In this document: piece by piece, positions 1 to 64,000 of the stretch
Numbering within the stretch: position 1 is the stretch's first letter
Layout of the letters: each line of letters starts with the position of its first letter
Assembly: GCA_028711215.1 (NCBI GenBank)
Contig: JAQTSO010000002.1
Coordinates: 46,696 to 110,695 of the forward strand
Direction of reading: 5' to 3'
Origin: Endomicrobiaceae bacterium
Lineage (GTDB): Bacteria > Elusimicrobiota > Endomicrobiia > Endomicrobiales > Endomicrobiaceae
DNA: 64,000 nt
Made by a program: the position numbers and the translations under genes
The notes under the pieces: model-generated
Databases searched by the model: none
What the model saw: the letters and a program-made list of their open reading frames with translations, nothing else
Told to the model about the DNA's origin: nothing

Positions 1-146
1 ATTTAGATTTGGTTTTTTTGCCGGAAGCATTTGATAGGATAGAGTATAAAATAAAAAAGGACGGACATCCCAGCGCAAAAGCAAACGAAGAATTGGCAAA
101 TATTTTAATTGGACATATACAAAATAATGAGTCGCGGCAGAAGTAA
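1..146 (+). CDS. 3' end of SGNH/GDSL-hydrolase-like protein (partial, truncated by window start)
   Basis: Frame starting at base 3 gives LDLVFLPEAFDRIEYKIKKDGHPSAKANEELANILIGHIQNNESRQK*, nearly identical to the C-terminus of the 173..1285 ORF. Confidence 0.8.
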   Translation, partial: LDLVFLPEAFDRIEYKIKKDGHPSAKANEELANILIGHIQNNESRQK

Positions 147-172
147 AATTTGAAGTTTATAATGTAATAAAT

Positions 173-1285
173 ATGGATAAAATAATAGAAATATTAATAA
201 ATCATTTTTTAAAATATCAATTTGTATATGTTTTTTTGTTTATAAGTTTAATTTTTACAATTTTAGCAATATTTACCAAAAAGAAAACATTAAAACTAGT
301 GTTTTTAGTAATTTTTTCGTTATTTATCACAATGGGATTGACAGAATTTATATTGTCATCAAAAATTAAAAATCTTAAAGATTTTGTGGATTATCCGGAA
401 GGGTTATTTTGTCTTGAAGCAAAAAGTATTTATCAAACCAGGCAAATACATATTGTTGATCAAAGCGGTCAAAAAAGAAAATATGAAAATAGACCGGCCA
501 ATACGAATGAAATTGTTCTTTATGATGTTGTTTATTCACAATATTTAAATGGTTTTAGATATACAAGATGTAATTTAAATTCGGATACAAATTATGTGTT
601 TTTGGGATGTTCGTTTGCTTTTGGAGACGGACTGAATGATAATCAGACATTGCCTTATTATTTTTCAAAGTTGATGAATTTTGAGAATAATGTCTTAAAT
701 TGCGGTATGAGCGGACGTTCAACTAATATGGTAATAAATATTTTAGAATCGGATATAATTAATAATTTTATTAGTGAAAACAGCAAAACCAAATATTTTA
801 TTTATTCTTTAATTGATGACCATATGCCAAGAAATTTCAGAATTTCTTGTTACAGGGAGTTCCCAAAAGATAACTGGTTGTACAAAAACGGCAAATGGAA
901 AAGAGTAAGTCAGCCTTTTGGCATATTAAAGGTTATGTTTGCAAGGAGTTATATATTCAATAAAATATTTTTAGATTTTATTGAAAAACATAATATGCCA
1001 TATTATGAAGAATATATGATAAAAAGTTTACAAAGAATAAAAGAAATAGCAGAAATAAAATATAAATCAAAATTAATAATTGTGTTAGGGAGATGTTGCC
1101 AGCAAAATCTCTTGTTTTTGAATGAAATTAAAAAAACAGATTTAGATTTGGTTTTTTTGCCGGAAGCATTTGATAGTATAGAATATAAAATAAAAAAGGA
1201 CGGGCATCCCAGTGCAAAAGCAAATGAAGAACTGGCAAATATTTTAATTAGCCATATACAAAATAATGAGTCGGGGCAGAAGTAA
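173..1285 (+). CDS. Membrane-anchored SGNH/GDSL-hydrolase-like protein
   Basis: N-terminal TM segments; GCSFAFGDG block-I-like motif and DGHPSAKANEELA block-V-like (DxxH) motif. Confidence 0.6.
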   Translation: MDKIIEILINHFLKYQFVYVFLFISLIFTILAIFTKKKTLKLVFLVIFSLFITMGLTEFILSSKIKNLKDFVDYPEGLFCLEAKSIYQTRQIHIVDQSGQKRKYENRPANTNEIVLYDVVYSQYLNGFRYTRCNLNSDTNYVFLGCSFAFGDGLNDNQTLPYYFSKLMNFENNVLNCGMSGRSTNMVINILESDIINNFISENSKTKYFIYSLIDDHMPRNFRISCYREFPKDNWLYKNGKWKRVSQPFGILKVMFARSYIFNKIFLDFIEKHNMPYYEEYMIKSLQRIKEIAEIKYKSKLIIVLGRCCQQNLLFLNEIKKTDLDLVFLPEAFDSIEYKIKKDGHPSAKANEELANILISHIQNNESGQK

Positions 1286-1313
1286 AATCTTGAAGTTTAT
1301 AATGTAATAAATA

Positions 1314-1562
1314 TGGATAAAATAACAGAAATATTAATAAATCATTTTTTTATTTATCAGTTTGCATATATTTTTTGATTAATAAGTTTAGTTTTTATAA
1401 TTTTCGCAATATTTATTAAAATTAAATTATTAAAATCGGTATGTTTATTATTTTTTTCTGTTTTTATTGTTTTTGCAGTAACCGAATCACTGTTTTTTCT
1501 TCCCAAAGGAATTAGCTGATATTATTGCAGACCATATTAATAAGAAAGATAATAAAAATTAA
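1314..1562 (+). pseudogene. Internally deleted third copy of the SGNH-hydrolase-like gene
   Basis: Start matches the start of 173..1285 (MDKITEILINHFF...) then an in-frame stop; end reads PKELADIIADHINKKDNKN*, resembling the family C-terminus. Confidence 0.65.
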
Positions 1563-1586
1563 ACACAAAATGGTATAATAACTGAC

Positions 1587-3128
1587 ATGAATATAAAATC
1601 ACTTGTATTTGCATTTGTTTTTGCTTTTTTCCCCGCCAATCTTTTTGCAAAAGACAGAGCAATTGTATTTTTTTTAGAAACTTCGGACGGGATTTCTCCA
1701 AAAGTATCTCAAAAAATACTTGCGTCAAAAAATTTTTCTTTTACGGCAGAAATTGATGCAACAAAAGAAATCACAAACGAAGTTAACGAACTTGTTTTGG
1801 CAAATAAACTGGAACCGACATTAGTTGTGGAAACAGAACCATACCTGCCTCTGATATCATCAACAATTAAAATAAATGATTCAATATCTTTTGACAGAAC
1901 AAAAGATTTAAAAAACTTCTTGTCAAAATATAATGAAAATTTTAATAATCTTTTTGAAAGAGAAGAATACGGGGTATTTTTTGAGGATTTATATATAAGC
2001 ACTGATACATTTAAGTATTTTGAGAAATTCGGAATAAAATGGTGCGCATCAAAATTTGCGGATGATACAGCGAGGGGTATATTTATTTATGAGGGGATGG
2101 TAGTATTTGTGCCATATACTGATTTTCCATCAAATCCCAAAAATATAGAAAACTGGTTATTAAATAGAAAAGAAAAAATAATCCCTATATATTTGTCAAA
2201 AAAACAGATAAAAAATGAACAGTTTATGACATATTTGGTTGATCTTTTCAAAAACAGCAAATATACTGATATTTTGCTGCCTTCGGATGTGCTGGAACTT
2301 ATTAAACAAAATGAAAAAGAATATACAAATAATTCATATTTACCTCAGGAGTCGGAATTACCGCAAAATATATTGGCAAAAATTGCACTGTCGGCACAAG
2401 AAGTTGATGAACAGGAAAGTTCCCCTTTGTACGTGAGTATAAATGATGAGTTTCTTAATATGTGCAGTGCAAAGATTATCAAAGGAATAATTAAAAATGA
2501 TCTGAGATCTCAAATGTTGTTTGATATTTCCTATTCAAATATATTCAAATTATCAGGCAAGGAAATCCCCGCGATTGACTTGCAAAATATTAGATTAAAT
2601 GAAAATGCTCTGCAAACTATTGATCAACAAAAAACATTTGGTTTTAAAAAAACCGAAGACGGTTATATAATAGAAAACAGTAGCCGCACAATCAGTTCAT
2701 TTGCTGTTAAAAAAACGGACAAATCTGTTGATTTTATTATTAATGTAGATTATGCAAATACTGATACGATTGATATTTATATAGATATGAATGGTATTCC
2801 GGATGCAGGGTGTAATGTCATGCTAAAGGGTGCAGAAGGTTTTTTTATGTCAGAAAATTACTGGGAATATGCGATAAGAATATCAAATAATAAAGTCAGC
2901 GGTTACAGATTTTATGTTGATTCCCTTACACTTGTAAAAAATATTTCAAAAACCGGTAATACAATAAGTATCCCAAATGATATTTTAAGAGGTAATCCGT
3001 ACAATTGGAGTTATCAGGTTGTTGCTACAAAGGAAAACAAAATAGTTGATTTGTTGGCAGATGATAAAGAAAAGGAAAGAATAATAAATACTCATCCGCT
3101 ACAGCTGCAAATGTTTAAATGCGAGTAA
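1587..3128 (+). CDS. Secreted protein of unknown function, possibly polysaccharide-active
   Basis: Signal peptide (MNIKSLVFAFVFAFFPANLFA); long ORF; beta-rich C-terminal domain. Confidence 0.5.
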   Translation: MNIKSLVFAFVFAFFPANLFAKDRAIVFFLETSDGISPKVSQKILASKNFSFTAEIDATKEITNEVNELVLANKLEPTLVVETEPYLPLISSTIKINDSISFDRTKDLKNFLSKYNENFNNLFEREEYGVFFEDLYISTDTFKYFEKFGIKWCASKFADDTARGIFIYEGMVVFVPYTDFPSNPKNIENWLLNRKEKIIPIYLSKKQIKNEQFMTYLVDLFKNSKYTDILLPSDVLELIKQNEKEYTNNSYLPQESELPQNILAKIALSAQEVDEQESSPLYVSINDEFLNMCSAKIIKGIIKNDLRSQMLFDISYSNIFKLSGKEIPAIDLQNIRLNENALQTIDQQKTFGFKKTEDGYIIENSSRTISSFAVKKTDKSVDFIINVDYANTDTIDIYIDMNGIPDAGCNVMLKGAEGFFMSENYWEYAIRISNNKVSGYRFYVDSLTLVKNISKTGNTISIPNDILRGNPYNWSYQVVATKENKIVDLLADDKEKERIINTHPLQLQMFKCE

Positions 3129-3165
3129 AATACAAATATAGCGGCAAAAGCAAAAGAGGTAATAT

Positions 3166-4869
3166 ATGTCATATTTAGTATTGGCAAGAAAATTCAGACC
3201 GGCAAAATTCAGCGAAGTTGTCGGTCAGAACCATATTTCACAAACACTTAAAAATGCGATTACTGAAAATAAAGTCGCACATGCTTATATTTTTAGCGGT
3301 CCCAGGGGAACCGGCAAAACAACAATGGCAAGAATTTTTGCAAAGGCTTTAAATTGTCAGGAAGGAATATCTTCAGAACCATGCGGGAAATGTAAAAACT
3401 GTCTGGAAATAGGAGCAAATCAAAGTTTAGATGTTTTGGAAATAGACGGGGCTTCAAATAACAGAATAGATGAAATAAGAGAAATAAGGGACAACGTCAA
3501 ATTCGGGGCGATGTCTTCAAGATATAAAATTTATATTATTGATGAATTTCACAGAATAACACCACAGGCCTTTGATGCACTGCTTAAAACGCTGGAAGAA
3601 CCGCCGCCACATGTTATTTTTATACTGGCAACAACCGAATTGCAAAAAGCACCGAGTACAATTCTTTCAAGATGTCAGAAGTATCGTTTCAGATTATTGT
3701 CCGCAAAAGAAATAACCGAAGCAATTCAAAATATAGCAAAAAAAGATGATTTTGAAATAGATGACGGTGCTCTTGAAATAATAGTCAATTCAGCCGGCGG
3801 TTCCATGAGAGATGCTTTAAGTCTGCTTGACCAGGCAATTTCATCGTCAAACGGGAAAATTACGTTTGAATATATGAGAAATCTTTTAGGGTTGTTGCCT
3901 AAAGAAATAATAGCTCAGACAACAGAAGATATTGCGAGCAATAATGTTGAATCATTGTTGAGAACATGCAGAAGAGTATATGAAGACGGATATAATATTT
4001 TACAATTTGCTAAAGATTTAAGAGATCATTTGCGCCAGCTTATGATTTACTCTGTTAATCCGGAAATAGCCGATATTTCAACAAATGATAAAAATCTTTA
4101 CAATAAGCAAAAAACACTTTTTACAATATCAAGATTTATAAGGTTGGGCAATCTTATTTCAAAAGTTTTGGAAGAAATGAAGGAGCATGATCAACCGAGA
4201 ATATTATTGGAAATTTATTTATTAAAAATGGCAGAACCGTATTACAACGTAGGCGAATTAATATCAAAGGTAGATGAAATAAGCAAAACGGGAATAAATA
4301 TGGTTAATGATACAAAAGAATTAACTAATCAGGTTAACGATGTTGATGATGATGCGGTTGAGCAGAATATTGATGTTTCGACGATGTCTGAAACAACTGA
4401 TTATGATTTGTTATCCATATCAAAAAATGTAATTTGTGAAGTTGCCCAAAAACATCCTATAAGAGCCCCTATGTTGAACAGTGCACAGATAAAAATATTG
4501 AATAACAATGCCATACAATTATTGTTTAAAGATAAATATGATTTCAACATGGTAAAATCATATGATGAATTAATCAAAAAATTAATATCAAGAAAAATTG
4601 GCAGAGAAATCGGGATTAATATGGGAGTTGATGAAAATATAAGCGTTCCCGATGAAGATATTGTTGCAAAACCGGAGCCGGAACAACCGAAAGAAACATT
4701 TGTTGTGGTTGAGGATTTAAAAGAAACTGCCAAAACTGCCATGCCTGTAAAAATTGAAAATATAGCAAAAAAATTTGCAGGAAAAACAATAAAGAAAAAA
4801 AATAATGAACAACGGGAAAAAATTGGCACAAACAATTCTGATTTTAGTCATGAACAGCCCGAAGAATAA
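3166..4869 (+). CDS. dnaX: DNA polymerase III subunit gamma/tau
   Basis: LARKFRPAKFSEVVGQNHISQTL, GPRGTGKTTMARIFAKALNC, four-Cys zinc motif, LLKTLEEPPPHVIFILATTE. Confidence 0.97.
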   Translation: MSYLVLARKFRPAKFSEVVGQNHISQTLKNAITENKVAHAYIFSGPRGTGKTTMARIFAKALNCQEGISSEPCGKCKNCLEIGANQSLDVLEIDGASNNRIDEIREIRDNVKFGAMSSRYKIYIIDEFHRITPQAFDALLKTLEEPPPHVIFILATTELQKAPSTILSRCQKYRFRLLSAKEITEAIQNIAKKDDFEIDDGALEIIVNSAGGSMRDALSLLDQAISSSNGKITFEYMRNLLGLLPKEIIAQTTEDIASNNVESLLRTCRRVYEDGYNILQFAKDLRDHLRQLMIYSVNPEIADISTNDKNLYNKQKTLFTISRFIRLGNLISKVLEEMKEHDQPRILLEIYLLKMAEPYYNVGELISKVDEISKTGINMVNDTKELTNQVNDVDDDAVEQNIDVSTMSETTDYDLLSISKNVICEVAQKHPIRAPMLNSAQIKILNNNAIQLLFKDKYDFNMVKSYDELIKKLISRKIGREIGINMGVDENISVPDEDIVAKPEPEQPKETFVVVEDLKETAKTAMPVKIENIAKKFAGKTIKKKNNEQREKIGTNNSDFSHEQPEE

Positions 4870-4925
4870 AGCACAACGGTAAAAAGTTAAAATATAATCA
4901 TGAATTAGACCGTGACGTACGAACA

Positions 4926-6560
4926 TTGCAGGATAATATGGCGGAACTAAATTATTGTAAATATACACAAACATTTCTTGAAAAGGCAAACAGCGGCATA
5001 ATATTTTTATTTATAGCTGTAGTATATATTATTTGCAATTTTATTTGGTGGCAGTCAAATACTCCGGTTATCCCGGCAGGGGGATCGGCAGAATATTTTA
5101 TTTATGTTTTTAGAGGCAAAGGATTATCTTTGCATTATATTGCTCCGTTAGTAACGTGGATAATGAGAGGAATGTTTGGTGTTTTTGGTCAGAAATATTT
5201 TGATTTGCAAATTATATTTGTAAATTATATTTTCTTTTTAATCCCGTTATATTTTATATATAAGATAGGAACGGAGTTAAAAGATAGAGAAACCGGCAGA
5301 ATAGCAATGATGTTATTTGCTTTGACGCCTGCAGTATATGGAATGACCAGACAATACGGTCATCATGATTATCATATAATAGCCGGCATAACATTTAATA
5401 TATACTGTTTAATAAAAACAAATTATTTTACTGATAGAAAATGGTCCATAATATACGGGATATCAACAGGGATAGCTTTATTGATAAAAGATTTTTTTGC
5501 AGTGTATTTCTTTGCCCCGTGGCTGTACATGGCAATACAAAGTTTAAAAGAAAAGGGATGTAATAGACATATAATTATTAATATTTTACTGGCGATAGGG
5601 GCAGGTTCTTTGATAGCAGGAATCCATTACTTCAGATTAGGCATAATTATGAAGATGTTGTATGATCCTATAAGCAATTCAACACCGATATTTTTATTTG
5701 AAAATATGCGGGCAATGACAATTGGTTTATACGAAGAACTTTTGTCGCCGCCATTATTTATACTTTTTTTAGTTGGGTTTGTATGGTTTATATGGAAATA
5801 TAAAAATAAGCGTAATAAAATTATAATGTTATTATGGTTTTTAACGCCTTGGACAATAATATTTTTTATGCCGCAACATAAAGTGTCGGAGTGGGGGGCC
5901 GGTTTCATCCCCGCAATAATTTTAATAACCTCGGTTTATTTATCAAATATTAAGATAAAAAATATGAAAATTTTGATTTTATCGTTGATGTTGTTAATAG
6001 GGGTTTTGCAATTATACGTTTTTTCTTACATGCCCGAAAGAAATTTTTTAAATATTGGTTTTAAATTTAAAAATCATTATATTAGTTATTATAATAATAA
6101 ATTTAATTATTATGATGCGGTTACGGCAAAAAATATGTATGATCTGATATCTTATATAAAAATCAAATATCCTAAAGAAATTTTTTATGTAGAAATTACC
6201 GATTATGAGGCCAATAGAATTCTAGAAATGCTTGCAGCTAAAGAAAAAATAAAAATGTTTGCGCTTGAAGATTGGATATGGAATAATTCTTTTAACGGGA
6301 TTAGTAAAATAAAATATATAATTTTTATCGGTAAAAAAATCACGACAAACGACAGAATAAATGTTTTTATGAAACTATATGATCAAGAGCTCAGGCTGTC
6401 ACAAAAGACTCCGCGGGAAGAATATTTAAATTCAATTAGAAATATGATGGAAAAATTTGGTAAAACAATTGAGCAGGACTTTAAAACTGTTGAAATATGG
6501 CATCCTGAAAATGATGAAGAGAACTTAGGAGTTGAGTTTCTAAAGAGAATTAAAGAATAA
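4926..6560 (+). CDS. ArnT/PMT-like (GT39-type) membrane glycosyltransferase
   Basis: Multiple TM helices, YGHHDYHIIAG loop, PMT-like topology. Confidence 0.6.
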   Translation: MQDNMAELNYCKYTQTFLEKANSGIIFLFIAVVYIICNFIWWQSNTPVIPAGGSAEYFIYVFRGKGLSLHYIAPLVTWIMRGMFGVFGQKYFDLQIIFVNYIFFLIPLYFIYKIGTELKDRETGRIAMMLFALTPAVYGMTRQYGHHDYHIIAGITFNIYCLIKTNYFTDRKWSIIYGISTGIALLIKDFFAVYFFAPWLYMAIQSLKEKGCNRHIIINILLAIGAGSLIAGIHYFRLGIIMKMLYDPISNSTPIFLFENMRAMTIGLYEELLSPPLFILFLVGFVWFIWKYKNKRNKIIMLLWFLTPWTIIFFMPQHKVSEWGAGFIPAIILITSVYLSNIKIKNMKILILSLMLLIGVLQLYVFSYMPERNFLNIGFKFKNHYISYYNNKFNYYDAVTAKNMYDLISYIKIKYPKEIFYVEITDYEANRILEMLAAKEKIKMFALEDWIWNNSFNGISKIKYIIFIGKKITTNDRINVFMKLYDQELRLSQKTPREEYLNSIRNMMEKFGKTIEQDFKTVEIWHPENDEENLGVEFLKRIKE

Positions 6561-6581
6561 TAAAAATAAGGTTAAAATTTT

Positions 6582-7178
6582 ATGAACAGACCTCAAGTAA
6601 TAGAAAGAATGATAGATGTTATAAAAAAGTTGCCCGGTGTCGGTCCGAAAATGGCTGAAAGATTATGCTACCATATACTTAAAAGTCAGTCTTATGAAAT
6701 TGATAAACTGATAGATGTAATACAAAAAGCAAGGCAAAAAATCAGAGTATGTTCCGTGTGCTATAATATGAGCGAAACAGATCCATGCCCGATATGTTCT
6801 GACAATTCAAAAGAAAAAGATATTTTATGTGTGGTTGAAACTCCACAGGATTTGATAGCAGTCAGCAAAGTAAAAGATTATAACGGATTATATTTTGTTT
6901 TAGGCGGAGCATTGTCGCCGTTAGATGCAATAGGTCCGAATGACATAAGAATAGATAAGCTTTTAAACAGACTAAAAGATGATAAAATTACCGAAGTTAT
7001 ATTGGCTACTGATATGGATTTGAAAGGTGAAACAACGGCAATATATTTAGCGCAATTAATAAAACCGTTAGGCATAAAAGTATCACGACTCGGTTATGGC
7101 ATTCCGGTAGGAGGCGATATAGAATATGCGGACGAAGTTACAATATCCAGAGCAATTGCCGGCAGAAAGGAAATGTGA
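6582..7178 (+). CDS. recR: Recombination protein RecR
   Basis: LPGVGPKMAERLCYHIL, Cys4 zinc finger, Toprim LATDMDLKGETTAIYL, RLGYGIPVGGDIEYADEVT. Confidence 0.97.
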   Translation: MNRPQVIERMIDVIKKLPGVGPKMAERLCYHILKSQSYEIDKLIDVIQKARQKIRVCSVCYNMSETDPCPICSDNSKEKDILCVVETPQDLIAVSKVKDYNGLYFVLGGALSPLDAIGPNDIRIDKLLNRLKDDKITEVILATDMDLKGETTAIYLAQLIKPLGIKVSRLGYGIPVGGDIEYADEVTISRAIAGRKEM

Positions 7179-7267
7179 GTTTATGTTCCGTTTGGCGGAT
7201 TTTCTATATTTTTGTAGAATAGTGGTGTTTATATGGACAGTTACATTTGGAGTTTTAGTGTAAAACT

Positions 7268-7846
7268 ATGAGAAAAATTAAAAATTTTAAAATAAATATC
7301 AGACCGAGAGAAATTTCAAGGATAGTCCGCAAACTCATAAATGTTTCCGAGCTTAGTATTGATATTGAAGAATCAGTACAAAGAGCATGTTATTTTTACG
7401 GTAAAACAATAAATCCCGCAGTTGTATATGAAACATTTTCGAAAGATACGACAACATTTGTTTTTGATAATCCGGAAATACCAAATAAATGGGTGGCAGC
7501 CAGTTATTATATTCTTACAATAGGCAATACTTTGAAAGAAGAATTTGAAAAAAAACAGGATATTTTTGGGCAATATACAACCCAAATAGTTTCTGCAATA
7601 TCTGCAGACACATTAGAACAATCAAAAAGTTTTGTTCAAAAACTTGTAATATCCGAGGCAAGTGACGAGCAATGTGAATTATCAAGAGGGATAGAGCTTC
7701 CTGCCGATAAATATAATGATATTTGTGAAATTCTCCCGATAGAGAAAATTAATGTTTCAATATCAGAAGACGGGAAGTTTTTGCCCGAATATACAGTGGC
7801 AGGAGTTTTTTATTGGATTCCGGTAAAGAGAAGAAGTAAAAAATAA
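7268..7846 (+). CDS. Vitamin B12-dependent methionine synthase activation-domain-like protein
   Basis: ~190 aa; ILTIGNTLKEEFEKKQDIFGQYTTQIVSAISADTLEQ and C-terminal INVSISEDGKFLPEYTVAGVFYWI resemble the MetH activation-domain pattern. Confidence 0.45.
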   Translation: MRKIKNFKINIRPREISRIVRKLINVSELSIDIEESVQRACYFYGKTINPAVVYETFSKDTTTFVFDNPEIPNKWVAASYYILTIGNTLKEEFEKKQDIFGQYTTQIVSAISADTLEQSKSFVQKLVISEASDEQCELSRGIELPADKYNDICEILPIEKINVSISEDGKFLPEYTVAGVFYWIPVKRRSKK

Positions 7847-7916
7847 TTTTTTAATAAAGTGTTTTAGAAACACAAATAATTTATAAAATTACTTTTTTCA
7901 CGAGCTAAAAAAGTTT

Positions 7917-8186
7917 AGGGCAAGCTAACAAATATAAAGCAATTGTGTTAGCTGTCAAAACAGATGATATGTGAGGCAGAGGGACGAAGTAATAGCGAGC
8001 CTATTACGAGGAAGTCTAACGAAGCAGAGCGCTGTTTGGGTGCTAACCCTTCGGGCTGCGTTACTTTTTGATAAATTTGTACATTTTGCTTGTAAAGTAG
8101 CGAAAACTACTCTCCTGCACAAAATATACAAATTGATTTTCAAAAATTTTAGCAGCACAAATGTTTTATATTTGTTAGATTGTCCT
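7917..8186. repeat. Palindromic (MITE-like or structured-RNA) intergenic element A
   Basis: 25-nt terminal inverted repeats 7917-7941 / 8162-8186 matching 22/25; internal hairpin gtaatag-cgagc-ctattac (7989-8007). Confidence 0.6.
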
Positions 8187-8200
8187 CAAAAAAAGCCCCC

Positions 8201-8364
8201 GCAAAGCACATTCGCTCGTATTTTTCAATGGCATCGCTGAACTTGAAATTTTTGGGCTGCACAGTGGAACCAAAAATTTCTTTAAACAATCAGCGATTAA
8301 AAAACTTTGTAATTTATAGTTTTTTACATTGAAAAATACTTCGCTCATAGGCAGTGCTTTAATG
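8201..8364. repeat. Nested inverted-repeat element B
   Basis: Four nested complementary pairs: 8203-8209/8354-8360, 8218-8230/8327-8339 (13/13), 8233-8240/8290-8297 (8/8), 8245-8255/8270-8280 (11/11). Confidence 0.7.
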
Positions 8365-8450
8365 CGGAAAATACAACAAACGGAAAATTTGTAATAAAAG
8401 TTTGTTTTAAAAAGGCGTTGACAGTTCGGTAAGTTTCAAGGATTTATTTT

Positions 8451-9713
8451 ATGGTAAAAATTTTTTTAATAATTTATAACTTATTTCTTTTAATTTTTCT
8501 TGTCCCGATACTTTTGGGGATAGTTTTATCCGGGAAGAGAAACAGGAAAGATTTTTTTTACTGTATAAAAGAAAGGCTTGCCTGTTATGATATGCCTCAG
8601 TTGGATAAAAATAAAAAAACCGTATGGATTCATTGTGCTTCTCTGGGTGAGGCAAGAGCTGTTGAACCTATGATGGACAAATTGCAAGAGTACAATGTTG
8701 TTATAACTGCAATCACAAAATCTGCCAGAGAATATATTTCTAAATTAAAATCAGTTGATTTTTATGCATTGGCTCCTGTAGATATATATCCGTTTGTCGC
8801 AAAAGTTATTAAAAAAATAAAACCGGATATGTTGCTCCTTATAGAGACTGAATTTTGGCCCAGTCTTCTTTACTGTGCAAATAAATCAAATGTAAAAATA
8901 GTTACGGTTAACGGCAGACTTTCCAAAAGTGCATTTCCTTATTATAAATTGTCATCATTTTTTTGGAGAAAGTTTTTAAATTTAATTTCGCATATATTGG
9001 TGAGAAATGAGCAGGATTATGAAAGATTCATTAAAATAACGGGGTCGTCAGAAAAAATTAAAATAACCGGTAATATTAAATATGACAGGGACTGGACTAA
9101 CGAAAAAACAAACAGAGAAAGTTTGGGTTACCGTAACGATGATTTAATTTTGATTGCAGGAAGCACAAGAAAGGACGAAGAGAAAATTTTGTTAAATGCT
9201 TTTGAAAAATTAAAAAACAAATACAATAATTTAAAATTAATAATAGCACCCAGACATATATCAAGGGTCAATGAAATAGTTAATATTATACAAGAAAAAA
9301 AATTAGAATATTCTTTGTTTTCAACCATAAACAAAAACAATAATAAAAATGTTTTAATGTTAGATGTTTTTGGTAAGTTGCAAATGTTATATTCAGTATC
9401 AGACATAGTTTTTATAGGCGGGTCTATTATAAAAAAAGGCGGACAAAATCCGATAGAACCGTCAGCATACGCCAAACCGACAATTTTCGGCAAATATATG
9501 TATAATTTCGATACTGAATCAAAATTGTTAAAAGATGCCGGTGCATCTTTTGAAGTGTCTGATGAAAATGATTTGCAGGTAAAAATAGATCAGTTACTTG
9601 CAGATAAACAATTGAGAATAAGTATGGGGCAAAAATCATTGAAAGTTGTTGAAAATCAAACGGGTGCAATAAATAAAAATATAGGGATCATAAAGAAATA
9701 TATAGATGAATAA
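8451..9713 (+). CDS. waaA: 3-deoxy-D-manno-octulosonic acid (Kdo) transferase
   Basis: GT30 features: IHCASLGEARAVEPM, LLIETEFWPSLL, NGRLSKSAFPYYKL, GGSIIKKGGQNPIEPSAYAKPTIFG. Confidence 0.93.
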   Translation: MVKIFLIIYNLFLLIFLVPILLGIVLSGKRNRKDFFYCIKERLACYDMPQLDKNKKTVWIHCASLGEARAVEPMMDKLQEYNVVITAITKSAREYISKLKSVDFYALAPVDIYPFVAKVIKKIKPDMLLLIETEFWPSLLYCANKSNVKIVTVNGRLSKSAFPYYKLSSFFWRKFLNLISHILVRNEQDYERFIKITGSSEKIKITGNIKYDRDWTNEKTNRESLGYRNDDLILIAGSTRKDEEKILLNAFEKLKNKYNNLKLIIAPRHISRVNEIVNIIQEKKLEYSLFSTINKNNNKNVLMLDVFGKLQMLYSVSDIVFIGGSIIKKGGQNPIEPSAYAKPTIFGKYMYNFDTESKLLKDAGASFEVSDENDLQVKIDQLLADKQLRISMGQKSLKVVENQTGAINKNIGIIKKYIDE

Positions 9714-11385
9714 ATTAAAAATACTATCATTTATCGGATGGATTGCAGTCAGAATTATAGGCAAAACATTCAGAATAAGAAAAATAAAAATTGTTGACAT
9801 TGACAAAGTTCAAAGTGTTTGTGCCTTTTGGCATGGGGATTTAATAACGTCGTTTTATGTTAACAGAAATAAAAATGCTGTTGTTATGATTAGTATGTCA
9901 AAAGACGGTGAAATTCAGGCTAATGTAGCAAAATATTTTGGATATATCCCGGTCAGAGGTTCTTCATCAAGAGGAGGCAATAAAGCTTTGGCTGAAATTG
10001 TAAGATATGCAAAAGAAGGTTATATAACCGGATTTGCAGTTGACGGACCAAAAGGCCCTATTCATAAGGTTAAACCGGGAGTATTATTTGTTTCACAAAC
10101 TTTGGGCATTCCTGTTGTGCCGATTTGTGCAGTTGCAAGCAGAGTAAAGATTTTGGAAAAATCATGGGATAAATTTAAAATCCCGATGCCGTTTTCAAAA
10201 GTAATAATGATTTACGGTAGCCCTATTAAAATAGGACCGGAAGACAATCTTGAAGAAAAAGCAATTGCAGTAGAGGACGGATTGAATAAAATAACAGATT
10301 TTGCAAATGATTATGCCTGGACTAAGAATATAAAAGATTATTTAAAACATCATCCCCAACCCAAAATTTTAATAATTCAGCCGAGCAGAATGGGCGATGT
10401 TATATTTGCACTTCCGGCAGTAAATGCAATAAAAAAACAATACCCTCATGCACATATAAGCTGGATAGTTGATGAAAGATGTGCCGGTATATTAAAAGGC
10501 AACGATTTAATTGATGATTTAATTATTTTTGACAGAACAAAAATTTCATTATCATACGTCATAAAATTTTACAAACAATTGAGAAAAAACGGCTATGACC
10601 TGAGTATAGATTTTCACGGTTTATTTAAATCTGCGTTTATTGTGAAACTTGCAGGAGCAAGATTTAAACTTGCATCATCATCAACAAACGGCATGAGAGA
10701 ACTGTCATGGTTATTTTCAAAAGAAATAAAGCCGAAATCCGTTGATTCTCACTGTATAGAAAGACATCTTGCAGTTGCAAAATACCTCGGATGTCCCACA
10801 GAAAATTTTGAATATGGTTTAAATGTTGCCCAAGAAGAAATTGAAACTCTTAAAAAACGTCTGGAACAAGAAAAAATAGATTTGAATAAAAAAATTGTGG
10901 CAATTCATCCCGGTGGCGGTTGGATTTCAAGAAGATGGCAAACCGAAAAATTTGCACAACTTATAGATTTAATAAAAGCAAAATATAATGTGAATATTGT
11001 TTTAGTCGGAGGTAAAGAAGGCGGAGCAAGTGAAAAGGGATTAAATGAAGAGATTATATCGCAGGCTAAAACAAAAGACATTATTGATTTAACGGGTAAA
11101 CTTCAGCTTAAAGAACTGATGGCATTTTTGAAAATTTGCAATTTGTTTATTGCCAATGAAGCAGGTCCTATGCATATAGCAACAGCTTTAAATACAAATG
11201 CAATTGCTATTTTGGGTCCGACAAATGCTAAAAGAACAGGTCCTTTTAAAGGCAATACCGTTATCATGCAAAAGAAGGTTGAATGTCAGCCTTGCAGAAA
11301 CAGACAATGCATAAAAGTTGATTGCATGAACCTGATATCTGTTGAAGAAGTTTTTGAATCAGTTGTTAGAAAACTTGGAGCGTAA
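9706..11385 (+). CDS. Fusion of DUF374 acyltransferase-like domain and GT9 heptosyltransferase domain
   Basis: N-term FWHGDLITSF..VDGPKGPIHKVKPGVLFVSQTLGIPVVP (DUF374); C-term ILIIQPSRMGDVIFALPAVNAIKKQYP..IAIHPGGGW..NEAGPMHIATALN (GT9). Confidence 0.88.
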   Translation: MNKLKILSFIGWIAVRIIGKTFRIRKIKIVDIDKVQSVCAFWHGDLITSFYVNRNKNAVVMISMSKDGEIQANVAKYFGYIPVRGSSSRGGNKALAEIVRYAKEGYITGFAVDGPKGPIHKVKPGVLFVSQTLGIPVVPICAVASRVKILEKSWDKFKIPMPFSKVIMIYGSPIKIGPEDNLEEKAIAVEDGLNKITDFANDYAWTKNIKDYLKHHPQPKILIIQPSRMGDVIFALPAVNAIKKQYPHAHISWIVDERCAGILKGNDLIDDLIIFDRTKISLSYVIKFYKQLRKNGYDLSIDFHGLFKSAFIVKLAGARFKLASSSTNGMRELSWLFSKEIKPKSVDSHCIERHLAVAKYLGCPTENFEYGLNVAQEEIETLKKRLEQEKIDLNKKIVAIHPGGGWISRRWQTEKFAQLIDLIKAKYNVNIVLVGGKEGGASEKGLNEEIISQAKTKDIIDLTGKLQLKELMAFLKICNLFIANEAGPMHIATALNTNAIAILGPTNAKRTGPFKGNTVIMQKKVECQPCRNRQCIKVDCMNLISVEEVFESVVRKLGA

Positions 11386-11391
11386 AATATT

Positions 11392-11913
11392 ATGGGACAA
11401 ATAAACAATCCGAATTTATCAAAGTTTTTCTGCGGTTTACTTTTTCCGGCGACATACAATGTTAACGAAATTTATAAATTACTGGAATCAAAATTCCAAG
11501 ATGATATTGATATCAAAAGTGACATAATCGATTTTAATTTTACAACTTACTATAATCACGAAATGGGCGATAATTTAAAAAGACAATGGGTATCTTTTAA
11601 AACTTTATTAAATCCCGACAGACTGGCGGATATTAAAATAATGACAAATTATATTGAAGACGGTCTGGCGAAAGATAATAAAAGAATAATAAATATCGAT
11701 CCGGGATATTTAACGCTTGCAAATGTTATACTTGCCTCAACAAAAGATTTCAGTCACAGAATATATTTATCAAAAGGAATATATGCGGAAGTAACGACAA
11801 TATATAAAAAAGACGGTTTTATAAAATTGCCTTGGACTTATCCTGATTATCTCTGCCCTACCGCAACAAATTTTATGATAAAAGCCAGACAATGTTTGTT
11901 CAACCCGAGATAA
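11392..11913 (+). CDS. DUF4416 family protein
   Basis: ~170 aa with FNFTTYYNHEMGDNLKRQWVSF, NIDPGYLTLANVILASTKDFSHRIYLSKGIYAEVT. Confidence 0.8.
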   Translation: MGQINNPNLSKFFCGLLFPATYNVNEIYKLLESKFQDDIDIKSDIIDFNFTTYYNHEMGDNLKRQWVSFKTLLNPDRLADIKIMTNYIEDGLAKDNKRIINIDPGYLTLANVILASTKDFSHRIYLSKGIYAEVTTIYKKDGFIKLPWTYPDYLCPTATNFMIKARQCLFNPR

Positions 11914-11917
11914 TATT

Positions 11918-13117
11918 ATGATAAATACAGCAATATTCAAATCTTTAAATATTAAAAATTACAGACTGTTTTTCTTCGGGCAGATAATATCTGTTATGGG
12001 CACGTGGCTACAGATGACGGCATTGCCATGGCTTGTGTACAGCATGACAAAATCTGCCATTTTACTCGGACTGGTTGCTTTTTTGAGTCAGATTTTTATT
12101 TTAGTAATATCTCCCTTTGCAGGTTCGTTTGCCGATAAATATGATCGCAAAAAATTACTTTTTATAACCCAAAGTGCTTTGATGTTGCAATCTGCTCTTC
12201 TGGCATATTTAACTATCACAAATCAGATTTTATTATGGCATATCCTTATAATATCAACATTTTTGGGGATAGTTAATGCTTTTGATATGACCATAAGACA
12301 GTCGTTTATAATAGACTTAGTGCCCAAAGAAAATCTTATGAACGCAATAGGTTTGAATTCATTAATTTTTAATATGGGCAGACTCATAGGACCTGCAATA
12401 GCAGCTATTATTATTGCAAAATTCGGAGAAGGCTATTGTTTTTTATTTAATGCAATTTCCTATATTGCAGTTTTCATAGCACTTGCTCATATTATCCCTA
12501 TCAGTAATTTAATTGAAAAACAGGTTGAATCGTTTAAAGAAAAATTTTTGGCAAGCTGGGATTTTATTAAAAAAGATAAAAAAATTTCAGCAATGTTAAT
12601 ACTTCTTGCAGTAAACGGCATAGTAACGGTTTTTCCGATGATATTAATGCCTGTTTTTGTTAAAGAGGTATATGGTATGGATGCAACCGGGCTGGGCTTA
12701 TTCATGTCGTCAATTGGTTGCGGAGCATTGCTTGCAACAATTACCGTAGCAGGAAAGCAAAATACCGATAATATTGGTTCATGGATTTGTTACAGTTCGG
12801 TAATTTTGGGTGCTGTCGTTATATTGTTTGCAACTATTACCAATATTTATACATCATGTTTCTTTTTGGCGATTTCCGGTTATTGTATGGTTGTAGGTAT
12901 GAGTCTGACAAATACATATGTGCAAATGCATGCTCCTGCTAAATACAGAGGAACAATTATAGGTTTTTTTATAACTGCTTTTTTGGGATTTACGCCGATA
13001 GGCAGTTTGTTCGGCGGGAATCTTTCATATGCAATTGGTCCGCAAATGGCAACGGCTTTGGGCGGAATACTGACAGTAATGACGACTTTGTGGCTTAGAA
13101 AGAAACTTAGAAGTTAA
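11918..13117 (+). CDS. MFS transporter (MFS_3/EntS-like)
   Basis: MGTWLQMTALPWLVYSMTKSAILLGLVAF, FADKYDRKKLL, 10-12 TM helices. Confidence 0.88.
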   Translation: MINTAIFKSLNIKNYRLFFFGQIISVMGTWLQMTALPWLVYSMTKSAILLGLVAFLSQIFILVISPFAGSFADKYDRKKLLFITQSALMLQSALLAYLTITNQILLWHILIISTFLGIVNAFDMTIRQSFIIDLVPKENLMNAIGLNSLIFNMGRLIGPAIAAIIIAKFGEGYCFLFNAISYIAVFIALAHIIPISNLIEKQVESFKEKFLASWDFIKKDKKISAMLILLAVNGIVTVFPMILMPVFVKEVYGMDATGLGLFMSSIGCGALLATITVAGKQNTDNIGSWICYSSVILGAVVILFATITNIYTSCFFLAISGYCMVVGMSLTNTYVQMHAPAKYRGTIIGFFITAFLGFTPIGSLFGGNLSYAIGPQMATALGGILTVMTTLWLRKKLRS

Positions 13118-13145
13118 AATTGCGATTTTAAACGGAGATTATCAA

Positions 13146-14252
13146 ATGAGATGGTTTTTTATATCTTTTTTAATTATATACCTTGGTGCTCATTATTATA
13201 TATTCCACAGAGTATCAAGTGATTTGCGGTTAACTCACAATGCATCCGTTTGGTTTTTACTAGTGATTTGTTTGCTGGCTTTTTTTGGTGTTTTTAATCA
13301 GATTTTTATTTACCACCATGCAGGACATAATGCAAATTTTAATTTTGTTATTGAGTTTGCTTATATTTGGGTTGGAATGTTATCAATAGCGTTTACTCTT
13401 TTGTTCTTCGGCAATATTTTATTTATTTTTTTTAAAAATCCGCAAATCAGGTTTTATATAACGTCAACAGCTTTGTTTTTAACGGTTTTCGTCACAATAT
13501 ACTCTTATATTAATGTAAAAGTAAATTCGCCGATTGTTAAAAAAATTGAGATAAAAGTTCCAAATTTATCGGTTGACAAGTTTACAATAGTTCAAATATC
13601 GGATATGCATATCAATCTTTTGACAAAACCGGCAGAAATAAAAAAAATAGTTGCTATGGTTAATTCATTAAATCCCGATATTGTGGCAATGACCGGCGAT
13701 TTTATTGACACGGATATTTCTCAAACATTTCAAGATTACGATATTGATAAAATCAAATCAAAATATGGTATTTTCGCCGTAAGCGGGAACCACGAATATT
13801 ACCGCGGGATTGATAAATTTAAAACTTCCATGGATAATATTGGTTACACATTAATAGATAATAAAAATATATTAATAAATGACATAATTTATATTGCCGG
13901 GATATCTGATTTTAAGGCATCAAAAAGGTTTGGATATGAAATATCTGATTTTGGCAAGGCTTTTGAGGGTATAGATTTTTTAAAACCGGTTATATTTTTA
14001 AGTCATCAGCCGGAAGCATTCGCCGGTGCCGAAAAATACCCTTTTACATTACAGCTTTCAGGTCATACTCATGCAGGGCAAGTTCCGCCGTTTGATATCA
14101 TAGAAAAAATAATATTCAAACATTTTTACGGATTATATAACGAAGACGGCAAATATATTTATGTTACATCCGGGACAAGATGGTGGGGGCCGCCTCTAAG
14201 ATTATTTTCAAAATCCGAGATTGTGTATATACAATTATACCGGGGAAATTGA
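13146..14252 (+). CDS. Membrane-anchored metallophosphoesterase (YkuE/YaeI type)
   Basis: ISDMHINLL, MTGDFIDTD, VSGNHEYYRG, LSGHTHAGQ. Confidence 0.92.
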   Translation: MRWFFISFLIIYLGAHYYIFHRVSSDLRLTHNASVWFLLVICLLAFFGVFNQIFIYHHAGHNANFNFVIEFAYIWVGMLSIAFTLLFFGNILFIFFKNPQIRFYITSTALFLTVFVTIYSYINVKVNSPIVKKIEIKVPNLSVDKFTIVQISDMHINLLTKPAEIKKIVAMVNSLNPDIVAMTGDFIDTDISQTFQDYDIDKIKSKYGIFAVSGNHEYYRGIDKFKTSMDNIGYTLIDNKNILINDIIYIAGISDFKASKRFGYEISDFGKAFEGIDFLKPVIFLSHQPEAFAGAEKYPFTLQLSGHTHAGQVPPFDIIEKIIFKHFYGLYNEDGKYIYVTSGTRWWGPPLRLFSKSEIVYIQLYRGN

Positions 14253-14323
14253 TAAAAAACGGCATTAATTTGTATGTCGGTCAAAATTTGTTATAATTAA
14301 CCTTATTAAAATTGAGGGAATAA

Positions 14324-14608
14324 ATGTTTGACAGATTGGAATTACTGAAATTAATTGTTAATATTTTGTTGATAGCGCCTATTGTCAGTATGTTGTTTTA
14401 CAGGTGTTTTGATGCAATATTTATGTTTGTCGGAAGTTGGTGGCTGTTTAGTTTTGCGTTTGCCATTTTGCATTATTTGGCCGTAACATATTACCCCGTG
14501 GAATATATTGCAAATCCGCTTTTAATGGTAGCTATTATTGGAGCAGTAATTACAAATGTTTCTACAATAATATTGGTCCTGCCTGAAATAATAAAAAAAA
14601 TCAAATAG
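14324..14608 (+). CDS. Small membrane protein of unknown function
   Basis: 94 aa with 3 predicted TM helices, in-operon position upstream of rsmA. Confidence 0.6.
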   Translation: MFDRLELLKLIVNILLIAPIVSMLFYRCFDAIFMFVGSWWLFSFAFAILHYLAVTYYPVEYIANPLLMVAIIGAVITNVSTIILVLPEIIKKIK

Positions 14609-14628
14609 CGTATTTTTGGATAAATAAA

Positions 14629-15378
14629 ATGAGACAGCCACACGGTCAAAATTTCTTAGTTGATAATAATATCGCAAATAAAATTGTGAGCTTTGCAGGT
14701 ATAACAAAAGATGATTTTGTAATTGAAGTCGGACCCGGAAAAGGTATTTTAACGGATATTTTAAAAAATTTAACCGATAATTTAACGATAGTTGATATTG
14801 ATGCAAAATTGGCGGAAAGTTTATCTGCCAAGTACAAAGATAATAAAAACATTACAGTTATAAATCAAGATTTTTTAAAATTTGTATTGCCGTCAACCCC
14901 GTTTAAAGTTGTTGCAAATCTGCCCTATAACGTAGGGACCGCAATCGTACAAAAAATATTGCCTTGCCCGAATTTAATTTCTGCAGTTATTATGTTGCAA
15001 AAAGATGTGATCACAAGACTTATCGGCCATTTAGGTTCAAAAGATTACGGATACATTTCAATATTCAGACATTACTATGCGGATGCAAAATTTTTATTTG
15101 ACGTTCCACCCGGATGTTTCAACCCGAAACCAAAAGTCATGTCATCAGTTGTAAGTTTTATTAATAAAACTCCGAAAGAACCGAATCTGAAATTATTCCC
15201 CTTTGTAAAACATTGTTTTTCTATGAGAAGAAAAACGATATTAAACGGATTATCAACATATTTAAAGTCAGAAAAAACTGTTGCACAGGATTTATTAAAA
15301 AAAGCAGAAATTGACCATATGACAAGACCGGATAATCTTAATTTACAACAGTATATAAAACTTGTAAATTTATTATAG
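14629..15378 (+). CDS. rsmA: 16S rRNA (adenine1518/1519-N6) dimethyltransferase
   Basis: GQNFLVDNNIANKIV, VIEVGPGKGILTDIL, VANLPYNVGTAI, PPGCFNPKPKVMSSVV. Confidence 0.95.
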   Translation: MRQPHGQNFLVDNNIANKIVSFAGITKDDFVIEVGPGKGILTDILKNLTDNLTIVDIDAKLAESLSAKYKDNKNITVINQDFLKFVLPSTPFKVVANLPYNVGTAIVQKILPCPNLISAVIMLQKDVITRLIGHLGSKDYGYISIFRHYYADAKFLFDVPPGCFNPKPKVMSSVVSFINKTPKEPNLKLFPFVKHCFSMRRKTILNGLSTYLKSEKTVAQDLLKKAEIDHMTRPDNLNLQQYIKLVNLL

Positions 15379-15430
15379 GACATTAATTGTTTTTGCTGCT
15401 TTGGAAGCCTTATGTTTTTTGCTGTGTCTT

Positions 15431-15477
15431 TTCAGTTGCCCAGCTTCCAAGCTTCCCGGCTTCTAAGCTGCCATTGT
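15431..15477. repeat. Dispersed AGCTTCC-type intergenic repeat, copy 1
   Basis: ttgcccagcttccaagcttcccggcttctaagctgcc; related to 47868-47970 and 63905-63975. Confidence 0.55.
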
Positions 15478-15524
15478 TTGTTTGATTTACTTTTTAAAAA
15501 CTGGTAATATAAACAAAATTTATT

Positions 15525-16250
15525 TTGTACGGAGAATATATAAAAATGAAAAAGATATTAGTTACATTGTTATTATTATTTGCTGTGCAAGCAGGGTATT
15601 CTTCAGTTGCACCTGTAACAGAAATCATAGATACTCCTACTCACTCAATATTGGATTACAGCGGCTATGAAATGCAATTCAGGATGTTTGCCGGAGGAGG
15701 AGTTCTTTCAAAATTAAATTTTGGTATATTTAAATCTCTTAATCTTGGAGTTGGCTGGGAAATAAGCAATATAATCGGTGTAGGAAATGTTGTTGTTGCA
15801 CCTCCTACGTTACAACTAAAATTCAACATATACGAAGGTGATATTAAATGGCCCGGTTTTTCCATAGGATATGACGGTCAGGGTTATTTCTATGACGAAA
15901 CAAGTGCCGAATTTTTGCAGAAAGGCAAGGGAATTTATATAGTTGTCGGTAAAGAGCTGTTTTTGCCTTCTTTAAATTTTAATGCGGGGTTAAACATAAA
16001 TGATTTTAAGGAAGCCAGAGTAATCGGTTTTGTAAACTCTTCGGTTGTTGTTATTGAAGACGCTTTGATGTTTATGCTTGAGTGCGATAATATAGGCAAA
16101 GGCGATATGACAAGATTAAACAGCGGTTTAAAATTATGGATAACGGAAACATTTAATATAGATTTTGCAGTTAGAAATTTAACAAGTTCCGATGAAAGTA
16201 AGTTTGGATGTGAAAGAATTTTCAGGATAAATTATCAGGGTAAGTTTTAA
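15525..16250 (+). CDS. Secreted/outer-membrane beta-barrel-like protein of unknown function (start may be 15546)
   Basis: Signal peptide [19 protein letters not shown]; alternating amphipathic strands ending in a C-terminal F. Confidence 0.5.
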
Positions 16251-16261
16251 GAGGTTATATA

Positions 16262-17287
16262 ATGACAGAATTTGCATTAGATTTTGAACAGCCGATTATA
16301 GAACTTGAAAAGAAAATTTTAAGTTTAAAAATATCCGGCGAACACAGTAAAATTGATTTTTCCGGCGAAATCGCTGACTTGGCAGAAAAAAAGGAAAAAT
16401 TAAAAAAAGAAATATACGGTTCGCTGACTTCTTGGCAAAGAGTTCTTCTTGCCAGACATCCCAGAAGACCATATACGTTAGACTATATCAAAACTATTTG
16501 TGAGAATTTTGTTGAATTGCACGGTGACAGAGCATATGGTGATGATAGGGCATTAGTCTGCGGGTTGGCTACAATAGACAATGCTCCGGTAGTTGTTATG
16601 GGTCATCAAAAAGGCAGAACGGTTCACGAAAATTTAGAAAGAAATTTTGCTATGGCGCATCCTGAAGGCTACAGAAAAGCCATGAGAATTATGAAAATGG
16701 CTGAAAAATTTAACAGACCGATTATTACATTTATTGATACATCCGGCGCATATCCGGGCATAGCGGCAGAAGAAAGAGGACAGGCCGAAGCTATTGCAAA
16801 AAATTTAAGAGATATGGCTCTTCTTAAGGTTCCGGTTATAAGTATTGTTATAGGCGAAGGCGGTTCGGGCGGAGCACTTGGAATCGGAGTTGCAAATAAA
16901 GTTTTAATGTTAGAAAATTCGTATTATTCGGTTATATCGCCTGAAGGATGTGCGGCTATTTTGTTTAGAGACGCAACAAAAGCAAAAGAAGCAGCCGAGG
17001 CTCTTAAAATTACGGCTAAAGATTTACTGAAAAGTAAAGTGATAGACGAAATTATAAAAGAACCGATAGGCGGAGCTCATATGGATGCTGTTGAAACAGC
17101 AATGAATATAAAAAGAGCAATAAATAAATACCTTTTACAATATTCAAAAGTATCAAAAGAAAATATTGCTCAGGACAGATATGAAAAATTCAGAGCGATG
17201 GGTATTTTTCAGGAAGAGATTGTAAATAAATTAGTAAAAAAGCCGGCAAAAAATAAAAAAATTACGGTAAAACCCAGGAGGAAGTAA
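16262..17287 (+). CDS. accA: Acetyl-CoA carboxylase carboxyltransferase subunit alpha
   Basis: [69 protein letters not shown]. Confidence 0.97.
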
Positions 17288-17288
17288 A

Positions 17289-18278
17289 ATGCCATTAGTA
17301 CCTATGAGACAAATTTTGGACGAAGCAAGAAAAAAAAATTACGGAGTCGGTGCCTACAACGTTAACAATATGGAACAAGTTCAGGCGATTATGGCTGCCG
17401 CAAAAGAAACGCAGTCGCCTGTAATCATTCAGGCAAGTAAGGGAGCATTAAAGTATTCAAATTTTACATATTTGAAACATATAATGTTTGCCGCAGTTGA
17501 AGAAAATCCGGAAATTCCTATAGCTGTACATTTGGATCACGGAAATTCCTTGGCAACTGTAAAAGAGGCAATTGCAATCGGATTCTCGTCTGTTATGATC
17601 GACGGTTCTCTTATGGAAGACGGAAAAACACCGTCGGATTATGCATACAACGTCGCTGTAACAAAATCAGTTGTTGAATATGCACACAAGTACGGTGTAA
17701 CGGTTGAAGCAGAAATCGGAAGACTGGGCGGAATTGAAGACGGAGTAGGTTCAGGTTCAATACATTTGACTGACCCGAAAGAAGCAGAAAAATTTGTTAA
17801 AGAAACAGGTGTCGATGCTCTTGCAATTGCAATCGGGACATCACACGGCGCATATAAATTTAAAGGTTCAAAAGAACTGGCATTTGACGTTTTAAAAGAA
17901 GTCAGAAGTTTAATTGATATTCCGATAGTTCTTCACGGAGCATCTTCTGTACCGCAGGAATTAATAGACGCTGTAAATAAATACGGCGGTAAAATGCCGG
18001 GTGCAACAGGCGTTCCTATGGAAAGCTTAAAAAAAGCAATTCAGCTCGGTGTAACAAAAATCAATGTTGATACGGACGGCAGACTTGCAATTACGGCAGC
18101 AATCAGAAAGGTATTTGCAGAAACACCTGAAAAATTTGATCCTAGAGACTATTTGGGACCTGCAAGAGAAGCATTGAAAGGTGTTATCGCAGGCAAAATG
18201 AAAGATTTCGGAACAGCAGGACACAGCGGTGATTATAAAGGCGTTTCATTGGAAGAAATGAAAGCGATTTATAAGTAA
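17289..18278 (+). CDS. fba: Class II fructose-bisphosphate aldolase
   Basis: YGVGAYNVNNMEQVQAI, HLDHGNS, GSLMEDGKTPSDYA, VLHGASSVP, INVDTDGRLA. Confidence 0.95.
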   Translation: MPLVPMRQILDEARKKNYGVGAYNVNNMEQVQAIMAAAKETQSPVIIQASKGALKYSNFTYLKHIMFAAVEENPEIPIAVHLDHGNSLATVKEAIAIGFSSVMIDGSLMEDGKTPSDYAYNVAVTKSVVEYAHKYGVTVEAEIGRLGGIEDGVGSGSIHLTDPKEAEKFVKETGVDALAIAIGTSHGAYKFKGSKELAFDVLKEVRSLIDIPIVLHGASSVPQELIDAVNKYGGKMPGATGVPMESLKKAIQLGVTKINVDTDGRLAITAAIRKVFAETPEKFDPRDYLGPAREALKGVIAGKMKDFGTAGHSGDYKGVSLEEMKAIYK

Positions 18279-18288
18279 CAAAATCCTG

Positions 18289-18317
18289 TTGACATAAACA
18301 GATTAGTCTAGTATAAT
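18289..18317 (+). promoter_or_regulatory. Sigma70 promoter, perfect consensus
   Basis: TTGACA (18289-18294) - 17 nt - TATAAT (18312-18317), upstream of 18368 CDS. Confidence 0.85.
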
Positions 18318-18367
18318 TACTCGTGTGTAGCAAAAATAGTGTTGCAAAAATATAAAGGGAGGATAGC

Positions 18368-18655
18368 ATGGCAAAGTATGAAATAAAAGGTGTTGTTGTT
18401 GGTTCTTTGGTTAAAAATTTTCCAGTTGTGTTTGCATTGTTGGGTGCATTGATTGGTATTTTTACATTCTTTATATTCCCAACGGAATTAGCAGCTAATC
18501 TGGGTTTTGGTGCAAAACTATTGTCTTGGTTAATCTTTATCGTTCTATACACACTGATAATGTCAGTGGGTGTAATTGCTATTGCATGGATTTATAATTT
18601 TATCGTTGGTAAAATTGGCAAGGGTGCGGTTTTAGAATTAGAACAAGCAGAATAA
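18368..18655 (+). CDS. Small integral membrane protein of unknown function
   Basis: 95 aa, 2-3 TM helices; RBS gggaggat; own promoter and terminator. Confidence 0.75.
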   Translation: MAKYEIKGVVVGSLVKNFPVVFALLGALIGIFTFFIFPTELAANLGFGAKLLSWLIFIVLYTLIMSVGVIAIAWIYNFIVGKIGKGAVLELEQAE

Positions 18656-18669
18656 TTTATAAACATAAT

Positions 18670-18708
18670 CGGTCTGCTATAGGGATATAGCAGACCGAAT
18701 TTATTTTT
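18670..18708 (+). terminator. Rho-independent terminator
   Basis: 12-bp perfect stem cggtctgctata-ggga-tatagcagaccg then T-rich tract. Confidence 0.85.
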
Positions 18709-18724
18709 TTAGAAAAGGGTATTT

Positions 18725-20155
18725 TTGATGAGTCTAAGATTTAAGTTTACCCTGTACATCTCAGTCCTTTTGCTGTTGGTTATCATAGGCGTGTCATATA
18801 ACATATACGTAACCCAGAAGAAATTTCTTACACATCAATTTTCAGAAACAAGAGAAAAAACATTAACCAGTTTTGTTGCAATGTGCAATGAAGCATTGAA
18901 ATTAAAAGATGAATTGCAGGTATATAATGCAATAGAACTTTTGATTAAAACATATAATCCGGCTGTGGTTTATGCCGGCTATGTCAGCGTTAACAATGTT
19001 AATATGTATTTGTCGAGAGACAATAATAAAAATATTGATTCTGAATTTAAGCCGAGAATAAGAAAAGTAAGAACAGAATATTCCGAGAACTATTACTCAT
19101 TAAGCGGTGAAAAAATCTATGAGCATTCGGCTCCGTTAAAAATTGACGGTGAAAATATCGGAACTTTTGTGGTGGGTTTTTCTCAAGACTACATGGAAAA
19201 ACAAATCAGCGTCGGTATTTCCAAAATGACAACGCAAATAAAACTTGTGTCATATGTTGCCATGATAATAGGTATTTTGCTTGCCAATTTCTTAGGTTAC
19301 ACATTTACTAAACCGTTAAAATTGCTTACGGAAGCATCGGAAGAAATTACAAAGGGAAATCTTGATGTCGAAATTAAATTAAAAAGAAAAGATGAAATAG
19401 GTGTTCTTTTTAACACGTTTAACAATATGGCTAAACAGGTAAAAGAGCTTGATTCAATGAAAGACAGTTTCGTCTCGAGTGTTTCTCATGAATTGAGATC
19501 GCCGTTATCGGCAATAGACGGATATTGTGATTTATTAATAGACGGGGTTAATCAGGGGCATCCTCAGGAACAGCAATTAAAAGGTTTGCAAATAATCAAA
19601 CAGGCGACGGTAAGACTTACAAGTTTCATAAACAATATTTTGGATTTGGCAAAAATTAAGGCTAACAAGTTAGAAATCAGAAGAGCGGAAACAGATATAG
19701 TCGCACTTATTTCAGAGATAGTTTCTTTATACGAACCTTTAGCCGTTCAACAAAAGAAAACAATCAGTTTAGATATAGTTTTCAAGACATCAATAATTAT
19801 AAATGCCGATGCTGAAAAAATAAAACAAATAATAACGAATTTAGTAAGTAATGCAATGAAGTTTACAAAAGAAAACGGCAATATTATACTTAAAGTTTTG
19901 GAAAATTCAACAGGTTACGGTGATAATTATGTTGAAATATGGGTTAAAGATGACGGGATAGGAATTCCAAAACATCAGGTTGACCTTGTTTTTGAAAAGT
20001 TTTTCCAAGTACAGGACGGGCAATTTAAAAGGCCAAAAGGTACGGGTTTGGGACTAACAATAGTTGCCGAGATGATAAAATTACATAAAGGATATGTTTG
20101 GGCAGAAAGTGATTTAGGGTGCGGTACAACATTTAAATTTGTTCTGCCAAAATAA
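18725..20155 (+). CDS. Membrane sensor histidine kinase (HAMP-HisKA-HATPase)
   Basis: HAMP region, SSVSHELRSPLSAIDGYCDLLI, NLVSNAMKFTKENG, DDGIGIPKHQ, GTGLGLTIVAEMIKLHKG. Confidence 0.93.
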   Translation: MMSLRFKFTLYISVLLLLVIIGVSYNIYVTQKKFLTHQFSETREKTLTSFVAMCNEALKLKDELQVYNAIELLIKTYNPAVVYAGYVSVNNVNMYLSRDNNKNIDSEFKPRIRKVRTEYSENYYSLSGEKIYEHSAPLKIDGENIGTFVVGFSQDYMEKQISVGISKMTTQIKLVSYVAMIIGILLANFLGYTFTKPLKLLTEASEEITKGNLDVEIKLKRKDEIGVLFNTFNNMAKQVKELDSMKDSFVSSVSHELRSPLSAIDGYCDLLIDGVNQGHPQEQQLKGLQIIKQATVRLTSFINNILDLAKIKANKLEIRRAETDIVALISEIVSLYEPLAVQQKKTISLDIVFKTSIIINADAEKIKQIITNLVSNAMKFTKENGNIILKVLENSTGYGDNYVEIWVKDDGIGIPKHQVDLVFEKFFQVQDGQFKRPKGTGLGLTIVAEMIKLHKGYVWAESDLGCGTTFKFVLPK

Positions 20156-20159
20156 TAAT

Positions 20160-21095
20160 ATGACAAAAGTTTTAGTAGTTGATGACGAACCGTTTTTAAA
20201 GGAAATGCTGTATGATATATTTACTATGGCTGGATATGATGTTATTACTGCGGAAAACGGTAAAGAGGGATTAGATAAAATATACGGTGAAAGTCCGGAT
20301 TTTGTTATTTTAGATTGCTCAATGCCGATAATGGACGGATTTGAAGTATTGACAATTATCAGAAAAGAAGCAAGATTTGTTAATTTGCCTGTTATAATGC
20401 TTACTGCTTTGGCAGGTGATGCCGAGCAAATTAAGGGTTTGAGTCTCGGGGTGGATGATTATATCACAAAACCTTTTAAATCTTCGGTATTACTTACGAA
20501 AGTAAAAAATATTTTAGAAAGAAAGAAACAAAGTTTGGATGTCAATCCTTTAACGTCGTTACCGGGTAATGTTTCAATACAAAAGTATATAGAATCAAAA
20601 ATTGCAAGTAAAAGCGATTTTTCAATATTATATTTTGACTTGGCAAATTTTAAAAGTTTTAACGATAAATACGGTTTTTTTGCGGGAGATAATGTCATAC
20701 GATTTACGGCAAGTGTTTTAGAAAAATCTTTGAAAGAATTTGGGAAAAATGATAGTTGTTTGATCGGGCATATAGGCGGGGATGATTTTGTCGTTATATC
20801 ACCGATAGATTTGGAAATTAAAATTGCAGAAAAAGTTATAGAATTGTTTGATGCGGGAATTAAGGATTTTTATAACAAGGAAGATTTAGAAAAAGGATAC
20901 ATTGTTTCAATTGACAGAAATGACAATATCCAAAACTTTCCGATAATGACAATTTCTATAAGTATTATAGTGACAAATATTGCCGATATTGTGGATTTTG
21001 AAGATGTGGCACAAAGAGCTTCAGAACTTAAAAAAATTGCTAAAAAAAATAGTAAAAGTTCATATGTCTTTGAACGCAGAAAGTATGGCAGATAA
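20160..21095 (+). CDS. Response regulator receiver + GGDEF-like (GGDDF) domain protein
   Basis: KVLVVDDEPFL, VILDCSMPIMDG, DYITKPF; LTSLPGN...LYFDLANFKSFNDKYGFFAGD...GHIGGDDFVVIS. Start trimmed from ORF-track 20139. Confidence 0.88.
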   Translation: MTKVLVVDDEPFLKEMLYDIFTMAGYDVITAENGKEGLDKIYGESPDFVILDCSMPIMDGFEVLTIIRKEARFVNLPVIMLTALAGDAEQIKGLSLGVDDYITKPFKSSVLLTKVKNILERKKQSLDVNPLTSLPGNVSIQKYIESKIASKSDFSILYFDLANFKSFNDKYGFFAGDNVIRFTASVLEKSLKEFGKNDSCLIGHIGGDDFVVISPIDLEIKIAEKVIELFDAGIKDFYNKEDLEKGYIVSIDRNDNIQNFPIMTISISIIVTNIADIVDFEDVAQRASELKKIAKKNSKSSYVFERRKYGR

Positions 21096-21120
21096 AATTC
21101 TATTGTGGTGAGGTTTTAAA

Positions 21121-21819
21121 ATGATAGAAAACAACAAAATCGTTATAGTTGATGACGAAGAAGAACTCAGGGAATTAGTGGCAGATGTTTTGGGGCGCGA
21201 TAATTTTAAAGTTATAAAATGTGCAGATACGGACGAGGGGTATAAAAGAATTTTAAAGTCAAAACCCGATTTGGCTATTCTTGACGTCAAAATGCCTCAA
21301 ATCGGCGGCATAGAACTTTGCAGATTATTAAGATCGGACCCTGTAACAAAAAACATGCCGGTCATTATGCTTACGGTTGAATCTACGGAAACCGATAAAG
21401 TTATAGGGCTTGGCGTCGGGGCTGATGACTATATAACAAAACCTTTCAGCAATAAGGAATTGGTGGCAAGAGTCAGAGCATTGTTAAGACGCACTGCAAG
21501 AAAAGATGTGTCAAATTGTATTAAATCTGACGGTTTATTAATGAATTTGGACGCAAGGACAGTAATAATTAATTCAAAAGAAATAAAATTAAGGCCAAAA
21601 GAATTTGATTTATTGCACATGTTTTTACTTAAACCAAACATTGTTCTCTCCAGAGATTTTATTTTGGAAAATGTTTTTGAATATAATGTTGCCGTGACTA
21701 CAAGAACAATAGATACCCACATAAAAAATTTGAGACAGGCATTAGGAAGTTGGGCAGATAAAATAATTACAATTTTTGGCAGGGGATTTAAATTTGTCCC
21801 AAATGTAAGAAAAAAATAA
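21121..21819 (+). CDS. OmpR/PhoB-family response regulator
   Basis: IVDDEEELRELV, LAILDVKMPQIGG, DDYITKPF, C-terminal winged helix KLRPKEFDLLHMFL..TIDTHIKNLRQALG. Confidence 0.93.
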   Translation: MIENNKIVIVDDEEELRELVADVLGRDNFKVIKCADTDEGYKRILKSKPDLAILDVKMPQIGGIELCRLLRSDPVTKNMPVIMLTVESTETDKVIGLGVGADDYITKPFSNKELVARVRALLRRTARKDVSNCIKSDGLLMNLDARTVIINSKEIKLRPKEFDLLHMFLLKPNIVLSRDFILENVFEYNVAVTTRTIDTHIKNLRQALGSWADKIITIFGRGFKFVPNVRKK

Positions 21820-21852
21820 AAAATTTGATATAATCTAAAAAGGGTTTATTAT

Positions 21853-23988
21853 ATGAAAATAAAAAAAATAATGTCAGCCGTTTTTGCGTTGAGTTTCTTG
21901 TTTGTTTATTCAAATTCCCATGCCGGTTCAATAATATATGCTTTAAATCCTGATCCTGTTTCAGCTGCCATGGCTGATTCAGGTGTGGCTCTTATTTCAA
22001 ATGTAATGACAGGCACTGTCATTAATCCTGCTTCAACTGTCGGTATTTACAGAACGGTTGCTTCATTAGGCGGGTCAAATATGACAGGAGATATACAATA
22101 TAATTTTGGTTCAATAGGATTTGCAACGAGCATAGGTATTTTCGGTGCATCATTGATGTATGTTGATTATAATACCGACAAATACTACGATAATGCGGGA
22201 ACCGAAATCGGGATGGGCAAAACAACCGATATGGGGGCAATTCTTACTTATGCATTGCCGCTTAGAAAATACCTGCCGGTATTTATAGATAACGGCGGAG
22301 TAGGTATTAATTTCAAAATAATGAGAAGCACATTGGCAGATTATATTTCCGAAACATTGGCAGTTGATGTCGGAGGTATTTTGACAGTCCCCAAAATGAG
22401 AAATTTTACTCTGGGTTTTGCTTTGAAAAATCTTGGGACGTCGGAAAAGTTTGTTAAGACCGCATCGGAACTTCCGCAAATGATGACAGTCGGTTTGGGA
22501 TACAGTAATCTTAATTTTTATAATTTGAAATTGGCTTTTGATTTTACCGACCAGAAACAGTATGAAGATTTTACATCCGTGGGTTGCTCAATAAGTCCGG
22601 TATATTTTATGACTTTAAGGGCAGGTGTAAAATTTGGCGGAGATTCATTACTGAATAATACCAGAATGGGTGTGGGGTTACAATTTGAGACCGTAAGTTT
22701 TGATTATGCTTTCATTCCGTCGTTGGATTTAAATGCGACACACAGTTTTAATTTAAGTTTTGCTTTTGGTTCTTTTTCAAACCAGAGAACCGCATATGAA
22801 TATTATTTAACGGAACATTTCAGACAGGCTCAGGCAAATTTTTATGCAAAAGATTTTGTAAAGTCAAGACAGCAATTTGACGATATTTTATCTGTTTATC
22901 CCGATCACAAACCTTCTCAGGAATATTTAAGAAAAACAATAGAAGAACTTGAAAAAATTGATGATTATAATTTTGCAATAGTCAACAAGTATATGAAAAA
23001 AGCGAATAAGGCAAGAGAAAATAACAATGTTGTAAAAGCAGATCAGTATTATAGAAAAGTTTTAGATTTGGACCCTGAAAACAGAGTTGCAAAATCTGCT
23101 ATAGAAGATATTGAAACGGCAACAACAGATGTAAAAGTTTTACAGGAGAGAGACGCTAACAGTGACAGAATAGTTTATTTGTGGGGAAGATACCAGAAAT
23201 TTTATAAAAAAGGTGACATAGTCAGAGCAAAGAATTCTCTAAAATATTTGTTGGATATTGATCCGCAGAATGCACTTGCAAAAGAAAAAATGGTCGATGT
23301 TGATAATCAGTTGTCAAAAATCGCATCCGATAAAGCAAACGATATTTATGATCAGGCTATGAAATATTATAACAAGGGCAATTATGAGGAAGCTATCAAA
23401 TATTTTGAAGCAGTTATAGTTGCAGCCCCGCACAGACTTGACGTACGTGCATTAATTGAAAAATCAGAAAGAAATATTCAGGAAATAGCAGAATATAAGA
23501 GATTAACCGCCTTAGAAAAAGAACAGGATAAAGTCAGAGGTAAACTTGTCGATTATTTTGAAGACGGTCTTAAAAATTATGAAAAAGGCAGATATGAAGC
23601 TGCAGTTGAATATTTTAAAAAGGCAAAAGATATTTCAGAAAAATATGAATTTAATGAATACTATAAAAATGCAAATAATTATATAGCCAAAATGAGTAGG
23701 AGCCTGTCCGAAGAATATTATAAAAAAGGTTTTAATGCATTCAGAACAAATAATTTTGAATTGGCGGCACAGTCTTATAAGAAAGCACTGGAATATAATC
23801 CGGGCAATACTTCCGCTTCATTTGAACTTGACAGGGTTGCAGATGCGGTTTCTCAAAAATATTATGAAGAAGGTATGAACGCATACAGCAGCAACGATAT
23901 GGAAAAAGCCAGAGAATATTTGAGAAAAGCATTATATTATAAACCTGACAAAACCGAAGCAAAAAGAGCTCTTGACAGAATCAGATAA
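21853..23988 (+). CDS. PorV/UPF0164-like beta-barrel fused to C-terminal TPR array
   Basis: Signal peptide; PDPVSAAMADSGVALISN...INPAST; repeated TPR units (YYKKGFNAFRTNNFELAAQSYKKALEYNPGN). Confidence 0.7.
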   Translation: MKIKKIMSAVFALSFLFVYSNSHAGSIIYALNPDPVSAAMADSGVALISNVMTGTVINPASTVGIYRTVASLGGSNMTGDIQYNFGSIGFATSIGIFGASLMYVDYNTDKYYDNAGTEIGMGKTTDMGAILTYALPLRKYLPVFIDNGGVGINFKIMRSTLADYISETLAVDVGGILTVPKMRNFTLGFALKNLGTSEKFVKTASELPQMMTVGLGYSNLNFYNLKLAFDFTDQKQYEDFTSVGCSISPVYFMTLRAGVKFGGDSLLNNTRMGVGLQFETVSFDYAFIPSLDLNATHSFNLSFAFGSFSNQRTAYEYYLTEHFRQAQANFYAKDFVKSRQQFDDILSVYPDHKPSQEYLRKTIEELEKIDDYNFAIVNKYMKKANKARENNNVVKADQYYRKVLDLDPENRVAKSAIEDIETATTDVKVLQERDANSDRIVYLWGRYQKFYKKGDIVRAKNSLKYLLDIDPQNALAKEKMVDVDNQLSKIASDKANDIYDQAMKYYNKGNYEEAIKYFEAVIVAAPHRLDVRALIEKSERNIQEIAEYKRLTALEKEQDKVRGKLVDYFEDGLKNYEKGRYEAAVEYFKKAKDISEKYEFNEYYKNANNYIAKMSRSLSEEYYKKGFNAFRTNNFELAAQSYKKALEYNPGNTSASFELDRVADAVSQKYYEEGMNAYSSNDMEKAREYLRKALYYKPDKTEAKRALDRIR

Positions 23989-24019
23989 TTTTAAACATCT
24001 TATCGGTTAAAAAGAAAAA

Positions 24020-24457
24020 ATGAAAAAAATAATTTTAATCTTAATTTTAATGTCTGCCGTAACGACAGTTTTGCAGGCAGAGGTAAAAGTTTTCCCTAAT
24101 CCCTGGATACCGGAATCAGGGCAGTCTCTTGCCTCAACCGGAGATACAAAAAAACACGGAAGTCTTGATGCCGACGGATGGATTAAATTTGAGTTTATTG
24201 ACTATGCCACAGAGCCTGTTTCTTCAGGCGAACTTGTAATTTATGATGTTTTGGGCAATCTCATCAGAAGAAAAGCATGGACACTTCCTGAATATGTTCC
24301 TTTGCCTAATACAAATACTACGGAAGACAGAGACCATACCATACATTGGGACGGAAAAGACAACGGGTACAATTTTGTTCCAAGCGGTGTTTACATCTGG
24401 ATTATTTATGTTGACGGCGGTAAAAAATATAAAGGTAAACTTGTTATTATTCGTTAA
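24020..24457 (+). CDS. Exported FlgD-Ig/T9SS-sorting-domain-like protein, stand-alone
   Basis: Signal peptide; VFPNPWIPESG...LVIYDVLGNLIRR...HIHWDGKDN-like WDGKDNGYNFVPSGVYIWIIYVDGGKKYKGKLVIIR. Confidence 0.65.
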   Translation: MKKIILILILMSAVTTVLQAEVKVFPNPWIPESGQSLASTGDTKKHGSLDADGWIKFEFIDYATEPVSSGELVIYDVLGNLIRRKAWTLPEYVPLPNTNTTEDRDHTIHWDGKDNGYNFVPSGVYIWIIYVDGGKKYKGKLVIIR

Positions 24458-25592
24458 TGCCCGTCAATTCCAAGTAGATGTTTTCATGTTGTTTAATCAT
24501 ATAATCTATACTGAATGTTTCATTAATAGTCTGTCTCGCATTTAAACTCATTTTGTTTTTTATATCAGGATTTTCTGCCAAAAATAAAATTTTATCCGCA
24601 GTTGCTTTTGTATCGTAAGGTTTAATTAAAAACCCGTTTTCATTATCTTTTATAATTTCCCGTTGCCCGTCAACATCGTTTACAATCGGCACAAGCCCGC
24701 AGCTCATTGCTTCTATTGTTGAAATTGGGAGGCCTTCCCATAATGAAGTCATAATAAAAAAATCGCTGGAATTTAAAATATTTGAAATATCTCTGCGCCA
24801 TCCTAAAAGATAAACATTGTTTTTAAGGTTAAAATTTTTTATTAAATTTTCTAATTTCTTTCTTTCAATGCCGTCTCCGGTTATAATAAATTTATAATTG
24901 CTATTTTTGTTTACAATAATATTTGCAACATTAATAAAATCTTCTAAATTTTTTTGAGGTTTAAAAGGTCCTATTGTAGTAACAAAAATGTCTGTATCTT
25001 TTAAATTTAATTCTCTTTTTAACGATGGGGTACCTTTAATTTTTTTAAAATTTTCAATATCTATTCCCAATCTTACATAGCGATATTGTATTTCTTTTCC
25101 GATACCATAACTCAGACCTTTTTTTATATTTTCAGTGCTTACAGGTATAAGAATTTTTGAAATTTTTGCACAAAACTTTTCAAGCATGATATATAAGTTT
25201 CTTTTAAGAAAAGACTGCGTGCCGTTAAACGGAAATCCGTGAATAGTATGAATTATATTTTTAATACCGGCGGCGAAAGCAGAGCATCTGCCTAAAATAC
25301 CGGCTTTTGAAGAGTGCGTGTGGACAATATCCGGTCTTTCTTTTTTCAATATTTTATATATCTCAAGTCCCGCTTTAAAATCTTTAAAAGGATTTAATTG
25401 TCTTATCAAATCTTTAACAAAATAAATTTTTATTTCATTTGCGGTTTCATTATCCAGTATGCCGCCGAGTCCGCAAATCATAAAAGTTTCAAATTTGTTT
25501 TTATCAAGTTTTTTGCATAAATCTATGGCAACTTTCTGTGCCCCGCCAAGTTCAAGTTTTGTAACGATAATACAAACTTTAATTTTTTTCAT
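24447..25592 (-). CDS. Glycosyltransferase family 4
   Basis: KLELGGAQKVAIDLC, TIGPFKPQKNLEDFI, SLWEGLPISTIEAMSCGLVPI. Confidence 0.92.
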   Translation of the reverse strand: MKKIKVCIIVTKLELGGAQKVAIDLCKKLDKNKFETFMICGLGGILDNETANEIKIYFVKDLIRQLNPFKDFKAGLEIYKILKKERPDIVHTHSSKAGILGRCSAFAAGIKNIIHTIHGFPFNGTQSFLKRNLYIMLEKFCAKISKILIPVSTENIKKGLSYGIGKEIQYRYVRLGIDIENFKKIKGTPSLKRELNLKDTDIFVTTIGPFKPQKNLEDFINVANIIVNKNSNYKFIITGDGIERKKLENLIKNFNLKNNVYLLGWRRDISNILNSSDFFIMTSLWEGLPISTIEAMSCGLVPIVNDVDGQREIIKDNENGFLIKPYDTKATADKILFLAENPDIKNKMSLNARQTINETFSIDYMIKQHENIYLELTGINE

Positions 25593-26878
25593 TTTAAATT
25601 TAATTTATCCGCCAATTTTTTTGCATCTGTTATATTTTTTTCAATAAAGGAATATTCCCATGCTCCGTATCTGCCGATAGAATAGATATCATGAAAATTT
25701 AAAAATTTTATTATCGTGTTCAATATTTTTTGCCGGTTTCTATCAAATATTACATAGGCATAAGGCATATCTATAATATTTGCCGTTATTATTTCGTCAT
25801 CAATACCGATAATCCCGAGATTTATTAAATGTTTTATCGTATCCTGACAGTTTAAGAATTTATTATCTTTGCCTGAAAATTCAACATATAAACAATAGCT
25901 GTTTTTCGGGGCAAGTTTCGGACAGACATTGGAATAAATCCCCACTCTGTAAAACGGATATTTTTTTTCAGGTACATAAATCCAGTGTTTCCCCTTAATA
26001 TTTGCCGGAATTTCCTTTTTATATTTTACGCCTATATTAATGCATCTTACCGATGTGTGATAAAGTTTTTGTGCCGATTCAATAATGTCTGCCGGAGCAT
26101 TTTTTAATTGAAGTATCAGTTCTGTTAACGGTTGGGTTGAAATTAAGTTGTTATATTGAAAATATTTGCCGTTAACAAAAACAGTTTTATTTTTATAATC
26201 TATTTGTCCGGCTTTTGCATTTTTTATAATACTATTTTTTAATTGCTTGTAAAATCCGTTTATTATTTCCCCGCATCCGTTCCTTTGCGGATAATAAAAT
26301 ACGCTGTTATATCCGTAATCTGTTTTATTTTTTTCGTAAGCATATTTTAAAATGCTTCCGGCATCCGGTTTAGGCACGAACGGAGCAGTCCACGAAGCTG
26401 TTAGTTTGGTTAAGTCATAATTCCAAAGTTTTTCATTGTAAGGTTGCATAAAATATTTTGTTATTCCTTCTCCGAACATTGCTTTAGCCCAGTTTATAAA
26501 AGGCATATCGTTATAAATTTTTATATTTTTTCTTGTTTTAATACCGTCAATACATTCCTGTCTTTCTTTTTCCGGAAGATAATATAAATTAGCCTGAAAA
26601 GGAAAAGGAATAAAAGAATTTTTTGTATATATCCATGCATTACGTTGTATAGTTAAAAATTTTTTATTGATTAACTTTTCAAGCAGATTTTTTATCGCAG
26701 AATCTTTTATATGTATAAAATGTCCTGAATAATCAAAGGTAAAACCGTCTTCTTTTATTGATTTGCACAGTCCGCCGACTTGATTTGATTTTTCAAATAA
26801 AATATACGGTTTTTTTGTAAAATAACCAAAAGATAGTCCGCTGATTCCTGCGCCGATAATAATATTATTACTTATCAT
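25589..26878 (-). CDS. FAD-dependent amine-oxidase/protoporphyrinogen-oxidase-like oxidoreductase
   Basis: IIIGAGISGLSFGYFTKK, FEKSNQVGGLCKSI, FDYSGHFIHI. Confidence 0.82.
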   Translation of the reverse strand: MISNNIIIGAGISGLSFGYFTKKPYILFEKSNQVGGLCKSIKEDGFTFDYSGHFIHIKDSAIKNLLEKLINKKFLTIQRNAWIYTKNSFIPFPFQANLYYLPEKERQECIDGIKTRKNIKIYNDMPFINWAKAMFGEGITKYFMQPYNEKLWNYDLTKLTASWTAPFVPKPDAGSILKYAYEKNKTDYGYNSVFYYPQRNGCGEIINGFYKQLKNSIIKNAKAGQIDYKNKTVFVNGKYFQYNNLISTQPLTELILQLKNAPADIIESAQKLYHTSVRCINIGVKYKKEIPANIKGKHWIYVPEKKYPFYRVGIYSNVCPKLAPKNSYCLYVEFSGKDNKFLNCQDTIKHLINLGIIGIDDEIITANIIDMPYAYVIFDRNRQKILNTIIKFLNFHDIYSIGRYGAWEYSFIEKNITDAKKLADKLNLK

Positions 26879-26885
26879 ATTTTAT

Positions 26886-27917
26886 TTAATCCATTTTAAC
26901 TTTTGCCAACATATAAGACATAAATATAAAAACCAGTGAAATAAAAATCAAAATAAAAATCGATAAAACACTTGATGAATTAACAAAAAGATATGCAAAA
27001 GTACCTAAAATTACGCAAGTTATATAAACAATTATAAGTATTTGTTTTCTGGAAAAACCGATTTTTTCAAGCCGTAAAGGAAAATGATCTTTGCTTCCAA
27101 GAAAAGGTGATTTGCCGTTTTCAATTCTTACAAGACTTACGAATATTGTTTCAAATAAAGGTACAGCCAATATCAATAAAGGAGCAAAAACGCCAATTAA
27201 ATTTAACTTTGTATAAGATGTTCCCAGTGCTATGGTAGCAAGAATAAATCCGATTGATAAACTGCCGGTATCGCCCATAAAAATTTTTCTTTTTTTAGAC
27301 AGATTATAAGGTAAAAATCCAAGACATGCCCCTACAAGCGCTATTGCCGAAAAGTTTACATAAAGCATTTCGCTTGGCAGTGCAATAAAGAAAAAGAAAA
27401 AGGATGCAATAGTTGCAATTCCACATGAAAGACCGTCCATAATATCTATAAGATTAAATGCATTTGACAGTCCGATTATCCATAAAATACTTAATGCAAT
27501 TGAAATAAAATAATTATCAATAAAACTTATTCTGATATCAAATCCTACGGTCACTACTAAACTAGCCGCTATCTGTATCAAAAATTTTATTTTAAAGCCC
27601 AGACCGCCTTTTTTTATGTCGTCAAATAAGCCTAATAATAAAAATAATAAAGAACCTATCAGTAATGCTCTTATGTTTGTAAGGGTTCCGGTCGGAAAAT
27701 TTGTAAACAGTCTGATTGTTATTAATGAAATTATCCATGCGCTCCATATTGCAAGCCCGCCAAGATAGGGAGTGCTTATTTTATGTGTTTTAACGGCAGT
27801 TATAGGATGGTCGTAAATATTTAATTTCATTGCAACAAATCTGAAAAATAAAGTTGCAGATAAAGACACCACAAAAGCAACGGCAAAAGAAATAATATAA
27901 AAATTTTCCATTATCAT
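26886..27917 (-). CDS. Undecaprenyl-phosphate sugar-1-phosphate transferase (WecA/TagO/MraY family)
   Basis: LGLFDDIKK, NAFNLIDIMDGLSCGIA, FMGDTGSLSIGFILA. Confidence 0.9.
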   Translation of the reverse strand: MIMENFYIISFAVAFVVSLSATLFFRFVAMKLNIYDHPITAVKTHKISTPYLGGLAIWSAWIISLITIRLFTNFPTGTLTNIRALLIGSLLFLLLGLFDDIKKGGLGFKIKFLIQIAASLVVTVGFDIRISFIDNYFISIALSILWIIGLSNAFNLIDIMDGLSCGIATIASFFFFFIALPSEMLYVNFSAIALVGACLGFLPYNLSKKRKIFMGDTGSLSIGFILATIALGTSYTKLNLIGVFAPLLILAVPLFETIFVSLVRIENGKSPFLGSKDHFPLRLEKIGFSRKQILIIVYITCVILGTFAYLFVNSSSVLSIFILIFISLVFIFMSYMLAKVKMD

Positions 27918-27918
27918 G

Positions 27919-28593
27919 TTAAAACAATTTGCTCCATTTATCTGTTCTATACTTTAAATTTGCAAGTTGGTCTGCCTGATTTAATTCATAATCTGTCAAA
28001 TTTTCAACACTTACGGCACAATTCAAAGTTTTACCGATACTGCTAAAAAACATGCCTGCAAATTTTTCAACGGTTATTTCATCAAAATGCAAATGAATAG
28101 ATCCTTCAATTAATATTTTTTTGCCTCTTCTTCGCTGGCATGAGCCTACAATTTTTTTGCCGTTTAAAAAAACATCATCTTTATAAAAAGTATCAACACA
28201 GGAAATATTTTTACCAAAACCGTAAATGCCCGGTGACTCATCGCATATTATATTAAAAAAAACAAGAGTTTTCTTTATAGTTTCATGTATTAATTTATAA
28301 GTTTTTCCCTGATCATAAATATTTGGCCAAATTTCATCTGAAACAATAAAGGAAAACGATAAATCTTTACTGTGAAGGACTGTAAGCCCGCCGGTTAATC
28401 TTCTTATAATAGGATAATTATCGCAATTTGAAATATCATTGAATTTTTGAAAATAACCGATCGTGTATGATGGTCTGGTCCATGTATAGAATCTGAAAGT
28501 AGGGATAAATTGTTCATTTGTAAAAACAATTTCATCTAAAGCTATGTTTGTTGCACAATCTCTGGGCTTGTCAGTAATACATCTTAAATTCAT
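27919..28593 (-). CDS. Lipoate-protein ligase A-like protein
   Basis: NIALDEIVF, YTWTRPSYTIGYFQ, RRLTGGLTVLHSKDLSFSF, GKKIVGSCQRRRGKKILIEGSI. Confidence 0.82.
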   Translation of the reverse strand: MNLRCITDKPRDCATNIALDEIVFTNEQFIPTFRFYTWTRPSYTIGYFQKFNDISNCDNYPIIRRLTGGLTVLHSKDLSFSFIVSDEIWPNIYDQGKTYKLIHETIKKTLVFFNIICDESPGIYGFGKNISCVDTFYKDDVFLNGKKIVGSCQRRRGKKILIEGSIHLHFDEITVEKFAGMFFSSIGKTLNCAVSVENLTDYELNQADQLANLKYRTDKWSKLF

Positions 28594-28607
28594 GAAAGAA
28601 TCTCTGT

Positions 28608-29777
28608 TTATATTTCATTATAGGATATTGTCTTCAGGAAAGCATCTACAACAATGGGGCTAAACTGTTTATTTTTATTATTAACAATTTCTTTTATAAT
28701 TTCATTTCTTTTCATGGTTTTTCTGTAAGGTCTGTCGCTGGACATTGCATCGTAAGAATCAGCAACAGATATAATGGAAGCGATTAAAGGTATTTCATCG
28801 CCCAATAAATTGTACGGATAGCCTCTGCCGTCATATCTTTCGTGATGGTATTTAACCCCGAGTGAAATTATTTTGAACTCGTTTATCGGTTCTAAAATCT
28901 CAGCTCCCATAGCAGGATGTTTCTTTACAATATCCATTTCGGATTTTGTAAGACCTGAAGGTTTATTGAGAATATCTTCCGGAATACCGATTTTCCCTAT
29001 ATCGTGCAGTAATGCGGCTATTTTCAGAGAGTCGTCAAAAGACTGGTATGCAACTTTTAAATGTTTTGGTATGTATTTTGATATAATCATTGAATATTTT
29101 GTCACACGTTCAGCATGACCGTGCGTGTATTCATTTTTCACATCTATAGCATTTGCCAAAGTCTCAACGGTATTTAATAATAAACGTTTATTTTCTTCCA
29201 ATTGCTGTTTTGTGTCTTCAAAAAGTTTTGCATTTTCTATTGCCATAACAACATCGGATGATAGTACCGTTAAAAAATTGATTTCGCCTTTTGTAAATTT
29301 CTTGCCGTCCTCTTTTTTACCTATAAAAAACACAACAAGCAAATTGCTCCTGAAAAAGCCGGGAACTATTAATTTTGCATGATAAAGAGATATGTCGTTT
29401 TCCAAATTATAAATGAAATCCATAATCTTTTTATCATTTTTATATTTCTTTTTAAAAGTTTTTATTTGACTTGCCAACAGATAATCTTTTTTTACATTGG
29501 ATAAAAGACTTTTGTCAGAAAAAAATCTTATGATAGGTCTTGTGCTTTTAATTTTTGCAAATCCAACCGGGATTTTCAACCCTTTTTTTCCGCTGGACAC
29601 ATTGATTATATATTCCTGAGAATTTTTATCATAAAGAAATAGTCCGGAGTATTTTACCCCGAGAGTTCTTGTAACGGTTCGGATAATCATTTTTGAGAGT
29701 AGTTCGGCATCATGTATCAAAATCATCTGTTTTGCCACATGAGACAAATACTCTTTAAAATCTTTTCTTCTTTTCAT
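28608..29777 (-). CDS. GAF + HD-GYP domain protein (putative c-di-GMP phosphodiesterase)
   Basis: AALLHDIGKIGIPEDILNKP, HPAMGAEIL, KYHHERYDGRGYP. Confidence 0.92.
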   Translation of the reverse strand: MKRRKDFKEYLSHVAKQMILIHDAELLSKMIIRTVTRTLGVKYSGLFLYDKNSQEYIINVSSGKKGLKIPVGFAKIKSTRPIIRFFSDKSLLSNVKKDYLLASQIKTFKKKYKNDKKIMDFIYNLENDISLYHAKLIVPGFFRSNLLVVFFIGKKEDGKKFTKGEINFLTVLSSDVVMAIENAKLFEDTKQQLEENKRLLLNTVETLANAIDVKNEYTHGHAERVTKYSMIISKYIPKHLKVAYQSFDDSLKIAALLHDIGKIGIPEDILNKPSGLTKSEMDIVKKHPAMGAEILEPINEFKIISLGVKYHHERYDGRGYPYNLLGDEIPLIASIISVADSYDAMSSDRPYRKTMKRNEIIKEIVNNKNKQFSPIVVDAFLKTISYNEI

Positions 29778-29781
29778 TTAG

Positions 29782-30141
29782 TTATTTAATATAAGTTAGG
29801 ATTTTGTCTTTAAAGTCAGATAAATCTATAGGCTTTTGTATATAATCTACTACTCCCAAACTGTGGACATCCGTTTTTAAATCGGAACAAATATTGCCGG
29901 TTATAATCATCGCTTTTACGCCGGGATTCAATTTTTTCATGCTTTTTAAAACTTCAACCCCGTTCATTCCGCCCAGATGAATATCCAGTAATACGCAATC
30001 AAAGGTATTTTTCTTGTATAAATCTAGCGCATCTTCTCCTGATACTGCCGTTACGCTGTCAATCTCAAGTCTCTTTAAAAATCTTGCCATAAAAGCAAGA
30101 ATTTCTTCTTCGTCATCTACGATAAGTATCTTTTTTTTCAC
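29782..30141 (-). CDS. Single-domain response regulator
   Basis: ILIVDDEEEILAFM, FDCVLLDIHLGGMNGVE, DYIQKPIDLSDFK. Confidence 0.93.
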   Translation of the reverse strand: MKKKILIVDDEEEILAFMARFLKRLEIDSVTAVSGEDALDLYKKNTFDCVLLDIHLGGMNGVEVLKSMKKLNPGVKAMIITGNICSDLKTDVHSLGVVDYIQKPIDLSDFKDKILTYIK

Positions 30142-30187
30142 AGATAGCTCCTGATGTTAACAACTGGTGCATAGTATAACAAAAGTT

Positions 30188-32335
30188 TTACATATTTGGC
30201 AACTCGATAAATATCTCAGTTCCATGCATGTATGTGGATTCAATCCAAATTTTACCCTTTAAATTTTCCACAACAATTCTTTTAACAATATACATTCCTA
30301 TGCCGGTTCCGGATTTAGTCGATGATTTTGTTGTGAAAAACGGAACAAATATTTTTGATAAATTTTCTTCTTTAATGCCAATACCGTTATCGGATATATG
30401 TAGTGTTGTAAGTTTGTCTTTTTTTAATAATGAAATTTCTATTTTAGGTATAAAATTTTTTAAATTTTCACCTGTTAACATATTGTGTTTTTCACAAATT
30501 GCTTCATAAGCATTGTCAATCAGATTATATACAATCTCCATCATGTGAGCCTGTACTGCAAAAATTGTTACATCTTCTTTAAAATTGTTGATAACTTTGA
30601 GATTGCCTAAATCGGAAATCTTATGTTTTGCACTTAATAATTCAAACGATAAATCAATAATTTCTTTAAATTTAAAATGTTCAAACATAACTTGTTTTGA
30701 TTCAATTTTTGCATAATTTAAAATACTGCTTACAACATCATTGGTTTTTGTAACATTTGTTTGAAGCGAATCGGCTATTTTTGTAATATAATCGAAAGTT
30801 TCAGTTAAGTTTTTGTTGCCTGCAATTTCTTTATTCTGTTTTAAGCAATCTATAATTTCATATTTTAAATCTCCTGTCAAAACCGAAAATTGATGAAGCC
30901 TGTTTCTTATCTGGTGAGCAACACCTTCGGCAAGACCTCCGATAGAGGCGAGTTTTTCTGCGGTAAATATTTTTTCCTGTGCCTGTTTATATTCATCAAA
31001 AAAAAGACAGTTCCCCATAGCCAGTGAAGTTTGTCTTGCCAGCATTTTAAATATATTTATATCGTCTCTTGTGAAAATGTCTTTGTTGTTTTTTTCACCG
31101 ATTACCATAAACCCTTTAACGCCTTCGTAAAACGACGGGATAACAAGAGCGACTTTAAAAGGCAACACTACAGAATTTGCTATATATTGCGGTATTTCGT
31201 CAAATAGAAACGGATTTTCTTTATGTTGTATGTAATTAATAAAAGGATGTTCATAGTCATATGAGAACAGAAGTTCATTTGCTGAACTTGAAAATGATCT
31301 TAAAATTTTAATTTCAAAATTATTTTGTTCTTTGTTCTCAAGAAAAATTGCTACAAAGTTTACTTTTATGGTTTTCAATACGATAATTGCAATTAACTTT
31401 AATAATCTTTCTAAATTGTGTTCCTGTGCCATTCCGCTTGCAGCATGTAAAAGCAGGTTCTGATAATGTTTATTTTTTGCAAGCAGCAGATCTTCAGCTT
31501 TTGAAATAATCCTCTTATATAAAAGGAAGCATCCTATGGTTAACAAAAACGTAAATAAATTTGACAGAAATATATTGTTTGAAAATTTTGCAATATGGCT
31601 GGTAATTGATAAAACAAAAAGCAACATAAATAAAAAAATTACAAATTTAATAGATAATACTTTTAAATTTGCCAAATTATAATTGGCGATAATTAAAGCA
31701 GTTGTTGATAAACAAAATAACATTATCAAATGTGTAATAGGTTCGAATTTAAAAATATTATAAAAGAACATATTTTCAAACACAAATAATGCCAAAAACA
31801 ACGAATATGTTAATATGACGTATATAACTTTATATTTTTTTATGGACGTAATATCATCATTTTTTATGTATTTGTATGCTTTGTGCAGTGCAAATAAAAT
31901 AATACAAATGCTGTATATGATAAACAAAAAATGAAATTGCCCGCAATGAGGATATGGACCCCAGTCATTAATATTAACACGACTTATAAAAAGGTTTGAG
32001 AATAAAAGCAGAAATACAAAAATTGCCGTAGGCAAATATGCAGTCCAGTATAATATTTTTGTTGGTGTTATCTTGATAAATGAAAGTATAAAAAACATTG
32101 AAAATGCCGGTATAAAAAGCATGCCGATTGTGCCGATATTTAACCAGATATTGATTGTTTCAAATGAAGCTGAGAGCATCTGTGCGTATGAAAAAAGCCA
32201 AATAAAAGTTGCCAGACATAAAACGGCAAAAGTGGTGCTTACGGGATTTTTCTTGTTTTTTATAAAAATAAAGACTGCAAGTGCTATTGCGGTTACAGAA
32301 GAGATGTATAATAAAAGTTGATAAAGGTTATACAT
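30188..32335 (-). CDS. 7TM-type sensor histidine kinase with GAF domain
   Basis: N-term 7TM region; AEKLASIGGLAEGVAHQIRNRLHQFS; NLIDNAYEAI; DNGIGIKEENLSKIFVPFFTTKSSTKSGTGIGMYIVKRIV. Confidence 0.92.
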   Translation of the reverse strand: MYNLYQLLLYISSVTAIALAVFIFIKNKKNPVSTTFAVLCLATFIWLFSYAQMLSASFETINIWLNIGTIGMLFIPAFSMFFILSFIKITPTKILYWTAYLPTAIFVFLLLFSNLFISRVNINDWGPYPHCGQFHFLFIIYSICIILFALHKAYKYIKNDDITSIKKYKVIYVILTYSLFLALFVFENMFFYNIFKFEPITHLIMLFCLSTTALIIANYNLANLKVLSIKFVIFLFMLLFVLSITSHIAKFSNNIFLSNLFTFLLTIGCFLLYKRIISKAEDLLLAKNKHYQNLLLHAASGMAQEHNLERLLKLIAIIVLKTIKVNFVAIFLENKEQNNFEIKILRSFSSSANELLFSYDYEHPFINYIQHKENPFLFDEIPQYIANSVVLPFKVALVIPSFYEGVKGFMVIGEKNNKDIFTRDDINIFKMLARQTSLAMGNCLFFDEYKQAQEKIFTAEKLASIGGLAEGVAHQIRNRLHQFSVLTGDLKYEIIDCLKQNKEIAGNKNLTETFDYITKIADSLQTNVTKTNDVVSSILNYAKIESKQVMFEHFKFKEIIDLSFELLSAKHKISDLGNLKVINNFKEDVTIFAVQAHMMEIVYNLIDNAYEAICEKHNMLTGENLKNFIPKIEISLLKKDKLTTLHISDNGIGIKEENLSKIFVPFFTTKSSTKSGTGIGMYIVKRIVVENLKGKIWIESTYMHGTEIFIELPNM

Positions 32336-32406
32336 TTTATATCGGAGATTATATAAAAAATTAAGTGTATTTACAATTGTTCTGCAATATAATCATTTTT
32401 CAATTT

Positions 32407-32447
32407 AAAAAACACACCGATTTAAATTTTAAACAGGTGCGTTTTTT
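32407..32447 (-). terminator. Terminator-like hairpin between RND permease 3' end and kinase gene
   Basis: aaaaaacacacc (32407-32418) / ggtgcgtttttt (32436-32447) with A/T flanks. Confidence 0.6.
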
Positions 32448-32459
32448 AAATTTTTGTGA

Positions 32460-35400
32460 TTAATTATTTAAGTCTTCGTGGTCTATCATTCTTTTTTCAG
32501 GTCTTCCAAGCAATTTTCTGGACCACATTCTGAATGAATTCAAATATTCAAATATTGCCGGGACTATAAGTAATGTTAAAACGGTTGAACTTATAATTCC
32601 GCCTATTACGACTATACCCATACTCATTCTGAATTTTCCGACTTCACTCAACCCCATAGCTGTCGGTAACATGCCGGCAGACAGTGCCACTGAAGTCATA
32701 AGAATAGGTCTTAGTCTTTTTTTGCCGGAGATAACAATTGCTTCTTTTATACTATATCCTTTCCGCATCATTTGTTGAATATAATCCACAAGCAGAATTG
32801 AGTTTTTAGCGACTATTCCGAGTAACATTATAAACCCTATCATAGTAAACATGCTTATAGGCTGGTTCGTCATATATAATGCCAGCAATCCTCCCACTAT
32901 TGCAAGAGGAAGGGCAATCATGATTGTAAAAGGAGTTATAAGAGATTCGTACAAGCTTGCCAGCACCATGTATATAAATACCAGAGACAAACTGGCGGTA
33001 ATAATCATGTTGGTAAACAATTCTTTCATTTGTTCGGCATCTCCGGAATAATTATAAGTAAGATCTTTCATGAAAACATTTTCAGGTTTTGCTTTTTCTT
33101 CTTTTATTATCTTTTCAACCTGTTTCTGTATGCCCTGTAAACTTGCATTTTTGGAAATGTTTCCTTCAATTGATATGTATACGGCTCTGTCTCGTCTGTA
33201 TATTTTTGTAGGTCCGTCCGTATCAACTAGTGAAGAAACATTTTTAAGCCTTATGAGTTTGTTGTTTGTGTTGCCTATGTAAATATCGTTAAATGCATTC
33301 ATAATATCTTTTTGGTCGTCCTGCAGTTTTACCCTTATATCGTATTCAAGCCCGTTTTCTCTAAACTTTGCAGGAGTCACGCCTTCAACCATTGCTCTCA
33401 TTTCCATCCCGGCAGTTACAGAATGGACTCCCAAAGCCTGCATTTTTTCCGGAATCATTACTACCTGTCTTTCGGGTTTACCGCTTCTGAAATTAGTTGT
33501 TATATCAAGTAACCCGTCTATATTTTTAATTTTATCTACAAGAAAGTTTGCCGTTTTTGAAAGAGTTTTAGTATCGGCTCCGTATAACATAAGCATAAAC
33601 GGTTTTTCAGTTCCGAAAGCACCTATATCATCAAGTGAAATGATAAAATCTTTGTCAAATTTTCCTTTTAAATTGTCTCTTAGGAGCTGTTTCATTTGGT
33701 TTGTTGAAATTTTTCTGTTTTTATCCGGTACCATTTTAACAAAAACGGTTGCAGTATTAAGTTCTTTTTGCGAATTGCCTACCATTGTTACCGTAAATTC
33801 TATTTCTTTTTCTTTCATCAGTGTTTCTTCAACAGTTTTAACATAATACTGATCAAGTTGTTTTAAGGAAGTTCCCGGTTTTGCCTCAAGAGATACCATG
33901 AATTCCCCGCTTTCATGATTCGGCATGAATATGACCGGAAGGAATTTTGCTATGTAAAGAGATGAGAAAAATATTAAAAGAGTCCCGACCAGCACTTTCT
34001 TTTTATTATCAAGAATATATCTCACCAATTTTTCGTAGAATTTTTCAATAGCATGATAAAATTTATTAAACCATCCGACAGTCAGTATCCTGAAAACTCT
34101 TACAAAAATATTTTGTTTTTTTTCAATAATTTTTCTTTTTGTTATCATATATGCCGAAAGAAGAGGCGCTATAGTTAAAGCATCAAGAAGCGATATTATC
34201 ATTGCAAAAACAACCGTCAGTCCGAACTCTCTGAAAAATTGTCCGACTATACCTGACAAAAATCCGATAGGCAAAAATACTGAAATAACCGTAAGTGTAG
34301 TTGCTATTACAGCCAAAGCCACTTCGTTTGTTCCTTTTTCTGCAGCCGTAACAGGATCTTCTCCCTCTTCAAAATGTCTGAAAATATTTTCTCTGACAAC
34401 AATTGCATCGTCTATAAGAAGCCCTACCGTCAGAGATAAAGCCATAAGGGATATAACGTTGATACTGAAATCAAAAAGTGACATAAAAATAAAAGCACCG
34501 ATTAAACTGTTAGGCAAAGCAAGAGCCGTTATAAAAGTAGATCTCCAGCTTCCCAAAAAGAAATAAACTACCACAATGGCAAGAAATATGCCTTCAAATA
34601 TTGTGGCCACAACATCTTTAATGTTTGCTCTTACCGGCCATGCGGCATCTTTTACTATTTTTAATTTAGGATTTCCGTTTATTAAGTCTGATTTTTTATT
34701 AAGTTCGTTAACTTTTAGTGTCAACTGATCCGATATTTTAACGTCGTTAGATTTTGCCTGTTTGTAAACAGCGAGAATAAGAGTGGAGTCTGATTTTACC
34801 TGGTTTCCTTCTCTGATATTGATTCGCCCTAATGTATAAGTTTCTTCGGTTGAATCATTAACTTTGCCGATATCTTTTATTGTAACAGGTATATCGTTGC
34901 CCACAAAATTTACTACAACGTCGCTTATCTGTTTGATTGAACGAAATTCTCCGATTGTTCTGAAAGATATATCGCTTGGACCTTTTGAAACGTGCCCTAT
35001 AGGTATGTTTGTGCTGTTTAAAGCAACTTTACCTGCAATTGCCGTTAGCGTCATGTCATGTTTTCTTATTTTATTTTTATCGATATCTACGTGAATTTCT
35101 CTTTTTGTTCCGCCGAAGATGTCAACTTTAGAAACTCCGTCTATTCTTGAAAATTCTTTTTTAAAATAATCGTCCGCAAGGTCATAAATTTCATTATCTT
35201 TAAGATTAGCTCTCAAGCTGATTAACAGTATGGGCTGGGCGTTAGGATCAAGTTTTTGTATTATAGGCTCTTTTATATCCGTAGGAAAATCATTTCTTAT
35301 TTCGGCTATTTTATCTTTTGCTTCCTGAAGAGCTATATCGGGATTTTTACTGAGATTAAATTCAATCCATGCTATACCGTATCCGTCCTGGCTTACGGAA

Positions 35401-35642
35401 TATATATGTTTTATGCCCGAAATAGAACTTAAGGCGTCTTCAACTTTTTTGTTTACAAGAAGTTCTATTTCCTCGGGACCTGCTCCGGGATATTGTATTG
35501 TGACAACAACGTAAGGAAATTCAACGTCCGGAAACATTCTTACGGGCAGAGTTCTCATCGCTATTAATCCGATGACGATAACTGCCATCAATAAAGCGAA
35601 TATAAAAGTCGGTCTTCTGATTGCTATTTTTGCTAAATTCAT
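32460..35642 (-). CDS. RND efflux permease (AcrB/HAE1 family)
   Basis: RPTFIFALLMAVIVIGLIAMRTLPVRMFPDVEFPYVVVTIQYPGAGPEEIE; LLIDDAIVVRENIFRHFEEG; GIVAKNSILLVDYI. Confidence 0.96.
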   Translation of the reverse strand: MNLAKIAIRRPTFIFALLMAVIVIGLIAMRTLPVRMFPDVEFPYVVVTIQYPGAGPEEIELLVNKKVEDALSSISGIKHIYSVSQDGYGIAWIEFNLSKNPDIALQEAKDKIAEIRNDFPTDIKEPIIQKLDPNAQPILLISLRANLKDNEIYDLADDYFKKEFSRIDGVSKVDIFGGTKREIHVDIDKNKIRKHDMTLTAIAGKVALNSTNIPIGHVSKGPSDISFRTIGEFRSIKQISDVVVNFVGNDIPVTIKDIGKVNDSTEETYTLGRINIREGNQVKSDSTLILAVYKQAKSNDVKISDQLTLKVNELNKKSDLINGNPKLKIVKDAAWPVRANIKDVVATIFEGIFLAIVVVYFFLGSWRSTFITALALPNSLIGAFIFMSLFDFSINVISLMALSLTVGLLIDDAIVVRENIFRHFEEGEDPVTAAEKGTNEVALAVIATTLTVISVFLPIGFLSGIVGQFFREFGLTVVFAMIISLLDALTIAPLLSAYMITKRKIIEKKQNIFVRVFRILTVGWFNKFYHAIEKFYEKLVRYILDNKKKVLVGTLLIFFSSLYIAKFLPVIFMPNHESGEFMVSLEAKPGTSLKQLDQYYVKTVEETLMKEKEIEFTVTMVGNSQKELNTATVFVKMVPDKNRKISTNQMKQLLRDNLKGKFDKDFIISLDDIGAFGTEKPFMLMLYGADTKTLSKTANFLVDKIKNIDGLLDITTNFRSGKPERQVVMIPEKMQALGVHSVTAGMEMRAMVEGVTPAKFRENGLEYDIRVKLQDDQKDIMNAFNDIYIGNTNNKLIRLKNVSSLVDTDGPTKIYRRDRAVYISIEGNISKNASLQGIQKQVEKIIKEEKAKPENVFMKDLTYNYSGDAEQMKELFTNMIITASLSLVFIYMVLASLYESLITPFTIMIALPLAIVGGLLALYMTNQPISMFTMIGFIMLLGIVAKNSILLVDYIQQMMRKGYSIKEAIVISGKKRLRPILMTSVALSAGMLPTAMGLSEVGKFRMSMGIVVIGGIISSTVLTLLIVPAIFEYLNSFRMWSRKLLGRPEKRMIDHEDLNN

Positions 35643-35648
35643 AATTTT

Positions 35649-37103
35649 TTACTCCAAAGTAATAGTTTGAGTATTGTAAAGCATTTGGCTTTCCAATAAT
35701 ATAAAAATTAAATCCATAGACATTTGATACTGAGTCAAAACGGCATTGTCAAGGTCGTCCTCGCTTTGTATCATTTCAAATGTTGTGCTTCGACCTCTTT
35801 TTAATAATTTCTGTTCTTCAATATTTCTTTCCTGCTGGATTTGGTTTATTTCTTTTGCAATTTCATATTTTTCCAAAGCATTTTTCCAATTTGTATTTAA
35901 TTGTATCCAATCATTTTTCTCGGTAAGGTCCGCTTGTTCCGCCTGTTTTTTTGCAGCTTGAATATCGGCAGCAAAACCTTCGTTAACAGATTTTTGCAGC
36001 GAAAAATCAAGAGGTACGGAATATGATAAACCCAATGTCCATGAAGGGTATTGTAATTTTGTCATTTCCGAAAAAGCTTCAGAAAATGATGAATCAACCC
36101 CGTTAAAAGCAAGTTTGCCGGTAAGTTTTAAATCAGAACCTATTGATTTATTTTTTTCTTCTTGGGCATAGGCATAACTTTGAGCATTTGCCATAGATGC
36201 CAATGTGTCGGCTCTTTTCCCGTCGGTTCTTTCTAATTCGGTTACATTTTTAAAATAATTTTCTAAATTATCAATAGATTCAACGCTAGAGTCAACAATA
36301 TTTGAAGAAATATTTATCATTTCGTTAAAATTTCTTGAAGCATTTGCAATATCGTCCTGTGCCTGTTTTAAAGTAAGTTCCCTTCCTTTGTATAGAGCCT
36401 TTGACTGTAAAACATCATTTTTTTCAGCTAAATCTTTATTGAATCTGTTCATATTCCAGTCAAGTATTTTTTTGCTTCTTCCCAATGACAATTTTCTGAA
36501 TTCACTGACCGTTCTTGCATATGAAAGAGCCCAATATGTTTTTTTGGCATTCAATAGAATTTGTTGTTTTTTATAAGTCTGTACATATATAAGAGACTCG
36601 GCTGATGCCTTAAATTTTGCTATTGAAATTTTAGTTAAATCTCCGTTAAGGTTTTGCATTAAAGATTGTTCCAAAGCAATATACGGAGCCATGTCAGTAG
36701 TTGTGTATTTCGGTACTATATATTCAATGGAAGTGTCAGATGATCCATAACCTGCAGAAAATAATGTTCCGGTTTTAAACTGTTTGTTTACGGACACATC
36801 AAAATTTAATATGGCGGTATCTTGATTGCTAAAAGCAGAAGAAGGAAAATAAAATGCCTTTGTTTTATCATGAGTATAATTTAAATTTGAGTTCAGGTAT
36901 GTTGAATATGCCCTGTAACTTTCTTTAAATTTTTTAGTTGTGGCTTCAATTTGATAATTTATTTCTTTCAAAGTGTTGTTGTTTTCTTCAACTTTTTTAA
37001 CATATTGTTCAACCGTCAAAAATTCTGCGAAAGATGACGTGGTTAAAAATATGCATCCGAACATAAAAATAAAAGTTAATATTTTTCTATTTGTTTTTTT
37101 CAT
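35649..37103 (-). CDS. TolC-family outer membrane efflux protein
   Basis: Signal peptide; coiled-coil repeats; PSWTLGLSYSVPLDFSLQKSVNEGFAADIQAAKKQAEQA. Confidence 0.88.
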   Translation of the reverse strand: MKKTNRKILTFIFMFGCIFLTTSSFAEFLTVEQYVKKVEENNNTLKEINYQIEATTKKFKESYRAYSTYLNSNLNYTHDKTKAFYFPSSAFSNQDTAILNFDVSVNKQFKTGTLFSAGYGSSDTSIEYIVPKYTTTDMAPYIALEQSLMQNLNGDLTKISIAKFKASAESLIYVQTYKKQQILLNAKKTYWALSYARTVSEFRKLSLGRSKKILDWNMNRFNKDLAEKNDVLQSKALYKGRELTLKQAQDDIANASRNFNEMINISSNIVDSSVESIDNLENYFKNVTELERTDGKRADTLASMANAQSYAYAQEEKNKSIGSDLKLTGKLAFNGVDSSFSEAFSEMTKLQYPSWTLGLSYSVPLDFSLQKSVNEGFAADIQAAKKQAEQADLTEKNDWIQLNTNWKNALEKYEIAKEINQIQQERNIEEQKLLKRGRSTTFEMIQSEDDLDNAVLTQYQMSMDLIFILLESQMLYNTQTITLE

Positions 37104-37711
37104 TTTAATCCTCTAAATATAGTATCTGTTAATTTATCCGTGTATTTTTTTAAATTCACATTTTTTTTCATAATAATGGTTCCCTGTTCGTCAATGCTTT
37201 CTGTTTTAAATAATTCTGTTACAACCGCAAAATTCGCGATGGGCAGCAAAAGCGGAAGTATGTATTGTATTCCAAGTTTTTGAGATATATCTTTGTCTTT
37301 TTTGCATTGTTCTATTATCGGTACCAAAAATTTCAATTCTTCTTTTTTGTGGTTTTTTATAATTTTGTCAAAAGATCTGTTTATCATTTCTTTAAAAATA
37401 ATAAAAAACAATTGCTTATTGGCAACCGCCGTAACGGCTCTCTGATAAATAATTGCCCTTAACTTATCTATTGCTTTTGAATATTTTTTTGCTGATTCTT
37501 TCTGTGCGTCTAAATACTTTTCAAGAACTTGTTCAAACAAAAGTTCTATAAAATGTTCCCGGGTTTTAAAATAATAATGAAACATTCCGAGATTAACATT
37601 TGTTTCTTTGCATAATCTTCGGATGCTGAATTTATCAAATCCTACTTTCAACAGAAGTTTTAGTCCGTTGTCAAATAATAATACGTCAATGTTGTGAGAA
37701 GGTCTAGTCAT
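37100..37711 (-). CDS. TetR-family transcriptional regulator
   Basis: FDKFSIRRLCKETNVNLGMFHYYFKTREHFIELLFEQVL. Confidence 0.93.
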   Translation of the reverse strand: MTRPSHNIDVLLFDNGLKLLLKVGFDKFSIRRLCKETNVNLGMFHYYFKTREHFIELLFEQVLEKYLDAQKESAKKYSKAIDKLRAIIYQRAVTAVANKQLFFIIFKEMINRSFDKIIKNHKKEELKFLVPIIEQCKKDKDISQKLGIQYILPLLLPIANFAVVTELFKTESIDEQGTIIMKKNVNLKKYTDKLTDTIFRGLK

Positions 37712-37713
37712 GC

Positions 37714-37747
37714 GTATAATTATACATAAGTATAATTACGATGTCAA
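37714..37747 (-). promoter_or_regulatory. Promoter with overlapping palindromic operator for tetR-tolC-RND operon
   Basis: Minus strand TTGACA (37742-37747) -17- TATAAT (37719-37724); gtataattatac palindrome 37714-37725 overlaps the -10. Confidence 0.75.
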
Positions 37748-37816
37748 GACAGGGCAACAGCGATAAAGATAAGGCAGTATCAGTTGCCGCCTGTTAAAAT
37801 ATATGCGGTTATTTTT

Positions 37817-38554
37817 TTATTTAAATTTTCTATTTTGCCAACATAGAACCACAAAATATATTATAAAAATTATGGCAGTATATAAATTTATATTCGAGCA
37901 AAAACATCCTTCGTAAATAACCGGGAAAATGGGATTAAAAACAATTGCTACAATCAAAAACAACCAAAAAAACAAATTTGTTTTAATTTTTACCCTTAAC
38001 CCGTATACAAAGTAAAGAGAAGTCAGAAAAACAGCGGTTCTCATTAATGTGTAAAATTTATCGTCTACCTTTGAACTGTCAACATATATCAAAAGAACAG
38101 TTGTTATTACAAGGAGTATTAAATTATTGAAAATATCTTTTAAGCATACTTTATTTGCAAGTTGTAACGATAAAAATGAAATAAATAAAATAAACCATAC
38201 ATGCATCATATCAAAAAATTTCTTCTCTGCATTATGCATAAATTCATATTCAAGTTTGCAAAAAGATTGTGATTTCAACCATAACTCTTTATCATTATAA
38301 AAAAGAGCCATATATGTTTTTTTTAATTCTGCTTTTTTTTGTTTTTTAAACAAGTTTTTTTCTTGATTTTGTTCAAGGGGAGATTCAAAAAATGTATATA
38401 AAATTCTTTCTTCTTGTGCCATAAGTCCGGATAGATCTGTAGATATTTCCCGTTGCAAAGGTACTATGAAAATATTCCAAAAAGAGAGAGCAAAAAGTAA
38501 AAACACAATAAACAAAAGTAAAATCATATAAAAATACTTGTCTATGAATCTCAT
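37817..38554 (-). CDS. Membrane protein of unknown function
   Basis: 245 aa, several TM helices, coupled to upstream OMP gene. Confidence 0.6.
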   Translation of the reverse strand: MRFIDKYFYMILLLFIVFLLFALSFWNIFIVPLQREISTDLSGLMAQEERILYTFFESPLEQNQEKNLFKKQKKAELKKTYMALFYNDKELWLKSQSFCKLEYEFMHNAEKKFFDMMHVWFILFISFLSLQLANKVCLKDIFNNLILLVITTVLLIYVDSSKVDDKFYTLMRTAVFLTSLYFVYGLRVKIKTNLFFWLFLIVAIVFNPIFPVIYEGCFCSNINLYTAIIFIIYFVVLCWQNRKFK

Positions 38555-38566
38555 CTATACCGCCTC

Positions 38567-39817
38567 TTAAAAATTAAGCGTTAATTCAGTTTTTAAAAAA
38601 GAACCGCTTTTTAAATCGTTATTATAAAAATTTCCTGCTCTAAAATATTCCCCGTAAACAAGAAATTTTATGTTTTTATTAAATTTGTAAATAAATTCCG
38701 CTAATGTTAAATTGCCTCTGTCTTTTCCGGTTCCGTAAAACGTTCCGGTTACAGATTCATTTGCATACAACATTGCGTAAGTTGCAGATATACATATTTT
38801 TTCAGATAAATTAACTTTATATTGTAATTGATACATTTGTAAATTTGTCCAATAACCGACATCCCCGGTTTCAGGCAGGTAAAGAAAGCATAATAAATCC
38901 GACCAAATAAACATTCCTCTTCCATATAAATTATCCCAGCCCTCATTGGCGCTTGTATCTTCTTTATTGCCGGAAAGATAGGTGGTACCAAATGTTAAAG
39001 TATCATTAAACAATATCTTTTCTCTTTCTATAAATCCATACCCGCCGAAAGCGGCGCCGACATCGTTCAAGTTATCTCTCAGCTGTCCTGCAAGCTGACC
39101 TCTGACAGTCCATAAGTTATTTTTATATTTAATATAACTTCCCAAAGTATGTATATTTTCATAATAAGTTACATTTTCATTTTTAAAAACGTAAAAGGGT
39201 TCTAAATAAACCTTATCTGAAAGATTGCTTTTAACAAATATCATTGCCGATTGTTCGTTGCTGTTATTTAACTTTGCGGGTGGATTTGTCTGGTTGAAAA
39301 CCGGCAGATACTGCTCATATTTTGTACCGGAATGCCCTACTATGTCTATAGTAACAGGTTCGGTTTTTATCGTAAATTTTACGGCATTAAAATATATTGA
39401 CCTTGAACCGTCTCCGGGAGTTCCTTCCCAAACTAAAAAACCGTCTCCATAGTAAAGGTTTTGTCTTCCGATTCTTATATCCAAAGTACTATTAAAAAGA
39501 TTATTGGCGTCAAAATATAAACTTTCGAATATAAACTCGTTTATATTATACTGGCTTGATTTGCCCGCCATATTGTATATGTAAGGTCTGTTTTCGTTCA
39601 TTAGTCTGACGTATGCACCGTAATTTTCGCTGAAAGTTGTTTTTAACCCTAATGAAGTTTTTATTCTGAAAGTATTATAGTTTAAGTTGTTGTTATTATT
39701 CTCAAAATCTTGGTCAACATATCGTATTCTCATGTAAAAATCAGGAGTTACTTCGATTGCTTTTGCAAATGATACAAACAACAAAATACAAATCATACCC
39801 AATGCTATTTTTTTCAT
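38567..39817 (-). CDS. Outer-membrane beta-barrel (alginate-export/porin-like)
   Basis: Signal peptide MKKIALGMICILLFVSFAKA at residue 26 of the ORF-track frame; alternating strands; GRQNLYYGDGFLVWEGTPGDGSRSIYFNAVK. Confidence 0.7.
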   Translation of the reverse strand: MKKIALGMICILLFVSFAKAIEVTPDFYMRIRYVDQDFENNNNNLNYNTFRIKTSLGLKTTFSENYGAYVRLMNENRPYIYNMAGKSSQYNINEFIFESLYFDANNLFNSTLDIRIGRQNLYYGDGFLVWEGTPGDGSRSIYFNAVKFTIKTEPVTIDIVGHSGTKYEQYLPVFNQTNPPAKLNNSNEQSAMIFVKSNLSDKVYLEPFYVFKNENVTYYENIHTLGSYIKYKNNLWTVRGQLAGQLRDNLNDVGAAFGGYGFIEREKILFNDTLTFGTTYLSGNKEDTSANEGWDNLYGRGMFIWSDLLCFLYLPETGDVGYWTNLQMYQLQYKVNLSEKICISATYAMLYANESVTGTFYGTGKDRGNLTLAEFIYKFNKNIKFLVYGEYFRAGNFYNNDLKSGSFLKTELTLNF

Positions 39818-39966
39818 TTTTCCCCGCACAACAAAATAATAAACCAGTATGACAATCTCATCATGCCAGTTTAGCAAATATAAATATAACAATTACGTGT
39901 TTTGCTGTCAATAAGATACAATATTATATTGTTATTGTCAACCATTATACTTATAAAGGTTTACAA

Positions 39967-42558
39967 TTAAGATTTTTTAAATATTAAATCCGTACCTGTT
40001 TTTGTCATATCCGCTTTAATATTATCGCCTTCTGAAAATTCTCCGGAAATAAGCTTTGATGAAAGAGGATTTAATATGTAAGTTTGTAATGCCCTTTTTA
40101 AAGGTCTTGCCCCGAAAGACGGTTCATAGCCCTGTTCGGATATAAAATCTTTTGCTTTATCCGTTAATGTGAGAGAAATTTTTCTTTCACTAAGCCTGTT
40201 AGAAATAGCATTCAGTTGAATATCTATAATTTTTCTTAAATCTTCTTTTTCAAGTCTTGTGAATATTATTGTTTCGTCGATTCTGTTCAAAAATTCAGGT
40301 TTAAAGTGCAGATGTAATGCTTCATCTACCTTCTTTTTAATTTCAGCGTAATCAGAACTTTCCTGTATCCATTGAGAACCTATATTAGATGTCATAATAA
40401 TAACGGTATTTTTAAAATCGATTGTTCTTCCCTGGCTGTCCGTTAATCTTCCGTCATCTAATAATTGAAGCATTATATTGAAAACTTCGGGATGTGCTTT
40501 TTCAATTTCATCAAATAATACAACGGAATATGGCCTTCTTCTAACCGCTTCTGTTAACTGTCCGCCTTCCTCAAAACCCACATAGCCGGGAGGTGCTCCT
40601 ATTAATTTTGAAACGGCATGTTTTTCCATATATTCGGACATATCTATTCTGACAATGTTTTTTTCATCATCAAATAAAAGTTCGGCAAGAGCTTTTGCAA
40701 GTTCTGTTTTGCCCACACCGGTAGGCCCTAAAAATATAAACGAGCCCATAGGTTTATGAGGATCAGAAATTCCCGAGCGGGATCTTCTGACCGCATTTGA
40801 TATTGCAATCACGGCATCATCTTGTCCGATAACTCTTTTGTGCAGTCTGTCTTCCATTTCAAGAAGTTTTTTCATTTCGCCTTCAAGCATTCTGGATACG
40901 GGAATGCCCGTCCACTTACTTACAACAGAAGCTATATCATCATCGTCAACTTCTTCCTTTAACATCTTTTTTTCTTTTTGCAACGAATGTAATTTTTTAT
41001 TTTCTTTTTCAAGTTCACTTTGAATATTGGGAATTTTTCCGTAACGGATTTCAGCAACGATGTTCAATTCTCCGTTTCGTTCTGCTTTTTGTTCATCAAT
41101 TTTAAGTTGTTCAATATTTTCTTTTAACTTTCTTATTTTTGATATAGAATCTTTTTCTTTTTGCCAATGAACTTTCATCGCGCTTGACGAATTTTTAAGT
41201 TTTTCAATTTCAGATTCTATGTTTGCAAGTCTTTCTTTTGATGATCCGTCAGTATCTTTTTTAACTGCCTGTTTTTCAATTTCAAGTTGCATTATTTTTC
41301 TTTCAACGGTATCTAATTCGGTCGGCATTGAATCAATTTCTATTCTCAATTTACTTGCCGCTTCATCAACCAAATCAATGGCTTTATCGGGTAAAAATCT
41401 TCCCGTAATATATCTTGAACTCAATGTGGCGGCTGCAACAAGAGCCGAATCTTTAATTTTAACACCATGGTGCACTTCATATTTTTCTTTGAGTCCTCTT
41501 AAAATGGCAATAGTATCTTCAACGGACGGTTCTCCTGTATAAATTGTTTGAAATCTTCTTTCCAATGCCTTATCTTTTTCTATATATTTTCTGTATTCGT
41601 CTAAAGTTGTTGCACCTATTAATTTAAGCTCTCCCCTTGCAAGTAAAGGTTTTAACATATTACCGGCATCCATGGCACCTTCCGTAGCACCTGCACCGAC
41701 AATAGTGTGTAATTCATCTATAAATAAGATGATTTTGCCCTGAGCAGATTGGATTTCTTTTAAAACGGCTTTTAATCTGTCTTCAAATTCTCCTCTGTAT
41801 TTTGCCCCTGCAATCAATGCTCCCAAATCAAGAGCTATTAATTTTTTATCTTTCAATGATTCCGGGACATCCTTTGATATAATTCTCTGGGCAAGTCCTT
41901 CAACTATTGCAGTTTTGCCTACTCCGGGCTCACCTATCAAAACAGGATTATTTTTAGTTCTTCTTGATAGAACCTGAATGCTTCTTCTTATTTCTTCATC
42001 TCTGCCTATAACGGGGTCAAGTTTGCCTTTTTTTGCCAAATCTGTTAAATCTTTTCCGTATTTTTCCAAAGCCTGATATTTATCTTCGGGATTTTGGTCT
42101 GTTACCCGGTTATTACCCCTGATATCAACAAGTGCCTTTAAAACATTGTCCTGCGTTATTCCGTATTTTTTTAAAATCTTTGTTGTTTCCTGATTATTAA
42201 AACTTACTATAGACAGTAACAAATGTTCGGTTGACACAAACTCATCTTTTAAATCTTTTGCTATTTTTTCAGATACAGAAAATATTTTCTCCAAATCTTG
42301 AGAAAGATAATTTCTTGCGCCGGAAACTTTAGGTTTTGATTCAATTAACTTTAAAATATCTTGTTCAATCAAACTTTGAGTATTTTGTTCCGAAGATGAG
42401 AGTTTTGATATTATGGAGCTTACAACACCTTGATCTTGCTTTAATAGGCTGTAAAGCAAATGTTCAGGTGTAATTTCTTGGTTCCCGTATTGCGTTGCAA
42501 GTTCTTGCATATCAGCCAAAACTTCCTGGGATTTGATCGTGAATTTATTAATATTCAT
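39967..42558 (-). CDS. clpB: ATP-dependent chaperone ClpB
   Basis: Clp N-domain, [51 protein letters not shown], middle coiled-coil, [18 protein letters not shown]. Confidence 0.97.
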
Positions 42559-42573
42559 AAAAACCTCCTATAA

Positions 42574-42600
42574 TTGGCACTCATATTATTTGAGTGCTAG
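42574..42600 (-). promoter_or_regulatory. CIRCE operator (HrcA-binding site) upstream of clpB
   Basis: Minus strand CTAGCACTC-N9-GAGTGCCAA versus consensus TTAGCACTC-N9-GAGTGCTAA. Confidence 0.9.
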
Positions 42601-42627
42601 TATATCATAAGAATTTTGATTTGTCAA
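42599..42627 (-). promoter_or_regulatory. Sigma70 promoter of clpB
   Basis: Minus strand TTGACA (42622-42627) -17- TATACT (42599-42604), directly abutting CIRCE. Confidence 0.8.
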
Positions 42628-42650
42628 TTTCAAGTACTTAAATAAAACAC

Positions 42651-42679
42651 TTGATTTTTAAGATTTTGTAATATATAAT
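42651..42679 (+). promoter_or_regulatory. Sigma70 promoter of 32-aa peptide gene
   Basis: TTGATT (42651-42656) -17- TATAAT (42674-42679). Confidence 0.75.
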
Positions 42680-42722
42680 AATAAGGTGTAGACACATGTG
42701 ATATATTTTCGGAGAATATAAA

Positions 42723-42821
42723 ATGAAAAAAGATAAGAAAAAAGTTTGGTCAAAGCCAAAACTTACCAAGATTAAAGTGGAAATAGATTCTGTTATTTCT
42801 GCCAGTGATATGTATTATTAA
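42723..42821 (+). CDS. 32-aa peptide MKKDKKKVWSKPKLTKIKVEIDSVISASDMYY (not in supplied ORF track)
   Basis: Promoter 42651-42679, RBS ggag 42711-42714, ATG 42723, TAA 42819-42821, palindromic terminator downstream. Confidence 0.75.
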   Translation: MKKDKKKVWSKPKLTKIKVEIDSVISASDMYY

Positions 42822-42847
42822 TTATGAAATTCAGTTAAAAAATATTA

Positions 42848-42882
42848 AAATGTATCCACTTTAAAGTGGATACATTTATTTT
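42848..42882 (+). terminator. Rho-independent terminator (perfect palindrome)
   Basis: aaatgtatccacttt/aaagtggatacattt (42848-42877) followed by attttt. Confidence 0.85.
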
Positions 42883-42894
42883 TACGGGCAAAAT

Positions 42895-43230
42895 ATGAAA
42901 ATAGGCATAGATATTGAAGAAGTTAAAAGATTTTCAAAACTTATAAAAGATAAAACTTTCTTGAAAAGGGTTTTTTCAAAAGAAGAAATAGCTTATTGTT
43001 TGTCAAAAAAACAATCATCTCAGCATTTTGCAGTTCGTTTTGCCGCCAAAGAAGCAGTTTGGAAGGCAGTGAACCATCAAAAAAATGTGGTTATTACCGA
43101 TATTTACATAAAAAATGAAGAATCAGGCAAACCTCAGGTTTTTATAAAAAATAAGAAAGTGTCGTATATAGATGTTTCCTTGTCGCATACGGCAAATATT
43201 GTTGTTGCGGTTGCAGTATCATCTAAATAA
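42895..43230 (+). CDS. acpS: Holo-[acyl-carrier-protein] synthase
   Basis: IGIDIEEVKRF, VFSKEEIAYC, HFAVRFAAKEAVWKAV, DVSLSHTANIVVAVAV. Confidence 0.93.
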   Translation: MKIGIDIEEVKRFSKLIKDKTFLKRVFSKEEIAYCLSKKQSSQHFAVRFAAKEAVWKAVNHQKNVVITDIYIKNEESGKPQVFIKNKKVSYIDVSLSHTANIVVAVAVSSK

Positions 43231-43232
43231 AT

Positions 43233-44102
43233 ATGAAAATTCATAATATTTTTAAAAGAGACAAAACAAGTTACAAAAATCATTATGGGCATGTTTTAGT
43301 TGTAGCAGGTTCTTATAATATGCCGGGAGCCGGCATATTATGTGCAAATTCTGCTATTTGCAGCGGAGCAGGACTGGTAACGTTTGCCTTTCCTAAATCT
43401 GCTTATAATGCAGTTGTTAGAAATATCAAACCGGAAATAATGCTGCTTCCATTAGATGACAACAATGGTAAGATATCAATAAAAGCAAAAAAATCAATTT
43501 TAAATTTTATTGAAGATATAAGGGTAAATTCAGTTGTTATAGGTTGTGGTGTCGGACAAAACAATTCAATAAAAAATATAATCAAAAATATAATCAAAAA
43601 ATATGAAATACCGGTAATTATAGATGCTGACGGTTTAAATGTTTTCAAAGGACAACAAAAAAACGGAGTTATTAAAGAATTCAAAAATGCAAAAGCCAAA
43701 ATAATTGTAACTCCTCATCCCAAAGAATTTGAAAGAATATCCGGAATAAAATATATTCAGTCATTCCCCTTAAGAAAAAAGAATGCCAAACTTTTTGCAA
43801 AAAATAATGCTACAATTTGTGTGTTGAAAGGACATAAAACAATTGTAAGTGACGGCAACAGAGTTTATGTAAATAAAACGGGCAATCCCGGTATGGCAAC
43901 TGCGGGAAGCGGAGATGTTTTATCAGGAATAATTTCGGCATTTGTCTGTAATAAGAATGATGATTTGATGCTTAAAGTTGCAACGGCAGTTTACATACAC
44001 GGTCTTGCAGGAGACATAGCTGCAAAAAAAAAGACACAGGTGTCACTTATTGCAAGCGATATAATAGATAACATATCATCAGCGGTTAGGAGAATTAAAT
44101 GA
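43233..44102 (+). CDS. nnrD: ADP/ATP-dependent NAD(P)H-hydrate dehydratase (C-terminal domain only)
   Basis: KNHYGHVLVVAGSYNMPGAGILCANSAICSGAGLVT, IIDADGLNVF, TPHPKEFERI, NKTGNPGMATAGSGDVLSGII. Confidence 0.9.
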   Translation: MKIHNIFKRDKTSYKNHYGHVLVVAGSYNMPGAGILCANSAICSGAGLVTFAFPKSAYNAVVRNIKPEIMLLPLDDNNGKISIKAKKSILNFIEDIRVNSVVIGCGVGQNNSIKNIIKNIIKKYEIPVIIDADGLNVFKGQQKNGVIKEFKNAKAKIIVTPHPKEFERISGIKYIQSFPLRKKNAKLFAKNNATICVLKGHKTIVSDGNRVYVNKTGNPGMATAGSGDVLSGIISAFVCNKNDDLMLKVATAVYIHGLAGDIAAKKKTQVSLIASDIIDNISSAVRRIK

Positions 44103-45268
44103 ATTTATCAGAAGAACTAAAAAATATTAGAAGAACAATCCATCAAAATCCTGAGTTAGGCAATGAAGAATTTAAAACCTCCGCTTTGGTTGAAAAATTT
44201 TTAAAAAAACATAAAGTTAAAACTTACAGATTATGTAAAACGGGGATAGTTGGTGTTTTAGAAGGAACAAAAAAAAGCAGTACAAAACAAAAAACAATAG
44301 CATTGAGAGCAGACTTGGATGCACTTCCTATATGTGAAAAAAATAAAGTTCCGTATAAATCAAAAAACAACGGGGTAATGCATGCCTGCGGGCATGACGG
44401 TAATACCGCAATAGTACTTGGTACAGCGATGTTATTGGCTGAACAAAGAGATCAATTTTCAGGCAAAGTCCAATTTATATTTCAGCCGAATGAAGAAGCG
44501 TCCGGCGGTGCAAGAAGAATGATAGAAGAGGGAGTGCTCGCAAAAAATAAAGTTGATACTATTTTGGGTGTTCATGTAAATCCATGGATTAAAACAGGTA
44601 AAATCGGATTAAAATACGGAGCCATGATGGCAGGGGTTGATAAATTTATTGTTGAAATAGAAGGATTAACCGGACACGGGGCATATCCTCATTTTTCAAA
44701 AGATGCAATAGTTTGCGCATCTCAATTTGTGATGTCCTTGCAAACAATAGTTTCTCGAGTCATAAGTCCGCTTGAACCTGTGGTTGTAAGTGTCGGGGAA
44801 ATATCAGGCGGAGAAAGGTATAATATTATTTGCGGGAAAGTTAAACTTGTAGGAACCGTCAGAACGTTAAATAATAAAATAAGAACAAAAATCAAACAAG
44901 AAATTATAAAAAGACTTGACGGGGTATCAAAAATGTATGATACCAAATATACCCTTGACTACAAAACATTAGGTTTGCCGCTTATAAATGCTGACAGCAT
45001 TGTTGACATATGTGAGAAATCTGCAATTGAACATTACGGGAAAAACAATGTTTGTTTACTGAAAGAGCCGTCAATGGGCGGGGAAGATTTTGCAGAGTAT
45101 TTACAAAAAATCAAGGGGTGTTTTATTTATATAGGAACATCTTCAAATAAACAAACATCATATCCTTGGCACCATGAAAACTTTGATATTGACGAAAAAT
45201 CTCTGGCAACAGGCGCTCAATACATAGCATATACTGCTAAAAAAATATTGAATAACTGCAAAATTTAA
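44099..45268 (+). CDS. M20-family amidohydrolase/peptidase
   Basis: IRRTIHQNPELGNEEF, LRADLDALPI, MHACGHDGNTA, FIFQPNEEASGGARRMIEEG, PSMGGEDFAEYL. Confidence 0.94.
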   Translation: MNLSEELKNIRRTIHQNPELGNEEFKTSALVEKFLKKHKVKTYRLCKTGIVGVLEGTKKSSTKQKTIALRADLDALPICEKNKVPYKSKNNGVMHACGHDGNTAIVLGTAMLLAEQRDQFSGKVQFIFQPNEEASGGARRMIEEGVLAKNKVDTILGVHVNPWIKTGKIGLKYGAMMAGVDKFIVEIEGLTGHGAYPHFSKDAIVCASQFVMSLQTIVSRVISPLEPVVVSVGEISGGERYNIICGKVKLVGTVRTLNNKIRTKIKQEIIKRLDGVSKMYDTKYTLDYKTLGLPLINADSIVDICEKSAIEHYGKNNVCLLKEPSMGGEDFAEYLQKIKGCFIYIGTSSNKQTSYPWHHENFDIDEKSLATGAQYIAYTAKKILNNCKI

Positions 45269-45293
45269 AACGATAAAAATAGAAAGTTGTTTT

Positions 45294-46481
45294 TTATTTG
45301 AAATCTAAATCTGCCATCGGCAGAGGGGTGAGGGTATTTATAACGCTTAAGAATCTAAATCCGTCAATGTCTTTCCTCAAAGGATTAAAACACTGCGCAC
45401 TGAATCTGTCGAAATAATTAGGTTCTTCCAGTATGAGAGTTCTGATTAATTTTTTTGCCAAATCAAGTTTCCCCTGTCTCATAAATTCAAAAGATTTAAT
45501 AAAGTTATTTTCAGGTTTTTGGGAATTTATTGTTTCCAAAGAATTTTCAATAAATTCCAAAATATTGGCAAAATCTTTGTCTTTTCTGATACGATAAATA
45601 AATTTTAAATCTTCCTGGAGAATCTTCAACAGGATATCAAGAGCATCTTTGTCTTTTGCCATTAATATATTTGCTTTAGCTTTAGAATATTTAGCTTCCA
45701 GAGTCGGATAAACGCTGTCTGATAAATTCGCAAGTTCCAACATTTTGTTATAACTTACTAAAACCGGATCAGTCAAAAGTTCCTGTTCTTTAAAATATAA
45801 ATCATTCCCGTTTATCAAATGAACGACGGAATAGTGTAATGCAACTTCAGCAACCATTTTTTTTATATCATATGCTTCTTTTGATTTGCCGATAAGTCTC
45901 GGCGATGTCAATTCCGCCTGCCCGTATCTTAAAGCATTTTTTAAATATTCTTCAGCCTTTTTTAAGTCAACAAGATTTTGTTCGCTGTTATTGCAATACA
46001 GATATATTTTTGCTGCCGCCAAGTTAACAAAAAAATCCGTATCATCCAATTCCAAAGATTTTAAAAACAATTCCAATGCCTTATCAAACAACGACACGGA
46101 AAGTTTATTTATTCCGCTTGAACGATATTCGCATGCCTGGGCGGTTTTTGGATTTTTTTGCGGTTCTCTGAGTTCATCCATATAAGAAAGAATAGCACGC
46201 AAATTTCCGTTAGCAACAGTAATAGTGTCTATCGGTAAACAAAGTTTGTAATCAAAAATATTACCTAAAGTTTCAATTGTATTTATTGTGCTTGAAAATC
46301 TCTGAACGGCACTTTCACCTATTTCATAAAGACTGCTTGAAATTTCGGTAAATCCTTCGGGTAATGTATCCATATATTCCTGAATATGCTTACGTATCAT
46401 AGCATTCGGAGTTGTTTGCAAAATAGAAGGTAAAAACGAATAGTTCAGCCAGTTGAAATCCTTAGCTCTTTGATATGTCAT
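45294..46481 (-). CDS. TPR-repeat protein of unknown function
   Basis: Helical repeats, e.g. ALELFLKSLELDDTDFFVNLAAAKIYLY. Confidence 0.6.
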   Translation of the reverse strand: MTYQRAKDFNWLNYSFLPSILQTTPNAMIRKHIQEYMDTLPEGFTEISSSLYEIGESAVQRFSSTINTIETLGNIFDYKLCLPIDTITVANGNLRAILSYMDELREPQKNPKTAQACEYRSSGINKLSVSLFDKALELFLKSLELDDTDFFVNLAAAKIYLYCNNSEQNLVDLKKAEEYLKNALRYGQAELTSPRLIGKSKEAYDIKKMVAEVALHYSVVHLINGNDLYFKEQELLTDPVLVSYNKMLELANLSDSVYPTLEAKYSKAKANILMAKDKDALDILLKILQEDLKFIYRIRKDKDFANILEFIENSLETINSQKPENNFIKSFEFMRQGKLDLAKKLIRTLILEEPNYFDRFSAQCFNPLRKDIDGFRFLSVINTLTPLPMADLDFK

Positions 46482-46491
46482 ATTTTATTCC

Positions 46492-47343
46492 TCATTTTGA
46501 ATTAATAACTTTATCAATAAAATCAAGTTTTCTTTTAATTTTTATTGAATTTCGAATATCTTTATCGTCAATTACAAGTTTTAAATCCTGCAAAGTTCCC
46601 GTTGCATCATTTAATCTCGATTTTGCTAAAGCTCTGTTGAAATAGGCATAGGTATTGGGTGATATTTCTATTGCTTTATCAAAATATTCAATCGCATCCT
46701 GATATTTTTCTAAGTGAAACAAACACAGTGCTTTGTTATAAAAAAATTTATAACTGGAATTACTGTCAGCCTGATTAAAATAACCTATTGCTTCCTTATA
46801 ATTATTTTGGAGGAAATAGTAGATCGCCAGTTCGTAATATTTATTCTGCGATTTTAATATGTCAATAATGGAACTTTTCTTGCTGTAAATACATGCAATT
46901 TCATAATCTCTTTGAGTTACAAGAGGATTACTTTTATTATTGTAAATATTGATTATGTAGTCATAATGTCTGCCTCTGGTGAGGCTTAAATAATTATCCT
47001 GATTCTTTTTTTGTTCATCTTCCAAATGCCCTTTTTTTTGTGAACTTTTTGCAAAAATTACTACAAGTATACGAATTAACATTGAAAATGCCAATAAAAC
47101 CGACGGAATAGTTGTCAGAGGCAATAAAAGTCCGCGATAATTATGACTGAATATTAATGCTGTCCATATAAGGGAAGCAAATGCTCCCACAAATAAGAAC
47201 AATAGACCTACACTACTGCCGTAACCCGATATATTGCTTCTTGTTTTATATGAATAAATGGAATAAAAGATATAATGTAAAATAAAGAAAAACAGAAACA
47301 TTCCGATAAACAGCGCTATTTTTGTGCCCATAATACCAACCAT
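46492..47343 (-). CDS. Membrane protein with C-terminal TPR repeats
   Basis: Several N-terminal TM helices; NKALCLFHLEKYQDAIEYFDKAIEISPNTYAYFNRALAKSRL. Confidence 0.7.
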   Translation of the reverse strand: MVGIMGTKIALFIGMFLFFFILHYIFYSIYSYKTRSNISGYGSSVGLLFLFVGAFASLIWTALIFSHNYRGLLLPLTTIPSVLLAFSMLIRILVVIFAKSSQKKGHLEDEQKKNQDNYLSLTRGRHYDYIINIYNNKSNPLVTQRDYEIACIYSKKSSIIDILKSQNKYYELAIYYFLQNNYKEAIGYFNQADSNSSYKFFYNKALCLFHLEKYQDAIEYFDKAIEISPNTYAYFNRALAKSRLNDATGTLQDLKLVIDDKDIRNSIKIKRKLDFIDKVINSK

Positions 47344-47421
47344 GTTTTATTTTTAATAATTTATACTCAATAAATGATTATCTCAAATTTTATTTTTTAT
47401 TTCAATAGTTCATTGATTTGT

Positions 47422-47450
47422 TTGACAAAAAGTAAATAAAAAGATAAAAT
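47422..47450 (+). promoter_or_regulatory. Promoter of initiator tRNA gene
   Basis: TTGACA (47422-47427) -17- TAAAAT (47445-47450). Confidence 0.75.
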
Positions 47451-47473
47451 CACTTGCATATTCTGTAATAAAT

Positions 47474-47550
<77 letters not shown>

Positions 47551-47587
47551 TTTTAAGAAAGACAAGGTTTTTATTTTCTTGTCTTTT

Positions 47588-47854
47588 TTATTTTTTATTT
47601 TTGGATAATCTGTAATTCCTGTAATAAATAAAAGTATCTGTTAAAACAAGGCAGAAGTTAAATAGATATAAATAAAAAACCCCGTCAAAATTGTATAAAT
47701 ATTTGTGTAACATGCCTGCCAGATATCCGACCAGAACAATGTAGAGAAAAATTATGCTTTTGCCGGAATTTTCTCTTGATTTATAAGATTTATAAATTGA
47801 AAAAGGCCATGCGCTGGCAAAACACAACAACATTGTAATTTCAAAAATACTCAC
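47588..47854 (-). CDS. PQ-loop/SemiSWEET-like small membrane protein
   Basis: 88 aa, 3 TM; FASAWPFSIYKSYKSRENSGKSIIFLYIVLVGY. Confidence 0.6.
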   Translation of the reverse strand: MSIFEITMLLCFASAWPFSIYKSYKSRENSGKSIIFLYIVLVGYLAGMLHKYLYNFDGVFYLYLFNFCLVLTDTFIYYRNYRLSKNKK

Positions 47855-47867
47855 AATCCTCTCCTAA

Positions 47868-47970
47868 AAGCTGAAGCTGGGAAGCTCAGATGCTTAGAAG
47901 CTGAGCAAAGGCTTTAACGGCAGTTGTTGTTGCTCAGCTTCTAAGCCGCTAAGCTGCTAAGCTTCCAAAT
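47868..47970. repeat. Dispersed AGCTTCC-type repeat, copy 2, with long hairpin
   Basis: Perfect 17-nt inverted repeat gcttagaagctgagcaa (47892-47908) / ttgctcagcttctaagc (47930-47946). Confidence 0.8.
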
Positions 47971-49198
47971 TGGTTCCTGCCAAATAGCCGGTTGAAAATG
48001 CAACCTGTAAATTAAAACCGCCTGTCGGTCCGTCCAAATCTAAAATTTCTCCGCAAAAATACAGATTATCAATTAATTTTGATTTCATTGTATTTTGTTC
48101 TATTTCAGTCAGGGCTATTCCGCCTTTAGTTATAATTGCTTCGTTAATGGGTCTGGTTGATGAGACTTTAAACTTTATAGTTCTGAGTCCGTTAAATATC
48201 TGTTGTCTTTCAAGTTTGCTTACTTCAAAACATTTTTTTGTATGTTTGATATTATTTATCTGCATAAAAGTATCTATTAATTGCAAAGGAAGCAGTTCTT
48301 TCAGCATTTGTCTTACGGGCAAACTGCCAAAATTATTTAATTCTCTGACGAGTCTTTGGTCCAATTGTTTGTCATCAAGGCTTGATTTGAGGTTTATTGA
48401 TATTTCAACTTTTTTATTTTCTTGTAATAAACTGTAAATTTCAGAACTCACTGTTAAAATTACAGGACCGGTCAAACCGAAAATTGTAAATTCCAGTTCG
48501 CCGAAGAGTTTCATTATTTCTTTTTCATTTGCCAAAACAGTTAGTTCAATATTTTTTAATTTTAATCCGTTTAATTGTTTTAAATATGGGCAGTCTAAAA
48601 CGATAGGAACCAAAGCTGGAGTAGGATGGATAACAGTATGTCCGAGTTGTTTTGCAAATTTGTATCCGTCACCGGTTGAACCGGTTTGAGGATAAGATAA
48701 TCCGCCTGTTGCTAAAATATATTTTTTTGCCTTTAAAATTTCTCCGTTTGATAAAATAACTTCTTTTATTGAATTATTTTCTTTTACTATTTTTGCAACT
48801 TCACATGAGGTTTTAATTTTTACTTTATTTTCTTTTGCATATTTTATTAAGGCATTTACAATGCTGTGGGCATCATCGCTTAAGGGAAAATATCTTCCGC
48901 CTCTTTCCAAACGGGTTTCTACTCCATGTTTTTCAAAGAAAGATATCAGGTCGGTATTAAAAAATTTGTTGAAAGTGCTGAATAAAAATTTTCCGTTGCT
49001 GCCGAATTCCGATATAAATTCTCCAAGTTCCGCATTGTTTGTTATATTGCATCTGCCTTTGCCTGTAATTGAGAGTTTTATGCCGGGTCTTGATTTTTTT
49101 TCAAGCAAACAAACATTTAAACCCTGTTCGCCTGCTTTACCGCTTGCCATTAGTCCTGATGCTCCGGCGCCGATTACAATAACGTCAAAGTTATTCAT
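47957..49198 (-). CDS. HI0933/BaiN-like NAD(P)/FAD-dependent oxidoreductase
   Basis: VIVIGAGASGLMASGKAGEQG, SITGKGRCNITN, YILATGGLSYPQTGSTGDGYKFA, DGPTGGFNLQVAFSTGYLAG. Confidence 0.93.
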   Translation of the reverse strand: MNNFDVIVIGAGASGLMASGKAGEQGLNVCLLEKKSRPGIKLSITGKGRCNITNNAELGEFISEFGSNGKFLFSTFNKFFNTDLISFFEKHGVETRLERGGRYFPLSDDAHSIVNALIKYAKENKVKIKTSCEVAKIVKENNSIKEVILSNGEILKAKKYILATGGLSYPQTGSTGDGYKFAKQLGHTVIHPTPALVPIVLDCPYLKQLNGLKLKNIELTVLANEKEIMKLFGELEFTIFGLTGPVILTVSSEIYSLLQENKKVEISINLKSSLDDKQLDQRLVRELNNFGSLPVRQMLKELLPLQLIDTFMQINNIKHTKKCFEVSKLERQQIFNGLRTIKFKVSSTRPINEAIITKGGIALTEIEQNTMKSKLIDNLYFCGEILDLDGPTGGFNLQVAFSTGYLAGTNLEA

Positions 49199-49754
49199 GA
49201 TATTTAGATTTTAAATCCGATAATAAATTATTAATTTTTGAATATAAGCCGGAAAGGCTGTCGGCATCATTAATGAACACAATGTCTGCCATTGAAGCGC
49301 ATAAAGAAACCTGCTGTCCTGATCCGGACACCTGTGATTCTTTTTTCTCAAGTTCTATAAATTTTTCCAACGTTGTCGGATCGCCCGGTCTTTTTCTGGT
49401 TTGCATTCTGTTAAATCTGATTTCTTCCGGTGCATCAACATTTATTAAAACAAAATTCTTTAGAGTTTTTAATCTTTCAACTTCTTTGCTGTGTCTTATT
49501 GAGGTGATACAGTAATTCTTATTTGGTTCAAACTTTTTGATTACCGACTTTGCCAAAACATCGTTGCCTTCATCTTGCCTTAATTTTGTTCCGAAAACTA
49601 TTAAATTTTCTCTGGTCGGTTCAATGCCGGCCTGTTTCATAAGAAATCTGATTTCGTCTGATAAAGAAAAATGTCTGAAGCCGTAATGATTTACAATATA
49701 TTCCGCGACAGTATCTTTCCCTGAGCAATAAGAACCGGTTAATCCTATAATCAT
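49191..49754 (-). CDS. P-loop nucleoside/dephospho-CoA kinase-like protein
   Basis: IIGLTGSYCSGKDTVAEYI Walker A; NVDAPEEIRFNRMQTRKRPGDPTTLEKF. Confidence 0.75.
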   Translation of the reverse strand: MIIGLTGSYCSGKDTVAEYIVNHYGFRHFSLSDEIRFLMKQAGIEPTRENLIVFGTKLRQDEGNDVLAKSVIKKFEPNKNYCITSIRHSKEVERLKTLKNFVLINVDAPEEIRFNRMQTRKRPGDPTTLEKFIELEKKESQVSGSGQQVSLCASMADIVFINDADSLSGLYSKINNLLSDLKSKYHE

Positions 49755-49758
49755 AAGT

Positions 49759-50703
49759 TTATTTGTTTATAACCTCTCCAAATTTCATTCCGAAAGAAAA
49801 GCGGTGAGTCATTCCTATATCTCCGTAAGGGACAAAAGCATAATCAAAAATAATGTCTGCGTAAGATATTCCGAAGCCTAAATTTAACCAGTTAAATCCG
49901 GGAATGTCTTTATTTCTGCCGTCATATCCTGCTCTGAAAAATAGGTCTGATTTGTCTGAGATTGAGATCCCGTATTCTGAACCTAAATTAAAATAAATAC
50001 TATTATCGTTCGGGAAGTTTACATCGAGTGCGATTAATAAATCTTGCAAAACATAACTTGAAACACCGGTCTTAAATAATAAAGGAAGTTTTTCGGATTC
50101 ATTATTAAATTTCATTTCTGTCCCGAAATTTGTAATCGTCATGGCAACTGATGTCTTATCATCAGGCAAATTCCAATTTGTGCCCAAATCAATAGCAAAA
50201 GCCGTAGCTGAATTTTCAATTTTTGAATTTATATATTTTAGATTTCCGCCGAATTGGAAACTTTTATAAGATGTTGCATAAGATAAATATAATGCCATAT
50301 CCATGGGAGAAAAAGAGCCGTCACTTACGGCACTTGAATCAACCTTTGCTATACTGCCATAAGAAACATATTGCAATGCAAATCCAAAAGTTCCGCTTTT
50401 TTGTGTCGGGATTGCCAAGGCAATCCATTCATAATTTATATCTTCAAACCAAACCGTATGGGAAAATGATAATGTTTTTTGATCTAGAAAGTATAAATGG
50501 GCAGGATTCCAATAAATGGCATCACTGCCACATGGGTTGCTTATGGAAGTATTTCCCATGCCTGCATTTTTTGCTCCAATCCCTAATTTTAAAAATTGTG
50601 CAGTTGTTGTGCCAAGTTCCCGGTCTGAGAGAAACGCTTGAGACGAAGTTGTAAACAGCAAAACAATAAAAAGAATTAAAAAATATTTAATTAAATTATA
50701 CAT
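49759..50703 (-). CDS. PorV/PorQ-family outer-membrane protein
   Basis: Signal peptide; TAQFLKLGIGAKNAGMGNTSISNPCGSDAIYWNPAHL; C-terminal FSFGMKF. Confidence 0.85.
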   Translation of the reverse strand: MYNLIKYFLILFIVLLFTTSSQAFLSDRELGTTTAQFLKLGIGAKNAGMGNTSISNPCGSDAIYWNPAHLYFLDQKTLSFSHTVWFEDINYEWIALAIPTQKSGTFGFALQYVSYGSIAKVDSSAVSDGSFSPMDMALYLSYATSYKSFQFGGNLKYINSKIENSATAFAIDLGTNWNLPDDKTSVAMTITNFGTEMKFNNESEKLPLLFKTGVSSYVLQDLLIALDVNFPNDNSIYFNLGSEYGISISDKSDLFFRAGYDGRNKDIPGFNWLNLGFGISYADIIFDYAFVPYGDIGMTHRFSFGMKFGEVINK

Positions 50704-50809
50704 GACTGATATTGTATCAAATTTTTTAAAGATTATTTAATAGTTGATACATGCTTTTTCTTTTTATATAATTGCGTGCAAACATATTAAAAAAATCAGG
50801 GGGCAAAAA

Positions 50810-51127
50810 ATGGCATTAAACATCAATGAAGAAAATTTTGAAAAGGAAATCACAAACTCAGATATTCCGGTGTTGCTTGATTTTTGGGCGCCATGGTGCG
50901 GTCCGTGTAAAATGTTATCGCCTATAGTTGATGAATTGTCAAAAGAGTATGAAGGCAGAGTAAAAGTTTGTAAAGTCAATACGGATGAAAATATGGCTCT
51001 GTCTTCACAATTTCAAATTACATCAATACCTTGTTTAATCATATTTAAAGAAGGCAAACCGGTCAGAAAAATAGTCGGATTTAAACCAAAAGGCGAAATA
51101 AAGAGGGATTTAGATGAAATTATTTAA
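50810..51127 (+). CDS. trxA: Thioredoxin
   Basis: DIPVLLDFWAPWCGPCKMLSPIVDEL, ITSIPCLIIFKEGKP; start trimmed from 50744. Confidence 0.95.
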   Translation: MALNINEENFEKEITNSDIPVLLDFWAPWCGPCKMLSPIVDELSKEYEGRVKVCKVNTDENMALSSQFQITSIPCLIIFKEGKPVRKIVGFKPKGEIKRDLDEII

Positions 51128-51611
51128 GCAAACATTAATGTTGTTTTTTTTGTGTTTGGTTTTTGCTTCCTGTTCGTATTCTCCGGGTGACAATATATCT
51201 CCCGGTGATTTTACATTGAAAGATTTAGACGGCAAAACAGTTTCATTGTCCGATTTTAAAGATAAAATTGTTTTTATTGATTTTTGGGCGTCGTGGTGTC
51301 CTCCCTGTGTTCAATCAATACCTGCCGTTGAAAGATTGTATAACAAAAATAAAGATAATCCTAATATTGTTTTTCTTGGTATAAATGTTAACGAAGACAA
51401 ACAAAAAGTTATAGATTTTGTAAAAGAAAAAGGTATTACATATAAAGTTTTATTAGGCGACAAGGAAGTTATGATCAGGTACAAGATAAGAAGTATCCCT
51501 TCATTTTTTATATTGGATAAAGGTGGCAATATTACAAACAAACACGTCGGCTATATGCCGGGGCTTGAGACTCAATGGGATCAGGATATAAAATTTTTGT
51601 TGGAAAAATAA
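51114..51611 (+). CDS. TlpA/ResA-like thiol-disulfide oxidoreductase lipoprotein
   Basis: Lipobox-like VFASC; FIDFWASWCPPCVQSIPAVERL. Confidence 0.92.
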   Translation: MKLFKQTLMLFFLCLVFASCSYSPGDNISPGDFTLKDLDGKTVSLSDFKDKIVFIDFWASWCPPCVQSIPAVERLYNKNKDNPNIVFLGINVNEDKQKVIDFVKEKGITYKVLLGDKEVMIRYKIRSIPSFFILDKGGNITNKHVGYMPGLETQWDQDIKFLLEK

Positions 51612-51637
51612 ATTATAAAGGCTGGGCTAAAAATAAA

Positions 51638-52555
51638 ATGATATATGATACAATTATTATCGGTGGCGGACCTGCCGGACTTAGTTCTGCAATTTATTCA
51701 TCAAGAGCAAGACTCAATACGCTGATAATTGAAAAGGCCGGTTGTGGCGGGTTGATTGCAATGACTGATTTTTTAGAAAACTATCCGGGATTTGAGTCCG
51801 GCATAAACGGTTTTGAATTAACTTCAAAAATGGAACAGCAGGCGAGAAATTTCGGAACAAAAATTGTTTATGGTGAAGTTCTTTCAATAGAAACTAAAGA
51901 AACGCTGAAAAAAGTTATTCTTGCCGACAAAACATACATAACAAAAACAATTATCGTTGCAAGCGGTTCGAATTTTAAAAAACTGGGCGTTAGGGGCGAA
52001 GTAGAATTTATCGGCAAAGGCGTTTCTTATTGTGCAACTTGTGACGGACCTTTTTTTAAAAACAAAGAAGTAGCAGTCATAGGCGGCGGAGATTCTGCAT
52101 TGCAGGAAGCATTGTTTTTAACAAAGTTTGTTAACAAAGTTTTTTTAGTACACAGAAGAGATAAGTTTAGAGCAACCCAAATTTTACAAGAAAGAGTTTT
52201 GGGTGAACCGAAAATAGAAGTTGTTTTCGACAGTATTGTTGAAGAAATAACGGGAAGCGAATTTGTAGAAAAAGTAAAGATAAAAAATGTTAAATCCAAT
52301 ATGGTAAAAGAAATTGCTTTAAACGGAGTTTTTATATTTATAGGATGGACCCCAAATACAAATTTTCTCACACAAAATAAAATCACATTGGATGAAAAAG
52401 GATATATTGTTACCGATGATCAGATGAAAACATCTATGGACGGAATTTTTGCATGCGGTGATGTAAGAAAAAAAATTCTAAGGCAAGTTGTAACGGCAGC
52501 AGGAGACGGGGCAGTCGCATCAATAAGTGCACAAAAACATATAGAATCAGATTAA
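51638..52555 (+). CDS. trxB: Thioredoxin reductase
   Basis: TIIIGGGPAGLSSAIYSSRA, SYCATCDGPFFKNKEVAVIGGGDSALQEALFL, GIFACGDVRKKILRQVVTAAGDGAVAS; start trimmed from 51575. Confidence 0.95.
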   Translation: MIYDTIIIGGGPAGLSSAIYSSRARLNTLIIEKAGCGGLIAMTDFLENYPGFESGINGFELTSKMEQQARNFGTKIVYGEVLSIETKETLKKVILADKTYITKTIIVASGSNFKKLGVRGEVEFIGKGVSYCATCDGPFFKNKEVAVIGGGDSALQEALFLTKFVNKVFLVHRRDKFRATQILQERVLGEPKIEVVFDSIVEEITGSEFVEKVKIKNVKSNMVKEIALNGVFIFIGWTPNTNFLTQNKITLDEKGYIVTDDQMKTSMDGIFACGDVRKKILRQVVTAAGDGAVASISAQKHIESD

Positions 52556-52626
52556 TTTGTTGGTGTGTTTTATGCGTGCATTTTTGCACCGAGGGGAAAT
52601 AAAAAATCCATAGAGAATAAAATCTG

Positions 52627-52655
52627 TTGACAAAATAAAATAAAAAATATACTAT
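52627..52655 (+). promoter_or_regulatory. Promoter of histone-like gene
   Basis: TTGACA (52627-52632) -17- TACTAT (52650-52655). Confidence 0.65.
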
Positions 52656-52777
52656 AGCGACAGATGATAGTTTTTTTGAGAGATAAAAATAATAACTAAG
52701 AAAACATTTTGATTGTTATTAACTAACTTTCTTGGTTTTTCATAAAAAAGCAGTAATTTCCTTGAGGAGGAAAAATT

Positions 52778-53101
52778 ATGGCAGAAAAAGTTTTCAAAGT
52801 TGGAGTAAAAAGAGAAGACGGTTATCTCTATTTCATCGACAAGAACGGTGATGTTTCAAGAGCTCAAATGGCAAGAGGCGGAAAAAAAGGCGGCAAGCCA
52901 AGTAAAGTTGCTAAAGCCGGCGTAAAGAAAGAAAAAGGCTATCTTTATTTCTTGGACAAAGCCGGTGATGTCTCAAGAGCTAAGATGAGCAGAGGCGGAA
53001 CAAAGAAAGCTAAGAAAGCCGTAAAAAAAGTTGCTAAGAAAGCCGTAAAAAAAGTTGCTAAGAAAGCTGTAAAAAAAGGTGCTAAAAAAGGTAAAAAATA
53101 A
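52778..53101 (+). CDS. Lys-rich histone H1-like protein with two YLYF repeats
   Basis: Two ~35-aa repeats (GVKREDGYLYFIDKNGDVSRAQMARGG / GVKKEKGYLYFLDKAGDVSRAKMSRGG) then (AKKAVKKV)n tail. Confidence 0.85.
   Translation: MAEKVFKVGVKREDGYLYFIDKNGDVSRAQMARGGKKGGKPSKVAKAGVKKEKGYLYFLDKAGDVSRAKMSRGGTKKAKKAVKKVAKKAVKKVAKKAVKKGAKKGKK
53009..53080 (+). repeat. 3 x 24-bp tandem repeat within the histone-like gene tail
   Basis: gctaagaaagccgtaaaaaaagtt repeated three times with minor variation. Confidence 0.85.
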
Positions 53102-53112
53102 TAAGAATGATA

Positions 53113-53150
53113 ATAAAAAAACCCGGTGCTAAAACACCGGGTTTTTTTAT
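53113..53150 (+). terminator. Rho-independent terminator
   Basis: aaaaaaacccggtg-ctaaaa-caccgggttttttt. Confidence 0.9.
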
Positions 53151-53317
53151 TTTTAACAAAACATACTGTTAAATTAAAATTCCGGCATAATGTATTGATG
53201 CAAAAAACAACGGACAATTCAATAATATTTTCTTCTGTTCAAGTATCAGATTTGTGAAATATTCAACAAAATATATATTTATAATTTTGGTGTTAAAATA
53301 ACCGGGCTTTGTTTATT

Positions 53318-53346
53318 TTGACAAACACAAATAAAATAAATAGAAT
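53318..53346 (+). promoter_or_regulatory. Promoter of pilin 1
   Basis: TTGACA -17- TAGAAT (53341-53346). Confidence 0.75.
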
Positions 53347-53414
53347 AGAGATGATTAGGACGTTCTTTGAGTTTGCACCAAGAGATAATTTTAAAAGTAG
53401 AGAGGAACCCCAAA

Positions 53415-53795
53415 ATGAAAAGCATAAAAGGATTTACGCTTATAGAGCTGATTATTGTAATAGTCATCATAGGTATTTTGACGGTAGTTGCACTTCCGAT
53501 TTACAGGGGGTATGTAAAAAAGGCAATGGCAACAGAGGGCAAATCATTGTTGGGAACAGTCCTTACTGCACAAAAACTTTATTTTTCAGAATTTAATCAT
53601 TTTGTTGCAGGTGACGAATCTTTGCTTTTAGGTGTTGACCCAATCGCTAATAAATATTTTACAACGTTTACGCTTAGCGGCGATAATGCGGGTTTTACGG
53701 CAACAACAGCAGGGTCTGGGAATGCAACAGGAATAAGCTTGACTTTAACGGGTTCATCATCTGTTTCGGCTCAGATTACAGAATCAGGAATGTGA
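53415..53795 (+). CDS. Type IV pilin-like protein 1
   Basis: MKSIKGFTLIELIIVIVIIGILTVVALPIY prepilin N-terminus; start trimmed from 53367. Confidence 0.93.
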   Translation: MKSIKGFTLIELIIVIVIIGILTVVALPIYRGYVKKAMATEGKSLLGTVLTAQKLYFSEFNHFVAGDESLLLGVDPIANKYFTTFTLSGDNAGFTATTAGSGNATGISLTLTGSSSVSAQITESGM

Positions 53796-53820
53796 AGATT
53801 TATAAAAAATTTAATAATAA

Positions 53821-53850
53821 AAAATCCCGGCATAAAAAGCGGGATTTTTT
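53821..53850 (+). terminator. Rho-independent terminator after pilin 1
   Basis: aaaatcccg-gcataaaaag-cgggattttttt. Confidence 0.85.
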
Positions 53851-53878
53851 TGTTTTTTTGTAAAATAAATAAAAACTG

Positions 53879-53907
53879 TTGACAGAAAATTTCAAATGTA
53901 TTAAAAT
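53879..53907 (+). promoter_or_regulatory. Promoter of pilin 2
   Basis: TTGACA -17- TAAAAT (53902-53907). Confidence 0.75.
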
Positions 53908-53980
53908 ATAAACAGTCAATATTCCAAGCTTTGGAATAACTGGCATTTAAATATAAAAAATAAAATAAAAAGGGAGATTC

Positions 53981-54367
53981 ATGATGAAGAGTATGAAAGG
54001 TTTTACACTTGTTGAGTTGGTCATAGTAATCGTAATCGTAGGTATTTTGTCAGTAGTAGCAGTTCCGGTTTACAAAGGTTATACAAAAAAAGCGATGGCA
54101 ACGGAAGGAAAAGCATTGTTAGGTGCAATCAATACGTCACAGAAGGTTTATTTTGCAGAATGGGCTAATTTTGCTACAGGAACACAATCGGCAGCATTAG
54201 ACGTTGATGCAGGAACAAACAAATATTTTACAACTTATGCACTTACGGGAACAGCTACAGGGTTTACAGCAACAACAGCAGGAGCAGGCGGAGCAGCAGG
54301 AATTGGTTTGACAATTGTAGGTTCGTCAACCGGTCCGTCAGCAATCACAGAATCGGGTCTAAAATAA
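53981..54367 (+). CDS. Type IV pilin-like protein 2
   Basis: MKSMKGFTLVELVIVIVIVGILSVVAVPVYKGY. Confidence 0.95.
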   Translation: MMKSMKGFTLVELVIVIVIVGILSVVAVPVYKGYTKKAMATEGKALLGAINTSQKVYFAEWANFATGTQSAALDVDAGTNKYFTTYALTGTATGFTATTAGAGGAAGIGLTIVGSSTGPSAITESGLK

Positions 54368-54432
54368 TTATTGCAAAAGGTGGGGAACAGAAATGTTCCC
54401 CGCCTTTTGAGTTAATAAAGTGAGCATTTATG

Positions 54433-54460
54433 AAACTTGAGCTTTAGCTCAAGTTTTTTT
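54433..54460 (+). terminator. Rho-independent terminator after pilin 2
   Basis: aaacttgagct-tt-agctcaagttt then T-run; a second hairpin lies at 54375-54408. Confidence 0.85.
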
Positions 54461-54480
54461 ATGACGGAGATAAGTGGGAT

Positions 54481-54509
54481 TTGACAAAATAAAATAAATC
54501 GTTTAGAAT
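54481..54509 (+). promoter_or_regulatory. Orphan promoter between pilins 2 and 3
   Basis: TTGACA (54481-54486) -17- TAGAAT (54504-54509), with no ORF before the next terminator. Confidence 0.65.
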
Positions 54510-54515
54510 ATGCAA

Positions 54516-54603
54516 CAAAGCTGTTTGGGAACACTGGTTACAAGTAGTTAAAACTTAATAGATACTTTCAGTAAACTTGGGTTAAAAACTCAAGTTTTTT
54601 TTA
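54516..54603 (+). ncRNA. Candidate short non-coding transcript or relic pilin unit
   Basis: Downstream of orphan promoter; ends in aaacttgggtt-aaa-aactcaagttt + T-run (54573-54602). Confidence 0.4.
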
Positions 54604-54629
54604 GAGGTGTTAGAACTTTTAAAAAGTTA

Positions 54630-54658
54630 TTGACAAATATAAACAAATAGATTAAAGT
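54630..54658 (+). promoter_or_regulatory. Promoter of pilin 3
   Basis: TTGACA (54630-54635) -17- TAAAGT (54653-54658). Confidence 0.7.
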
Positions 54659-54729
54659 ATTGCTTGTCTATATTCTTGAGGCTTTAGAATAAGAGACATA
54701 GCAAATAAAAATAAAAAAGGAGATTCAAA

Positions 54730-55113
54730 ATGAAGAGTATGAAAGGTTTTACACTTGTTGAGTTGGTCATAGTAATCGTAATCGTAGGTATTTTGTCAGT
54801 AGTAGCAGTTCCGGTTTACAAAGGTTATACAAAAAAAGCGATGGCAACGGAAGGAAAAGCATTGTTAGGTGCAATCAATACGTCACAGAAGGTTTATTTT
54901 GCAGAATGGGCTAATTTTGCTACAGGAGCACAATCGGCAGCATTAGACGTTGATGCAGGAACAAACAAATATTTTACAACTTATGCACTTACGGGAACAG
55001 CTGCAGGGTTTACAGCAACAACAGCAGGAGCAGGCGGAGCAGCAGGAATTGGTTTGACAATTGTAGGTTCATCAACCGGTCCGTCAGAAATTACAGAATC
55101 GGGTTTAAAATAA
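54730..55113 (+). CDS. Type IV pilin-like protein 3 (near-identical to pilin 2)
   Basis: Differs from pilin 2 at three residues by eye. Confidence 0.95.
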   Translation: MKSMKGFTLVELVIVIVIVGILSVVAVPVYKGYTKKAMATEGKALLGAINTSQKVYFAEWANFATGAQSAALDVDAGTNKYFTTYALTGTAAGFTATTAGAGGAAGIGLTIVGSSTGPSEITESGLK

Positions 55114-55123
55114 TTTTTGCCAT

Positions 55124-55162
55124 AAAACATGGGGAGTACACATTGTACTCCCTGTGTTTTTT
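55124..55162 (+). terminator. Rho-independent terminator after pilin 3
   Basis: aaaacatggggagtaca-cat-tgtactccctgtgttttttt. Confidence 0.8.
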
Positions 55163-55179
55163 TAATGAGAGAATTTTTT

Positions 55180-55572
55180 ATGTCTAAAAAATTAGGTTTT
55201 ACGCTTGTTGAGTTGGTCATAGTAATTGTTATTGTCGGCATTTTGTCAGTAGTTGCAGTGCCCATTTACACAGGATATACAAAAAGAGCTATGGCTACCG
55301 AAGCAGAAGGTACATTGGGAGCAATAAATACTGCCCAAAAAGTATATTATGCCGAGCATAGTTGTTTTTTACCTACCGTAGGTGCGGTTTCTGATAACGG
55401 AACACTTGATATTAACCTGGTGTCTAATAAGTATTTTACATCTTTTCAGGTTGATACGGATGCAACCGGTTTTACGGCAACTACTACAGGAACAGGCGGT
55501 GCAACCGGTATTTCAGTTACTCTAACAGGCTCAGATACAGGCGGTGCAAACATAACCAGAAGCGGTATATAG
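55180..55572 (+). CDS. Type IV pilin-like protein 4
   Basis: MSKKLGFTLVELVIVIVIVGILSVVAVPIYTGYTKRAMATEAEG; start trimmed from 55129, which lies in the terminator. Confidence 0.92.
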   Translation: MSKKLGFTLVELVIVIVIVGILSVVAVPIYTGYTKRAMATEAEGTLGAINTAQKVYYAEHSCFLPTVGAVSDNGTLDINLVSNKYFTSFQVDTDATGFTATTTGTGGATGISVTLTGSDTGGANITRSGI

Positions 55573-55632
55573 TTTTTAACTATCAAACCGTTTCGTTTTT
55601 GCAATAAAAAAAGTTTATTAAATTAGACTTGC

Positions 55633-57285
55633 TTATTGTTGGATCATTTCTTTGGCATGTTTTAATGCATGTTCCGTTATTTTTTCTCCGGATATTATCT
55701 TTGCGATTTCTTTGATGTGTTCTTCAGTGTTTAAAACCTTTGCTTTTGTTATATTCCTGTTACTTAGGGATTCTTTGTAAATACTTATATGGGTATCCGC
55801 ATTTGATGCTATTTGTGCTTGATGCGATACAAGTATTACTTGTTTTTGGGTTGAAATTTTTTTTAACTTTTTACCTATCTTTTGGCTTGTTTGCCCGCTG
55901 GTACCCGTATCTATTTCATCAAAAATAATAGTTGATATTTTATAGTAGTTTGACAATGTGGTTGCAATTGCAAGCATTACTCTTGATAATTCCCCGCCGG
56001 AAGCCACTTCAGACAAAGGATATATATTTTCCCCTTTATTTGCGCAGAACATAAATTCTATTTTATCAAAACCGTATTGTGTTATATCTTGTTTTTGAAT
56101 TGAAATTTCAAATTGAACATTTTTCATATTAAGGTCTTCTAATTCCGCAACTATATCTTTTGCAAGTTTTTTTGATACGGATTTTCTGTTATCCGATATT
56201 TTTTCACAAATAATTTCCACTTCTCTTTTTGCATCAGATATTTCTTTTTCCAAAGTTTCAATATTAAAATCATAATCGGTTAAATTTTTTAATTTTCCCG
56301 TAATTTCTTCTTTGTATTTTAAAATATCTTCAATGGATTTCCCGTATTTTGATTTTAGTTTTTTTATAAGTTGCTGTTTTTCAAGAATATTATTTAAACT
56401 TGCCGGATTTATATCAATGTTTTGAGAAATATTATTTATCTCTCTGTAAACATCATCAATCTGGATAAAGGCTTCGTTCATTGTTTTTGATAAAGTATCG
56501 GTATCAATCCCGAGTTGTCCCAACAAATCAATTTGTTTTATTGTTTTTGATAAGCAATCTAATACGGATTGATCTTGTTTGTATACGGTATTTAAAATTT
56601 CTGCAGTTAAATTTTGTATTTTTTCCGCATTTTTTAATTTTGGCAGTTCAGTTTCTATCACTGCATCGTCATTTATGTTCAAATCAGCTTTTGTGATTTC
56701 CTGTAATTGAAAATCATATAAATCTGCCATTCGTTCTCTTTCGGACTGAGAAAGCATTAAAGCATTTTGTTTGTCTTTGAGTTGAATTAATTTTAAATAT
56801 TTTTCATTTAATTCGTTCAATAATTTTTTGTTGCCGGCAACATCATCTATAATTTGCCTTTGGTACTGTTCATCAAATAATAAATTGCTTTTATGCTGGG
56901 CATAAAAATCAATTAAGTGTCTGCCGATATCATACAGAGTTGATATGCTGATGGGAGTATCATTTATAAATGCTTTGTTTTTGCCGGAAACATCAAGTTG
57001 TCTCCGGACAATAATTTCACCGTTAAATTCAATGCCCAGATCTTCTAATATTTTTTGTATGGTTTTGTTGTTTGTAATATCAAAATTTGCAGAAAGTGTG
57101 CATGTGGTGCTGCCTGTCCGGATGGAAGATGATGTTGCTCTGGCACCCAATAACAAATCTATTGATTGAATAATTATGGATTTGCCGGCCCCGGTTTCTC
57201 CGGTTATTACAGTCAATCCTTTATTAAAATCTAAAGATATATCCTCTATTAAGGCATAATTTTTTATTGACAAACTTGTAAGCAA
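55633..57285 (-). CDS. recN: DNA repair protein RecN
   Basis: LTSLSIKNYALIEDISLDFNKGLTVITGETGAGKSIIIQSIDLLLG; SGGELSRVMLAI; FDEIDTGTSGQTSQKIGKKL. Confidence 0.96.
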   Translation of the reverse strand: MLTSLSIKNYALIEDISLDFNKGLTVITGETGAGKSIIIQSIDLLLGARATSSSIRTGSTTCTLSANFDITNNKTIQKILEDLGIEFNGEIIVRRQLDVSGKNKAFINDTPISISTLYDIGRHLIDFYAQHKSNLLFDEQYQRQIIDDVAGNKKLLNELNEKYLKLIQLKDKQNALMLSQSERERMADLYDFQLQEITKADLNINDDAVIETELPKLKNAEKIQNLTAEILNTVYKQDQSVLDCLSKTIKQIDLLGQLGIDTDTLSKTMNEAFIQIDDVYREINNISQNIDINPASLNNILEKQQLIKKLKSKYGKSIEDILKYKEEITGKLKNLTDYDFNIETLEKEISDAKREVEIICEKISDNRKSVSKKLAKDIVAELEDLNMKNVQFEISIQKQDITQYGFDKIEFMFCANKGENIYPLSEVASGGELSRVMLAIATTLSNYYKISTIIFDEIDTGTSGQTSQKIGKKLKKISTQKQVILVSHQAQIASNADTHISIYKESLSNRNITKAKVLNTEEHIKEIAKIISGEKITEHALKHAKEMIQQ

Positions 57286-58167
57286 TTAAACACCCCAATT
57301 CAATTTTGTTTTAAGTGTTTCAAAATAACAATTTTTATGAGTTTTTATAAATTTTGCAGGTTTTGGATGAAGTTTAATTTTTACTTTTTGATTTTTCTTT
57401 AAAGTATAATTTTCCTGACCGTCTATTGAAACTACCAAATCATGTTTTTTGGAATTTTCAGAAGAGGCAAATTCCAAAATATTTTCAGATGAAACAATCA
57501 TAGGTCTGTGTGTTAAAGTATGCGGTGAGATTGGATTAATAATAAATATTGATAATGTCGGATAAACTATCGGCCCTGAAATAGCAAGAGAATAAGCGGT
57601 TGAACCTGTCGGTGTTGAAATAACAATCCCGTCTCCTTTATAATTACATAAAAAATTACCGTTTATAAAAGAATCTATTGAAGCAAGTCTTCCGTCGTAT
57701 ACCGAACGGATTACGCAATCATTTAATGCCGTTGTTTTTATGATTTTTCTGTTTGATTGAAATTCTATATCAAGCATTATTCTTTCCTGACAATGTATTC
57801 CGTTTTTAAAAACACCTTCCAAGGACTCATATACTTCGTTTGTGTCAGTGTCAGTTAAAAATCCCAAAGTGCCCAGATTAACACCCATTATAGGGATTGC
57901 AAAACCCGATGCTATTCTGCTGGCTCTCAGCATTGTCCCGTCTCCGCCAAGCGAAATAATAAAATCAATATTCGGATTTTTTGTTAAATGGGCTGAAATT
58001 TGTTTGACCTTAATGTTTTTTGCCGAAAGCCATTTTGTAATAGCAATGGAGTATTCTTTTGCTTTGCTTTTTGACTCATTAAAAATTATTCCTACAGTTT
58101 TATGTTTCATATGTAATCTTTTCGCTAAATTTGTTATAATCTCAAACATATAATTTGAGATAACCAT
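57286..58167 (-). CDS. nadK: NAD(+) kinase
   Basis: SLGGDGTMLRASR, GVNLGTLGFLTD, GDGIVISTPTGSTAYSLAISGPIVYP. Confidence 0.95.
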   Translation of the reverse strand: MVISNYMFEIITNLAKRLHMKHKTVGIIFNESKSKAKEYSIAITKWLSAKNIKVKQISAHLTKNPNIDFIISLGGDGTMLRASRIASGFAIPIMGVNLGTLGFLTDTDTNEVYESLEGVFKNGIHCQERIMLDIEFQSNRKIIKTTALNDCVIRSVYDGRLASIDSFINGNFLCNYKGDGIVISTPTGSTAYSLAISGPIVYPTLSIFIINPISPHTLTHRPMIVSSENILEFASSENSKKHDLVVSIDGQENYTLKKNQKVKIKLHPKPAKFIKTHKNCYFETLKTKLNWGV

Positions 58168-58205
58168 ATTATATATAAAAATATAGAAATATTAAAGGTA
58201 AAATT

Positions 58206-59501
58206 ATGTTTTGGCAAAAAGAAATAGAATTTATGGATAGGCAGAAATTATCAACTTTCCAGTTAGAACATATTAATAAATCAATAAAAACTGCAAAAAA
58301 CTCAGAATTTTATAAAAAACAACTCGCAGATATAGATAAAATTAACTCACTTGAAGATATTAAAAATTTACCGTTTACAACAAAAGAAGATTTAAGAAAT
58401 TCTTTTCCCTATGGTTTTTTGGCAACGGATTTGAAAAATGCGGTCAGACTTCATTCTTCTTCAGGAACAACGGGAAATCCTACGGTTGTATTTCATACCG
58501 CGGAAGATATATCAAATTGGGCTAATTTATCTGCAAGGTGTATGTATACGGCAGGTGCAAGAAATACGGATGTTTTTCAAAATACTATGGGCTACGGACT
58601 TTTTACCGGCGGAATAGGATTTCATTACGGAGCCGAAAAACTCGGAATGTTGACAATCCCGGTAGGCCCCGGCAACAGCAAAAGACAAGTTTGGTTTATG
58701 CAAAATTTTAAAACATCGGTTATTCATATTTTACCGAGTTATGCTTTAAGATTATTTCAGACGATAGAAGAAATGAAAATAGATGTGAAAAAAGATTTGA
58801 ATTTAAGAATTGCTTTTATAGGAGCAGAACCACACAGTGAACAAATGCGAAAAAAGATAGAGGAACTCTATCAAATTAAAGCATTTAATTCTTACGGTTT
58901 ATCAGAAATTTGCGGACCGGGTGTTGCTTTTGAATGCCGGTGTCAGGACGGATTGCACGTCTGGGAAGATTTTGTGTATCCTGAAATTGTTGACCCTAAA
59001 ACATTGCAGGTTCTCCAAGACGGTAAAGAAGGCGAACTTGTATTTACAACTTTACAAAGACAGGCAATGCCTCTTATAAGATACAGGACAAGAGACTTAA
59101 CCAAGATAATCAAAGAAAAATGTGCCTGCGGAAGAATTCACAGAAAAATTGCAAGAATTACAGGCAGAACCGATGATATGATGATAATTAACGGAGTTAA
59201 TATATTCCCTATACAGATAGAAAAGACAATTATGGCAATCCCTGAGGCAGGTAAAAATTACATCATTGAAATTTTTGAACAAAATTTTATGGATAAACTT
59301 TGCATTAAACTTGAAATTAACAATGAAAATTTCAGCGGGACATTGCAGGACTTGGAAAAATTGCAAGATAAATTAGAAAACGAATTAAAACAAGAAATAG
59401 GGGTAAGCCCTGTAATAAAATTTGTTGATGCAGGAAGTCTTCCGGTTGAAGAAGGCAAAGCAAAAAGAGTTTTTGATTTAAGAAAAAATAAAAAGACGTA
59501 A
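58206..59501 (+). CDS. paaK: Phenylacetate-CoA ligase family protein
   Basis: LPFTTKEDLRNSFPYGFLA, HSSSGTTGNPTVVFHT, YGLSEICGPGVAFEC, RITGRTDDMMIINGVNIFPIQIE. Confidence 0.93.
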   Translation: MFWQKEIEFMDRQKLSTFQLEHINKSIKTAKNSEFYKKQLADIDKINSLEDIKNLPFTTKEDLRNSFPYGFLATDLKNAVRLHSSSGTTGNPTVVFHTAEDISNWANLSARCMYTAGARNTDVFQNTMGYGLFTGGIGFHYGAEKLGMLTIPVGPGNSKRQVWFMQNFKTSVIHILPSYALRLFQTIEEMKIDVKKDLNLRIAFIGAEPHSEQMRKKIEELYQIKAFNSYGLSEICGPGVAFECRCQDGLHVWEDFVYPEIVDPKTLQVLQDGKEGELVFTTLQRQAMPLIRYRTRDLTKIIKEKCACGRIHRKIARITGRTDDMMIINGVNIFPIQIEKTIMAIPEAGKNYIIEIFEQNFMDKLCIKLEINNENFSGTLQDLEKLQDKLENELKQEIGVSPVIKFVDAGSLPVEEGKAKRVFDLRKNKKT

Positions 59502-59531
59502 AGTCTTTAAAAACAGATGTATGGAGGTAAT

Positions 59532-59957
59532 ATGCCGTATCATATATCAGTATTTTTAGTCAATAGTCCCGGTAAGTTAGAAAAAATTACAAAAATTTTA
59601 GCAGACAACAATATCAATTTGAGGGCTATGTCTCTTGCAAGTTCAGGTGATTTTGGTGTTATGAAGTTACTTGTAAATGATCCGGATAAAGCGTTTGAAG
59701 TGTTAAAGCAAAGTCAATTGACGGTTACAAAAAGACAGATAATTGCCATTGTTGTTGATAATCAGCCGGGAAGTTTTAATAAACTTTTAAATAAATTAAC
59801 AAAAAAAGGTCTCAACATTGAAGATTGCTACGGTTTTTTATTGAATGACGGTAAGACGGCTGCAATAATACTTGAAATTGAAAACCAGCCCAATGCGGAA
59901 CAATTGCTATCCAATATCGGTTGTGATGTTTTAACAGAAGAACAATTATACAACTAG
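59532..59957 (+). CDS. Tandem ACT-domain protein
   Basis: HISVFLVNSPGKLEKITKILADNNINLRAMSLA and VVDNQPGSFNKLLNKLTKKGLNIEDCYGF; start trimmed from 59517. Confidence 0.9.
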   Translation: MPYHISVFLVNSPGKLEKITKILADNNINLRAMSLASSGDFGVMKLLVNDPDKAFEVLKQSQLTVTKRQIIAIVVDNQPGSFNKLLNKLTKKGLNIEDCYGFLLNDGKTAAIILEIENQPNAEQLLSNIGCDVLTEEQLYN

Positions 59958-60000
59958 TTTTAATCATTTTAATATTAAGCCGATATATACAGGAGGAAAG

Positions 60001-61455
60001 ATGATTGCAGTTATAATGGTAAGTGTTTTTGTTATGCTGATGATTGTAGTTGGTTTGTGGGGAATGAAAAAAACAACAACACTTAACGATTTTTTCTTGG
60101 GCGGAAGAAGCATAGGTCCGGTAGTATCCGCTTTTGCTTACGGAACTGCATATTTTTCTGCCGTAATATTTATAGGATTTGCAGGTAAATTCGGATGGGC
60201 ATACGGACTTAATGTTTTATGGATAGCATTGGGGAATGCATTTTTGGGTTCATTTTTGGCTTGGATTGTTTTGGGAAGAAGAACAAGAGTGATGTCTCAA
60301 AATCTAAATGCTATGACAATGCCCGAATTTTTACAATCCAGATATGACGGTAAATATATAAAAACAATTTCAGCGATTTTGATATTTATGTTTTTACTGC
60401 CCTATTCCGCATCAGTATTTAAGGGGCTTGGTTATTTATTTGAAGTAAATTTTAGTATTTCATTTGATTCGGCACTACTGATTATAATGACAATAACGGG
60501 CATATACCTGATACTTGGCGGGTATTTTGCAGTTACGATAACAGATTTTATTCAGGGCTTTATAATGTTAGTAGGCGCTGTTACGATGGCATTACTTTTA
60601 TCGGCAAAAGCCGGTGGCATTATGGCTTCCATACAGGCAATATCTCTAAATTATTATAAACATGTATATTCTGTGGCAAAACCTGATTACTGGCTGTTGG
60701 CATCATTAATCTTTATGACTTCGTTTGGGGCTTGGGGTATGCCGCAAATGATTCAAAAATTTTATTCGGTAAAAAATGAAAAAGTTATAAAAATAGCTAC
60801 TTGGACAACTCTGGCATTTGCAATTATTATTACAACTTGTGCTTATTATACAGGTGCATTAACTCATATTTTCTTTGACTCGCCTATAATGGCAAACGGG
60901 AAGCCCCAATTTGACCAAATGATACCGCAGATGCTAATAACTTATTTGCCTGAAATATTTGTTGCTTTTATACTTCTTTTAATTTTATCCGCATCAATGT
61001 CAACATTATCATCGCTTATTTTGGTGTCAGCCTCGAGCGTTTCAATAGATTTATATAAGGGTAATATCAATCCTAATATTTCAAGCAAAAATTCAGTTGT
61101 AATGATGAGATTTTTAAGCGGAGTATTTATAATTATTTCTTATTTTATAGCAAGATATGAGTTTTCATTTATCGTAACATTAATGTCGTTATCCTGGGGA
61201 GTTATTGCAGGCGGATTTTTGGCTCCGTATGTTTACGGTTTATATTGGAAAAGGACGACCCTTTGGGGTGCAAAAATCGGGATGATTTCCGGTATTGTTA
61301 CGGCAATAATATTATTTTATGTTTTAGGCCCGGCAAAATCGCCTATGTCTGCAAGTATTGCAATAATAATTCCGTTTTTTGTTGTGCCGGCAGTAAGTAT
61401 ATTTACGCAAAAAATAAACAAGAGAACTTTGGTTAAAGCATTTAAAAATATTTAA
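60001..61455 (+). CDS. Sodium:solute symporter (SSS) family transporter
   Basis: LNDFFLGGRSIGPVVSAFAYGTAYFSAVIFIGFAGKFGWAYG; 12-13 TM; ILSASMSTLSSLILVSASSVSIDLY. Confidence 0.92.
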   Translation: MIAVIMVSVFVMLMIVVGLWGMKKTTTLNDFFLGGRSIGPVVSAFAYGTAYFSAVIFIGFAGKFGWAYGLNVLWIALGNAFLGSFLAWIVLGRRTRVMSQNLNAMTMPEFLQSRYDGKYIKTISAILIFMFLLPYSASVFKGLGYLFEVNFSISFDSALLIIMTITGIYLILGGYFAVTITDFIQGFIMLVGAVTMALLLSAKAGGIMASIQAISLNYYKHVYSVAKPDYWLLASLIFMTSFGAWGMPQMIQKFYSVKNEKVIKIATWTTLAFAIIITTCAYYTGALTHIFFDSPIMANGKPQFDQMIPQMLITYLPEIFVAFILLLILSASMSTLSSLILVSASSVSIDLYKGNINPNISSKNSVVMMRFLSGVFIIISYFIARYEFSFIVTLMSLSWGVIAGGFLAPYVYGLYWKRTTLWGAKIGMISGIVTAIILFYVLGPAKSPMSASIAIIIPFFVVPAVSIFTQKINKRTLVKAFKNI

Positions 61456-61533
61456 TTTGCATATCGTTGCAAATAACAAATAATTTATTATATAATACCA
61501 CACAATTATGTTAATTATTTTATGGGGGCAAAA

Positions 61534-62043
61534 ATGGCAGTAGAAAGACTTTTAATTTTGATTAAGCCGGATGGAGTAAAAAAATCTCTGACAGGCAATA
61601 TTTTAACAAAACTTTCAGAGGCAAAACTGACAATTATAGGAGTAAAAGCTCTTAAAGTCAGCAAAGAACTTGCATCGGAACATTACAAGCAATTGAGCGA
61701 CAAACCTTTTTTTAACGAGCTTATTGATTACATTCAGGGGAAAATGTATGGCACCCCTTATGACAGAGTATTTGCGTTTGTTTATCAGGGAGAAGATGCA
61801 ATTGCAAGAATGAGAAGAATTGCCGGCGCTACAAATCCTGAGGAAGCAGATCCTGTTTCAATCAGAGGAGCATACGGAAGAATAACAACAAAAGGTGTTT
61901 ATGAAAATGTTGTTCATTGTTCGTCAGATCCTTTAGAAGCCGAAAGAGAAATTAAGTTGTGGTTTAGTCCTGAAGAATTAACGGAAGAAGTATATCCGAC
62001 TAAAGTTGTAGAAGCTTGCACACGGAAAAAAGTTTGGGCGTAA
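61534..62043 (+). CDS. ndk: Nucleoside diphosphate kinase (with insertion)
   Basis: AVERLLILIKPDGVKKSLTGNIL, RIAGATNPEEADPVSIRGAYG, NVVHCSSDPLEAEREIKLWF; start trimmed from 61522. Confidence 0.93.
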   Translation: MAVERLLILIKPDGVKKSLTGNILTKLSEAKLTIIGVKALKVSKELASEHYKQLSDKPFFNELIDYIQGKMYGTPYDRVFAFVYQGEDAIARMRRIAGATNPEEADPVSIRGAYGRITTKGVYENVVHCSSDPLEAEREIKLWFSPEELTEEVYPTKVVEACTRKKVWA

Positions 62044-62092
62044 AACAGAAAGCTTAGTCTAAGTTTCAATTTTAATCAAGAGGTAAGTAAAA

Positions 62093-63859
62093 ATGACAAC
62101 ACCGTTACAGAAATGGGTACAGGAAGTATCAGATTTAATGACACCGGACAAAGTTTATTGGATGAATGGTTCTGATGAAGAAGCAAAAGAACTTGCAAAA
62201 ATGGCAGAATCAGAAAAAGTAAACGGTAATCCAATTTTAACTAAATTAAATGATAAGGAATATCCAAATTCTTATTATCACCGGTCAAACCCAAATGATG
62301 TTGCCAGAACAGAGCATTTAACTTTTGTTTGTTTGCCGAACAAAGACGATGTAGGTTCAAACAATATTTGGATGGATCCGAAAGAAGCAAAAGAAAAAAT
62401 GAACGGATTATTTAAAGGTTGTATGAAAGGCAGAACAATGTATGTTATTCCTTTTGTTATGGGAAATCCAAAATCAAATTATGCAAAAAACTGCGTACAG
62501 TTTACAGATTCTCTGTATGTCGCTCTCAGTATGAGAATTATGACAAGAGTCGGAGATGTTGCAGTTGAAAGAATCGGAAATTCTGATGATTTTTTCAAAG
62601 GATACCACTCAATAGGAGACGTTAATCCCGACAGAAGATTTATTATGCATTTCCCGCATGAAAATACAGTTATGAGTTTCGGCTCAGGTTACGGCGGAAA
62701 CGCATTACTCGGTAAGAAATGTTATTCATTAAGAATAGGTTCATATCTTGGCTATAAAGAAGGCTGGCTTGCAGAACATATGATTGTTATAGGAGTTGAA
62801 GATCCTCAAGGCAAAAAAACATATTTTCTCGGGGCATTTCCTTCAGCATGCGGTAAAACAAATTTAGCATTACTTGACCCTGTATTAAAAGGATATAAAG
62901 TTTGGACTATAGGCGATGACATTGCATGGATAAACGTCGGGCCTGACGGTCAACTATATGCAATTAATCCTGAAGCGGGTTTTTTCGGAGTAGCACCGGG
63001 AACAGGTGAAAAAACAAATCCTGTTATGATTGATACTTTAAAAAGTGATAAATTTTTCCCTACGCTTTTTACAAATACTGCAGTAGATAATGATAATAAT
63101 ACACCTTGGTGGGAAGGATTAAGTAAAGAAATCCCTGAAAATATGACAGAATGGCAGGGTGCAAAATATGATAAGACATCAGGAAAACCTGCAGCTCATC
63201 CAAATTCAAGATTTACGGTTTCTGCAAAGTGTTGCCCTACAATGTCAGATGAATTTGAAAATCCTCAGGGAGTACCTATTTCAGGTATTATATTCGGCGG
63301 AAGAAGAGAGAAAACAATGCCGTTAGTTTATGAATGTTCAAGTTGGGATCACGGCGTATTTACGGCTTCAATTATAGGTTCTGAAACAACAGCAGCACAG
63401 GCAGGAGCATCAGGGGTTGTCAGAAGAGACCCGATGGCTATGCTTCCTTTCTGCGGTTATAATATGGCGGATTATTTCACACATTGGTTAAGTTTTAAAA
63501 ACAGAGCAAAAAAACTTCCTAAAATATTTATGGTTAACTGGTTTAGAAAAGATGAAAACGGTAAATTTATGTGGCCGGGTTTCAGAGATAATTCAAGAAT
63601 ATTGAAATGGATGATAGACAGAATTGAAGGTACAGTTGAAGCACAGGAAAAAGAATTAGGCTTATTCCCGAAAATTGAAGACATGGATTTATCAAACTTA
63701 AATATTTCAAAAGAGATAATGGAAAAACTTTTGAGTATTTCAAAAGAAGAATGGAAATCTGAAATAGTTATGATTGAAGAATTCTATGCTAAGTTTGGCG
63801 ATAAGATGCCTAAAGAACTTAAAGATCAATTGGATATATTGAAGAAAAAATTCGCTTAA
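62093..63859 (+). CDS. pckG: Phosphoenolpyruvate carboxykinase (GTP)
   Basis: GSGYGGNALLGKKCYSLRI, FPSACGKTNLALL, GDDIAWINVGPDGQLYAINPEAGFFGVAPGT, NWFRKDENGKFMWPGFRDNSRILKWM. Confidence 0.97.
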   Translation: MTTPLQKWVQEVSDLMTPDKVYWMNGSDEEAKELAKMAESEKVNGNPILTKLNDKEYPNSYYHRSNPNDVARTEHLTFVCLPNKDDVGSNNIWMDPKEAKEKMNGLFKGCMKGRTMYVIPFVMGNPKSNYAKNCVQFTDSLYVALSMRIMTRVGDVAVERIGNSDDFFKGYHSIGDVNPDRRFIMHFPHENTVMSFGSGYGGNALLGKKCYSLRIGSYLGYKEGWLAEHMIVIGVEDPQGKKTYFLGAFPSACGKTNLALLDPVLKGYKVWTIGDDIAWINVGPDGQLYAINPEAGFFGVAPGTGEKTNPVMIDTLKSDKFFPTLFTNTAVDNDNNTPWWEGLSKEIPENMTEWQGAKYDKTSGKPAAHPNSRFTVSAKCCPTMSDEFENPQGVPISGIIFGGRREKTMPLVYECSSWDHGVFTASIIGSETTAAQAGASGVVRRDPMAMLPFCGYNMADYFTHWLSFKNRAKKLPKIFMVNWFRKDENGKFMWPGFRDNSRILKWMIDRIEGTVEAQEKELGLFPKIEDMDLSNLNISKEIMEKLLSISKEEWKSEIVMIEEFYAKFGDKMPKELKDQLDILKKKFA

Positions 63860-63904
63860 TCAGGAAGATTAGATGTTGGGCGGATTTGCAAAGCAAACCG
63901 AAGT

Positions 63905-63975
63905 AGCTGGGAAGTTTGGAAGCTTGGTAACAGCAAAGACTAAAACGATAACGGCAAAAGACAAAAAGCAAAGGT
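63905..63975. repeat. Dispersed AGCTTCC-type intergenic repeat, copy 3 (degenerate)
   Basis: agtagctgggaagtttggaagcttggtaacagcaaagac; reverse complement resembles copies near 15431 and 47868. Confidence 0.5.
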
Positions 63976-64000
63976 AAAAAATGGAAAAAGAAAAAGATTT

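Follow-up and report, generated by a model that had tools for sequence, protein, structure and literature searches.

Discrete RREs of the lasso and PQQ systems bind leaders of the form [Y/W]xxPx[L/V/I/A/F/Y], and efficient capture of [Y/W]xxP leaders has been shown experimentally to depend on one Asn and one Asp, N33 and D70 in LppB (PMC13381572). The lasso precursor/B1 pairs (TbiA/TbiB1, TfuA/TfuB1 and paeninodin PbaA/PbaB1) combine a [Y/W]xxPx[L/V/I] leader with a discrete RRE of the PqqD fold, and the PQQ system (PqqA/PqqD/PqqE) combines a single conserved peptide with a stand-alone PqqD and radical-SAM/SPASM enzymes. A third comparison is offered by the linear polyphosphorylated peptides (LPP; LppA/LppB), whose precursors have a YxxP leader (PMC13381572). 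We analysed a window of 64,000 nucleotides, i.e. the whole stretch of DNA under study, from the genome of an Endomicrobiaceae bacterium, a gut-type member of Elusimicrobiota, and found that a 32-aa peptide gene in it resembles all three systems in its leader, the likeness to PQQ being a WxKPx, and, with the proteins encoded elsewhere in the same genomes, shares further parts of each. Unlike our system, the LPP pathway is a phosphorylation pathway of Bacillota, and the term radical SAM is absent from its description (PMC13381572).

The peptide gene, which had been overlooked by gene callers, has expression signals of its own, as listed in Table 1. The putative promoter has its -35 element at 42651-42656 and its -10 element at 42674-42679, with a spacer of 17 nt and a score of 10/12, and the same arrangement is seen ahead of the gene in three other genomes (G001, G011 and G020), though the upstream gene there is either clpB or pheT. 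In G011, G020 and G028 a hairpin of different sequence occupies the equivalent place 3' of the gene. Sequence and folding hence confirm as written what the first-pass annotation had described, an uncalled 32-aa frame with a promoter, a ggag ribosome-binding site and a palindromic terminator. Upstream of the gene in the window lies clpB on the opposite strand, behind a CIRCE-like element, and acpS and nnrD follow downstream. The element ahead of clpB is a near-perfect CIRCE (TTGGCACTC-N9-GAGTGCTAG, window 42574-42600), and together with a putative minus-strand promoter (TTGACA-N17-TATACT) it points to HrcA-type control of clpB.

Table 1. Positions in the window of the peptide gene, its signals and its proposed functional segments.
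Feature	Position	Strand	Basis
Putative sigma-70-type promoter TTGATT-N17-TATAAT	42651..42679	+	sequence; arrangement recurs in G001, G011 and G020
Ribosome-binding site GGAG	42711..42714	+	sequence; 8 nt ahead of ATG
32-aa peptide gene MKKDKKKVWSKPKLTKIKVEIDSVISASDMYY, stop included	42723..42821	+	homologues in 7/77 family genomes; synonymous-biased change
Leader motif W-S-K-P-K-L (W9..L14), proposed PqqD/RRE-binding site	42747..42764	+	W, K and P unchanged across the 7 homologues
Tail I-S-A-S-D-M-Y-Y (I25..Y32), proposed modified core	42795..42818	+	pattern in all homologues; core role predicted
Perfect 30-nt palindrome AAATGTATCCACTTTAAAGTGGATACATTT, predicted intrinsic terminator	42848..42877	+	folding (-16.8 kcal/mol, z = -6.2); hairpins at same place in relatives

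Homologues with the frame kept were found by tblastn over 60 relatives and by a profile over all 77 Endomicrobiaceae genomes. The seven carriers are the genome of the window itself (G000) and one of the same genus g1 (G001, Candidatus Proruminimicrobium quisquiliarum), G011 (Ca. Praeruminimicrobium purgamenti) and G020 of genus g11, and G028, G034 and G024 of genus g9. The peptides of G000 and G001 are identical proteins, and across the last 24 codons of their genes all 8 differences are synonymous, with 0 replacements; between G000 and G011 the same codons show 10 synonymous and 2 replacement differences. The first-pass annotation had named missing homologues and an unconserved frame as arguments against the gene, and what we see is seven carriers and mostly synonymous change. 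By this pattern of substitution the peptide gene is real and conserved, and its frame is evidently under purifying selection. A degenerate DNA pattern run over 84,980 species recovered six of the seven carriers by name (as Endomicrobiaceae or Elusimicrobia) and one chance match, a 27-codon ORF in Eubacteriales (L023) that we rejected as a member of the family. No further true members were found across 341 Elusimicrobiota genomes, nor was the peptide found in phages, plasmids or viral contigs. Matches outside Endomicrobiaceae at E 0.005-0.7 lie inside larger ORFs, are unlinked or arose by chance, with the exception of the one in G054, which led us to the gene cassette described below.

All the homologues have a W-x-K-P-K-[L/I] leader and an I-[S/T]-A-[S/T]-D-M-x-Y tail, and the invariant residues include W9, K11, P12, K13, K16, I17, K18, D22, I25, A27, D29, M30 and Y32. 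Within Endomicrobiaceae conservation is as strong in the tail as in the leader; the tail does vary once other families of Elusimicrobiota are counted in. Paralogues with a conserved leader and a variable tail, for which a search had been proposed, did not turn up in the same genome: matches to a K-[W/Y]-x-K-P pattern in the own and the sister genome are not above the reversed control, and there is no convincing short ORF among those of them that we viewed as loci.

A stand-alone PqqD protein of 86-90 aa is encoded in six of the seven carriers, based on a PF05402 search, and it was not found in the remaining one, G034, a MAG of 86% completeness. A profile built from the carrier PqqDs and run over the 77 genomes has no match at E ≤ 1e-9 beyond these six, which makes 6/7 carriers against 0/70 of the others (Fisher p 3e-8, a value that ignores relatedness). 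In G000 the gene shares the contig of the window and is found about 80 kb to the left of the peptide gene; in G001 the distance is about 78 kb. The best solved relatives of the profile are the lasso leader-binding TbiB1 (5v1u/5v1v, 1e-12), the RREs 9x90 and 9x8z, and TfuB1. N35 and D72 are invariant in the Endomicrobia PqqDs, are kept in the PqqD of G054 too, and align to N33 and D70 of LppB in our reading of the profile alignments. On the side of the peptide, W9xxP12x[L/I]14 fits the [Y/W]xxPx[L/V/I/A/F/Y] motif in all seven homologues, so that binding is predicted. The genome-wide search for RRE-domain partners that the first-pass annotation had called for did yield this PqqD with the right pocket residues, and its RiPP-leader-like motif W-x-x-P-x-L has held up; membership of the lasso family is not supported, as no B2-type transglutaminase was found in the carriers. 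In the carriers viewed, the PqqD gene stands ahead of two SurA/PpiC-type chaperone genes and pdxA (L089:8225-12699 and equivalents), and in g1 it is preceded by an OmpA-like gene.

The genomes that encode the peptide tend to be rich in radical-SAM genes. SPASM domains number 28, 27, 24, 14, 19, 4 and 7 in the carriers and 0-1 in nine non-carriers, several of which are of equal genome size. Homologues of the TPR-radical-SAM protein of G024 (E ≤ 1e-20) are found in 7/7 carriers (18 in G000, 18 in G001, 14 in G011, 7 in G020, 12 in G028, 2 in G024 and 1 in G034) and in 1/70 of the other family genomes, the sole match there being a weak one in G008. The Fisher p for this co-occurrence with the peptide is about 3e-9, again ignoring relatedness. 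Within genus g9 the family is present in 3/3 carriers and in 0/8 non-carriers. Many of the genes are arranged in long runs on one strand. G000 has 26 consecutive ORFs with CX3CX2C (G000:C38:2747-40539; L082, L083, L113) and G001 has 27 such ORFs plus one more without the motif (G001:C23; L084-L086), a queE-like gene outside the run being left out of both counts; the run of G011 has at least 20 radical-SAM genes and is cut by the contig end (G011:C2; L087, L088). These runs of 20-28 genes are flanked in the three genomes by a large, repetitive NosD-like ORF and a pair of lptFG-like genes, and many of their members are TPR-radical-SAM or TPR-radical-SAM-SPASM proteins, with a B12-binding domain confirmed for one. 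Related runs were observed in other Elusimicrobiota (G037:C4, G038:C8, G040:C18, G329:C45 and G333:C33), and some SPASM genes stand amid carbamoyltransferase/glycosyltransferase-like genes (L116). It is implausible that 20-28 radical-SAM genes serve one 32-aa substrate; the majority must have another role, and the run may serve other substrates.

The peptide gene stands alone and has moved between loci. Its upstream neighbour is clpB in g1, pheT in g11, an unrelated pair in G028 and valS in G024 (the names pheT and valS rest on protein starts, without a profile). On the downstream side five genomes have acpS-nnrD, G034 has the accA region and G024 has a TPR-radical-SAM gene. Since the neighbours vary and the gene has moved, the function of the peptide cannot be derived from them, and we ruled out a role read from clpB, acpS, nnrD, accA or valS, which are housekeeping genes and variable between the genomes. 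Among the carriers, the only precursor-adjacent radical-SAM gene is that of G024, where 42 nt separate the stop codon of the peptide from the start of a downstream TPR-radical-SAM-SPASM gene in the same orientation, and this gap contains no strong hairpin; the other carriers have co-occurrence only. Its orthologue in the genome of the window is at G000:C38:24375-25985. A copy 84% identical to the G024 gene is found in G034 on another contig than the peptide (G034:C56, L115:8170-9537), and it carries a frameshift near codon 39, which is either an assembly error or decay of the system. The first-pass annotation had expected any modification enzyme to act in trans, and the presence of PqqD and many radical-SAM/SPASM genes in the same genomes, with the one 42-nt link, would agree with this.

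Physical links between such peptides and PqqD are also seen in other families of the phylum. In G040, of the same order and another family, a 32-aa peptide (MEKKKAKKKVYKKPVLKKYQLPKKIGATAIFI) is encoded between a GT2-PqqD fusion (a GT2 with a C-terminal PqqD domain, L205:10902-12089, minus strand) and a stand-alone PqqD; B12-radical-SAM genes come next. This fusion and the carbamoyltransferase/glycosyltransferase-like surroundings of some SPASM genes suggest a link to surface polysaccharides. Four other genomes of Elusimicrobiota share a conserved cassette of PqqD, a radical-SAM-SPASM enzyme, a basic YxKPx[I/V]..ACGKC[IS/IA]GNP peptide and an S24-S26-type peptidase (G041, G047, G050 and G054; coordinates L207:3956-5853, L206:4068-5960, L209:4214-6454 and L009:3-1838). 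The cassette peptide ('..KYxKPKI..ACGKCISGNP..') is 48-51 aa long with ALACGKC, and the one of G054 has no NCBIfam match. It differs from the Endomicrobiaceae system in its different, Cys-containing core and its clustered genes. What the Endomicrobiaceae, G040 and cassette peptides have in common is a basic stretch and [W/Y]xKPx[L/I/V], while the tails differ between the groups. The Endomicrobiaceae peptide scores about 10 bits at best against the linked peptides of the other families, with the likeness confined to the lysine-rich leader, and therefore we do not claim a common descent of the leaders; we claim the shared motif and the linked genes.

Our analysis suggests that the peptide is probably a RiPP-type precursor that is bound by PqqD, modified in trans by radical-SAM enzymes and encoded apart from this machinery. 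The short precursor gene would be expressed alone, and the leader would consist of the lysine-rich N-terminus with W9-S-K-P12-K-L14. The stand-alone PqqD encoded about 80 kb off would capture this leader as an RRE, a radical-SAM/SPASM enzyme would presumably modify the invariant C-terminal ISASDMYY, and the leader would then be removed. The best candidate for the enzyme is the TPR-radical-SAM family adjoining the peptide in G024. That the co-occurring peptide is a substrate is our inference, and several observations speak against the RiPP reading. PqqD and the radical-SAM runs lie away from the peptide in all carriers but G024, and the seven carriers represent only three genera, so that the co-occurrence is not fully independent of ancestry. 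G034, moreover, has no PqqD that we could find and a frameshifted radical-SAM copy, the likeness to the linked peptides of other families is weak by score, and the runs are too large for a single 32-aa substrate. We also speculate, as a tentative and rather doubtful extension, that a new cofactor or signal, encoded ribosomally, is made from this precursor, in which the invariant D-M-x-Y tail would be modified by one or more members of the 20-28-gene array with the TPR domains as docking parts for the peptide or the RRE. This would make it a dispersed RiPP system with one substrate and an exceptionally large enzyme set.

An alternative hypothesis, which we consider unlikely, could be that the peptide works unmodified as a small regulatory or structural component of the same lineage-specific radical-SAM/surface-polysaccharide system, for instance one that partners with or inhibits PqqD or the TPR domains, without being a substrate. 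TPR domains bind peptides, which counts in its favour, co-occurrence cannot tell a substrate from a partner, and a tail as conserved as the leader is what such a peptide would have. The match of the leader to the RRE ligand motif and the ligand-capturing residues kept in PqqD speak for a precursor instead, as does the finding that in other families the peptides with the same leader encoded next to PqqD and radical-SAM genes have other tails.

Could the co-occurrence reflect no more than common descent among a few lineages with larger genomes, the peptide being an ordinary conserved small protein with no RiPP link? We regard this as quite improbable. The peptide is confined to three genera, some members of g9 are without everything, and lysine-rich small peptides are common, all of which would fit; against this stand the joint presence of peptide and TPR-radical-SAM genes in three g9 genomes and their joint absence in eight, the negatives of equal genome size without both, and the direct adjacency in G024. 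That the peptide is a lasso or PQQ (PqqA) precursor is the least credible idea, very improbable in spite of the [Y/W]xxPx[L] leader, the PqqD nearest to lasso B1 and a leader that aligns with PqqA W-x-x-P-x-x-x-x-[L/I]-[K/R], since there is no B2 transglutaminase match in the carriers, no PqqA profile match and only a 28% hhalign probability for PqqA, and the E-x-x-x-Y of PqqA is missing.

The tests behind both family assignments were negative. The lasso B2 leader peptidase (PF13471) has no match above the cut-off in the seven carrier genomes, and no asparagine-synthetase-like C cyclase is present among the peptide-gene neighbours examined; with B2 missing from the carriers, the lasso family is ruled out. 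Unlike the lasso pairs, the peptide moreover has an invariant tail, is encoded apart from its RRE and is accompanied by radical-SAM enzymes. None of the seven peptide members matches a PqqA profile from Pfam or NCBIfam at E ≤ 10, and of the E-x-x-x-Y cross-link pair the Glu position holds a D with no Tyr four residues on, which rules out the PqqA family; unlike the PQQ genes, those described here do not form an operon. Judged from sequence comparison, the peptide remains one that would work like an RRE-dependent radical-SAM RiPP outside the lasso and PqqA families.

RiPP mining based on clustering would miss this peptide, which is surrounded by housekeeping genes and covered by no family model, and which in most genomes has no adjacent enzyme. 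In open-access full text we found neither RiPPs nor radical-SAM arrays described for Endomicrobia, subscription papers being mostly outside the search, and the open-access papers covered likewise contained no description of such TPR-fused arrays. The peptide and PqqD are a concrete candidate substrate/RRE pair for the 20-28 consecutive radical-SAM genes, many of them TPR-fused. With its single copy and invariant tail, the peptide would seem a better source of a cofactor-like or signal product than of a variable antibiotic, and the tail hints at a product of the housekeeping type. If the pair binds and the peptide is modified, it would be an entry point to this radical-SAM system in Elusimicrobiota.
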